This document shows, piece by piece, positions 1-43,898 of a DNA stretch of 43,898 bases (the first letter of the stretch is position 1; every line of letters starts with the position of its first letter). A model generated the notes under the pieces. That model was given only the letters and a program-made list of their open reading frames with translations, had not been told where the DNA came from and did no database searches. The stretch is taken from positions 1-43,898 of the forward strand of contig CACKZT010000007.1 of NCBI GenBank assembly GCA_902604695.1, read 5' to 3'. Made by a program: the position numbers and the translations under genes. The stretch is from an uncultured Pelagibacteraceae bacterium (GTDB lineage: Bacteria > Pseudomonadota > Alphaproteobacteria > Pelagibacterales > Pelagibacteraceae).

Positions 1-2740
1 TGGACTTCCAGCAATAATAAGACCTGCTTTTACACTTGGTGGTCTTGGAGGTGGAATAGCAAAAAATAAAAAAGAATTTTTTAAAATAATTAAAAATGGT
101 CTTCATGAGTCACCTGTTAGTCAAGTATTAGTTGAAGAATGCTTGGAGGGGTGGAAAGAATTTGAGATGGAGGTGGTAAGAGACAAAAAAGATAATTGTA
201 TAATTATTTGTTCAATTGAAAATCTTGATCCCATGGGAATTCATACTGGCGACTCAGTCACTATTGCTCCAGCATTAACTCTTACTGATAAAGAATATCA
301 AGTAATGAGGAATGCCTCGATTGCATGCTTAAGAAAGATAGGAGTAGAAACTGGAGGTTCAAATGTTCAGTTCGCCATAAATCCTAAAAATGGAAGGATG
401 GTTATTATAGAAATGAACCCAAGGGTATCTAGATCTTCTGCTTTAGCTTCAAAGGCTACTGGATTTCCAATTGCCAAAGTCGCTGCAAAACTTGCTATAG
501 GATATACTTTAGATGAATTAAAAAATGAGATAACAAAAGTTACTCCTGCCTCATTTGAGCCGACAATTGACTATGTAGTGACTAAAATTCCTAGATTTAC
601 TTTTGAAAAATTCTCAAAATCAAATGCAGTTTTAGGAACATCTATGAAGTCAGTTGGAGAAGCGATGGCAATAGGTAGAAATTTCAAAGAATCTTTACAA
701 AAGGCTTTGGTTTCTCTCGAAACTGGTTTTTCAGGACTAGATCAAATTTTTAATTTAAAAGTTAAACATATTGAAAAAAAACTTAAAAAAAATATACCAA
801 ATAAGATATTGCTTATAGGTGAAGCTTTTAGAAAAAAAATTAACATAAAGAAGATACAGAAACTATCGAAAATTGATCCTTGGTTTTTAAATCAAATAAA
901 AGATATTATAGATAATGAAAATAAGATTAAAAAATATGGATTGCCAAAAACATACAATGAATTTAATTATGTAAAATCAATTGGATTTTCGGATAAGAAA
1001 CTTTCTGAACTAACAAATACCTCAGAAATTATTGTTAGAAAAAAAAGATCAGCTTTAAAAATTTTTCCAGTGTACAAAAAAGTAGACACCTGTGCGTCTG
1101 AATTTAGATCATTTACACCTTACATGTATTCTACTTATCAAAGAAACTTTTCGCTAAGTACTGAATGTGAAGCAGAACCTTCCAACAGAAAAAAAATTAT
1201 TATTCTTGGAGGGGGGCCTAATAGAATTGGTCAAGGTATTGAATTTGATTATTGCTGTTGTCAAGCTAGTTTCTCTTTGAAAAAAGCTGGATTTGAAACA
1301 ATCATGATTAATTGTAATCCTGAGACTGTTTCAACAGATTACGATACTAGTGATAGATTATATTTTGAACCATTAATAGAAGAATTTGTTTTCAATATTA
1401 TTAAAAAAGAGAAAACTAAGGGAAATTTAATAGGTGTCATAGCGCAATTTGGAGGGCAAACTCCAATTAAATTAGCTAAATTTTTATATAAAAATAAACT
1501 TCCAATATTAGGTACACAATACTCTTCTATAGATTTAGCTGAAGATAGAGATAGGTTTAGAAATCTTTTAAACAAGTTAAAATTAAAACAAGCTAAAAGT
1601 GGTGTAGCAAAAACTTTTCCTCAAGCATTAAAAATAGCTGATAAAATAGGTTTACCATTAATGGTCAGACCTTCATATGTCTTAGGTGGAAGAGCAATGG
1701 AAATTGTCCATGAAAAAAAACAGCTTAAAAATTTCGTTCAAGAAGCGTTTAAAGCTGCAGAAAAAAATCCTATTTTAATAGATAAATTTATAGACAACGC
1801 AATGGAAGTAGACGTAGATGCTTTGTCGGATGGAAAACAAGTTTTTGTAGCAGGTATTATGCAACACATTGAAGAAGCTGGTATTCACTCAGGTGACTCT
1901 GCATGTAGTTTGCCTCCTGTCTCTATTAAACCTTTTCTAATAAAAGAGATAGAAAATCAAACAAAAAGATTAGCCTTAGCTCTTAAAGTAAAAGGTTTTA
2001 TGAATGTCCAATTTGCAATTAAAAATGATGAAATTTATGTTATAGAAGTAAATCCTAGAGCAAGTAGAACTGTTCCATTTGTATCTAAAGCAAAAAATCT
2101 TCCCTTAGCCAAAATAGCATCTAGAATAATGGCGGGTGAAAAATTATCTAAGTTTAATTTAAAAAGTAAAACCAAAAAAATGTTTGCCGTAAAAGAAGCT
2201 GTTTTTCCTTTTAATAAATTTCCTAATAGTGATCTTTTGCTTGGACCAGAAATGAAGTCTACTGGAGAAGTCATGGGTTTTGATGAAAACTTCGGGATGG
2301 CCTTTGCTAAAAGTCAAATAGCAGCCTCCAATTCTCTACCTACTAAGGGTTTGGCTTTTATATCTCTTAAAAATAGTCATAAAAATGAAGGGGTGGCCCT
2401 AGCAAAACAATTGTCAAAACTAAATTTTAAACTTTGTGGTACAGGCGGAACTGCGGATTATATAAATAAACATGGAGTAAAGTGTAAAAAAATAAATAAA
2501 GTATTCCAAGGATCCCCTCATATCGTTGATATTTTAAATTCAAAAAAAATAGCTTTAGTTATTAATACTGGAGGGGGTAACAGTGAAAAAGAACTAAAAG
2601 ATGCTATAGCATTAAGAAGAGCAACTTTAGCGAATAAAGTTCCTTACTGTACTAATATGTCTACAGCAAAAGTTTGTATTGAAGGAATAAAATCTCTAAA
2701 AAATAAAGATATTAAAGTGACTTCTTTGCAAGATTTATAA
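1..2740 (+). CDS. carB: Carbamoyl-phosphate synthase large subunit (5' partial)
   Basis: Makes carbamoyl phosphate from bicarbonate, ATP and glutamine-derived ammonia for pyrimidine and arginine synthesis, paired with CarA. The frame is open from base 2, so the start lies outside the window; about 160 N-terminal residues are missing compared with E. coli CarB. Visible in order: the rest of the first ATP-grasp unit ([37 protein letters not shown]), the central oligomerisation region, the second ATP-grasp half starting at [13 protein letters not shown] (about base 1200), a second GIHSGDSA and [12 protein letters not shown], and a C-terminal MGS-like allosteric domain ([10 protein letters not shown], about base 2430). 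The glycine loop at bases 38-55 reads GGLGGG, where CarB usually has GGSGGG or GGTGGG. It ends five bases from the convergent gene downstream. Confidence 0.97.
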
Positions 2741-2745
2741 AATAA

Positions 2746-3408
2746 TTATTTTACTTTCCAATCAGTCTCGAATGTTACGTAATTGACCTGAATACATCTT
2801 CGTTCTTTTTTTATTTCCTTTTTTTCCATACCATGCCAGGAGTCAGGACCGCTTGTAAAAAAATATCCATAATTATGCTTATAAGGAACTGTTTTAACTT
2901 TAGTTAAATTTTTATCATAAAAATCAGTTCCTAAATTTTCTGACTCACCGTGAACGTTAATAAATATGATTGAGGACATTAACTTTTCTTTGATATCACA
3001 ATGTGGTTTAAGCCAAAAACCTTCTCTATCACAAATAACTTCTAATCTAACAAAAGAATTATTCAAGTCTTTATCGATTAAGTTCCCTATTTTTTTGTAA
3101 ACTTCGGGTGATCTCAATTCTTCAATAAAGTTTGTAAGGTGTGGAAACTGATTTGCATTTTCTTTAGTCACATAACATCTCAATTTTTTTGCTTTCCCTC
3201 CATCTTTTATACCTGAGCGAAAAGCACCATCTCCACCATCAAGCGCTCTAGTTCCATCATAATTTAAGTTTTCTTTTTTTGGATCAGCAATATCAGTATT
3301 ACTAATTTCTTTAATTGCTTCATTAGTTAAAGGTTGGTTGATCTCAAAATGTTTAAAAGGATCATTAAATGATTTAGTTCTTTTATCTAGTGATTTAAAT
3401 AATTCCAT
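2746..3408 (-). CDS. 2OG-Fe(II) oxygenase-like protein
   Basis: A 220-residue protein that looks like a small 2-oxoglutarate/Fe(II)-dependent dioxygenase. A candidate metal triad is visible: H136-x-D138 in the segment WLKPHCDIKEK and a distal H192 in DSWHGMEKK, followed by R203/R204 in RRCIQVNYV, where the 2-oxoglutarate-binding arginine is expected. There is no signal peptide or membrane segment. The N-terminal 60 residues are charged and not recognised. It overlaps the upstream ELM1-like gene by 14 bases, so the two are probably cotranscribed and translationally coupled. The substrate is unknown. I see the motifs directly; the family assignment is inference from them. Confidence 0.7.
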   Translation of the reverse strand: MELFKSLDKRTKSFNDPFKHFEINQPLTNEAIKEISNTDIADPKKENLNYDGTRALDGGDGAFRSGIKDGGKAKKLRCYVTKENANQFPHLTNFIEELRSPEVYKKIGNLIDKDLNNSFVRLEVICDREGFWLKPHCDIKEKLMSSIIFINVHGESENLGTDFYDKNLTKVKTVPYKHNYGYFFTSGPDSWHGMEKKEIKKERRCIQVNYVTFETDWKVK

Positions 3409-4345
3409 TTTTTTTTATCTTTTCTTTTATCAAAGGTGATATTCTATTAACTTCGTCAAGTTTATCATAAGACCATAAATCAATTTTATCTGTCAAATCT
3501 TTTATAATATTTAATTGTTTAAATTGGGAGAAAAATTTTTGAAATCTTAAATTATTTTTTTTTGTATCCATTTGAGCTACATATATTGGCTTTCCAGTAA
3601 TAGCAGCTTCGGAAATCATGGACGTAGAGTCGCAAGTAACGACGATGTAATCTGAAATTGATAATGCCGACAGATAAGCCTTTTTATTAACCTCTTTTAT
3701 AACTGCATGGTCATGACCAAACGAGTTGAAAGCTTTTTTGATGATATTAAGAGGAGTTCTATAAGATGGTATTATTACTAGTTTGAATTTATCTCTCGTG
3801 AAAATGGTTTTTACTTTATTAAATAAAAAATCTATCTCTTTATCTGAAAACGTATAATATTTGTTTGGTCCGCCTAGAATAAAAGTTATTATTTTTTTAT
3901 TTTCTTTATCTATTTGTAAATAATTTTTTTCTTTAAAAATTTCGTTTTCTGAAAGATAGTGAATGGCACCAGTCGTTTTGATTACATTTTCACCTACTAG
4001 ATTATCGTGTTCTGGACATATTATTAAGTCAAATTTATTTATTGGAACTTTTGGATCCTGAATATGAATTGTAAAAATTTTTTCTTTATATTTTTTCTTT
4101 AAGGCTATAGATGGAATTACACTTTTTCTTCCACATGATATAACTATTTTCGAATCAAATACAAATTGCGTTTCAAGTATGTTAATAGAAGTGGGTGTTA
4201 GTAATGGAGGTATGAATTCCCAGAACTTTTTGAGTTTAATTTCCTGATGTTTATAGTTTAAATTCAAAGCTTTTGCTAAACCTTCAACCTGACTTATCAT
4301 ACCATGCATACCTTGCGTTAAAAGGAGTGCTTTTAATTTTGACAT
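3395..4345 (-). CDS. ELM1-like (DUF1022) protein
   Basis: A 316-residue protein resembling the bacterial relatives of plant mitochondrial fission factor ELM1 (DUF1022). Recognisable features are the N-terminal LLTQGMHGMISQVEGLAKAL, the segment VISCGRKSVIPSIALKK (about residues 89-105), the HIQDPKVPINKFDLIICPEHD segment and a C-terminal VVTCDSTSMISEAAITGKPIYV typical of GT-B-like glycosyltransferase folds. Biochemical function in bacteria is not established; the fold suggests sugar or nucleotide-sugar handling at the envelope. It is divergent from trxB with only 24 bases between the two ATG codons, and its 3' end overlaps the oxygenase-like gene. The family call is fairly secure, the role is not. 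Confidence 0.8.
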   Translation of the reverse strand: MSKLKALLLTQGMHGMISQVEGLAKALNLNYKHQEIKLKKFWEFIPPLLTPTSINILETQFVFDSKIVISCGRKSVIPSIALKKKYKEKIFTIHIQDPKVPINKFDLIICPEHDNLVGENVIKTTGAIHYLSENEIFKEKNYLQIDKENKKIITFILGGPNKYYTFSDKEIDFLFNKVKTIFTRDKFKLVIIPSYRTPLNIIKKAFNSFGHDHAVIKEVNKKAYLSALSISDYIVVTCDSTSMISEAAITGKPIYVAQMDTKKNNLRFQKFFSQFKQLNIIKDLTDKIDLWSYDKLDEVNRISPLIKEKIKKNGII

Positions 4346-4369
4346 TTGTTACTATATACCTTCATTAGA

Positions 4370-5317
4370 ATGAATAATAAATCATCTAAACATACAAAAG
4401 TGTTAATTCTTGGATCAGGGCCTGCTGGTTATACTGCCGCAATATATGCTGCTAGAGCTTTATTACAGCCGATATTGGTATTTGGATCTGAACCAGGAGG
4501 TCAGCTTACTACAACAACAGATGTTGAAAATTTTCCTGGATTTTCAAAAGTTATCCAGGGTCCTTGGTTAATGGAAGAGATGAAGGGACAAGCTCAGGCA
4601 GTAGGAACTCAGATGATACAAGATCATATTAAAAAGGTCGATCTAACAAAAAAACCTTTTGCGGCTTACGGAGATAGCGGCCAAGTATATACAGCTGATA
4701 GTATTATTATTTCTACGGGCGCTCAAGCAAGGTGGTTAAATTTAAAATCTGAACAAAAATTTAGAGGATTTGGTGTCTCTGCATGCGCAACATGTGATGG
4801 TTTTTTCTTTAAGGAAAAAGAAGTTGCTGTAGTCGGAGGTGGAAATGCAGCAGTTGAGGAGGCAATGTTTTTAACTAAATTTGCTTCTAAGGTTCATCTT
4901 ATACATAGAAGAAACGAATTAAGAGCAGAAAAATTGTTACAAGAAAAACTAAAAGCTAACAAAAAAATTAATATAATTTGGGACAGTGTTGTGGAAGAAG
5001 TTCTAGGAACTTCTGAACCAAAAGGAGTGAATGGAATTAAAATAAAAAATGTTAAAACTAATAATCTCACCGATTTTAAAGTTGATGGTTTGTTTGTAGC
5101 AATAGGTCATGACCCCGCTACAGCTTTATTTAAAGATCAATTAAAGATGGATAAAGAGGGTTATTTAATTACAAAGCCAGACTCTACAGTAACAAATATA
5201 CCAGGTGTATTTGCTGCAGGAGATGTTAAGGATAAAATTTTCAGGCAAGCTGTAACTGCTGCTGGTATGGGCTGTATGGCTGCTCTTGAAGCAGAAAAAC
5301 ATTTATCAAGTAAATAG
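4370..5317 (+). CDS. trxB: Thioredoxin reductase
   Basis: NADPH-dependent flavoenzyme that reduces thioredoxin in the cytoplasm. The 315-residue protein has the FAD-binding GSGPAG (residues 15-20), the GGQLTTTTDVENFPGF segment, the redox-active CATC pair at 139-142 in SACATCDGFFFKEK, the NADPH-binding GGGNAAVEEA, and the C-terminal FAD motif FAAGDVKDKIFRQAVTAAG. I place the start at the ATG at 4370, which gives the usual N-terminus; an upstream in-frame TTG at 4346 would add eight residues but abuts the start of the divergent ELM1-like gene. The length is normal for the family. Confidence 0.97.
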   Translation: MNNKSSKHTKVLILGSGPAGYTAAIYAARALLQPILVFGSEPGGQLTTTTDVENFPGFSKVIQGPWLMEEMKGQAQAVGTQMIQDHIKKVDLTKKPFAAYGDSGQVYTADSIIISTGAQARWLNLKSEQKFRGFGVSACATCDGFFFKEKEVAVVGGGNAAVEEAMFLTKFASKVHLIHRRNELRAEKLLQEKLKANKKINIIWDSVVEEVLGTSEPKGVNGIKIKNVKTNNLTDFKVDGLFVAIGHDPATALFKDQLKMDKEGYLITKPDSTVTNIPGVFAAGDVKDKIFRQAVTAAGMGCMAALEAEKHLSSK

Positions 5318-5319
5318 CA

Positions 5320-6267
5320 GTGAAAAATAATCTTCATGTATTTTTAGGATCTACAGTTGCTGATGCTGCTGCAAGACCCTTACATTGGGTATATAATCAA
5401 AAAAAATTACTCACCCTCATTAGAGGTAAAAAAGATTTTACCTTTTTAAAAAAAAATCAAAGTCCTTTTTATAATATTAAAACTGGAAGAGTTTCAGGTT
5501 ATAATGATATTGGTCAAGTTATGTTTCAAACACTAACTGAAGGACACTTAAACATACAAAAAAGATTTAAAAAAAATATTATTAAAAGATTTGGTCCAGG
5601 AAGTGTATATTGGAAAAACTTAAATTTAAGAGCCAAATACAGAAAAGTTAAGGATTGGCGAGGAATAGTTAAAGGCCCTTGGATACACCAAAATATCATT
5701 GAAACTGTAAAAAATATTAAGGCTAAAAAAAATTTGACTGGTGGAAAAAAAGTAAATGAATCTGATGGTTATTGCGCAGCCCTTCCCTATTTTTTATATG
5801 GCTATAACTTTAATAGTTTAAAAAAAATTATCACAACTGTAACAGTTTCAAAAATAAGTCTTAAATATGCTTTAGCTAAATTTCATTTAATAGATTTAGC
5901 TCTTAAAGGATCAGTAAATCCTATAAAAGATTTTACTTTTAAATATAAAAAAAATTCCTATTTTGGAAGTGTTGTTAAGGGCATTGAAAAGGTAAAAAAA
6001 CTAAAAGATAAACCTCATTCATTAGTAGTTAAGAAACTTGGGATGGCTTGTAGTTACCCTGGAACTTTTGAAAGCTCTATTCACTCAATCATTAAATCTA
6101 CAAATTATAAAAGTGCGGTTTTAACAACAATAAAAGCAGGCGGTTGCAACTGTTCTAGAGTAAATTTTATTGGAGCATATTTTGCTGCTTTAAAAGGATT
6201 TAATACAATTCCAAAAATTTGGATAAAAAAAACATTAGCTGCTAAGAAAATTTTAAATCAAAAATAG
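5320..6267 (+). CDS. Crystallin J1 / ADP-ribosylglycohydrolase-like protein
   Basis: A 315-residue member of the ADP-ribosylation/crystallin J1 superfamily, judged by its N-terminus (GSTVADAAARPLHWVY, residues 10-25) and its C-terminal segment near 274-288. Canonical ADP-ribosylglycohydrolases bind metal through Asp residues in DDT-like and DTD motifs. Here the C-terminal motif reads GGCNCSR (274-280) and the motif at about residue 66 reads YNDIGQ, so the metal site seems rebuilt or lost. Translation probably starts at GTG 5320, two bases after the trxB stop, so it likely forms an operon with trxB. A redox link is only suggested by this neighbour. The substrate is unknown. Confidence 0.7.
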   Translation: MKNNLHVFLGSTVADAAARPLHWVYNQKKLLTLIRGKKDFTFLKKNQSPFYNIKTGRVSGYNDIGQVMFQTLTEGHLNIQKRFKKNIIKRFGPGSVYWKNLNLRAKYRKVKDWRGIVKGPWIHQNIIETVKNIKAKKNLTGGKKVNESDGYCAALPYFLYGYNFNSLKKIITTVTVSKISLKYALAKFHLIDLALKGSVNPIKDFTFKYKKNSYFGSVVKGIEKVKKLKDKPHSLVVKKLGMACSYPGTFESSIHSIIKSTNYKSAVLTTIKAGGCNCSRVNFIGAYFAALKGFNTIPKIWIKKTLAAKKILNQK

Positions 6268-6295
6268 TAATTTAATTTTTCTAATAAGACTTTGA

Positions 6296-7501
<1,206 letters not shown>

Positions 7502-7502
7502 T

Positions 7503-7508
7503 TATAAT
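7503..7508 (+). promoter_or_regulatory. Predicted -10 element for uvrB
   Basis: An exact consensus TATAAT lies in the 40-base gap between the divergent aminotransferase gene and uvrB, 27 bases before the uvrB ATG. A weak -35 (TTGGAA at 7479-7484, spacer 18) lies inside the aminotransferase coding region. I see no alphaproteobacterial LexA box (GTTC-N7-GTTC) here. AT richness makes chance matches common. Confidence 0.4.
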
Positions 7509-7535
7509 GTTTTTTTAAATTATTAATATCATAGA

Positions 7536-9704
7536 ATGCAAAATACGTATCAAGAAAAAATACTAGATATAGAGACTACTAACAGCTCAATTAAAAAGAA
7601 GTTAGAAGGTGGCATAAAATTTAAAATAAAAAGCGATTTTCAACCAGCTGGTGATCAACCCCAAGCTATTAAATCTTTAACTCAAAATATTAAAAATAAA
7701 AAAAATGAGCAAGTTTTACTGGGTGTAACAGGATCCGGGAAAACGTTCACCATGGCAAAAGTTATTGAAGCCACTAATAGGCCTGCCTTAGTTTTAGCTC
7801 CGAATAAAACTTTAGCTGCTCAGCTTTATGGGGAATTTAAAAATTTTTTTCCAGAAAATGCAGTTGAATACTTTGTTTCCTACTATGACTACTATACTCC
7901 AGAAGCGTATGTTCCTAGATCTGATACTTACATAGAAAAAGAAGCTTCTATAAATGAACAAATCGATAGAATGAGACATTCGGCTACACGTTCTTTGCTA
8001 GAAAGAGATGACGTAATTATCGTTGCTAGTGTTTCGTGTATTTACGGCCTTGGTTCAGTAGAGGCCTACAGTAAAATGACTATTACCTTAAAAAAAAATA
8101 ATGATTATGAAAGAGATCAATTAATAAGAACTTTTATTACACTCCAATATAAGAGAAATGATCAAAACTTTTTTAGGGGAACTTTTAGAGTAAGAGGTGA
8201 AAATTTGGAGATTTTTCCATCGCACTTAGAAGATAGAGCTTGGAGATTAAGTTTTAACTTTAATAAGCTAGAAAAAATTGAAGAATTTGATCCTTTAACT
8301 GGTGATAATACTAATGATTATTCAATAATAAAGATCTATGCAAATAGCCACTATATAACTCCAAAACCAACAATGGAACAAGCAATAAGACAAATTAAAT
8401 CAGAATTAGCAGAAACATTAAAAAAACATCGTGCAAATAATAAATTATTAGAAGAACAAAGATTAAGAGAGAGAACAAAGTTTGATTTGGAAATGATTGA
8501 AGCGACAGGAACGTGTGCGGGCATTGAAAACTATTCTAGATTTTTGTCTGGAAGGAAGGCGGGAGAACCTCCTCCCACATTATTTGAGTATTTTCCTGAT
8601 AATACAATTATATTTGTTGATGAAAGTCACGTTACCGTTCCACAACTTAATGGAATGTACAAAGGAGATAGAACTAGAAAAAGTACTTTGGCAGAGTACG
8701 GTTTTAGACTTCCGTCTTGTATGGATAATAGACCTCTAAAATTCGAAGAATGGGATATGATGAGAACTCAAACTGTTTTTGTGTCAGCTACACCAGGACC
8801 ATGGGAATTAAAACAAACTAAAAATAAATATATTGATCAAATTATAAGGCCAACAGGTTTAATTGATCCGCCTGTCGAGATAAAGCCAGCGAAAACACAA
8901 GTGGATGATTTAATGCATGAAGCTGCTAGTGTAATTGAAAAAGGTTATAGAGTTTTAGCGACGACGTTAACAAAAAAAATGGCTGAAGATCTTACAGAGT
9001 ATCTTCACGAAAATGGTCTTAAAGTAAGATATATGCACTCAGACATTGACACTTTAGAAAGAATAGAAATTATAAGAGATTTAAGATTAGGTGTGTTTGA
9101 TATTTTAGTAGGGATAAATCTTTTACGAGAGGGATTAGATATTCCAGAATGTGGTTTGGTTGGAATTCTTGACGCTGACAAAGAAGGGTTTTTAAGATCT
9201 GAAACATCCCTGATTCAAACTATTGGTAGAGCAGCAAGAAATGTAGATGGTAAGGTTATTCTCTATGCTGATAAAGTTACTAAAAGTATAGATAAAGCAA
9301 TTAAAGAAACAGATCGAAGAAGGTCAAAACAATTAGAGTATAATAAAAAAAACAAAATAACTGCAGCTTCAATAAAAAAAGAAATAGGAGACATCTTAGA
9401 GTCTGTTTATGAAAAAGATTACGTAAATATAAAAGAGTCGAATATTGGTGGAAATCTTAAAAAACATCTCAAAGGATTAAATAAAAAAATGAAAGAGTCT
9501 GCAGCAAATTTGGAGTTTGAAGAAGCGGCAAAAATAAGAGATGAAATAAGAAAATTAGAAGCTAGTGAATTAGAAATAACTTTAAATCCAAAAATAAGCC
9601 AATACAAACTTAAAGATAAAGTATATCCTAAAGGAAGATCAACTATGGGGATGCCAGGAACAAAATCAAAAAAACCAACAAAAAAATGGAAACCAAAAAA
9701 ATAA
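7536..9704 (+). CDS. uvrB: Excinuclease ABC subunit B
   Basis: DNA damage recognition helicase of nucleotide excision repair, acting with UvrA and UvrC. The 722-residue protein has Walker A GVTGSGKT (63-70), the beta-hairpin region around [20 protein letters not shown], the DESH box ([19 protein letters not shown]), helicase motifs [16 protein letters not shown] and QTIGRAARN, and a C-terminal UVR domain ([23 protein letters not shown]) that contacts UvrC. The tail is very basic ([13 protein letters not shown]). It heads a run with an SDR gene, folB, uvrC and pgsA, and its end overlaps the SDR gene by 19 bases. Confidence 0.98.
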
Positions 9705-10441
9705 TCATTACAGGTGGAGCAAATCGAATCGGTAGATCTATAGCTCTGGAGTTAGCAAATTATGACACTCAAATTGTTATTCATTATTCAAAATCATTTG
9801 CTGCGGCAAAAAAACTTAAGATAGAATTAGAAAACTTAGGTTCAATTGTTCATCTATTAAAAGCAGACTTAAATAATTTTAAACAGACTCAAGAGATAAT
9901 TCCTTACGCATATAAAAAGATGAAAGGTTTAAATTGTCTGGTAAATAATGCATCTATTTTTGAAAATGATAATTTGATCGATTTTTCAGATAAAAGTTTT
10001 TTAAAACATATGAATGTTAATCTTAAAGCTCCTTCAATTTTAATTAGAAATTTTGCAAAAAAGTATAGTGGTAAAGATGGAAACATTATCAACATTATTG
10101 ATCAAAGAGTTGAAAAATTAACTCCCTTCTTTTTTTCTTATACTCTAAGTAAGTCTGGTTTGGCAACTTTAACTAAAACTTCTGCTATGAAACTTGCTCC
10201 AAATATAAGAGTAAATGCGGTATCTCCTGGACCAACACTGAAAAATAAACGCCAATCAGAAAAACATTTTAAAAAACAATGGAAATCAACGATACTTCAA
10301 AAAAAAGTAGATACAAAAAACGTTAGTTCTGCAGTTAAGTTTTTGATAAATAATAATAATATAACCGGCCAAATAATAAATGTAGATAGTGGTCAACGTT
10401 TAGCCTGGAAAACACCAGATATAATTAATGCAAAAGAATGA
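9686..10441 (+). CDS. SDR reductase, pteridine-reductase/FolM-like
   Basis: Short-chain dehydrogenase of 251 residues. The cofactor motif is [12 protein letters not shown] (9-20), then NNAS (87-90) and the catalytic Y152-xxx-K156 in [10 protein letters not shown]. The usual catalytic serine is replaced by D139 (in NIIDQRVE), 13 residues before the tyrosine. That Asp/Tyr/Lys arrangement and spacing is known from pteridine reductase PTR1 and FolM-type dihydromonapterin reductases. The next gene is folB, overlapping by four bases, which supports a pterin or folate role. I infer dihydropteridine/dihydromonapterin or dihydrofolate reduction; a general SDR remains possible. The 5' end overlaps uvrB by 19 bases. 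Confidence 0.75.
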
Positions 10442-10824
10442 AAATTTTAAAGTTTAAAAATAACCAAAAATTTAAATATAATAAAAAAATAATTATTAAA
10501 GATTTAATTTTACTATTATCAGTTGGAATTCATCAATTTGAAAAATTAAAAAAACAAAAAGTAAAATTTAACGTTGAAATTACTACTGATCCAAATTTAA
10601 AACCAAATATAAGATCAATAGTTAATTATGAAAGTATTATAACTGATATAAAAAAATTGACTAAAAAAACACACTTCGAACTACTTGAAAGCTTGTCAGA
10701 ATCAATTTTTGATGAAATCTTTAAAAATAAAAAAGTAAAAAAAATTAAGTTAAAAATTGAAAAATTAGATATTATTAAAGAAACAAAATCAGTTGGTATA
10801 GAAGTTGTAAAAAAAAAAATATAA
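10438..10824 (+). CDS. folB: Dihydroneopterin aldolase
   Basis: Folate pathway enzyme that converts 7,8-dihydroneopterin to 6-hydroxymethyl-dihydropterin and glycolaldehyde. The 128-residue protein shows the FolB pattern: [19 protein letters not shown] near the N-terminus, [27 protein letters not shown], and a C-terminal [10 protein letters not shown]...SVGIEVVKK, in which the lysine near residue 110 probably corresponds to the catalytic Lys. It is exceptionally lysine- and isoleucine-rich. It overlaps the SDR gene in an ATGA junction and its stop shares a base with the uvrC start (TAATG), so translation is probably coupled. Confidence 0.85.
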
Positions 10825-12659
10825 TGGACAGTTTAGAATTAGGAAAAAAAATAATAAAAGATAAAATACCTTTGATATCTAAAAATCCTGGAGTTTATAA
10901 AATGTTAAGTTCTACAGGAGAAATACTTTATATAGGTAAAGCAAAAAATATACCTAACAGACTTAAAAGTTACGTAACCGACTCAAATTTGCCTATAAGA
11001 ACTGAAAGAATGTTATCTCTAACTCATAATCTTGAGACTACAACTACTAATAATGAAAGTGAGGCACTGCTATTAGAAGCAAATTTAATAAAGAAGCATA
11101 AACCAAGGTATAATATTCTTTTGAGAGATGATAAGTCTTTTCCTTATATCTATATCGGCAATAAAGATAAATGGCCTCAATTAACAAAGTTAAGAGGAAA
11201 AAAATCTAAATCTGGATATTATTTTGGACCTTTTGCTTCTATAGGTTCAGCTAACTGGACTATTAAAATATTACAAAAAATTTTTCAGCTAAGGGTTTGT
11301 GATGACACAGTTTTTAAAAATAGAGAGAGACCATGTATACTTTATCAAATTAAAAGATGTTCTGCCCCTTGCGTGAAACATGTAACAGAAAAAGAATATT
11401 TATCTACTGTGAATGATGCTATTGATTTTATATCTGGCAAATCAAGAAGAATTCAAAAAAATTTATCTAAGGAAATGGAAAAGGCAAGTAAAGATCTTGA
11501 TTATGAAAAAGCAGCAATTGCAAGAGATAGGATAAAGGCTTTAACTCAAATACAAACTTCTCAAAAAATTAATCAAACTAATTTAAATGAAGCAGATGTA
11601 ATAAGTATTTATAAAGAAACAGGTAAGACTTGCATCCAGGTTTTCTTTTTTAGATCTAAACAGAACTGGGGTAATCAGGCATTTTATCCTAAACATGATC
11701 CAGATGATACAATTAAAGATATTCTTTCCTCTTTTATATCTCAATTTTATGAAAATAAAACAATACCAATACTTATTATAACTAATTATGAGGTTGGTGA
11801 AAAAATTTTGCTAGAAAAAACATTTTCAAATAAAGAAAACAAAAAAGTTATAATAAAAAAAGCTAAGTCTAAAAATGAAATAAATATTTCTAAGCTTGCA
11901 GAGAAAAATGCAAAACAAGCCTTAACTCAAAAACTTATACAGTCAGATACAAATAATAATTTAATAGAAAACTTGGCAAAAAAATTCAAACTTAATAATA
12001 ATATTGATTTGATTGAAGTTTATGACAATAGTCATATTCAAGGATCAGACTCTATTGGAGCTTTAATTTGTTTTGGAAATGAAGGTTTTGTTAAAAAAAG
12101 ATATAGAAAGTTTAATATTAAGGACAATAAAATTAAAGGAGATGATTATGGAATGATGAAAGAAGTTTTGTTTAGAAGATTTTCGAAAGCTGTTAAAGAA
12201 AAATCTGGATCACTTTCTCTACCCGATTTAGTTATGATTGATGGGGGGAAAGGACAATACTCTGTATCAAGGGAAGTTTTAAACGAACTTGGATTACATG
12301 ATTTGCCTATTTTAGCAATAGCAAAAGGCAAGAGAAGAAACGCTGGTGAGGAAAAAATTTACTATGAAAATAAAGAATTTATTTTAAATAAAAATGATCC
12401 CCTGTTGTTCTTTATTCAAAGATTAAGAGATGAAGCACACAGATTTGCTATAAGCACTCATAGAGCAAAAAGAAAGAAAAACTTAAGTAAATCTTTGCTT
12501 GATCAAATTCAAGGAATTGGTCGACAAAGGAAAAGAGCTCTATTAAATCATTTTGGGTCTGCTCGAGCAGTAGAATCTGCAAGTTTTGATGATTTAAAAT
12601 CTGTTGAAGGAATAGAAGACAGCATAGCAAAGAAAATATATAATTATTTTCACGAATGA
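10824..12659 (+). CDS. uvrC: Excinuclease ABC subunit C
   Basis: Dual-incision nuclease of nucleotide excision repair. The 611-residue protein has an N-terminal GIY-YIG domain ([21 protein letters not shown], about residues 22-42), a Cys-bearing segment ([15 protein letters not shown]), a UVR domain ([27 protein letters not shown]), an RNase H-like endonuclease domain ([24 protein letters not shown]) and a C-terminal helix-hairpin-helix pair ([21 protein letters not shown]). Length is normal. It overlaps pgsA by four bases (ATGA). The uvrC-pgsA pairing is common in proteobacteria. Confidence 0.98.
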
Positions 12660-13240
12660 ATATTAAAATTCCAAATATATTAACTATTGGGAGAATTATA
12701 ATTGTTCCAATTTTTGTTGTAACTTTTTTTATTCCAGGTTTTTTTGGTGAATTAATACCCTTTTTTTTATTTGTTCTAGCTAGCTTTACTGACTATCTTG
12801 ATGGTCTCTTAGCTAGATTGTTTAAAGAGGAGTCTAAACTCGGGGAACTTCTTGATCCTATAGCGGATAAAATTTTAGTTTCAGCAGCTTTAATTTTACT
12901 TGTGATGAATGGTACAATAAAAAATTATGAAGTGATCGCAGCAATTATAATATTGACTAGGGAAATTCTTATATCCGGATTAAGGGAATTTTTAGCAAAA
13001 ATTAACGTAGCTATGCCGGTTACAGGTTTATCTAAATTGAAAACTTTTATTCAGATGTTATCTATTTCAATCTTATTAACGGGAGATACTGGAAATAAAA
13101 TAATTAATTTTCAAGATTATAATGCTCAAACCATAGGGCTTATTCTTTTGTGGCTATCTGCTTTTCTTACTTTGTACACTGGGTATGATTATCTAATCAA
13201 AGGGATAGATCACGCAATAGAAGAAGACAAAAAAAATTAA
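12656..13240 (+). CDS. pgsA: CDP-diacylglycerol-glycerol-3-phosphate 3-phosphatidyltransferase
   Basis: Membrane enzyme that makes phosphatidylglycerophosphate, the first step to phosphatidylglycerol. The 194-residue protein carries the CDP-alcohol phosphatidyltransferase signature D46-x2-DG-x2-AR-x8-G-x3-D-x3-D71 (from [12 protein letters not shown] through LLDPIADK). Several hydrophobic segments span residues 8-45, 72-100 and 120-185. It follows uvrC with a four-base overlap and ends head-on against ilvE: the palindrome TTAA at 13237-13240 holds both stop codons. Confidence 0.95.
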
Positions 13241-14124
13241 GCTGCGGAGTCTTTTCTTACCAAACTTTGATAACTTTTACTTAAATCTGTAATTAATTTA
13301 CAAACTTTAAATTTGGATTCATTTATTTGAGCAACTGGTGTTACTTCTGCAGCTGTTCCAGTTAAAAAACACCCTTCAAAGTTCTTTAATTCATCTGTGG
13401 TTATTTTTCTTTCATTAACTTTAATACCTTTTGATTTAGCTATTGTAATAATTGACCTTCTTGTAATGCCATCTAAAAATGAGTCCGGTATAGGAGTGTG
13501 TAGTTCACCTGAAGGAGTTTTAAAAAAAATATTTGCTCCTGTGGCTTCAGCAATATTCCCTTCGTGATCTAACATAAGTGAGTCGGTATACCCTTGTTTT
13601 TCTGCTTCATGTTTTGAAAGAGTACATATCATATAGAGACCTGCAGCTTTCGTATCCCAAGGAATTGAATTTGGGGATGGTCTTCGCCATGAAGAAATAT
13701 TTAACTTTATACCCTCTAATTTTAACTTAGGATCAAAATAAGATCCCCATTCCCAAGTTGCTATTGCTACATTAGTTTTATTTTTTTGTGCGGATATAGC
13801 CATCATTTCACTTCCTCTCCAAATAACTGGTCTTACATATCCATTCCTAACTTTTTGAACATTAATAATTTTCTTACAAGCTTCATTTATTTGATGAGTA
13901 GAATACGGCACGGTGATACCCATTCGTTTAGCTGAGTAAAACAATCTATCAGTGTGTTCCTCTAGTTTAAAAATTTCTCCATCATAAACTCTCTCACCTT
14001 CAAAAACACAACTTGCATAATGTAACCCATGGTTTAGGACGTGAATTTTAGCATCTGACCAATTAACCAGGTCATTATTAAACCAAATTTTACCTGATCT
14101 TTTATCGTAAGGTATTGTTTCCAT
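13237..14124 (-). CDS. ilvE: Branched-chain amino acid aminotransferase
   Basis: Fold type IV PLP enzyme for the last step of Val, Leu and Ile synthesis (and the first step of their breakdown). The 295-residue protein shows GKIWFNNDLVNWSDAKIHVLNHGLHYASCVFEGERVY (11-47), the Schiff-base lysine K159 in WDTKAAGLYM, the LDHEGNIAEATGANIFF segment and FLTGTAAEVTPV near the C-terminus. It stands alone on the minus strand, divergent from the MarR-type gene (80 bases between start codons) and convergent with pgsA. Length matches the family. Confidence 0.96.
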   Translation of the reverse strand: METIPYDKRSGKIWFNNDLVNWSDAKIHVLNHGLHYASCVFEGERVYDGEIFKLEEHTDRLFYSAKRMGITVPYSTHQINEACKKIINVQKVRNGYVRPVIWRGSEMMAISAQKNKTNVAIATWEWGSYFDPKLKLEGIKLNISSWRRPSPNSIPWDTKAAGLYMICTLSKHEAEKQGYTDSLMLDHEGNIAEATGANIFFKTPSGELHTPIPDSFLDGITRRSIITIAKSKGIKVNERKITTDELKNFEGCFLTGTAAEVTPVAQINESKFKVCKLITDLSKSYQSLVRKDSAA

Positions 14125-14164
14125 AAAAAAAATTAGAATAGACGATTTTTTTGTTACAAAAAAG

Positions 14165-14185
14165 TATATTTCTTATTAGAATAAG
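14165..14185 (+). promoter_or_regulatory. Candidate operator and promoter for the MarR-type gene
   Basis: The 80-base gap between ilvE and the MarR-type gene holds a 6-bp inverted repeat, CTTATT-AG-AATAAG, at 14172-14185, preceded by TATATT (14165-14170) and TTGTTA (14151-14156). TTGTTA-N17-TATTAG would place a -10 inside the palindrome. MarR proteins typically bind short palindromes over their own promoters, so autorepression is plausible. This is pattern inference only. Confidence 0.35.
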
Positions 14186-14204
14186 TCAATATAACTTACC
14201 AATT

Positions 14205-14648
14205 ATGAAAGAGCTACTATATCTCAAAGATGAACAAATTAAGGATTTTATTCAGTTGCTGTTTTATGCTTATAGAGAAACTGTTTCTGATCCAAAAGAA
14301 ATCCTATCAAAAAAATTTTTTGGCCCCGCTCATTTGAGAGCGATCAACCTAATTGAAAGAAATCCAGGAATAAGTTTAAGTGAACTCATGTTTAAGCTAA
14401 AAGTAACAAAACAAAGTTTAAATAGAGTGTTAAGAGATTTGATTAAAAATAAAATGATCAAACAAATCAAAGATGATAATGATACTAGAAAAAAAAACTT
14501 ATTTTTGGATAAAGAAGGTAAAATTTTTTTTGATAAAGTTTATCAATCACAAAAGAAAAGAATATTTAACGCACTTAAAAAATCTGAACCTGACTCAGTG
14601 ATCAAATTTAAAAATGTACTTACGGAAATAATAAATGGAAAAAGATAA
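14205..14648 (+). CDS. MarR-family transcriptional regulator (PetP-like)
   Basis: A 147-residue winged-helix regulator. The helix-turn-helix lies in NPGISLSELMFKLKVTKQSLNRVLRDLIKNKMI, followed by the wing DDNDTRKKNLFLDKEGK. I place the start at ATG 14205; earlier in-frame codons from 14151 would run through the predicted promoter. The stop overlaps the next gene, a response regulator, by 14 bases. A MarR gene directly before an OmpR-type regulator and near ilvE recalls petP-petR of Rhodobacter, which are needed for cytochrome bc1 formation there. The identity as PetP is inference. The ligand is unknown. Confidence 0.85.
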   Translation: MKELLYLKDEQIKDFIQLLFYAYRETVSDPKEILSKKFFGPAHLRAINLIERNPGISLSELMFKLKVTKQSLNRVLRDLIKNKMIKQIKDDNDTRKKNLFLDKEGKIFFDKVYQSQKKRIFNALKKSEPDSVIKFKNVLTEIINGKR

Positions 14649-15312
14649 AAAACATATTTTAGTTGTAGATGATGATGATAGAATTAGAGAGTTAATAAAA
14701 CAATATCTGGATGATAACGATTTTATGGTTTCTACAGCCGTTGACTCGGAAGATGCAAAAAAACAATTGGAAAGATTTATTTTTGATTTTATCATCCTAG
14801 ATGTAATGATGCCAGGCCAGAATGGATTTGAACTTACTAAAGAAATTAAAAGAAAAATGACTGTTCCAATTATTCTTTTGACAGCAAAAGGAGAGGTAGA
14901 AAATAGAATACAAGGTTTAGAGTTAGGTGCTGACGATTACTTAGCGAAACCTTTTGAGCCGAAAGAACTTTTACTCAGAATTAAAAATATAATTTCGAAA
15001 ACAAATAAATTAAATCTTAAAAAGAAATATAAAATTGGTGAAGCTGAAATAGATTTGAATAAAATGAATATAAATTTTAAAAGTAAAAATTTTAAACTTA
15101 ATACTGTTGAAAAAAAGGTTTTAGCGGAAATGTTAGCTAAACCTGGGGAAACTTTTTCCAGAATTAGAATGAGTGAGATCTCAGGAATATCACAAGAAAG
15201 ATCTATAGATGTAATGATCACAAGGCTTAGACAAAAAATTGAGTCAAATCCAAAAAAACCGAAATATTTACAAACAATTAGGGGGTCAGGTTATGTACTT
15301 TGGGTTGAATAA
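14635..15312 (+). CDS. OmpR/PhoB-type response regulator (PetR-like)
   Basis: A 225-residue response regulator. The receiver domain has the acidic cluster DDDD (12-15), phosphoacceptor D56 in FIILDVMMPGQNG, LLTAKGE and the lysine of DDYLAKPFEP. The C-terminal half is an OmpR-type winged helix ending in MITRLRQKIESNPKKPKYLQTIRGSGYVL. Its start overlaps the MarR-type gene and its end overlaps the histidine kinase start by 20 bases, so all three are likely one operon. Candidate names are ompR (with an envZ-like kinase) or petR; the sequence alone does not decide. Confidence 0.93.
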   Translation: MEKDKKHILVVDDDDRIRELIKQYLDDNDFMVSTAVDSEDAKKQLERFIFDFIILDVMMPGQNGFELTKEIKRKMTVPIILLTAKGEVENRIQGLELGADDYLAKPFEPKELLLRIKNIISKTNKLNLKKKYKIGEAEIDLNKMNINFKSKNFKLNTVEKKVLAEMLAKPGETFSRIRMSEISGISQERSIDVMITRLRQKIESNPKKPKYLQTIRGSGYVLWVE

Positions 15313-16612
15313 AATATTTAGAAAAATATTTCCTAAAACACTATTTTATAGATCGCTAATAATTGTTGCAGCTCCAACTATTATTTTACAGCTTATCATT
15401 ACTATTGTTTTTTTTGATAGTATTTGGATAAAAGCAAACAAAGGAATGGTAAGATCACTTGTTTCTCAACTTAAAATTATAAATGAAGTTTACAACAATA
15501 ATAAAACAAATTTAGATTATTTTACTGATAGTTATAAAAATAATTTTAGCTTTGAAATAGATATTCAAAAAGGTATTTTACCAACTGTTAGTGCAGAAAG
15601 AAAATTTAGCCCTATGGATAGATCTCTACGAAGAGAACTTAAGTCAATATTTGGAAGTGAAAATTATTGGTTTAATACATCAAAATATAAAAAAGCTGTA
15701 GAAGTTCAAATAAGAAACGGTGATGAAGTTATAAAATTTCTTTTCCCAAAAGAGCAGATAACAACTTCTTCGGTGAGACTTTTTTTGCTTTGGATTACTC
15801 TACCCTCTTTTGTCTTAATTCTTATTGCTATATTGTTTTTAAAAAACCAAACAAGACCTATAGTGAATTTGGCAAGAGCGGCTGAAAGATTTGGAAAAGG
15901 TGATTATGTAAATGATTTCAGAGCCTCAGGAGCTTCTGAAGTAAGAAAAGCATCCTATGAATTTGATAGGATGATTAAGAGAATAAATCGGCACCTTAAT
16001 CAAAGGTCTGAAATGCTTTCGGGTATCAGTCATGATTTAAGAACACCTTTAACTCGTTTAAAGCTTCAATTAGCTATGTTAAATCAAAAAGATATCTCGC
16101 TTGAAATGTCAAAAGACATAGATGAAATGGAAAAAATGTTAAATACTTATCTACAATTTGCAAAAACTCAAGCCCAAGAAGAGTCTATTGCAATAAATAT
16201 TAATGAATTTTTCCTAGAAATTAAAAATGAGATTAACAATAAAAATTTTATTTTAAAACTAGATGAAAAAGATACGGTGTTGGTTGCTCGTAAAAATGCT
16301 TTAAAAAGATGCTTTGATAATTTAATTCAGAATGGGCTTACTTATGGTAAAAACGTGTATGTAAGCGTAAGTAAGACTATTAATAGACTCATAATAATTG
16401 TTGAAGATGACGGGCCTGGAGTTCCACAAGAAGAATATAAAAATATTTTTAAACCTTTCTATAGATTGGATAAAAGTAGAGGGTTAAATAAATCAGGGGT
16501 AGGACTCGGTCTATCAATTGTGGAAGATATAGTTAGCTCTCATGGAGGAAGTATTCAATTATCAGAAAGCACATATAAAGGTTTGCAAATTAAAGTTTTT
16601 TTACCTTTTTAA
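15293..16612 (+). CDS. Sensor histidine kinase (EnvZ-like)
   Basis: Membrane sensor kinase, 439 residues from ATG 15293, which follows a purine-rich GGGGGTCAGG. Membrane segments lie at about residues 21-42 and 162-183 and flank a periplasmic sensor region of about 120 residues. A HAMP linker (NQTRPIVNLARAAERFGKGD) is followed by the dimerisation/phosphoacceptor helix with H247 in GISHDLRTPLTRLKLQ. The ATPase domain has the N box CFDNLIQNGLTYG, G1 EDDGPGVP, F box FKPFYRLD and G2 GVGLGLSIV. It is almost certainly the partner of the upstream response regulator. An earlier TTG at 15239 would add 18 residues deep inside the regulator gene. The 3' end overlaps ubiK, in the opposite direction, by 12 bases. 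Confidence 0.92.
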   Translation: MYFGLNKIFRKIFPKTLFYRSLIIVAAPTIILQLIITIVFFDSIWIKANKGMVRSLVSQLKIINEVYNNNKTNLDYFTDSYKNNFSFEIDIQKGILPTVSAERKFSPMDRSLRRELKSIFGSENYWFNTSKYKKAVEVQIRNGDEVIKFLFPKEQITTSSVRLFLLWITLPSFVLILIAILFLKNQTRPIVNLARAAERFGKGDYVNDFRASGASEVRKASYEFDRMIKRINRHLNQRSEMLSGISHDLRTPLTRLKLQLAMLNQKDISLEMSKDIDEMEKMLNTYLQFAKTQAQEESIAININEFFLEIKNEINNKNFILKLDEKDTVLVARKNALKRCFDNLIQNGLTYGKNVYVSVSKTINRLIIIVEDDGPGVPQEEYKNIFKPFYRLDKSRGLNKSGVGLGLSIVEDIVSSHGGSIQLSESTYKGLQIKVFLPF

Positions 16613-16831
16613 TTTTTTTTTCTTAAGCTTTTCTATTTCTTTTTCTTGTTTTTGAACTATTTTTTTTAAAACTTCAAATTCCTCTCTTGAAACTAGCTGA
16701 AGTTTATCTAAAAAATTATCCTTTTTAAACTTTAAATTATTTAAAATTTCATTCTTAGCATCCATAGTAGTCAAAATACCGTTTTCTGCCAGACTTGATA
16801 AAATTTTAAATAATTTTTCAGATTTGCTCAT
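16601..16831 (-). CDS. ubiK: UbiK-like accessory factor (BMFP domain)
   Basis: A 76-residue protein of the YqiC/UbiK (BMFP, DUF526) family. The C-terminal half is the family's coiled coil, LVSREEFEVLKKIVQKQEKEIEKLKKKKLKR, with heptad-spaced Val, Leu and Ile; the N-terminal half is a predicted amphipathic helix. In E. coli UbiK aids ubiquinone synthesis under air, partnering UbiJ. The gene stands alone, convergent with the kinase and divergent from lgt. The family call rests on the SREEFEV segment and size. Confidence 0.8.
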   Translation of the reverse strand: MSKSEKLFKILSSLAENGILTTMDAKNEILNNLKFKKDNFLDKLQLVSREEFEVLKKIVQKQEKEIEKLKKKKLKR

Positions 16832-16868
16832 AATTGATCTTAATTGATAAGAAAAATAATATCAATTA
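16831..16868. promoter_or_regulatory. Repeated TAATTGAT boxes between ubiK and lgt
   Basis: TAATTGAT occurs at 16831-16838 and 16841-16848, and its reverse complement ATCAATTA at 16861-16868, so the box centres are 10 and 20 bases apart. The second and third form a 9-bp inverted repeat with a 10-base loop. TTGATA at 16844 with TATGTT at 16867 (spacer 17) could be the lgt promoter. The spacing suggests an operator on one face of the helix, but the bases are common in this genome. Confidence 0.3.
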
Positions 16869-16884
16869 TGTTATAAGACTATTG

Positions 16885-17667
16885 ATGTACATTCATAATT
16901 TGAACCCTGTTTTAGTAAACCTCGGAATTTTTGAAATAAGATGGTACTCATTGGCCTATATTCTTGGAATTCTCTTGGGTTGGTGGTTAGGTAAAAAATT
17001 ATTAAGTAAAAAAAATTTCAAAATAAATCAAGATTTTAAAGTAAATTTTTTTGATGACTTTATCTCATACATAATAGTTTCTATTATTCTTGGAGGCAGA
17101 ATAGGTTATGTGATCTTCTATAATCTTAATTATTATATAAATAATCCAGTAGACATATTTAAGATATGGGAAGGAGGAATGTCATTTCACGGCGCATTAA
17201 TTGGTATTGTTATTGGAACTTATTTTTTTTCTAAAAAAAAAAATCTAGCCCCATTGATGTTGCTTGATATTGTTGCTTGTGTTTCTCCAATTGGTTTGTT
17301 TTTTGGAAGGATTGCTAATTTTATAAATGCAGAACTTTATGGTAAAACATCTGATGTATATTGGTCGGTAATATTTCCAACGGTTGATAATTTACCTCGC
17401 CATCCTTCACAAATTTATGAGGCTCTACTAGAAGGTGTTGGATTATTTGTAATTATTAATTTTGTTAATTTCAAAAATAATTTAAAAACTGGTGTTTGTT
17501 CAAGTTTATTTTTAATCTTATACGGTATTTTTAGAATTTTTGCTGAACAATTTAGAGAGCCAGATATACAAATTGGCTATCTATTAAATTTTATTAGCAT
17601 GGGTTCGTCGTTAAGTATTCTTATGATACTTTCTGGAATAATAATGCTTTTTAAAATAAAAAAATGA
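16885..17667 (+). CDS. lgt: Prolipoprotein diacylglyceryl transferase
   Basis: Inner-membrane enzyme that transfers diacylglycerol from phosphatidylglycerol to the lipobox cysteine of prolipoproteins. The 260-residue protein (from ATG 16885) has the family signature GRIANFINAELYG, the earlier GGRIGYVIFYNL, WEGGMSFHGALIG and PRHPSQIYEALLEG, and about seven hydrophobic segments. An upstream in-frame codon at 16834 would add 17 residues not typical of Lgt. It begins an operon with midA-like, pgeF and likely further genes; it overlaps the next gene by four bases (ATGA). Confidence 0.97.
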   Translation: MYIHNLNPVLVNLGIFEIRWYSLAYILGILLGWWLGKKLLSKKNFKINQDFKVNFFDDFISYIIVSIILGGRIGYVIFYNLNYYINNPVDIFKIWEGGMSFHGALIGIVIGTYFFSKKKNLAPLMLLDIVACVSPIGLFFGRIANFINAELYGKTSDVYWSVIFPTVDNLPRHPSQIYEALLEGVGLFVIINFVNFKNNLKTGVCSSLFLILYGIFRIFAEQFREPDIQIGYLLNFISMGSSLSILMILSGIIMLFKIKK

Positions 17668-18725
17668 CAATTATAGAAAATATTTTCAGTAGAAAAAAAA
17701 AACTTTCTATTGAAGAGTTTGTTAATAGGACATTGTATAAAAAAAAAATTGGTTATTATCAAAATAAAAATCCTTTTGGTAAAGATGGAGATTTTATTAC
17801 CTCACCATCCATATCTCCTTTGTTTAGTGAAATGATAGGAATTTGGATTATTAATTTTTGGGAATCTTTGAATAAACCTACTAATTTTAATTTTGTTGAA
17901 CTTGGCCCAGGAAATGGTCAGATGTGTAGGGTAATTAACGATCTATTTCAAAAATTTCCTGAATTTTATAAATCGATAAATATTTTTCTATATGAAAAAA
18001 GTACTACTTTAAAGAAAATTCAAAAAAGAAAAATTAATTCATCTAAAATAAAATGGATATCAAATTTTAATAATCTTAAAAAAGGACCTGTTATTTTTTT
18101 TGGAAATGAGTTTTTTGATGCAATACCAATCAAACAATACGTTAAAAAAAATAATATTTTTTACGAAAAATTTGTTGAAATACAAAAAAAAAATACGCTT
18201 GGAACTATTTTAAAAAAAGCTTCAAAGAAAGATACTGAGGAGATCTTAAAATTTAAAGTATTAAAAAACTTAAATTTTATTGAGTACCCTAAGATGGGAT
18301 TTCAAATATTAAATAAAATAATTAAAGTAATAGAAAGAAAAAAAGGGGGTATATTATTAATTGATTATGGGTATATTAAACAACAAAAAAAAAGCACTCT
18401 TCAATCAATTAAAAATCACAAAAAACAAAATTTTTTTGAAAATATTGGTCAGTCTGATATCACTTCTCTAGTTAACTTTAAATTATTAAAAGAGTACTTA
18501 CATAAAAAAGACCTTGATGTTTCAAATATTGTAACGCAAAGTTTTTTTTTAAAGAGAGTTGGCATTTTGAATAGAGCTGAGATTTTATCTAATAAAATGA
18601 GCTTTAGACAAAAAGCTGATTTGTATATCCGTTTAAAAAGACTTTTACATCCAAAAATTATGGGTAATTTATTTAAAGTAATTTTAGCAAGCAAAAATGG
18701 AAAGAAAAAATTGGGATTTAATTAA
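17664..18725 (+). CDS. MidA/NDUFAF7-family SAM-dependent methyltransferase
   Basis: A 353-residue member of the DUF185/MidA family, whose mitochondrial relative NDUFAF7 methylates an arginine of a complex I subunit during assembly. Family landmarks are KKIGYYQNKNPFGKDGDFITSPSISPLFSEMIG near residues 27-59, the SAM-binding FVELGPGNGQM (about 77-87), FFGNEFFDAIPIKQYV and LLIDYGY. A soluble protein is expected. It sits between lgt and pgeF with four-base and one-base overlaps. A complex I role in this organism is inference from the family. Confidence 0.88.
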   Translation: MTIIENIFSRKKKLSIEEFVNRTLYKKKIGYYQNKNPFGKDGDFITSPSISPLFSEMIGIWIINFWESLNKPTNFNFVELGPGNGQMCRVINDLFQKFPEFYKSINIFLYEKSTTLKKIQKRKINSSKIKWISNFNNLKKGPVIFFGNEFFDAIPIKQYVKKNNIFYEKFVEIQKKNTLGTILKKASKKDTEEILKFKVLKNLNFIEYPKMGFQILNKIIKVIERKKGGILLIDYGYIKQQKKSTLQSIKNHKKQNFFENIGQSDITSLVNFKLLKEYLHKKDLDVSNIVTQSFFLKRVGILNRAEILSNKMSFRQKADLYIRLKRLLHPKIMGNLFKVILASKNGKKKLGFN

Positions 18726-19486
18726 TGTTTTACTCAAAAAAACTTAACGAATTTAATAATTTAAGACATTGTTTTTTTTCTAGAAAAAATGGTTTTTCTA
18801 ATGACATATATAAGAGTTTAAATTGTGGCTTAGGATCAAACGATAAAAAAGAAAATATATTAAAGAATTTAGATTTTGTATCTAAAAGCATGAATGTAAA
18901 AAAAGATAATTTAATATTAATGAATCAAACGCATAGCAAAAATGTAATCTTACTTGATGAAAGAAATATCAAAAATAATAGACTAAACTCTGATGCTTTG
19001 ATCACAAAACTTAATAATGTTGCTATTGCGGTGTTAACAGCTGACTGTGTTCCAATAATTTTATATGACGAATTGAATAAAGTTATTGGTTGTATTCATG
19101 CTGGCTGGAAAGGTGCAAGCTCAGGAATAATAGAAAATACTGTAAAAATGTTTGAAAAAATTAGCGTAAAAACTAAAATTATTGCTGCAGTCGGTCCATG
19201 TATTGGTAATAAAAGTTATGAAGTTGGACTGGATTTCTATAAGAATTTTCTTAGCTCATCTGAGAAGAATAAGGTTTTTTTTAAAAACATACCAAAAAAT
19301 AGATTTCTATTTGATATCAGAGCATATGTGAATGAAAAATTAAAAAATTGCGGGATAAATAATGTTGATAATATTGAATATGATACTTTCAAGGATAATG
19401 AGAATTTTTTTAGCTACAGGAGGTCAAAAAAATTAGATCAACCTGATTATGGTAGGTGTATATCAACAATATGTTTGAAAACCTAA
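18725..19486 (+). CDS. pgeF: Peptidoglycan editing factor PgeF (YfiH/laccase-domain)
   Basis: A 253-residue protein of the YfiH (DUF152) family, once annotated as multicopper polyphenol oxidase; E. coli PgeF is a purine-nucleoside/muropeptide-linked enzyme that keeps L-Ser out of peptidoglycan precursors. The metal-site residues are visible: MNQTHSKNV (His), VLTADCVPIIL (Cys) and CIHAGWKGASSGI (His). The C-terminal segment ENFFSYRRSKKLDQPDYGRCISTI is also typical. It starts in a TAATG junction with the midA-like gene and precedes prs by 28 bases. Confidence 0.92.
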   Translation: MFYSKKLNEFNNLRHCFFSRKNGFSNDIYKSLNCGLGSNDKKENILKNLDFVSKSMNVKKDNLILMNQTHSKNVILLDERNIKNNRLNSDALITKLNNVAIAVLTADCVPIILYDELNKVIGCIHAGWKGASSGIIENTVKMFEKISVKTKIIAAVGPCIGNKSYEVGLDFYKNFLSSSEKNKVFFKNIPKNRFLFDIRAYVNEKLKNCGINNVDNIEYDTFKDNENFFSYRRSKKLDQPDYGRCISTICLKT

Positions 19487-19514
19487 AAAAATAATTGTAT
19501 AAATAATTACTTTC

Positions 19515-20447
19515 ATGAAGATTTTATCTGGAACTAGTAATTTAAAACTAAGTCGAAATATCTCCAAACAACTTAAGCTAAAATTAGTAAACACAAATAT
19601 TAAAAGATTTGCTGACGGAGAAATTTACGTTGAGATTAACGAAAATATTAGAGGTAATAGTGTATTTGTAATTCAATCTACTTCAAATCCAGCAAATGAT
19701 AATTTAATGGAATTACTTTTAGTAATAGATGCTCTGAGAAGATCTTCTGCAAAAAATATAACAGCTGTGATACCTTATTTTGGTTATGCTAGACAAGACA
19801 GAAAAGTAGTTCCTAGAACGTCTATCTCAGCAAAAGTAGTTGCTAATTTAATTACTAACGCTGGCGCCCATAGAGTCGTAACTGTTGATTTGCATGCTGG
19901 ACAAATTCAAGGATTCTTTGATATGCCAGTTGATAACTTATTTACTACTCCACTCTTTGCAAGATATATTAAAAGGAAATTAAAAAGTAGAAAATTAATT
20001 TGTGTTTCTCCAGATGTTGGTGGAGTTCAAAGAACAAGAGGTCTAGCTACAAAAATAAAAGCCGAGCTTGCAATTATAGATAAAAGAAGACCAGCACCTG
20101 GAAAATCCCAAGTCATGAATATAATTGGAGATGTAAAAGGAAAGACATGTATAATTGTAGATGACATTATTGATAGTGGTGGTACCATCGTTAACGCGGT
20201 TGAGGCTTTAAAAAAAAGTGGAGCACAAGAAGTATATGTTTTTATTACACACGCAGTATTAAGTGGTGAAGCAGTCTCAAAGATTAAAAAGTCAAAAATT
20301 AAGAAACTTATTATTACCGATACGATTGATAATTCTCAAAAAATAAAAAATAACAACAAAATTGAGGTAATATCAATATCTTCTTTAATGGGAGAAGCTA
20401 TAAAAAGAATATCAAATTCAAACTCAGTATCAGATTTATTCAATTAA
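19515..20447 (+). CDS. prs: Ribose-phosphate pyrophosphokinase
   Basis: Makes PRPP from ribose 5-phosphate and ATP for nucleotide, His and Trp synthesis. The 310-residue protein has RFADGEIYVEINENIRG, YFGYARQDRK, the VTVDLHAGQIQGFF segment (about residues 127-140), SPDVGGVQRTRGLA and the PRPP-binding loop CIIVDDIIDSGGTIV. Class I, usual length. The start ATG at 19515 gives the standard N-terminus (KILSGTSNLKLS). It is followed by rplY after a 50-base gap that probably carries a promoter. Confidence 0.97.
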   Translation: MKILSGTSNLKLSRNISKQLKLKLVNTNIKRFADGEIYVEINENIRGNSVFVIQSTSNPANDNLMELLLVIDALRRSSAKNITAVIPYFGYARQDRKVVPRTSISAKVVANLITNAGAHRVVTVDLHAGQIQGFFDMPVDNLFTTPLFARYIKRKLKSRKLICVSPDVGGVQRTRGLATKIKAELAIIDKRRPAPGKSQVMNIIGDVKGKTCIIVDDIIDSGGTIVNAVEALKKSGAQEVYVFITHAVLSGEAVSKIKKSKIKKLIITDTIDNSQKIKNNNKIEVISISSLMGEAIKRISNSNSVSDLFN

Positions 20448-20450
20448 GAC

Positions 20451-20479
20451 TTGTTTTATTGTCAAAGTAGGTTTATATA
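20451..20479 (+). promoter_or_regulatory. Candidate promoter for rplY
   Basis: The 50-base gap between prs and rplY contains TTGTTT (20451-20456) and TATATA (20474-20479) with a 17-base spacer. The start point would be near 20486, giving a leader of about 12 bases with no clear ribosome-binding site. An independent promoter would fit the higher demand for a ribosomal protein. Confidence 0.35.
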
Positions 20480-20497
20480 GCTTTTTCAAATATTAAC

Positions 20498-21262
20498 ATG
20501 AATAATTTAAAAGCTATAAAAAGAGAAAAAGGTTCTTCTGGAGAAAATAAAAAGTTGAGAACTTCTGGTCTTATACCTGCAATACTTTACGGAGGAAAAG
20601 ATGAGAATGCCAAAATCTCAATTGATAAAAAATCAATATCAACTATTTTAAATAGTGACTCTTTCCTATCTACTGTCATAGAATTAGATATAGACGGAAA
20701 AAAACAAAAAGTTTTACCAAGAGAAGTAGCATACCATGTGGTTTCCGACGAACCAATTCATATAGATTTTATGAGAATTGTTTCCGGTAGTAAAATAACA
20801 ATTGAGATACCTGTTCAATTTAAAAATCACGAACAATCTCCAGGATTAAAGCGAGGAGGCGTGTTAAATATAGTAAGAAGAAAAATCGAATTAAAATGTC
20901 CAGCAGAAAATATTCCGGATGATATCATGATTGATTTAACTGGAACAGACATTGGAACTAGTATAAAAATTTCTACAGTAAAACTTCCCGAAAATGTCAC
21001 TCCAACCATAACTGGCAGAGACTTCGTTATAGCAACAGTTGCTGCTCCAACAGTTGTCAAAGAGCCAGAAAAACCTGCAGAAGGAGAAGTACCTGCAGAA
21101 GGAGCAGAGGGTGAAACACCTGCCGAAGGAGCTGATGCAGCACCAGCGAAAGATGGAGAGGCAGGTAAAAAAGATGAAAAAGGAAAAGAAGCTGCTACTA
21201 CAGGAGATAAAAAACCTGCTGAGAAAAAACCTGCTGAGAAAAAACCCGCTGAGAAAAAATAA
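20498..21262 (+). CDS. rplY: 50S ribosomal protein L25/CTC
   Basis: 5S rRNA-binding ribosomal protein of the long CTC type, 254 residues. The N-terminal L25 domain is clear (REKGSSGENKKLRTSGLIPAILYGG, IHIDFMRI), followed by the beta domain (EIPVQFKNHEQSPGLKRGGVLNIVRR, IMIDLTGTDIGTSIKIS). From about residue 185 the protein turns into a low-complexity Ala/Glu/Pro/Gly tail with repeated PAEG, then a basic tail of three KPAEK units. Such tails occur in other alphaproteobacterial L25 proteins. The tail is richer in Ala and Gly codons than the rest of the window. It is followed by pth after six bases. Confidence 0.95.
   Translation: MNNLKAIKREKGSSGENKKLRTSGLIPAILYGGKDENAKISIDKKSISTILNSDSFLSTVIELDIDGKKQKVLPREVAYHVVSDEPIHIDFMRIVSGSKITIEIPVQFKNHEQSPGLKRGGVLNIVRRKIELKCPAENIPDDIMIDLTGTDIGTSIKISTVKLPENVTPTITGRDFVIATVAAPTVVKEPEKPAEGEVPAEGAEGETPAEGADAAPAKDGEAGKKDEKGKEAATTGDKKPAEKKPAEKKPAEKK
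21209..21259 (+). repeat. 15-bp tandem repeat in the rplY tail
   Basis: Three tandem copies of a 15-bp unit (six A's, then CCTGCTGAG or CCCGCTGAG), plus a terminal A6, encode the KPAEK repeats that end L25. One synonymous change is present in the third copy. The near-identity of the copies suggests recent expansion by slippage. Confidence 0.9.
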
Positions 21263-21268
21263 TTTTTT

Positions 21269-21841
21269 ATGCTTTTACTTGTTGGATTAGGAAATCCTGG
21301 ACCAAATAACATCAACAATCGTCATAACATAGGATTTAAAATAATTGATGCTATTAATCAGCATTTCAAACTTTCAAAGCAAAAGCCGAAATTTAAAGGA
21401 CTTTTAACTACTGGTAATATTGATGAAAAAAAAGTTTATGCAATCAAACCTCTTACATTCATGAATAATTCAGGGACTGCAGTAAAGGAGTTGATAGATT
21501 ATTTTAAAATTGATGCAAAGAATGTAATTGTTTTTCATGATGATTTAGATATTGATTTTGGAAAAATAAAGGCAAAGTTCGGAGGAAGTAGCGCTGGACA
21601 TAACGGAATAGAGTCTATCGATAAATTTATAGGAAAAGATTATTCAAGAGTAAGAGTTGGCATTGGTCATCCAAAAGAAAAGAAAAGAGTAAATAATCAT
21701 GTGCTCGAAGACTTTAAAGAAGATGAGGAAGAAAGAATTAAGGAAATAACAGAAAATATTGTAAAACAAGTTCCAACACTTATTGAAAAAAAAATAGATT
21801 TATTTTCAAGTAAAGTAAATCAAAATCTAGATGGGATTTAA
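21269..21841 (+). CDS. pth: Peptidyl-tRNA hydrolase
   Basis: Releases tRNA from peptidyl-tRNAs that drop off the ribosome. The 190-residue protein has GLGNPGPNNINNRHNIGF with catalytic His near residue 20, KPLTFMNNSG with the conserved Asn, VFHDDLDIDFGKIK with the catalytic Asp, and GGSSAGHNGIESI. It lies in the conserved alphaproteobacterial order prs-rplY-pth-ychF and overlaps ychF by 11 bases. Confidence 0.97.
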   Translation: MLLLVGLGNPGPNNINNRHNIGFKIIDAINQHFKLSKQKPKFKGLLTTGNIDEKKVYAIKPLTFMNNSGTAVKELIDYFKIDAKNVIVFHDDLDIDFGKIKAKFGGSSAGHNGIESIDKFIGKDYSRVRVGIGHPKEKKRVNNHVLEDFKEDEEERIKEITENIVKQVPTLIEKKIDLFSSKVNQNLDGI

Positions 21842-22901
21842 ATGTGGTATTGTTGGACTTCCAAATGTTGGCAAGTCTACTTTATTTAATGCACTAACGG
21901 CTTCAAAAAATGCTGAGGCAGCAAACTTTCCTTTTTGTACGATAGATCCTAATATTGGCATTGTAGATGTTGTTGATAAAAGGTTAGATCAATTATCAAA
22001 ATTATCAAATTCAAAAAAAAAGGTTTATACAAACATTACCTTTGTAGATATTGCTGGTTTAGTAAAAGGCGCTTCGAAAGGAGAAGGTTTGGGTAATAAA
22101 TTTCTTTCTCATATAAGAGAAGTTGACGCGATAATACATTTAGTGAGATGCTTTGAATCAGATAAAATTACACATGTTAATTCTGAAATAAACCCTTTGA
22201 GTGACTTAGAAACTATTAGAACAGAAATTTTACTTTCTGATATCGATTTAATACAGAAGAAACTCGAAAAGAGTAAAAAAAAACTTCTTAAAGAGAAGGA
22301 GATCAAATTACTCGAAGATAAATTAGATCAACTAAATAAAGGTAAAGAAGAGTCTCCAAATAATAATGAAGAGAGAAAATTTTTATCACGCGCAGGTTTA
22401 TTAAGTATAAAACCCAAAATTATTGTATGTAATGTTGATGAAGAAAGTTTAGCAACAGGAAATAGTTTTACAGAAATAGTTAAATCAAAATTTTCAAATG
22501 AAAAAATTATAACAATTTGTGCAGATATTGAAGATCAAATTATGGGTTTAAATAAAGATGAAAGAGAAACGTTTATGAAAGAAATTGGACTAAATAAAAC
22601 TGGTCTAAACCAATTAATAAGAGAGGGATATGATCTTTTAAATTTAGATACTTTTTTTACTTCTGGCCCAGAGGAAAGTAGAGCTTGGACAATTACAAAA
22701 AACACTTTAGCTCCGAAAGCAGCAAGTGTTATACATACTGATTTTGAAAAGAATTTTATCAGAGCTGAAGCTGTTACATGTGAAGATTTTATTAAATTTG
22801 GTAGCGCTGAAAAATGTAAAGAAAATGGTAAATTGAGAATAGAGGGTAAAGATTATGTCGTTAAAGATGGAGATGTTTTATACTTCAGAGTCAATCCTTG
22901 A
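21831..22901 (+). CDS. ychF: Ribosome-associated ATPase YchF
   Basis: OBG-type P-loop NTPase that prefers ATP (YchF/OLA1). The 356-residue protein has Walker A GLPNVGKST near the N-terminus, FVDIAGLVKGASKGEGLGNKFL (switch II region), the NVDE in place of the GTP-specifying NKxD, and a C-terminal TGS domain ([56 protein letters not shown]). It overlaps pth at the start and runs 24 bases into the end of petC on the other strand. Confidence 0.97.
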   Translation: MGFKCGIVGLPNVGKSTLFNALTASKNAEAANFPFCTIDPNIGIVDVVDKRLDQLSKLSNSKKKVYTNITFVDIAGLVKGASKGEGLGNKFLSHIREVDAIIHLVRCFESDKITHVNSEINPLSDLETIRTEILLSDIDLIQKKLEKSKKKLLKEKEIKLLEDKLDQLNKGKEESPNNNEERKFLSRAGLLSIKPKIIVCNVDEESLATGNSFTEIVKSKFSNEKIITICADIEDQIMGLNKDERETFMKEIGLNKTGLNQLIREGYDLLNLDTFFTSGPEESRAWTITKNTLAPKAASVIHTDFEKNFIRAEAVTCEDFIKFGSAEKCKENGKLRIEGKDYVVKDGDVLYFRVNP

Positions 22902-23660
22902 CCAAATTCTTCTCATACTTAAATACACTAAGATAGTCAAAAGTATTAAATAGATTAAAACTTTTACCCCAGTTTTATGTCTTTCTTCAAGTTCTGGTTC
23001 AGCCGCCCAAGAAAGAAATGTCGTTACGTCTTTTGCCATTTGATCTACTGATGCTTGGGTTCCGTCAGTGTATTCCACGATACCCTCTAGTAATGGTGCT
23101 GACATTTTAATCTTATTTCCTATCATATATTTATTATAATAAACTCCTGGATCTAAAATCATTCCAGCAGGTGGATCTTCATATCCTACCAAAACTGAAT
23201 AAATATAATTAGCCCCTCCTGGTCTAGCTTTAACTAAAACAGACATATCAGGCGGATAGGCTCCACCATTAGCTACAGTAGATGCATTTACATTAGGATA
23301 TGGACTTTTAAATTTATCTGAAGGTCTACCTGGCCTAGTAAACATTTCTCCTTGACTATCTGGACCATCTGTAATTTCAACACTTGCTGCAATTGCTTTT
23401 ACTTCTTCCTCTGAAAATTCGGGTCCACCAGGTTCTCCTAGATTTCTGTAACTTAAATATTGCATTGAATGGCAAGATGAACAAACTTCTTTATAAACCT
23501 GAAATCCTCGTTGAAGTGAGTTTCTATCAAATTTACCTGTCAAACCTTTAAAGCTCCAATTTACTTCCAGAAGTTCGTTTTGCTCAGCGCTATTTATTGT
23601 TTTTGGAAAAATAATAATTATTAAAATAATAAATATTTTTACTAGCTTAAATTTTTCCAT
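22878..23660 (-). CDS. petC: Cytochrome c1 of the bc1 complex
   Basis: Membrane-anchored cytochrome of complex III. From ATG 23660 the protein is 260 residues: a signal peptide ([18 protein letters not shown]), the heme motif C60-SSC63-H64, RNLGEPGG, a [17 protein letters not shown] segment, and a candidate axial Met in [11 protein letters not shown]-terminal anchor ([16 protein letters not shown]) precedes the basic end. A start at 23714 would put 18 extra residues before the signal peptide and deeper into petB. It overlaps petB by 14 bases and ychF by 24 bases (convergent). Confidence 0.95.
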
Positions 23661-24906
23661 TATCTTTCTTTGCAAGAGAAGGTTCTGCACCACCAGATAA
23701 AACTGGTTCGGCAATACTTACTGGGATAGGGTCGGTTTTTTCTAAAAGACCAACAACGGGTAAAATTACTATAAAATGTAAGAAGTAGTAAATTGTTCCT
23801 ACTCTTGCTAAAACTAAATAAATACCTTCTGCAGGCATAGCTCCCATGTATCCAAGCATTAAAACATCAATTACAAAAATCCAATAAAACTGCTTGTATA
23901 CTGGTCTAAATACTGCCGATCTTACTTTAGAAGTGTCAAGCCATGGAAGTACAAATAAAATAAAAATAGCTCCAAACATTAAAATGACCCCTCCTAATTT
24001 ATCTGGCACAGATCTTAGAATTGCATAAAACGGAAGAAGATACCATTCTGGAACTATGTGAGCCGGTGTAACCATAGGATTAGCTTGAATGTAGTTATCG
24101 GAATGACCTAATACATTAGGAGCGAAAAAAACAAAACCGGCAAATATAATCATAAACATTAATAATGCAAAGGCATCTTTTATAGTTATATATGGGTGGA
24201 AAGGAACTGTATCTTTTGAAGGTTTTTTAATATCAATACCTACTGGATTATTATTACCTGGGACATGTAATGCCCATATATGTAAAACTACCAAACCTAA
24301 TATCAAAAAAGGTAGGAGATAATGTAAACTAAAAAATCTATTTAAAGTTGGATTATCTACTGAGTAAGCTCCCCACAACCAAGTTGTTATGCTCTCTCCA
24401 ACTAAAGGAATAGCACTAAAAAGATTTGTTATTACCGTTGCTCCCCAAAAGCTCATTTGACCCCACGGTAAAACGTATCCCATAAAAGCAGCTGCCATCA
24501 TTAATAAATATATTAATAGTCCTATTATCCAAATAACTTCTCTGGGTGACTTATATGAACCGTAAAATAAAGATCTAAAAATATGAATATAAACAGCCAA
24601 GAAAAACATTGAAGCTCCATTGCTATGAATATATCTTATTAACCAACCGTAGTTTACATTTCGCATTATATGTTCAACACTAGCAAAGGCTAAATCGGCA
24701 TGAGCAACGTAGTGCATTGCCAAAACAATTCCCGTTATTATTTGTGTAAGCAAACAAAAAGTTAAAATACCACCAAATGTCCACCAGTAATTTAAATTTT
24801 TTGGTGTAGGATAGTCTGTTAAATGTGATGCTAAAGATAACAAAGGTAGTCTATCATTAAACCATTTGCCAGCTTTTGATTTTGGAATGTAATCGTGTTC
24901 ACTCAT
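23647..24906 (-). CDS. petB: Cytochrome b of the bc1 complex
   Basis: Quinol-oxidising core subunit of complex III with two b hemes, 419 residues. Visible landmarks: [50 protein letters not shown] (Qo region), the paired heme-ligand histidines in the second and fourth helices ([11 protein letters not shown] with HIFR, and [21 protein letters not shown]), the [22 protein letters not shown] segment with the Qo PEWY motif, and eight or so membrane helices. Middle gene of petABC; six bases after petA. Confidence 0.97.
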
Positions 24907-24912
24907 AAATTT

Positions 24913-25434
24913 TTATCCTATCTTAATTATATTACTATTAACAAATTCATATTTTGGTATTTCCATGTTCTTTGGTGCAGGACCCTTTCTTATTCTTCCG
25001 GAAACATCATAGTGAGATCCATGGCAAGGACAGAACCAACCATTGTAATCTCCCTTGTCCGAAAGAGGAACGCATCCTAAATGAGTACAAACACCCAACA
25101 TAACTAACCACTCATCTTTACCATCTTTTACTCTATCTTCGTCTTTTTGAGGATCTGGTAAATCATTAAGAGCAACTGATCTAGCTTCAGCTATTTCTTC
25201 GTTAGTTCTTCTTTTTAAAAAAACTGGTTTTCCTCTCCATAAAACTGTAATTGATTTTCCAGGTTCAACCTGACTTACATCTACTTCAGTGGTTGCAAGT
25301 GCTTGTTGAGCTTTATCTGGATTCATTTGATCTATTAAAGGCCAAATTATAGCTCCAACACCCACAGCTCCAACTGTATAGCTTGCCGTAAATAAGAAAT
25401 CTCTTCTATTAGTTTTTTTTTCTGGTTTATCCAT
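24913..25434 (-). CDS. petA: Rieske iron-sulfur protein of the bc1 complex
   Basis: 2Fe-2S subunit that passes electrons from quinol to cytochrome c1. The 173-residue protein starts with a twin-arginine motif (NRRDFLF, from residue 9) and a membrane anchor (TVGAVGVGAIIWPLI). Cluster ligands are C116-T-H118 with C121, and C135-P-C137-H138, in the boxes CTHLGC and CPCHGSH. First gene of the petABC operon on the minus strand, with a predicted promoter shared back to back with trmL. Confidence 0.97.
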   Translation of the reverse strand: MDKPEKKTNRRDFLFTASYTVGAVGVGAIIWPLIDQMNPDKAQQALATTEVDVSQVEPGKSITVLWRGKPVFLKRRTNEEIAEARSVALNDLPDPQKDEDRVKDGKDEWLVMLGVCTHLGCVPLSDKGDYNGWFCPCHGSHYDVSGRIRKGPAPKNMEIPKYEFVNSNIIKIG

Positions 25435-25467
25435 ATAAGATACTTACTATGTTAATACTTAAATAAA

Positions 25468-25495
25468 ACTATAATTTAATTTTTCCAGGGTTCAA
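25468..25495 (-). promoter_or_regulatory. Predicted promoter of petABC
   Basis: Reading the minus strand, TTGAAC (25495 to 25490) and TATAGT (25473 to 25468) are separated by 16 bases. Each has five of six consensus bases. The start point would be near 25461, leaving a leader of about 27 bases before the petA ATG. Confidence 0.45.
25470..25475 (+). promoter_or_regulatory. Predicted -10 element for trmL
   Basis: An exact TATAAT on the plus strand overlaps the petA -10 on the other strand by four bases. No good -35 is seen upstream. The two promoters would therefore compete for polymerase. Confidence 0.35.
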
Positions 25496-25496
25496 A

Positions 25497-25526
25497 ATGA
25501 CACATAAATTAAGCAAAAATGATTGA
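25497..25526 (+). CDS. Possible nine-codon leader peptide before trmL
   Basis: An ATG at 25497 lies six bases after AGGG (25487-25490), one of the better ribosome-binding sites in the window, and opens a nine-codon frame (MTHKLSKND) that stops at 25524-25526, just past the trmL ATG at 25519. trmL itself has no obvious binding site. The arrangement could couple trmL translation to the small frame. There is no evidence that the peptide itself matters. Confidence 0.25.
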   Translation: MTHKLSKND

Positions 25527-25968
25527 CATAGCTCTTTATCAACCGGATATTCCTCAAAATACTGCTGCTATTATTAGGCTGGGAGCTTGTTTGAGACTAA
25601 AAGTCCATATTATTGAGCCTTGCAGCTTCAGTCTTGAAGACAAAAGATTTAAAAGGGTTGTAATGGATTACGATAAATTTACTAAAATTTTTAAATACGG
25701 CAATTTTTTAGATTTTAAAGAAAAAAATTCTAAATCTAGAATTATTTTACTTACAACTAAAGCGACTAAAAATTACTTAAATTTTAAATTTAAAAAAAAT
25801 GATATATTGTTATTTGGAAGAGAAAGTGCAGGAGTTCCTGAAAGTATTCATATCGACACTAAAGTTAAAATTAAGATACCGCTACAAAAAAAGGTTAGAT
25901 CTCTTAATGTGGCAATGAGTGTGGCAATAGCCTCTTCAGAAGCAATAAGACAATTAGAAAATAAATGA
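25519..25968 (+). CDS. trmL: tRNA (cytidine(34)-2'-O)-methyltransferase
   Basis: SPOUT-class enzyme that methylates the wobble ribose of tRNA-Leu species. The 149-residue protein matches the family length and shows ALYQPDIPQNTAAIIRLGACLRLKVHIIEP at the N-terminus, and the trefoil-knot motifs DILLFGRESAGVPE and KIKIPLQKKVRSLNVAMSVAIASSEAIRQL at the C-terminus. It overlaps hemF by four bases (ATGA). Confidence 0.95.
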   Translation: MIDIALYQPDIPQNTAAIIRLGACLRLKVHIIEPCSFSLEDKRFKRVVMDYDKFTKIFKYGNFLDFKEKNSKSRIILLTTKATKNYLNFKFKKNDILLFGRESAGVPESIHIDTKVKIKIPLQKKVRSLNVAMSVAIASSEAIRQLENK

Positions 25969-26804
25969 TTAAAGATATTGAAGTTAAAAAAAAATTATCA
26001 AGTAGGTGGTTTGAATATTTACAATCAGAAATTTGTAAACAGTTTGAATTGCTTGAAAAAAAAGTATCAAAAAAAAGTAAAGTATTTAAAAAAAGAATTT
26101 GGCATAAAAAAAATAAAGAAGAAGGTGGAGGAATTTCTTATATTCTAGAAAATGGAAATATTTTTGATAAGGTTGGAGTTAACAAATCTACAGTATCTGG
26201 AAAATTTCAAAAAAAATTTAGATCCAAAATAATGGGAGCAGAAAAAAATGGTCAATACTGGGCGTCAGGTATTTCTGTAGTTGCACATATGAAGAATCCA
26301 AAAATGCCTGCGGTTCATTTTAACACAAGATTTATCGTAACTTCAAAAAGTTGGTTTGGAGGTGGGATTGATGTCACACAAAGTTTTAAGGATAAGAAAG
26401 AAAGAAAAGAACTAAATAAGAAATTATTTAGAATTTGTAAGATTAATAACAAAAATTACCAAAATTATAGAAAATGGTGTGACAAATATTTTTTTCTTCC
26501 TCATAGAAATGAAATACGAGGAATAGGGGGGCTATTTTTTGACTATGAAAGAGATAACTGGGAAAATAATTTTAACTTTGTAAGAAATGTTGGTATCGGT
26601 TTTTTAGATATAACTAAAAAAATTATTTTGAAAAAGATTAATGTTAAATGGAACACTAAAGATAAAGAAAAACAATTTTTAAAAAGAGGAAGATATGTTG
26701 AATTTAATCTTTTGTATGATAGAGGTACAAAGTTTGGGTTAAATTCTGGAGGAAACGTAGAAGCTATTTTTATGTCATTACCTCCGAATGCGAAATGGAA
26801 ATAA
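25965..26804 (+). CDS. hemF: Oxygen-dependent coproporphyrinogen III oxidase
   Basis: Heme pathway enzyme that decarboxylates coproporphyrinogen III using O2, so the cell makes heme aerobically. The 279-residue protein has WHKKNKEEGGGISYILENGNIFDKVGVN, the GISVVAHMKNPKMPAVHFNTRFIV segment, WFGGGIDVT, FFLPHRNEIRGIGGLFFDY and RGRYVEFNLLYDRGTKFGLNSGGNVEAIFMSLPP. It is slightly shorter than the E. coli enzyme. It sits between trmL and greA, one base before the greA ATG. Confidence 0.97.
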   Translation: MIKDIEVKKKLSSRWFEYLQSEICKQFELLEKKVSKKSKVFKKRIWHKKNKEEGGGISYILENGNIFDKVGVNKSTVSGKFQKKFRSKIMGAEKNGQYWASGISVVAHMKNPKMPAVHFNTRFIVTSKSWFGGGIDVTQSFKDKKERKELNKKLFRICKINNKNYQNYRKWCDKYFFLPHRNEIRGIGGLFFDYERDNWENNFNFVRNVGIGFLDITKKIILKKINVKWNTKDKEKQFLKRGRYVEFNLLYDRGTKFGLNSGGNVEAIFMSLPPNAKWK

Positions 26805-26805
26805 A

Positions 26806-27282
26806 ATGGATAAAGAGCCAATAACAGTTTTGGGTTTAGAAAAATTAAAAATTGAACTAGATAATTTGAAAAATGTTAAAAGGCCCCAAGTTGTTGCCGC
26901 AATAGCTGAAGCAAGATCTCATGGTGATTTAAAAGAAAACGCAGAATATCATGCAGCAAAAGAACAACAAGCACAAATAGAAAGTAGAGTAATCTATATT
27001 AATGATACTATAGCTAGAGCAAATGTTATTGATGTAACAAAGATTGAAAATAATGGAAATGTAATTTTTGGATCTACTGTTACTGTTTTAGATCTAGAGT
27101 CAGAAAAAAAAACTGTTTATAAACTTGTTGGGAAAGATGAGGCCGACATTGCAAAAAATTATATCTTTTTTAAATCTCCAATAGGAAAATCTTTGATTGG
27201 AAAAAAATCAAAAGATTTAGTTTCTGTGGCAACTCCTTCTGGTGAGAGAAATTTTGAGATATTAAATGTGCAATACGTCTAG
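26806..27282 (+). CDS. greA: Transcription elongation factor GreA
   Basis: Binds the RNA polymerase secondary channel and stimulates cleavage of backtracked transcripts. The 158-residue protein (ATG 26806) has the N-terminal coiled coil with the basic and acidic tip (ARSHGDLKENAEYHAAKEQQAQIESRV) and the C-terminal FKBP-like domain (FGSTVTVLDLESEK, SPIGKSLIGKKSKDLVSVATPSGERNFEIL). A start at 26788 would overlap hemF and add six residues. Its TAG shares the CTAG palindrome with the stop of the convergent cca gene. Confidence 0.97.
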   Translation: MDKEPITVLGLEKLKIELDNLKNVKRPQVVAAIAEARSHGDLKENAEYHAAKEQQAQIESRVIYINDTIARANVIDVTKIENNGNVIFGSTVTVLDLESEKKTVYKLVGKDEADIAKNYIFFKSPIGKSLIGKKSKDLVSVATPSGERNFEILNVQYV

Positions 27283-28553
27283 AGCTTTAATTTACTTATT
27301 TTTTCGTCAACATCTTTTTCTTTAATAGAAAAATTATTATCTATCCAATCTTTTTCCAATTCTTTAAGTATCTGACCAACTTTTATTCCTTCTGATAATC
27401 CTTTATTAATAAGGTAATTTCCATCGTAGGGAAACTTTGGGAGTTTAACTTGTTCAATTAATTTAAAATTTTTCAAAAATTCTTTTTCATAATTCATTTT
27501 TTTATTAATAAAAAATATTAATAAATTTAAATCTCTTAAGCTGTCTTTACCAAAAAGATAAATATTAGTTTTTAATTTGCTTTTAAAAAAATTTTTATCT
27601 TCCTTAAAGCAATTATATAATTCTGATATTTTGAATAACTTTTCTTTCAGAATATTCGATACATTATATTTGTGACAAAAATATTCTACATTATTTGAGT
27701 TCTCTATCAATAAAACTGCAAGAATTTGTGTTTTATTTAATTTAAGATTATTTTTTATTAAATCAAATTTTTCTAATCTTGAAATATATTTAAATTCAGG
27801 AAATATAATTGAAAAGATATTTTTTATCTCTTTATTTTTATTTATATTTAAAAAATTCTTTAAGGTTAATATTTTAAAAAGTTCACTTAAAATTCGTTCT
27901 TTAGAAAGCTTTTTAATCCCATTTAAATTTAATTTTATTGCCTCTAACGTAGAATTTTCAAATGTTTTGTGATTATATTGTAAAGCAAATCTTATAAATC
28001 TTATAATTCTTAAGTAGTCCTCTTCAATTCTCTTATTCGGATCACCAATAAATTTTATTATTCCTCTTTTTAAATCATTAAGGCCTAATTGTGGATCAAA
28101 TATATTTCCTTTTTGATCTAAATAAATTGCGTTTAAAGTAAAATCCCTTCTTTCAGAGTCAAGCTGCCAATTATCTGTAAAAGATATTTCTGCATGTCTC
28201 CCATCAGTCTTTATATCCTTTCTCAATGACGTTATTTCAAATTTTTTTTCATTTAAGATTAAAGTTAAAGAACCATGCGTTATGCCAGTTTCAATAACTT
28301 TTATTTGAGTATTAATAAACTTTTTTTTTACTTCATCAGGACTAAGGGTTGTGGCTAAATCTATATCATCTATTACTTCATTTTGAATGTGCTTTCTTAC
28401 ACAACCTCCAACAAACATCACAACATTTTTATCTTCAGCTTTATTTTTTTCTAAAATATCGAAGATTATCTTAATTTCTTTCGATTTATAAAAGGGAAAA
28501 AATTTGTTCTTAATTTTTTTGATTAAACTATTTTTTGAATTAATTATATTCAT
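27279..28553 (-). CDS. CCA-adding enzyme / poly(A) polymerase family
   Basis: Class II nucleotidyltransferase of 424 residues, presumably tRNA CCA-adding; poly(A) polymerase activity is the main alternative. The N-terminal domain shows VMFVGGCVRKHIQN, the metal-binding DDIDLAT, the GITHGSLTLIL segment, TSLRKDIKTDGRHA, RRDFTLNAIYLD and the RIEEDYLRIIRFIRFALQYN signature. The C-terminal half is helical, Asn/Lys/Phe-rich and little conserved. I place the start at ATG 28553, because the in-frame extension to 28607 runs through tRNA-Gln. Only five bases separate the tRNA 3' CCA and this start. Confidence 0.9.
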   Translation of the reverse strand: MNIINSKNSLIKKIKNKFFPFYKSKEIKIIFDILEKNKAEDKNVVMFVGGCVRKHIQNEVIDDIDLATTLSPDEVKKKFINTQIKVIETGITHGSLTLILNEKKFEITSLRKDIKTDGRHAEISFTDNWQLDSERRDFTLNAIYLDQKGNIFDPQLGLNDLKRGIIKFIGDPNKRIEEDYLRIIRFIRFALQYNHKTFENSTLEAIKLNLNGIKKLSKERILSELFKILTLKNFLNINKNKEIKNIFSIIFPEFKYISRLEKFDLIKNNLKLNKTQILAVLLIENSNNVEYFCHKYNVSNILKEKLFKISELYNCFKEDKNFFKSKLKTNIYLFGKDSLRDLNLLIFFINKKMNYEKEFLKNFKLIEQVKLPKFPYDGNYLINKGLSEGIKVGQILKELEKDWIDNNFSIKEKDVDEKISKLKL

Positions 28554-28558
28554 TTGTC

Positions 28559-28632
28559 TGGCTGGGGCACTAGGATTCGAACCTAGGATGGTGGTATCAA
28601 AAACCACTGCCTTACCGCTTGGCTATGCCCCA
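28559..28632 (-). tRNA. tRNA-Gln (TTG anticodon)
   Basis: A complete cloverleaf on the minus strand. The acceptor arms TGGGGCA and TGCCCCA pair in all seven positions, the D arm is GCC/GGC, the anticodon stem is GTGGT/ACCAC with loop TTTTGAT (anticodon TTG), and the T arm is CTAGG/CCTAG with loop TTCGAAT. Discriminator base is G, and CCA is encoded (28561 to 28559). The gene lies 35 bases after the ispE stop and five bases before the CCA-adding enzyme start, inside an otherwise protein-coding operon. Confidence 0.97.
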
Positions 28633-28667
28633 ATATTATGATTTTGATATATCATAAAATTCTTAAA

Positions 28668-29507
28668 TTAAATAGTTCTTGTAACCACACACCAATACTT
28701 TGGGTACTTTTTCTTAAACAATCTTAAAGCGTTTTTTGCTGAGATGGCTGTGTTAAAGACTCCAAAACAAGCTGATCCTGATCCTGTCATTCTTGCAAAA
28801 TGGCAATTTTCTTGAACTTGAATAAAATTAATTATTTTTCTTATAATGGGAAATTTCTTTATTGCAACTTCTTGTAAATCATTTCTTTCATATTTTAAAA
28901 GATTTAATAATTTGTTTTTATTAATTATATTAATGTACTTAGATCTACTTCTAGTGCTAAACTGATTTACGCGTAAATATATTTCTCTTGTTGGGCATTT
29001 TAAGTTTGGAAAAACTAATACAAGATACAATCTAAAATTTTTAGTATATTTTACAATTTTTGTAAGTGATTTTTGATATACTTGTTTAAACCTAAATAAC
29101 TCTAAATCTGACCCAACTTTTTTTGCCAAATTTCGTAAAACAGTTCTCGATAATTTTTTTTTTATTAAATGATCTGCTACAAAATAGGCGTTACTAGATC
29201 CTCCTCCGAGACCTGCAAAAACTGGTATTTTTTTATTTATTACAATTTTAAATTTTTTTTCAATATCAATTAAATTATTTTCTCTTAGATGTTTTAAAGT
29301 TTCTTTTATAGTATTTTTTTTACTTTTTATAAAATTTTTATATTTACCCTTAAATACAATTTGATCATCTCTATTTCTTATTTTTGAAATCAATATTTCA
29401 TCATAGATATTTATTAAAAAACTATTAGTCTCTATATTGTGTAGTCCATTTTTTTTCTTACTAAGAACTCGAAGAGATAGATTGATTTTACTAAAAGATT
29501 TGATCAT
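28668..29507 (-). CDS. ispE: 4-diphosphocytidyl-2-C-methyl-D-erythritol kinase
   Basis: GHMP kinase of the MEP isoprenoid pathway, which feeds quinones and, here, the carotenoid genes at the window's end. The 279-residue protein has the start SFSKINLSLRVLSKKKNGLH, the ATP-binding loop PVFAGLGGGSSNAYFV (about residues 94-109) and the C-terminal MTGSGSACFGVF. It lies three bases downstream of the TPR gene and 35 bases before tRNA-Gln. Confidence 0.93.
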   Translation of the reverse strand: MIKSFSKINLSLRVLSKKKNGLHNIETNSFLINIYDEILISKIRNRDDQIVFKGKYKNFIKSKKNTIKETLKHLRENNLIDIEKKFKIVINKKIPVFAGLGGGSSNAYFVADHLIKKKLSRTVLRNLAKKVGSDLELFRFKQVYQKSLTKIVKYTKNFRLYLVLVFPNLKCPTREIYLRVNQFSTRSRSKYINIINKNKLLNLLKYERNDLQEVAIKKFPIIRKIINFIQVQENCHFARMTGSGSACFGVFNTAISAKNALRLFKKKYPKYWCVVTRTI

Positions 29508-29510
29508 ATT

Positions 29511-31229
29511 CTAAGAATCAAATTTTAATCCATTAGTTAACTTTTTTTTAATCAATTCTTTTAATTCTGGTTCAGTTTTTTCTAAATTTAAAACATATTT
29601 CCAATAATATCTTGCTTGTAAGCTTTGGTTGTTCATCCAAAGAGAATCTCCATAATGATCGTTAATTACTGGATCAGATGGCATTCTTGAGACAGCTAAC
29701 TGTAAATAATCTTTAGCTTCTTTATAACGTTTTAATTTAAAAAAAGCCCAACCCAATGAATCAATTATATATCCATCATTTTCTTTTAATTGATTTGCCT
29801 TTTTTAACATTTCAAGCGATTTATCTAAATTAATTCCTTTTTCTATCCATGTATATGCGAGATAATTTATTACATAAGCTTGGTCGGGAGATGATTCTAA
29901 TGAACTTAATAAATCTTTTTCAGCTTTTTCCCACTCACCTAATCTCTCAAAAGCTTCGCCTCTTCCTTGGGTGACTTCAGGATAAAGTTTATCTTTTTTA
30001 CTTATCAAATCTAAAATCGTTGAATAATAACTTATAGCTTCTTTATATTTCTTTTTGTTTTTTAAAAAATTAGCATAGTCTAAAGTCTGGTAGACATTAG
30101 GGTTACGCATTTCTTTAAATTCATTTTGAAGAAATTTTAATGAATTTGATTTTTTATTTTGAATATCTTGAATAGAAGCTATTATTTTTGAAGCATACCA
30201 TCCGTATGCATATTCTTTGCTTTTAACATATTGATAGATTTTTTTAGCTTTTTTGTAATTTTTTGTTTCAAAAAAATTTTCTGCTTTAAGAGCATCATAG
30301 GAAATAAAATTTGGATTTAAGTATGTGGCTAAGTTTAGATATAAATTTGAATTAGAGTATGATTGTTGAGATGATAGAATATTTGAAATAATATAAAAAA
30401 TTTCTGCAACGACATTCGAGAGATTCTCACAATTAAATTGGTTGCTCAATTTAGTTTTGTTTTTTGATTTTAATTCCTCATGCATTTGATTTAATATGAC
30501 TTTTTCTGGATGTAATTTTAATGCAGAATTAATAATTTTTTTAGCTTTTAAAATATCATTTTTTATAAAATAGTAATTTGAATGGAAAAAATAATACCTA
30601 GAATAATCTTCATTGTCGTTAATTATCGTATTTTTGAAAATATTTTCAGTATTCGGAGAGTCAAAATAACAATGAATAAATACATTTTGAATCTTTTCTA
30701 ATTGATTGCCCGACTTAAGATTGAATTTTTTAGAGGTATTTCTTGTTATCTTTATTGCGTCCTGAATACTAATTTCTGGAAATAAAAGCCAATTATTTAA
30801 ATATTCAGAAAAAACACCTGCATTAAGTTTATTGTATTTTTTAAAATATTTTTTAGCTAATTCGAATTTATTATTTTTTAGATAATAAACTCCTATTATT
30901 AAATTAGTTTCATAAGCATCGATTTTTTGCTTTTCTAATTTCTTAGCATAACTAAACGCCTCGTCAAACCTGTCCAGACTAATTAGCGACTCCTGATAGG
31001 CAGTAGAAAACCGAAAATGTTTTTTTTCAAGTCCTTTTAAGGTTTTTAAGTATTTATATGAATTCTCATATTTTTTTTCGTTAAGCGATAAAATACCAGA
31101 AAAATAATTAGAAAAACTGTTAGCATCGTAATTTTTTTCAAAGTTTTTAGCATAAATTGAATTAAATATACTGATGAAAAATATAATTTGTATTATAAAT
31201 GAAAAATGACTTTTTTTTATTTTTTTCAT
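29511..31229 (-). CDS. Exported tetratricopeptide-repeat protein
   Basis: A 572-residue protein with an N-terminal signal sequence (FIIQIIFFISIFNSIYA, cleavage after about residue 27) and TPR-like helical repeats along its whole length. The clearest are near the C-terminus (RGEAFERLGEWEKAEKDLLSSLESSPDQAYVINYLAYTWIEKG and DGYIIDSLGWAFFKLKRYKEAKDYLQLAVSRMPSDP). It is probably periplasmic or outer-membrane associated and a scaffold for protein contacts. Similar TPR genes sit next to ispE in other alphaproteobacteria. The specific role is unknown. It is divergent from the UDG gene with a 13-base gap. Confidence 0.8.
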   Translation of the reverse strand: MKKIKKSHFSFIIQIIFFISIFNSIYAKNFEKNYDANSFSNYFSGILSLNEKKYENSYKYLKTLKGLEKKHFRFSTAYQESLISLDRFDEAFSYAKKLEKQKIDAYETNLIIGVYYLKNNKFELAKKYFKKYNKLNAGVFSEYLNNWLLFPEISIQDAIKITRNTSKKFNLKSGNQLEKIQNVFIHCYFDSPNTENIFKNTIINDNEDYSRYYFFHSNYYFIKNDILKAKKIINSALKLHPEKVILNQMHEELKSKNKTKLSNQFNCENLSNVVAEIFYIISNILSSQQSYSNSNLYLNLATYLNPNFISYDALKAENFFETKNYKKAKKIYQYVKSKEYAYGWYASKIIASIQDIQNKKSNSLKFLQNEFKEMRNPNVYQTLDYANFLKNKKKYKEAISYYSTILDLISKKDKLYPEVTQGRGEAFERLGEWEKAEKDLLSSLESSPDQAYVINYLAYTWIEKGINLDKSLEMLKKANQLKENDGYIIDSLGWAFFKLKRYKEAKDYLQLAVSRMPSDPVINDHYGDSLWMNNQSLQARYYWKYVLNLEKTEPELKELIKKKLTNGLKFDS

Positions 31230-31234
31230 AAAAT
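31206..31234 (+). promoter_or_regulatory. Candidate promoter of the UDG-rnhB pair
   Basis: ATGACT (31206-31211) and TAAAAT (31229-31234) are 17 bases apart. Transcription would start near 31241, almost at the ATG at 31243, giving a nearly leaderless message. The promoter lies inside the first codons of the divergent TPR gene. Confidence 0.3.
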
Positions 31235-31242
31235 AGCTTACG

Positions 31243-31956
31243 ATGACTAAAAAAATTAATTACAAATTAACTAAACTTATTAAATATTATAGTTTAATTA
31301 ATTATAATCTAGTATACGACAATCTGGCAATAAACAGGTACAAAAATAGTACCTTTTATAAACAGGGAAGTAAGGAAGAAGAGCTTAAAAAGCTTAAAAA
31401 TTTAATTAAAAATATTAAAAATTGCGATCTTAAAAAAAATGCAAAAAATTTGGTTTTTGCAGATGGTGACTCAAATTCAAAAATAATGATTATCGGGGAA
31501 GGACCAGGTGCAAATGAAGACAAAGAAGGTTATCCATTTGTGGGTAGAGCTGGTCAGTTACTTGATAAAATGCTGCTAGCTATAAATTTAGACAGAAAGA
31601 ATGTGTATATTACAAATGTAGTAAACTATAGACCTCCTGAAAATAGAAAACCAAGTGAAGAGGAGATTAAACGTTATCTTCCCTACTTAGTAAAACATAT
31701 AGAAATAATTTCTCCTAAAATATTAATTCTTTTAGGAAGTACAGCGCTTAATACAATTATTGGAGACAAAGAAGTAATATCAAAAGCCAGGGGTAAATGG
31801 ACTCAAAAAAAAATTGGTAAATGCTTAACGTCTATTATTGCTTCTTTTCATCCTGCTTTTTTGATGAGACAACCTGATCAAAAAAAAATGGCTTGGATTG
31901 ACTTAAAAATGATTAAGAAAAAAATATCAGAACTTAAAATTAAAATTGAAAACTAA
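31243..31956 (+). CDS. Uracil-DNA glycosylase, family 4-like
   Basis: A 237-residue protein of the family 4/5-type UDG fold. Motifs are GEGPGANEDKEGYPFVGRAGQLLDKML (motif 1 and pocket) and SFHPAFLMRQPDQKK (motif 2 with His). It should remove uracil from DNA. Family 4 enzymes normally hold a 4Fe-4S cluster through four cysteines; here only one (in KNCDLKKN) is kept. The positions in VVNYRPPENR and IKRYLPYL carry Tyr where Cys is usual, so the cluster is probably absent. There is a poorly conserved 60-residue N-terminal extension. It overlaps rnhB by 11 bases. Confidence 0.87.
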   Translation: MTKKINYKLTKLIKYYSLINYNLVYDNLAINRYKNSTFYKQGSKEEELKKLKNLIKNIKNCDLKKNAKNLVFADGDSNSKIMIIGEGPGANEDKEGYPFVGRAGQLLDKMLLAINLDRKNVYITNVVNYRPPENRKPSEEEIKRYLPYLVKHIEIISPKILILLGSTALNTIIGDKEVISKARGKWTQKKIGKCLTSIIASFHPAFLMRQPDQKKMAWIDLKMIKKKISELKIKIEN

Positions 31957-32518
31957 TTTACTTATAGCTGGTGTTGATGAGGTTGGAAGAGGTTGTCTTG
32001 CTGGACCAGTAGTTTCAGCGGCAGTTATTTTAAAAGAAAATGTTAATCTTAAATTATTAAAAGACTCTAAAAAAATTAGTTACAATAAACGTATTGAAAT
32101 AGCAAAACATATCAAATTAAATTCATTTTATGCTATTGGCGAAGCTTCGGTTGAGGAAATATTAAATTTAAATATTTTACAGGCAGCTTTGCTTTCGATG
32201 AAAAGAGCAATTGATAAGCTGCCTGTAAAACCAGAATTAGTCTTAATAGATGGAAATTTTGCTCCTAAAGGTTTAAATAATTTCAAAACAATAATCAACG
32301 GAGACGAAAAAATTAAATCAATCAGCGCTGCATCTATAATTGCAAAAGTTTATAGAGATCAGTTTATGATTAAATTGTCAGAAAAATTTAATAATTATGC
32401 TTGGGAAAAAAATTTTGGTTATGGGACTAAAGATCATTTAAACGGCCTAAAAAAATTTGGTATAACTTCTCATCATAGGAAAGGTTTTAAACCCATACAC
32501 AAGATGTTGTCTACTTAG
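31946..32518 (+). CDS. rnhB: Ribonuclease HII
   Basis: Removes ribonucleotides and RNA primers from DNA. The 190-residue protein has the metal-site motifs GVDEVGRGCLAGPVV (Asp and Glu), DSKKIS, LVLIDGN (Asp) and SISAASIIAKVYRD (Asp), and a C-terminal HHRKGFKPI. The only reasonable start is TTG at 31946, inside the end of the UDG gene, which gives the normal short N-terminus. The order rnhB-ccrM-mutY is shared with Caulobacter. Confidence 0.96.
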   Translation: MKTNLLIAGVDEVGRGCLAGPVVSAAVILKENVNLKLLKDSKKISYNKRIEIAKHIKLNSFYAIGEASVEEILNLNILQAALLSMKRAIDKLPVKPELVLIDGNFAPKGLNNFKTIINGDEKIKSISAASIIAKVYRDQFMIKLSEKFNNYAWEKNFGYGTKDHLNGLKKFGITSHHRKGFKPIHKMLST

Positions 32519-32560
32519 TAAAAGCAAACACAAAAAAACTCTTTTTTTAATCAAAACTGT

Positions 32561-32595
32561 TTGACCATAGATTCAATTTCGGGTTGAATCTATTA
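32561..32595 (+). promoter_or_regulatory. ccrM promoter with twin GANTC inverted repeat
   Basis: In the 77-base gap before ccrM, TTGACC (32561-32566) and TTGAAT (32584-32589) are separated by 17 bases; a start seven bases on falls on the ATG at 32596, so the message would be leaderless. A perfect 10-bp inverted repeat (32567-32576 and 32584-32593, 7-base loop) covers the spacer and -10, and each arm contains a GANTC site (32570-32574 and 32586-32590). GANTC is the CcrM target. A7-CTC-T7 at 32532-32548 lies just upstream and may be a weak end for rnhB. Confidence 0.5.
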
Positions 32596-33669
32596 ATGTC
32601 GAAAATTTTTAATAAAGTTGTGAATGGTGATTGCTTGGAAGAGTTAAGAAAAATTCCAAGTAAATCTTTTGATTTAGTTTTTGCAGATCCTCCTTACAAT
32701 ATGCAGATTGGCGACTCCTTAACTAGACCAGATGCTAGCAAGGTAAACGGGGTAAATGACAAATGGGATCAATTTAATAGTTTCAAACATTACGATGATT
32801 TTTGTAAAATTTGGTTAGCAGAATGTAAAAGAATTTTAAAAGATAATGGATCTATTTGGGTAATTGGATCGTACCACAATATTTTTCGTCTTGGATTTCA
32901 TCTACAAAATTTAGATTATTGGTTATTAAATGATGTAATTTGGAGAAAGAATAATCCAATGCCTAATTTTAGAGGTACAAGATTTACAAATGCCCATGAA
33001 ACTCTTATTTGGGCTTCAAAGAATAAAAAATCAAAATATACGTTCAATTATCAATCTATAAAATGCTTAAACGATGACTTACAAATGAGATCCGACTGGA
33101 TACTACCTATATGTAATGGAAAAGAAAGGTTGAAGAAAAAAGGAAAAAAAATTCACTCTACTCAAAAACCTGAGTCACTTCTTCATAGAATAATTTTAGC
33201 TACTACTAATAAAGGGGACTCAGTTTTTGATCCTTTTTTAGGCACTGGAACAACTGCTGTTGTGGCAAAAAAATTAGGAAGAAATTACTATGGAATTGAG
33301 AAAGATAAAAAGTACTACAATGCTGCCGTTTATAGAATAAATAAAACTGAAATTATAAAAGATGATTATTTAGATACGATTGAGAATAATAAATCCAAAC
33401 CTAGGGTCCCTTTTGGCTCACTCGTAGAACTAGGTATTATAAAACCTGGTACTACTTTATTTGATTTAAAAAAGAAAATTAGCGCTAAGATCATGGCGGA
33501 TGGTAGTATTAAGCATAAAGAGTCTGAGGGTTCTATTCATAAGGTGGCAGCGAAAATAATGGGCACTGAAAGCTACAATGGTTGGACTTTTTGGCATTGC
33601 AATATAAATGGTGCCTCGGTAGTTATAGACACACTTAGGCAAAAATTTATTTCTGATAAACAAATTTAA
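32596..33669 (+). CDS. ccrM: Adenine DNA methyltransferase CcrM (GANTC)
   Basis: Cell-cycle DNA methyltransferase that methylates adenine in GANTC in alphaproteobacteria. The 357-residue protein is about the length of Caulobacter CcrM. It has the beta-class order: target-side motif FADPPYNMQIGDSLTR (DPPY, about residues 31-34), then the SAM-binding FDPFLGTGTTAVVAKKLGRNYYGIEKD. The CcrM-specific C-terminal domain follows (RVPFGSLVELGIIKPGTTLF and GTESYNGWTFWHCNINGASVVIDTLR). I choose ATG 32596; a TTG at 32584 would lie inside the inverted repeat. It is convergent with the FAD monooxygenase gene, sharing TTAA at the stops. Confidence 0.97.
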   Translation: MSKIFNKVVNGDCLEELRKIPSKSFDLVFADPPYNMQIGDSLTRPDASKVNGVNDKWDQFNSFKHYDDFCKIWLAECKRILKDNGSIWVIGSYHNIFRLGFHLQNLDYWLLNDVIWRKNNPMPNFRGTRFTNAHETLIWASKNKKSKYTFNYQSIKCLNDDLQMRSDWILPICNGKERLKKKGKKIHSTQKPESLLHRIILATTNKGDSVFDPFLGTGTTAVVAKKLGRNYYGIEKDKKYYNAAVYRINKTEIIKDDYLDTIENNKSKPRVPFGSLVELGIIKPGTTLFDLKKKISAKIMADGSIKHKESEGSIHKVAAKIMGTESYNGWTFWHCNINGASVVIDTLRQKFISDKQI

Positions 33670-34799
33670 TTCTCATAAATCCGTCCTAAATAAGAATTAA
33701 TAAAAAATTTTTTTTTAATTAAAAAACTTAAAAAAACATTTCTTATTTTTTGCATAAATAAACTTGAAAAATGAAATACAAAAAAATTTAAATTAGATCT
33801 TCTTCTAACTAACTTTGCTTTTTTCGATCTCTCCTCAAAATAAATATTAGTTTTTTCTAATTTATCCTCATTTAATAAATTAAATATTTCATATGCACTC
33901 TCTATAGATTGGCCGGCTCCTTGGGCTAGTGTTGGCAGTAACCCATTAAAAGCATCTCCAATATAAAAAATTTTTTTATTTGTAGAAGGATGAATATTTG
34001 GAGTTGAGTATAATGGCCAAGATTTAATTTCGCTATTAAATATTTTTCTTAAGTTCGGATTTTGTTTGAGTACAGTTTTTTCAATCAAAGTTTTTATTTC
34101 ATCTGGATTATATTTTTTATTTCTAATTATACAAACCAAGTTTAACTCTTTTTTTTTATTTATTGGATAAATGACTATGTGCATGTTATTTCCCATCATT
34201 AAACTTATGTTTTGATTATCAATATCTAGATCAGCTTTAGATTTCAAAATCAATCTTAACGCTAGGGCTTTATTAAATATTGGAGTATTTTTTTTCTTTT
34301 CAAAAAAAGATCTTGTTTCAGAAAAAATTCCATCTGCTCCAATAACATAATCTACTAAGTCATTGGTGTTATCTTCGAACTTAATAAGAATTTTTCCTTT
34401 TAATTCAGAAACTTGTTTAATTTTTTTTCCAAACCTAATATTTTGAGTATAAATATCTTTCTTTAAAAATTCAATTAGTGTCGATCTAAGTAAAGTTGTG
34501 TATTTGATATTATTTTTATTAAATATTGAAAGATCTAAATCGCAAATTTTGTTATTTCTTATATCAAAGAAATCCACTGACTTTGGATTAAAAATATTTT
34601 CACTTTCAATTTTATTAAAATTTATTTCATTCAAAATTTTAATACTATTTGTTGCTAATTGAATTCCATAACCTTCATCCAGAGATAAACTTTCTTGTTT
34701 TTCATATACCATAAAATCATAATCTGAATTTTTTTTTAGAAAATTTGCGAGAGTAAGTCCTGCTATACCTGCTCCAATAATTGCTAATTTTTTTTTCAT
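33666..34799 (-). CDS. FAD-dependent monooxygenase (group A)
   Basis: A 377-residue flavoprotein of the UbiH/PHBH-type class. The N-terminal dinucleotide motif is GAGIAGLTLANFL (8-20), the DG motif is GADGIFSETR (about 154-163), and the GD motif is YIGDAFNGLLPTLAQGAGQSIESA near residue 285. The C-terminal 50 residues are basic and hydrophobic (FVFHFSSLFMQKIRNVFLSFLIKKKFF), perhaps for membrane contact. The substrate is not clear; ubiquinone-ring hydroxylation or an aromatic substrate are possibilities, without proof. It begins one base from the mutY stop. Confidence 0.8.
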   Translation of the reverse strand: MKKKLAIIGAGIAGLTLANFLKKNSDYDFMVYEKQESLSLDEGYGIQLATNSIKILNEINFNKIESENIFNPKSVDFFDIRNNKICDLDLSIFNKNNIKYTTLLRSTLIEFLKKDIYTQNIRFGKKIKQVSELKGKILIKFEDNTNDLVDYVIGADGIFSETRSFFEKKKNTPIFNKALALRLILKSKADLDIDNQNISLMMGNNMHIVIYPINKKKELNLVCIIRNKKYNPDEIKTLIEKTVLKQNPNLRKIFNSEIKSWPLYSTPNIHPSTNKKIFYIGDAFNGLLPTLAQGAGQSIESAYEIFNLLNEDKLEKTNIYFEERSKKAKLVRRRSNLNFFVFHFSSLFMQKIRNVFLSFLIKKKFFINSYLGRIYEN

Positions 34800-35800
34800 T
34801 AAAATAAAACTGAGATTTGTTTAAAAATTCGTTTTGTAAAGCTTGGAATAAACTCATTATTATTTTTTAAAGAGTACCAATTATATTCGGGAGGTATTTT
34901 ATCTGAAAATTTATAATACAAATTAATATTTAATTTTAAATTTGAGATAGAATTTTGATAATTTTTTAAAAACTTCCAATTTTTATTTTTTAAATTATTC
35001 TTGGTTTCTTTAATTGAGGGCAAATTAAAATTTTTCAAAAAACCAATTTTATTTTTTTTTGTTAATGCTATTTTTTGATTTTTATTTATGTAACAGAAAA
35101 TATCGTAATCTTTGTTTTTTATCATTTTTTTTTTATTTATTTTAATTTTTTTGGAAGATTTTAAATACTTACAACTTTTTTTCAAACAACAAATACTACA
35201 ATTTGGGTTTTTTGGTTTACAAATTAAAGCTCCAAATTCCATTAAAGCTTCAACAAAATCCGAATTTCTATTGGTATTAAATAATTTTTTTTTATTGGAA
35301 ATAATAAATTTTTCAAAATTTATCGTTTCTTCTTTTTTGTTGAGATATCTTGCAAAAACTCTTTTCACATTTCCATCAATTGCTATTGTAGGTTTATTGT
35401 GTACTAAACCTAGTAATGCATTAGCAGTGTATTCTCCAACTCCAGGTAGTGTTTTAATTTCATTTAGTGTAGTAGGCAATTCTGATTTATATTTTTTTAC
35501 TAATATCTTTGAAGAAGCTAATAGATTTCTAGCCCTTCTGTAATAACCTAAGCCCTCCCATAATTTTAAAATTTCCCTTTCTGTAACTTTAGATAATGAA
35601 TTCAAAGTTTTAAATTTTTTTGTAAATTTATTAAAATAAGGAATAACTGTTTTAACTTGAGTTTGTTGCAACATAAATTCACTTAAAAGTCGATAATATA
35701 GCTTTTTAGGTGACTTTTTGCCAACACGCCAAGGTAGTGTTCTTCTATTATTATCGTACCAAGCAAGAATATTTTTTGGTAAATTAGAATTTATATGCAT
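34799..35800 (-). CDS. mutY: A/G-specific adenine DNA glycosylase
   Basis: Removes adenine mispaired with 8-oxoguanine. The 333-residue protein (ATG at 35800) has LAWYDNNRRTLPWR, LSEFMLQQTQVKTVIPYF with the catalytic Glu, the helix-hairpin-helix LPGVGEYTANALL, IDGNVKRVFARY with the catalytic Asp, and a full 4Fe-4S loop C-x6-C-x2-C-x5-C (in CKPKNPNCSICCLKKSC). The C-terminal domain is short and diverged but still shows NWKFL and PPEYNWYSL. A start 14 codons earlier would run into the DUF721 gene. The ATG abuts the ATG of that divergent gene with no base between. Confidence 0.96.
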   Translation of the reverse strand: MHINSNLPKNILAWYDNNRRTLPWRVGKKSPKKLYYRLLSEFMLQQTQVKTVIPYFNKFTKKFKTLNSLSKVTEREILKLWEGLGYYRRARNLLASSKILVKKYKSELPTTLNEIKTLPGVGEYTANALLGLVHNKPTIAIDGNVKRVFARYLNKKEETINFEKFIISNKKKLFNTNRNSDFVEALMEFGALICKPKNPNCSICCLKKSCKYLKSSKKIKINKKKMIKNKDYDIFCYINKNQKIALTKKNKIGFLKNFNLPSIKETKNNLKNKNWKFLKNYQNSISNLKLNINLYYKFSDKIPPEYNWYSLKNNNEFIPSFTKRIFKQISVLF

Positions 35801-36286
35801 AACAAAAAATACAATAATAGTAAAAGCCAGAATTTCATACAAGGCTTAAGACCGCTTTCGAGCTTAATACCCCGCGGTATAAAAAAAATTATAAGAAAAG
35901 GTGGTTATAATTTTACTAGTATTGTTGATAATTGGACAAAAATGGTAGGAAAAGAGATATCAGGATTTTGTTATCCAATTAAAATTAAATCGTCCAGAGA
36001 ATTGAGTAACGGTATACTAACAATTAACGTTTTACACGGAAAAGAGTTAGAAGTTGAATATAAAAAAAATGAAATTAAAGAAAAAATTAATAGTTTTTTT
36101 GGGTATAATTGTATCGGAGAAATAAGATTAAAAATTGTTCAAGAAAAGAAAATGATTATTAAAGAAATAAAACATAAAAGTAAACCGGTAAAGAGAATTG
36201 AACAAAATATAGATCAACTTAAAAATAGTAATTTAAAGAATTCTTTAAATCAGTTGTTAAAAGCATTTAGTGAAAAAAATGATTAA
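35795..36286 (+). CDS. DUF721 (DciA-like) protein
   Basis: A 163-residue protein with a DUF721 domain: LIPRGIKKIIRKGGYNFTSIVDNWTKMVGKEISGFCYPIKIK, then ILTINVLHGKELEVEYKKNEIKEKINSFFGYNCIGEIRLKIV. DUF721 includes DciA, the ancestral loader of the replicative helicase DnaB. The C-terminal tail is charged. No alternative start codon exists between the ATG at 35795 and the domain, so this start is needed. The mutY-DUF721-dsbA-smc order is shared with other alphaproteobacteria. The helicase-loader role is family inference. Confidence 0.85.
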   Translation: MHNKKYNNSKSQNFIQGLRPLSSLIPRGIKKIIRKGGYNFTSIVDNWTKMVGKEISGFCYPIKIKSSRELSNGILTINVLHGKELEVEYKKNEIKEKINSFFGYNCIGEIRLKIVQEKKMIIKEIKHKSKPVKRIEQNIDQLKNSNLKNSLNQLLKAFSEKND

Positions 36287-36869
36287 AAAATTTCTTATCA
36301 TATTTATATTAACTTTATTTTTAAATAATCCCTTATTATCAAACGAAAAGACAAAATTAACACTAGGTAACATTGATGCTAAAGTAACAGTCAAGGTATT
36401 TTCATCTTTAACATGTCCTCACTGTGCTAGCTTTCATAATAAAATATTTCCAGAGTTAAAAAAAGAATATATTGATACTAATAAAGTAAAATTTGAGCAT
36501 CATGGTTTCCCATTAGATCTAGCAGCTTTAAATGCTGAAAAAGTACTTAGATCAGTTACAGAAAAAGAAAAACAATTTGAATTTTTGAAAATAATCTATG
36601 AAAAACAAAATGAATGGGCAGTTGGATCTGATATTAATAAAATTAATGAATATCTAAAAAAGATTGGAACTGATTTTGGATTGAATAAAAAAAGAATAGA
36701 AGACTTTTTAAAAGATGAAAAAATTCAAGATCAGATATTAAATGAAAGAATTGAAGCCCAAAAAAAATATCAAATAAGTTCTACTCCAACAATCTATTTA
36801 AACAAAAAAAAGTATGAAGGGAAACACAATTTTGATCAATTTAAGAAAGCAATTGAAAAATTACTTTAA
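36279..36869 (+). CDS. DsbA-family thiol-disulfide protein
   Basis: Periplasmic thioredoxin-fold protein of 196 residues. A signal peptide (FLIIFILTLFLNNPLLS) is followed by the catalytic C46-PHC49 in SSLTCPHCASFHNKIFPEL, a helical insertion, and the cis-Pro segment SSTPTIYLNKKKYEGKH. It may oxidise or isomerise disulfides of exported proteins. I choose ATG 36279; a GTG at 36270 would add three residues. It overlaps the DUF721 gene by eight bases and precedes smc by three bases. Confidence 0.9.
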   Translation: MIKKFLIIFILTLFLNNPLLSNEKTKLTLGNIDAKVTVKVFSSLTCPHCASFHNKIFPELKKEYIDTNKVKFEHHGFPLDLAALNAEKVLRSVTEKEKQFEFLKIIYEKQNEWAVGSDINKINEYLKKIGTDFGLNKKRIEDFLKDEKIQDQILNERIEAQKKYQISSTPTIYLNKKKYEGKHNFDQFKKAIEKLL

Positions 36870-36872
36870 AAT

Positions 36873-39317
36873 ATGAAATTTAAAAAATTAGAATTAACCG
36901 GCTTTAAATCTTTTTTTGAGAAAACTAACTTTTTAATTGAAGAAGGTCTCACTGGAATAGTTGGTCCAAACGGATGTGGAAAATCAAATATTGTGGAGTC
37001 TCTTAGATGGTGTATGGGTGAAAGCTCTGCTAAAAGTATGAGAGGTTCGGGTATGGAGGATGTAATTTTTTCTGGGACCTCTAATAGACCAGCAAAAAAC
37101 ATTTCCGAAGTATCTATTACAATCGATAATTATGATAAAGATGGTTTTAATCAATATAAAAATATTGACGAAATTATTGTCACTAGAAGAATAGAGAAAG
37201 ATAAAGGTTCGAAATATTTTATTAATGGAAAAGAAGTAAGGGCTAGAGATGCGCAAACTTTTTTTGCAGATTTGTCTACTGGTGCTCACTCACCTTCTCT
37301 AATTAGTCAAGGGAAGATAGGTATGCTTGTTACGTCTAAACCTTCTGAAAGAAGATCTATTTTAGAAGAGGCTGCTGGAATTTCTGGAATTCACAGTAGA
37401 AGACATGAGGCAGAAACAAGACTTAACGCTGCTGAAAATAATCTTAAGAGAGCAGATGAATTAAAAAGACAACAAGAAAAACAATTAGAAAATTTAAAAA
37501 AACAAGCTGAGGAAGCTACGAGATATAAAGAGATTTCAAGAGATATTAGATCTGTTGAAGCAGGTTTATATTTTCTAAAGCTTAGAGAAATTGAAAAGGA
37601 GAAAGTATTAATTAAAGAAAAATTAAGTGAGCAAGACGATGAAATAAGTGCAATAAAAATTGATTTAAATCATAACAATGTTTTGATGGAAGAAGAAAAT
37701 AAAAGGCTGGCACCTTTAAGAGATAAAAAAATAGAAAATTTAGCAAAACTTCAAAAATTAAACTTAGATATGACAAATCTGCAAGAAGAAGAGTCTAGGA
37801 TTAAAAATATACAAATTAAATTACAAAATTCATTAGAAACTTTAAATTCTGACCTAGAAAGAGAAAAAAGTATTTCATTAGATGCCTCTTTTAATGAAAA
37901 AAGGATTTTAGAGGAAAAAAATGAATTGTTAAAAACTGAAAAAGAATTATCGGAATCTGGCTCAAAATCTGAAGAAGATGTAAATAAATCAAAAAGAAAT
38001 CTAGAAGAGCTTCAAGGTCAATTAGATAGTCTTATCAATGAGATTGAAGGCTATGTGGACTCTGAAAGGAAATTAACAAGAGATCTTTTTGAAAAATTGA
38101 AAAAAATAGTCGGTCAAATTACATCCTCCCAAGAACAATATGCATCCATATATGGAAAAAATGAGTCTATAAAAAGTGATTCGATAAAAAGACGTGAAAG
38201 AATAAAAAATATTGATATAGAGCTTGAAAATTGGAAAAATCTAAAAACAAATTCTGATAAAATGATTAGAGAGTTAAATGAAAGAAAGAAAAAAATTAAA
38301 TTAGAAATAGACGAAAATCAAAAAAATCCTGAAAAAATAGCTACAAGTAAAGGTCAAAATATTCAAAATTTAGAAAATACTAAAAAAATTAACGAAGACT
38401 TAGAAAAAGATCTTAATAAAGCTGAAGAAAAATATAATCTAATCAATCAAAATTTAAAAAATATTCAAGAAAAGTTTTCTGTGCTTAGAGAAAATAAAGC
38501 AAGAAATGAAGCAACGGTAGAAGGTATAGATAATAGAAAAAAAGATATTATTTACTCATTAAAAAACGATCTAAAATTATCTGATGAGACTAATTTACTT
38601 TCTGTTTCTGACTTAAACACTTTAGAGATAGAAAACTTACCCAGTATTGAGAAGCAAGAGGAGAAATTAGTAAAAATAAATAAACAAAGAGAGTCTCTAG
38701 GATCTGTAAATTTAAGAGCGGATGAAGAAACGAAAAGGTTTAAAGATGAAATTCAAAAGATGGAAGATGATAGAGCTGATTTATATTCTGCAATAGTAAA
38801 ATTAAAAACTAGTATAGATGAACTTAATCAAAAAGGTAGAGAAAAACTTCTAGATGCTTTTACCAAAGTTAATAGAAAATTTAATGAAGTTTATACAAAA
38901 CTTTTTAGCGGAGGAAGTGCTAAACTAGAACTAGTTAACTCAGACGATCCTTTAGAAGCAGGCTTAGAAATGCTAGTATCCCCTCCAGGGAAAAGATTAC
39001 AATCTATAACTCTTTTGTCAGGTGGAGAACAGGCTTTGACAGCTTTATCATTAATCTTTGCAGTTTTTTTAGTTAATCCATCTCCTATATGTGTTTTGGA
39101 TGAGGTAGATGCGCCGCTTGACGATGCAAATGTTACTCGATTTTGTGCATTGTTAGATGAATTAACAAAAATAACAAAAACTAAATTTATTATTATTTCT
39201 CATCATGCTTTAACAATGTCTAGAATGCATAGACTATATGGGGTAACAATGCCCGAAAAAGGAGTAAGTCAGCTAGTTGCCGTTGACCTTGAAAAGGCTG
39301 AAGAATTAGTAGCCTGA
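36873..39317 (+). CDS. smc: SMC chromosome-segregation ATPase, short and hinge-less
   Basis: ABC-type ATPase of chromosome organisation. The N-terminal head has the start KFKKLELTGFKSFFEKT, Walker A GPNGCGKSN (31-39) and LISQGKIGMLVTSKPSERRSILEEAAGI. From about 165 to 630 it is a long charged coiled coil. The C-terminal head carries LLSGGEQALTALSL (714-727), CVLDEVDAPLDD (740-751) and IIISHHALTM. Bacterial SMC proteins are usually 1,150-1,200 residues with a globular hinge of about 150-180 residues in the middle; this one is 814 and shows no hinge motif in the coil. The reading frame is intact. Both heads look functional. No scpA or scpB is in the window. Confidence 0.93.
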   Translation: MKFKKLELTGFKSFFEKTNFLIEEGLTGIVGPNGCGKSNIVESLRWCMGESSAKSMRGSGMEDVIFSGTSNRPAKNISEVSITIDNYDKDGFNQYKNIDEIIVTRRIEKDKGSKYFINGKEVRARDAQTFFADLSTGAHSPSLISQGKIGMLVTSKPSERRSILEEAAGISGIHSRRHEAETRLNAAENNLKRADELKRQQEKQLENLKKQAEEATRYKEISRDIRSVEAGLYFLKLREIEKEKVLIKEKLSEQDDEISAIKIDLNHNNVLMEEENKRLAPLRDKKIENLAKLQKLNLDMTNLQEEESRIKNIQIKLQNSLETLNSDLEREKSISLDASFNEKRILEEKNELLKTEKELSESGSKSEEDVNKSKRNLEELQGQLDSLINEIEGYVDSERKLTRDLFEKLKKIVGQITSSQEQYASIYGKNESIKSDSIKRRERIKNIDIELENWKNLKTNSDKMIRELNERKKKIKLEIDENQKNPEKIATSKGQNIQNLENTKKINEDLEKDLNKAEEKYNLINQNLKNIQEKFSVLRENKARNEATVEGIDNRKKDIIYSLKNDLKLSDETNLLSVSDLNTLEIENLPSIEKQEEKLVKINKQRESLGSVNLRADEETKRFKDEIQKMEDDRADLYSAIVKLKTSIDELNQKGREKLLDAFTKVNRKFNEVYTKLFSGGSAKLELVNSDDPLEAGLEMLVSPPGKRLQSITLLSGGEQALTALSLIFAVFLVNPSPICVLDEVDAPLDDANVTRFCALLDELTKITKTKFIIISHHALTMSRMHRLYGVTMPEKGVSQLVAVDLEKAEELVA

Positions 39318-39320
39318 TAA

Positions 39321-39605
39321 ATGGAAAATAATAATAATTTTAAAACTCGCCTTAAAATTGCAAAATCTAAAATTAAAGGTGACCCCCTTTCAAATAGTGA
39401 AAAAAAAGGAGCATTTCTTGGATTTGCTTTTAAACTTGGGACAGAACTTGTCGCAGCAGTTGCAGTTGGGACAATAATTGGGTTTATTTTAGATAGTTGG
39501 TTTGATACTAAACCATGGTTAATAATAATATTCTTTTTTTTGGGTTCTGCCGCAGGAATGTTAAACGTTATAAGAGCTGCAAAAAAGATGCAAAAACAGG
39601 AATAA
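39321..39605 (+). CDS. atpI: ATP synthase assembly protein AtpI/AtpZ family
   Basis: A 94-residue membrane protein with two hydrophobic segments (FLGFAFKLGTELVAAVAVGTIIGFIL and WLIIIFFFLGSAAGMLNVI) and the GFxxDSWF turn, typical of AtpI/AtpZ at the head of F0 operons; the family is linked to c-ring assembly and Mg transport. It follows smc by three bases: the smc TGA is immediately followed by an in-frame TAA, then the ATG. First gene of the F0 cluster. Confidence 0.88.
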   Translation: MENNNNFKTRLKIAKSKIKGDPLSNSEKKGAFLGFAFKLGTELVAAVAVGTIIGFILDSWFDTKPWLIIIFFFLGSAAGMLNVIRAAKKMQKQE

Positions 39606-39617
39606 ACAATTTTTTAT

Positions 39618-40352
39618 ATGGCTACAAATCCAATGCAACAGTTTAGCGTCCATAGAATAGGACCAGAAGTTAAGATAGCTGGTGTAGATATTTCTTTTAC
39701 TAACGCGAGCTTATTTATGTTGATTAGCGCTAGCATTATTTGCCTTTTTTTATTTTTAGGAACTAAAGAAAAAAAAATGATACCAAATAAAATTCAGCTT
39801 ATAGCTGAATTATTTTATAATTTTGTTGCAAAAATGATTAGTGATACTGCTGGATCGAAGGCAAAACCTTATTTTCCTTTTATTTTTTCTTTATTCATGT
39901 TTGTGCTCTTTTGCAATATGGTCGGGATGCTACCCTACTCTTTCACTGTTACCAGCCATATTATTGTTACATTAATTTTAGCAATTTTTATATTTATTGC
40001 TGTAACAATTATTGGCTTTATAAAACACGGTTTTGGTTATTTAAAACTATTTGTACCAAGTGGCGTACCAAATTTACTTTTGCCATTAATAACAATAATA
40101 GAAATTATTTCCTATTTAAGTAGACCGGTAAGTTTATCTGTTCGTCTGTTCGCTAATATGATGGCTGGACATACTATGTTAAAAGTTTTTGGAGGTTTTG
40201 TTATAAGTTTAGGATTACTTGGTGGTTGGTTACCGCTTGGTTTTTCAGTAGCATTAACCGGCTTAGAAATATTAGTTGCATTTCTTCAAGCCTATGTTTT
40301 TGCAATATTAACCTGCATTTATTTAAATGATGCATTAAATTTACACCATTAA
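39618..40352 (+). CDS. atpB: ATP synthase F0 subunit a
   Basis: Proton-channel subunit of F0, 244 residues, five or six membrane helices. The essential Arg is R176 in PVSLSVRLFANMMAGH. Also visible are PYFPFIFSLFMFVLFCNMVGMLPYSF and the C-terminal GLEILVAFLQAYVFAILTCIYLNDAL. Placed after atpI and before atpE in the usual alphaproteobacterial order. Confidence 0.97.
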   Translation: MATNPMQQFSVHRIGPEVKIAGVDISFTNASLFMLISASIICLFLFLGTKEKKMIPNKIQLIAELFYNFVAKMISDTAGSKAKPYFPFIFSLFMFVLFCNMVGMLPYSFTVTSHIIVTLILAIFIFIAVTIIGFIKHGFGYLKLFVPSGVPNLLLPLITIIEIISYLSRPVSLSVRLFANMMAGHTMLKVFGGFVISLGLLGGWLPLGFSVALTGLEILVAFLQAYVFAILTCIYLNDALNLHH

Positions 40353-40358
40353 CAACAA

Positions 40359-40365
40359 AAGGAGG
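40359..40365 (+). promoter_or_regulatory. Strong ribosome-binding site of atpE
   Basis: AAGGAGG, a full Shine-Dalgarno match, lies four bases before the atpE ATG. Most other starts in the window have weak or no such site. It fits the need for many c subunits per ATP synthase. Confidence 0.8.
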
Positions 40366-40369
40366 AAAA

Positions 40370-40597
40370 ATGGAGTTAGAAGCAGCAAAAATGATTGGAG
40401 CGGGTCTCGCTGCAATCGCATTAGCAGGAGCTGGTGTTGGTATCGGAATTATTTTCGGTAACTACTTATCAGGTGCTATGAGAAATCCTTCAGCCGCACA
40501 AAAGCAATTTCCAAATTTGCTTTTAGGTTTTGCCCTGGCTGAAGCAACAGGACTTTTTGGTCTTGTAGTTGCATTGATAATTTTATTTGCTTTTTAA
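40370..40597 (+). CDS. atpE: ATP synthase F0 subunit c
   Basis: Ring-forming proteolipid of F0, 75 residues in two membrane helices joined by a polar loop with R38-N39-P40. The proton-carrying carboxylate is E58 in GFALAEATGLFGL. The first helix is Gly/Ala-rich (AGAGVGIGIIFG). It is preceded by the best ribosome-binding site in the window, as expected for the most abundant F0 subunit. I take the coupling ion to be H+, but a Na+ type cannot be excluded by eye. Confidence 0.97.
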   Translation: MELEAAKMIGAGLAAIALAGAGVGIGIIFGNYLSGAMRNPSAAQKQFPNLLLGFALAEATGLFGLVVALIILFAF

Positions 40598-40607
40598 ATA
40601 AAATTTT

Positions 40608-41183
40608 ATGAAAAGATTTTTTGTAATTTTTTTATTTACAATATTAAGCCAATCAAGATTGTTTGCAGCTGAAGCTGGAATGCCTCAGCTGGATCCAAAA
40701 TATTGGGCATCCCAAGCATTTTGGTTGGTTTTAATATTCGCTATATTATATTTTGCTATTGCAAATATATTTATACCTAAAATAAAAAATAGTCTAGATG
40801 ATAGAAATGATAAAATAAAAAATGATCTAGATGAAGCAAAAAATCTACAAGAAATTTCTGAAGAAAAATTAAATGAATATAATCTAACAATCGAAAAGGC
40901 AAAAAAGGATGTGCAGAAAATTTTATTTGAAAGTAAAAATAAGCTTAAATTAGATATTCAGGAAAAAAAAGATATTTTTGAAAAAGAGATAGATAAAGAA
41001 GTTGAAAATACTCAAAAGGAAATAAATAAACTAAAACAAAATTCTTTAAACGAAATTCAAAATATATCTAAAGAATTGGCTTCAGAAATTATAATTGAAA
41101 TTTCTGGAGATAAATTAAATGAGAGTAGTATTAAAGCAGCTATTGCTGAGACATCAAAAAAAGAATTGGAGAATTATTCATGA
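40608..41183 (+). CDS. ATP synthase F0 subunit b'
   Basis: Peripheral stalk subunit of the b/b' type found in alphaproteobacteria and cyanobacteria, 191 residues. There is an N-terminal hydrophobic stretch (FFVIFLFTILSQSRLFA) that may be a signal or anchor, then AFWLVLIFAILYFAIANIFIP as the membrane helix, and then a long charged coiled coil. Often named atpG or atpX in this group. It overlaps atpF by four bases (ATGA). Confidence 0.93.
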   Translation: MKRFFVIFLFTILSQSRLFAAEAGMPQLDPKYWASQAFWLVLIFAILYFAIANIFIPKIKNSLDDRNDKIKNDLDEAKNLQEISEEKLNEYNLTIEKAKKDVQKILFESKNKLKLDIQEKKDIFEKEIDKEVENTQKEINKLKQNSLNEIQNISKELASEIIIEISGDKLNESSIKAAIAETSKKELENYS

Positions 41184-41677
41184 TTATAGATGCAACTTTT
41201 TGGGTTTCTATATCTTTTTTGATTTTTGTAGGACTGGTAGTTTACTTTAAAATTCCTCAAAAAGTTAAATCTAATTTGGAAGAGAATATTAAAAAAATAA
41301 AAAATGAAATAGAGGATGCTGAAAAACTTAAAGAAGAAGCAAAAAGTATACTTAGTGAACATGAGGTAAAATTAGGTAATTCAAAATCAGAAATTAAATC
41401 AATGATTGCTAAGGCGAACGCAGAGGCAGAAAAAAATGTACTAAAAACTAATCAAGAATTTCACAATTTAATTGAAATTAGAAAAAAAAACTTGGAGCAA
41501 AGAATTCGGCAAATGAAAAATCAAGCGCTAGTAGATATCAAAAATACATCTGTTAAAATTGCAATATCAGCCGTTGAAAATTTACTTAAAAATTCACTTG
41601 ATCAAAATAAACTCGATAAACTTTATTCATCTAGTATAGAGCAAACAAAGTTGGCACTTAAGAAAAAATCCAGTTAA
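41180..41677 (+). CDS. atpF: ATP synthase F0 subunit b
   Basis: Peripheral stalk subunit, 165 residues: an N-terminal membrane helix (ATFWVSISFLIFVGLVVYFKIP) followed by a charged coiled coil (EENIKKIKNEIEDAEKLKEEAKSILSEHE) and a C-terminal helix (ALVDIKNTSVKIAISAVENLLKNSL) that should meet subunit delta. The overlap with b' implies matched synthesis. Last F0 gene; the F1 genes are elsewhere. crtI starts 16 bases after the stop. Confidence 0.94.
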   Translation: MIIDATFWVSISFLIFVGLVVYFKIPQKVKSNLEENIKKIKNEIEDAEKLKEEAKSILSEHEVKLGNSKSEIKSMIAKANAEAEKNVLKTNQEFHNLIEIRKKNLEQRIRQMKNQALVDIKNTSVKIAISAVENLLKNSLDQNKLDKLYSSSIEQTKLALKKKSS

Positions 41678-41693
41678 TATAGGCCATAATAAA

Positions 41694-43163
41694 ATGGCAA
41701 AAAAAATAATAATAATTGGCTCAGGTTTTGGTGGGTTAGCTGCTGCTTTGAGATTGAAAGCTAAAGGTTTTGATGTAACATTGGTTGAAAAACATCCTGA
41801 TCTTGGTGGACGCGCAAGAGTTTTTAAAAAAGGAGAGTTTATCTATGACGGTGGTCCAACTGTTATTACCACACCCTATCTTTTTAGTGAACTATTCTCA
41901 CTATTTAATAAAAGAATATCTGATTATGTAAAAATTGTCCCTTTAGATTTATGGTATCGTTTTGTTTTTAATGATGGAGAAACTTTTGATTATAATGGAA
42001 ATGATAAATCTATGGAGGAACAAGTTAGAAAATTTTCTAGAGAAGATTATAATGGATACAAAAAACTAGTTAACTTCACTCAAAAAATTTTTAATAAAGG
42101 ATTTACTGATCTTGCCGATAAACCTTTTAATAATTTAGTTTTTATGATTAAGCAGGTTCCTGCTTTATTAAAATTAAAAAGTTATAAATCTGTTTATGGC
42201 TTAGTTTCAGATTATATATCTAATGAAAAATTAAGAAGAGTGTTTAGTATGCATCCTCTTTTAGTAGGAGGAAATCCATTTAGCACAACTTCCATTTATA
42301 CTCTCATTTTATTTTTAGAGAAAAGATGGGGCATTCACTATGCTATGGGAGGTACGGGTAACGTTGTGAAAGCATTAGAAAAATTGATGAAAGAGGAAAA
42401 TATTAAGATTATTAAAAATGCAGAAGTAACAGAAATATTAACTGAAAATAAAATTGTTAAAGCAGTAAAAATAAATAATTCAGAAGTAATAAATACTGAT
42501 TACATAATTTGTAATTCGGACCCACCTCATGTTTATAAAAATTTGATTAAATCAAAGGAAGATTATAATTTTTTATTCAAACAAAAAATGAATAGAATGG
42601 ATTATTCTATGGGCTTATTTGTTTATTATTTTGGTTCAAAGAAAAAATACAATGATGTGGCACATCATACAATTTATTTTGGCAAATCTTATGAGGAACA
42701 TTTAAATAAGATTTTTGAAAAAAAAATTTTATCAGATGATATAAGCTATTATTTACACCGTCCTTCAGCAACAGATTCTAGTATGGCGCCCGATGGTCAA
42801 GATGCATTTTATGTATTAGTTCCTGTGCCTAACAATTTATCAAAAATAGATTGGGATACTGAAGGAGAAAAGTTTAAAAATTTAATCTTAGATAAAATGG
42901 ATAAATCAATTTTACCAGGAATTAAAGAAAATGTTGTAAGTGATTTTTATTTAACTCCAGACTACTTCGAAAAAGATTTAGCAACACTTCACGGCTCTGG
43001 ATTTTCAATACAGCCTAAATTTTCACAATCAGCATATTTTAGATTTCATAATCAATCTGAAATATTTAATAATTTATATTTTGTAGGAGCCGGTACGCAT
43101 CCCGGAGCTGGAATGCCCGGTGTGTTATCTTCCGCTAAAGTATTAGATAGATTATTTAAATGA
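41694..43163 (+). CDS. crtI: Phytoene desaturase
   Basis: FAD enzyme that desaturates phytoene towards lycopene, a step to beta-carotene and retinal. The 489-residue protein has the N-terminal IIIIGSGFGGLAAALRLKAKG (4-24), EKHPDLGGRARVFKKGEFIYDGGPTVITTPYLF, the central VGGNPFSTTSIYTLILFLEKRWGIHYAMGGTGNVVKAL, and the C-terminal YFVGAGTHPGAGMPGVLSSAKV. It lies 16 bases after atpF and overlaps crtB by four bases (ATGA). Confidence 0.96.
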   Translation: MAKKIIIIGSGFGGLAAALRLKAKGFDVTLVEKHPDLGGRARVFKKGEFIYDGGPTVITTPYLFSELFSLFNKRISDYVKIVPLDLWYRFVFNDGETFDYNGNDKSMEEQVRKFSREDYNGYKKLVNFTQKIFNKGFTDLADKPFNNLVFMIKQVPALLKLKSYKSVYGLVSDYISNEKLRRVFSMHPLLVGGNPFSTTSIYTLILFLEKRWGIHYAMGGTGNVVKALEKLMKEENIKIIKNAEVTEILTENKIVKAVKINNSEVINTDYIICNSDPPHVYKNLIKSKEDYNFLFKQKMNRMDYSMGLFVYYFGSKKKYNDVAHHTIYFGKSYEEHLNKIFEKKILSDDISYYLHRPSATDSSMAPDGQDAFYVLVPVPNNLSKIDWDTEGEKFKNLILDKMDKSILPGIKENVVSDFYLTPDYFEKDLATLHGSGFSIQPKFSQSAYFRFHNQSEIFNNLYFVGAGTHPGAGMPGVLSSAKVLDRLFK

Positions 43164-43898
43164 GTAACGATTTATTAAAGTCTTATGCTAAATCCTTTTA
43201 TTGGGCAAGTTTTTTTCTTTCCAAAGAAATATATTTTAAATGTTCTACTTTATATAATTTTTGCAGAACTTTAGACGATATTGCAGATAGTTCAGATAAA
43301 TTAGAAAATAAAAAACAAAATTTTTTAAAATTTAAAAATGATTTTATAAATAAAAATTTTGATAATCTTGTCATTAAAAAAATGTGGCTGGTTATTAATG
43401 AAGTAAATATTCCAGAAAAAGTTGTTCTTGATTTATTCGATGGAATAGAAACAGACTTAGGTGAAAATGTTAGAATTGAAACAAAAAAAGATTTACTAGT
43501 TTACTCTTATAGGGTTGCTGGCACAGTAGGTTTAATGATGTCCAAAATTTTAAAAGTAGAAAATAAAGAGGCTTTAAAGGGAGCTATAGATTTAGGTATA
43601 GCTATGCAACTAACTAATATAGCTCGAGACGTAGTTGAAGACAAACATAGAAATCGTGAGTATATTGATTACAATTTTTCAGCAATAGAGAAGATTTTAT
43701 ATAATGCTGAAATATTTTATAAGAAATCTTTCTTATCAATCAGCTGCATTCCTATTAGATCAAGATTTTCTGTTATTGTTGCAAGACGTATTTACAAAAA
43801 AATTGGCGACTATATTCTCAAACAAAAAAATATTGAAAATTACAATAAAGCTGGAAAGATATATGTTCCATTATATGGAAAGATATTTGAAACTATTC
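43160..43898 (+). CDS. crtB: Phytoene synthase (3' partial)
   Basis: Condenses two geranylgeranyl diphosphates to phytoene. The frame is open from ATG 43160 to the window end (246 codons), so the C-terminus is missing. Both Asp-rich motifs are present: DDIAD (39-43, in FCRTLDDIADSS) and the second in AMQLTNIARDVVED. SYAKSFYWASFFL at the N-terminus and SYRVAGTVGLMMSKI are typical of the family. The gene overlaps crtI by four bases. Further carotenoid or retinal genes (crtE, crtY, blh) may follow outside the window; that is inference. Confidence 0.95.
   Translation, partial: MSNDLLKSYAKSFYWASFFLSKEIYFKCSTLYNFCRTLDDIADSSDKLENKKQNFLKFKNDFINKNFDNLVIKKMWLVINEVNIPEKVVLDLFDGIETDLGENVRIETKKDLLVYSYRVAGTVGLMMSKILKVENKEALKGAIDLGIAMQLTNIARDVVEDKHRNREYIDYNFSAIEKILYNAEIFYKKSFLSISCIPIRSRFSVIVARRIYKKIGDYILKQKNIENYNKAGKIYVPLYGKIFETI

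Follow-up and report, generated by a model that had tools for sequence, protein, structure and literature searches.

The window, a stretch of 43,898 nucleotides from an uncultured Pelagibacteraceae bacterium, carries an smc gene that opens with ATG and runs for 814 residues without an internal stop, while the opposite strand of the same interval holds many stops (Table 1). Pfam at E≤10 places SMC_N over residues 4-799 of the product, and the NCBIfam equivalog model TIGR02168, matching over two stretches, gives it 680.8 bits where the cut-off is 567.35. The closest solved structures are SMC heads, which match both ends of the protein. The motifs GPNGCGKS (31-38), LLSGGEQ (714-720) and DEVDAPLDD (743-751), which we take to be Walker A, the signature and Walker B, respectively, are intact here and invariant across a 36-row alignment. 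A reading made from the sequence alone had described two intact heads separated by about 465 residues of charged coiled coil with no globular hinge. The half-head motifs and the TIGR02168 score confirm the two heads, the distance from EEAAG in the N-head to GSVNL (440 residues) is close to the figure given, and on the coiled coil both the profile searches and the predicted structure agree. The locus thus encodes an intact chromosomal SMC with both half-heads and without a hinge. By the features that mark a bacterial SMC, the TIGR02168 score, the split half-head motifs, a long antiparallel intramolecular coiled coil and encoded ScpA and ScpB were found, and the central globular hinge dimerisation domain is missing. 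The hinge is regarded as the dimerisation module of SMC proteins, and several models also make it a DNA gate or a DNA-binding site.

Table 1. Genes around smc and parts of the SMC protein, in window coordinates.
Feature	Coordinates	Strand	Basis or remark
dciA (DUF721)	35795..36286	+	Pfam DciA; neighbour in Pelagibacterales and part of the class
DsbA-like thioredoxin gene	36270..36869	+	Pfam Thioredoxin_4 / DSBA; conserved upstream neighbour of smc
smc, hinge-less SMC ATPase, 814 aa	36873..39317	+	Equivalog score over cut-off
N-terminal half-head, residues 1-169	36873..37379	+	Walker A at 36963-36986, invariant GPNGCGKS
N-terminal arm helix, residues 171-396	37383..38060	+	AF2 model
Apex turn, residues 397-402, expected hinge site	38061..38078	+	AF2; no hinge HMM match
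C-terminal arm, residues 403-607	38079..38693	+	W454-GxVNL spacing near canonical 153 residues
Conserved sub-apical C-helix, residues 421-465, candidate arm-arm contact	38133..38267	+	Conservation windows
C-terminal half-head, residues 611-814	38703..39314	+	LSGGE at 39015-39029, Walker B region at 39087-39122
AtpI-like gene	39321..39605	+	Pfam ATPase_gene1; downstream neighbour of smc
atpB, F0 subunit a	39618..40352	+	Pfam ATP-synt_A

Neighbours were counted at loci with enough flanking sequence, in Pelagibacterales, in the class and in two further alphaproteobacterial orders, named here after the genomes G085 (probably HIMB59, we presume) and G078. The dsbA gene stands beside smc in 103/103 Pelagibacterales, 39/40 class, 6/6 G085-order and 5/5 G078-order loci, and atpI does so in 98/98, 28/42, 20/20 and 4/4, respectively. 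Near smc, atpB was found in 74/74, 23/31, 20/20 and 1/1 loci, and dciA in 100/101, 14/31, 5/6 and 5/5, in the same order. The partners of the complex are retained as well. The earlier suggestion to look for scpA and scpB led to both genes in the window's genome, where ScpA (G000:C1:189454-190104) and ScpB (G000:C1:188905-189366) adjoin each other on another contig than smc. Across 58 Pelagibacterales genomes, ScpA and ScpB each exceed the cut-off in 52 and ParB in 55.

Searches for a hinge and the predicted apex

No Pfam match to SMC_hinge was obtained in the 814-aa protein, even at E≤10, and PF06470 has 0 matches at that threshold in the whole of the window's genome (78.6% complete). PF06470 matches in 12/14 control genomes, among them Caulobacter, and exceeds its cut-off in 10/14, and across the class it is over cut-off in 57/123 genomes, with matches at E≤1 in 84/123. 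It is over cut-off in 0/58 Pelagibacterales genomes; four of these have weak matches (E≤1), which lie apart from smc in frames of 99-477 aa. PF06470 also misses G085 at E≤1, despite a hinge in the G085 SMC that is obvious by eye; because the Pfam model alone is therefore no proof, a class-specific hinge HMM was built from 53 class-level hinged alphaproteobacterial SMCs, some of which are the same gene fetched twice. The training sequences score 99.7-186.4 bits, and all 25 sequences of the G085 order, which lie outside the training set, score 78.8-122.3 bits. Among 128 distinct Pelagibacterales SMCs only 35 align at all, with a maximum of 2.3 bits, and 35 of 128 reversed decoys align, with a maximum of -0.6 bits. 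The HMM has no match in the 814-aa SMC or in five G078-order sequences. When a profile made from a 30-row hinge alignment was run over the 58 Pelagibacterales genomes, one weak partial match was returned, in a 216-aa ORF (E 0.009, 15.7 bits) judged by eye to resemble a secreted protein. The diverged hinge that the sequence-only reading had allowed for around residues 380-480 was thus found neither by profile nor in the structure model.

Two other candidates were rejected. A string seen by eye in the tip of a sister family (V-E-G-Y-D..W) resembles a hinge remnant, but no Pelagibacterales sequence exceeds 2.3 bits with the hinge HMM. A zinc hook is not indicated either, as CxxC is absent from the 814-aa SMC and from 110 Pelagibacterales sequences, of which two are truncated at one end.

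Structure models were made of monomers only. In the AF2 model of the 814-aa protein (36 rows) one helix spans 171-396 and, after a turn at 397-402, two more span 403-483 and 485-566, with block pLDDT values of 76-92 across residues 381-490. The arms are modelled well and the heads poorly (overall pLDDT 71.3, pTM 0.33). The model shows a long antiparallel coiled coil that is predicted to close in a plain helical turn at residues 397-402; the apex is thus a plain coil hairpin in the monomer model, as the sequence-only reading had offered among its alternatives. The tip of L047, a longer relative, was modelled as a fragment (18 rows, mean pLDDT 91.3) and is predicted to form an outgoing helix, a two-helix hairpin and a returning helix. 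Neither the model of the 814-aa SMC nor that of the L047 tip contains an alpha/beta hinge. Foldseek with the whole model, a query in which the heads are of low confidence, gave 83 matches at E≤0.001, and the best 50 of these 83 are SMC, MukB, Rad50 and Wadjet proteins. With only the C-arm as query, a sequence search of the PDB found nothing (best E 0.13).

Distribution, arm lengths and descent

An SMC was found in 57 of the 58 Pelagibacterales genomes, in frames of 799-891 aa where these are uncut by contig ends, and no second SMC locus was found in any of the 58. The 128 distinct sequences (798-881 aa) share the same hinge-less architecture; it is order-wide and recurs in many assemblies, so that the assembly frameshift or deletion that might have mimicked it is contradicted, and the distinct SMC architecture proposed earlier proves common to Pelagibacterales as far as sampled. 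Lengths fall into steps of about 798, 812-814, 848-864 and 880 aa, and the differences sit at the tip. When tips were compared (residues 371-420 with L042, L047, L070 and L100), the types of 798, 812-814 and 857-861 aa were seen to differ by a helical insert of ~45-60 residues.

The class survey detected SMC at E≤1e-20 in 87/123 genomes, most of the frames measuring ~1100-1200 aa; frames below 900 aa with both ends occur in G000, G001, G078 (820 aa) and G085 (869 aa). At that threshold the other 36 of the 123 genomes lack an SMC match, and among the 20 of these that were listed, 14 are genomes of 1-2 Mb. The G085 order has an SMC in 39/40 genomes, in frames of 869-882 aa (L193, L231-L255). In the G078 order it was found in 5/6 small, incomplete genomes, in frames of 806-820 aa, and the SMC sequences themselves (L192, L221-L230) are 803-817 aa long. 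The G078 order is a second small-genome alphaproteobacterial order with an SMC that lacks a detectable hinge.

What was cut out can be read from the arms. In hinged class SMCs the distance from head motif to hinge is ~327 residues in the N-arm and ~310 in the C-arm (medians of 46 sequences), and in the G085 order 198 and 172 residues (25 sequences). In Pelagibacterales the whole span between the head motifs is 424-509 residues, with a median of 439 (124 sequences; 4 Pelagibacterales and 7 class sequences without both motifs are omitted). In 72/128 Pelagibacterales and 32/52 class sequences, all of which align gap-free, the spacing from a C-arm tryptophan (W454 here) to GxVNL is exactly 153 residues; in the remaining 56 Pelagibacterales it is 152-162. 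The proximal C-arm is retained, close to the canonical register. The end of the hinge is mostly 157 residues upstream of this tryptophan in the class (37 sequences) and 15-22 residues upstream in the G085 order. The N-arm varies more: P281 stands at a fixed offset from EEAAG in 124/124 Pelagibacterales, versus 20/47 class sequences. By these measurements the G085 order is without the hinge-proximal arm but still hinged, and Pelagibacterales lack both and have a hairpin instead. The best explanation is that the hinge and the hinge-proximal part of both arms were lost on the line to Pelagibacterales, and that a short helical hairpin now forms the apex.

An unrooted tree of heads and neck (70 rows, sequences of the class only and none from Actinobacteria) places the Pelagibacterales SMCs in one group (100/97), nested among alphaproteobacterial SMCs. 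Nearest to them is L194 of G100 (84/96, not starred), from a 1.4 Mb genome; its 1100-aa SMC is hinged, at 147.6 bits with the hinge HMM, of which it is a training sequence. The tree sets the G078-order SMCs apart from Pelagibacterales, on a long branch with odd amino-acid composition and with a bootstrap that did not converge. By AU tests, neither a grouping of Pelagibacterales with the G078 order (p 0.42) nor one with the G085 order (p 0.276) is rejected, and one hinge loss or several are therefore both compatible with the data. Taken together, the 814-aa protein is best explained as an ordinary, vertically inherited SMC of SMC-ScpAB. The sequence-only reading had ascribed the architecture to genome streamlining. 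Hinge loss is not an inevitable result of a small genome, since G100 (1.4 Mb) and the G085 order (1.1-1.6 Mb) are hinged, and small genome size alone is no explanation; an association may nevertheless exist, the small-genome G078 order being hinge-less too.

How two subunits may pair

In the absence of a hinge, pairing must occur in some other way. The head motifs, the kleisin, the kite and the loader are all kept, and the simplest reading is that an ATP-driven, ParB-loaded SMC-ScpAB machine would still be operating. We tentatively prefer, with some doubt, a working SMC-ScpAB in which two subunits would pair through lateral contacts of their retained arms, held also by the heads and the kleisin. 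A main contact would be the C-helix at 421-465, ATP-engaged heads and ScpA bridging neck and head would help to hold the SMC pair, and the variable apex hairpin would contribute little or only a weak contact. Less certain than the ATP-driven cycle, this arrangement draws on sequence conservation and on analogy with Bacillus subtilis.

The conservation value of segment 421-465 is reached by 5/149 C-arm windows (itself included) in Pelagibacterales and by 132/149 in hinged class SMCs, a contrast drawn from ungapped-register sequences only (72/128 Pelagibacterales and 32/52 class; 40 and 26 after redundancy removal). The N-helix segment opposite, 331-360, is unexceptional, with 87/171 windows as high in Pelagibacterales and 151/171 in the class. 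The arms of B. subtilis Smc lie side by side, seven contact regions are said to help hinge-less Smc dimerise, and a fragment of the middle arm that lacks the hinge crystallised as a side-by-side dimer (PMC5526789). Mapping through the offset of the signature motif suggests that the retained arm may cover this fragment. Together, the conservation of 421-465, the drift of the apex and the arm contacts in B. subtilis favour arm pairing over a dimerising tip or an open, head-joined clamp. As a counterpoint, hinge dimerisation in B. subtilis helps to keep the heads from engaging, and head-proximal cross-linking falls when an ATP-hydrolysis mutation is paired with a hinge deficient in dimerisation (PMC5526789). 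The conservation of 421-465 could instead reflect a contact with DNA or ScpA.

The apex hairpins might also dimerise with each other as a four-helix bundle, closing the ring at the tip and replacing the hinge, and this we consider unlikely, though worth serious attention. Hydrophobic positions at the apex persist despite the sequence drift (in the 812-814-aa type 384, 387, 388, 391, 394 and 395 on one side and 401, 406, 409, 412, 413 and 416 on the other), but the hydrophobic content of the apex is ordinary among arm windows: 96/370 windows are as hydrophobic as the apex in the 812-814 type and 212/385 in the 798-800 type, and 313/325 and 185/325 are as hydrophobic as the tip in the 857-861 and sister-family types. 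Tip hydrophobicity as a sign of an apex dimer was dropped as not significant by these counts. The tip of the 857-861-aa type is predicted as four helices (fragment residues 2-68, 71-93, 97-120 and 123-198; mean pLDDT 91.3), yet no solved structure matches this long tip at E≤0.001, the best being an Smc5/6 arm region at E 0.013. Conservation points the same way. The lowest 10-residue block is 391-400, at 0.43, within an apex (371-420) at 0.43-0.53, which argues against a precise tip interface, although mid-arm 261-270 is nearly as poor at 0.49; apex length, moreover, differs by ~60 residues among relatives. Hinge and zinc hook are interchangeable in engineered proteins (PMC5344682, PMC6969161), but the CxxC of a hook is missing from the 110 sequences and the 814-aa SMC alike.

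Rather improbable is an open clamp, in which ATP-engaged heads and ScpA alone would join two SMCs into a V-shape that closes only during the ATP cycle. The half-heads, ScpA, ScpB and ParB needed for a head-plus-kleisin bridge are kept, and the drift of the apex would fit a free tip; the C-arm register and the constrained sub-apical segment, however, suggest that the distal arm still has a role. That a separate protein supplies a hinge or joins the tips in trans is very unlikely: such a partner would let the ring close and could be unrelated to SMC hinges, but the SMC-hinge profile search revealed no convincing separate hinge protein in the 58 Pelagibacterales genomes, its one weak partial match being the secreted-looking 216-aa ORF, PF06470 is over cut-off in none of them and no second SMC locus was found there. 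An artefact, or a hinge diverged beyond detection, is hardly credible, for although PF06470 does miss one real hinge (G085), the custom HMM separates hinged from Pelagibacterales SMCs cleanly, a like architecture recurs in 128 distinct sequences, and AF2 residues 171-566 are helical bar short breaks, leaving no room for an alpha/beta domain of 120-140 residues.

Relation to known SMC systems

The Pelagibacterales protein resembles the canonical SMC (TIGR02168; Caulobacter or Bacillus type) in its half-heads, GxVNL, C-arm register, ScpA/ScpB/ParB and neighbours, and differs in having a short hairpin in place of the hinge and the hinge-proximal arms, and 798-881 aa versus about 1150. With Rad50/SbcC it shares an ABC head, an antiparallel coil and the lack of an SMC hinge; unlike these, it has no CxxC, and it scores 28.9 and 28.2 bits against cut-offs of 1087 and 1000. 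The G085-order SMC is similar in its shortened arms, small genome and common neighbour genes but is hinged in 25/25 sequences tested (39 genomes with SMC). A closer parallel is a marine actinobacterial clade in which hinge-less SMCs without CxxC were described in 2025 with AlphaFold models (PMC12153180). Both are marine, lack hinge and CxxC, and are known from sequence and AlphaFold only. The actinobacterial clade, however, branches within Actinobacteria, with its source lineage left open (PMC12153180), whereas, compared by description, the present SMC is that of an order within Alphaproteobacteria, in which smc keeps its usual neighbours and scpA, scpB and parB are encoded. The terms 'sar11' and 'pelagibacter' have 0 occurrences in the main text of PMC12153180, and none of the matches listed from the open-licence full-text literature describes an SMC without a hinge in SAR11/Pelagibacterales. 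As hinge-less SMCs were already described in marine Actinobacteria, Pelagibacterales represent a new, order-wide instance in Alphaproteobacteria; as far as we could find, a major order whose sole SMC is hinge-less and whose complex is retained in full is new.

Engineered proteins offer a frame for these observations. Prokaryotic Smc arm lengths have modes at 238, 341 and 515 residues, functional short-armed constructs are reported, and Smc works with its hinge swapped for a Rad50 zinc hook (PMC5344682). Conversely, an SMC hinge can stand in for the Rad50 hook, and both have been argued to be dimerisation modules (PMC6969161). It is conceivable, though on balance doubtful, that a hinge-less, arm-paired SMC-ScpAB organises the chromosome throughout an order of dominant ocean bacteria, and that loading and translocation need the heads, the joint, the middle arm and the kleisin but not a hinge gate or DNA-binding surface.

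A natural, order-wide hinge-less SMC that retains its partners shows what evolution can dispense with, and at 814 aa, with arms of about 210-230 residues, it is a compact protein for structural and single-molecule work. Short arms with a hinge (G085), short arms without a hinge (G078, Pelagibacterales) and full arms with a hinge (most SMC-bearing class genomes sampled) form a natural comparison set, which makes the purpose of the hinge testable by comparison and by chimeras. Three single class members, L195, L196 and L197 (1517, 1417 and 1342 aa), have oversized SMCs with longer arms and the hinge present.
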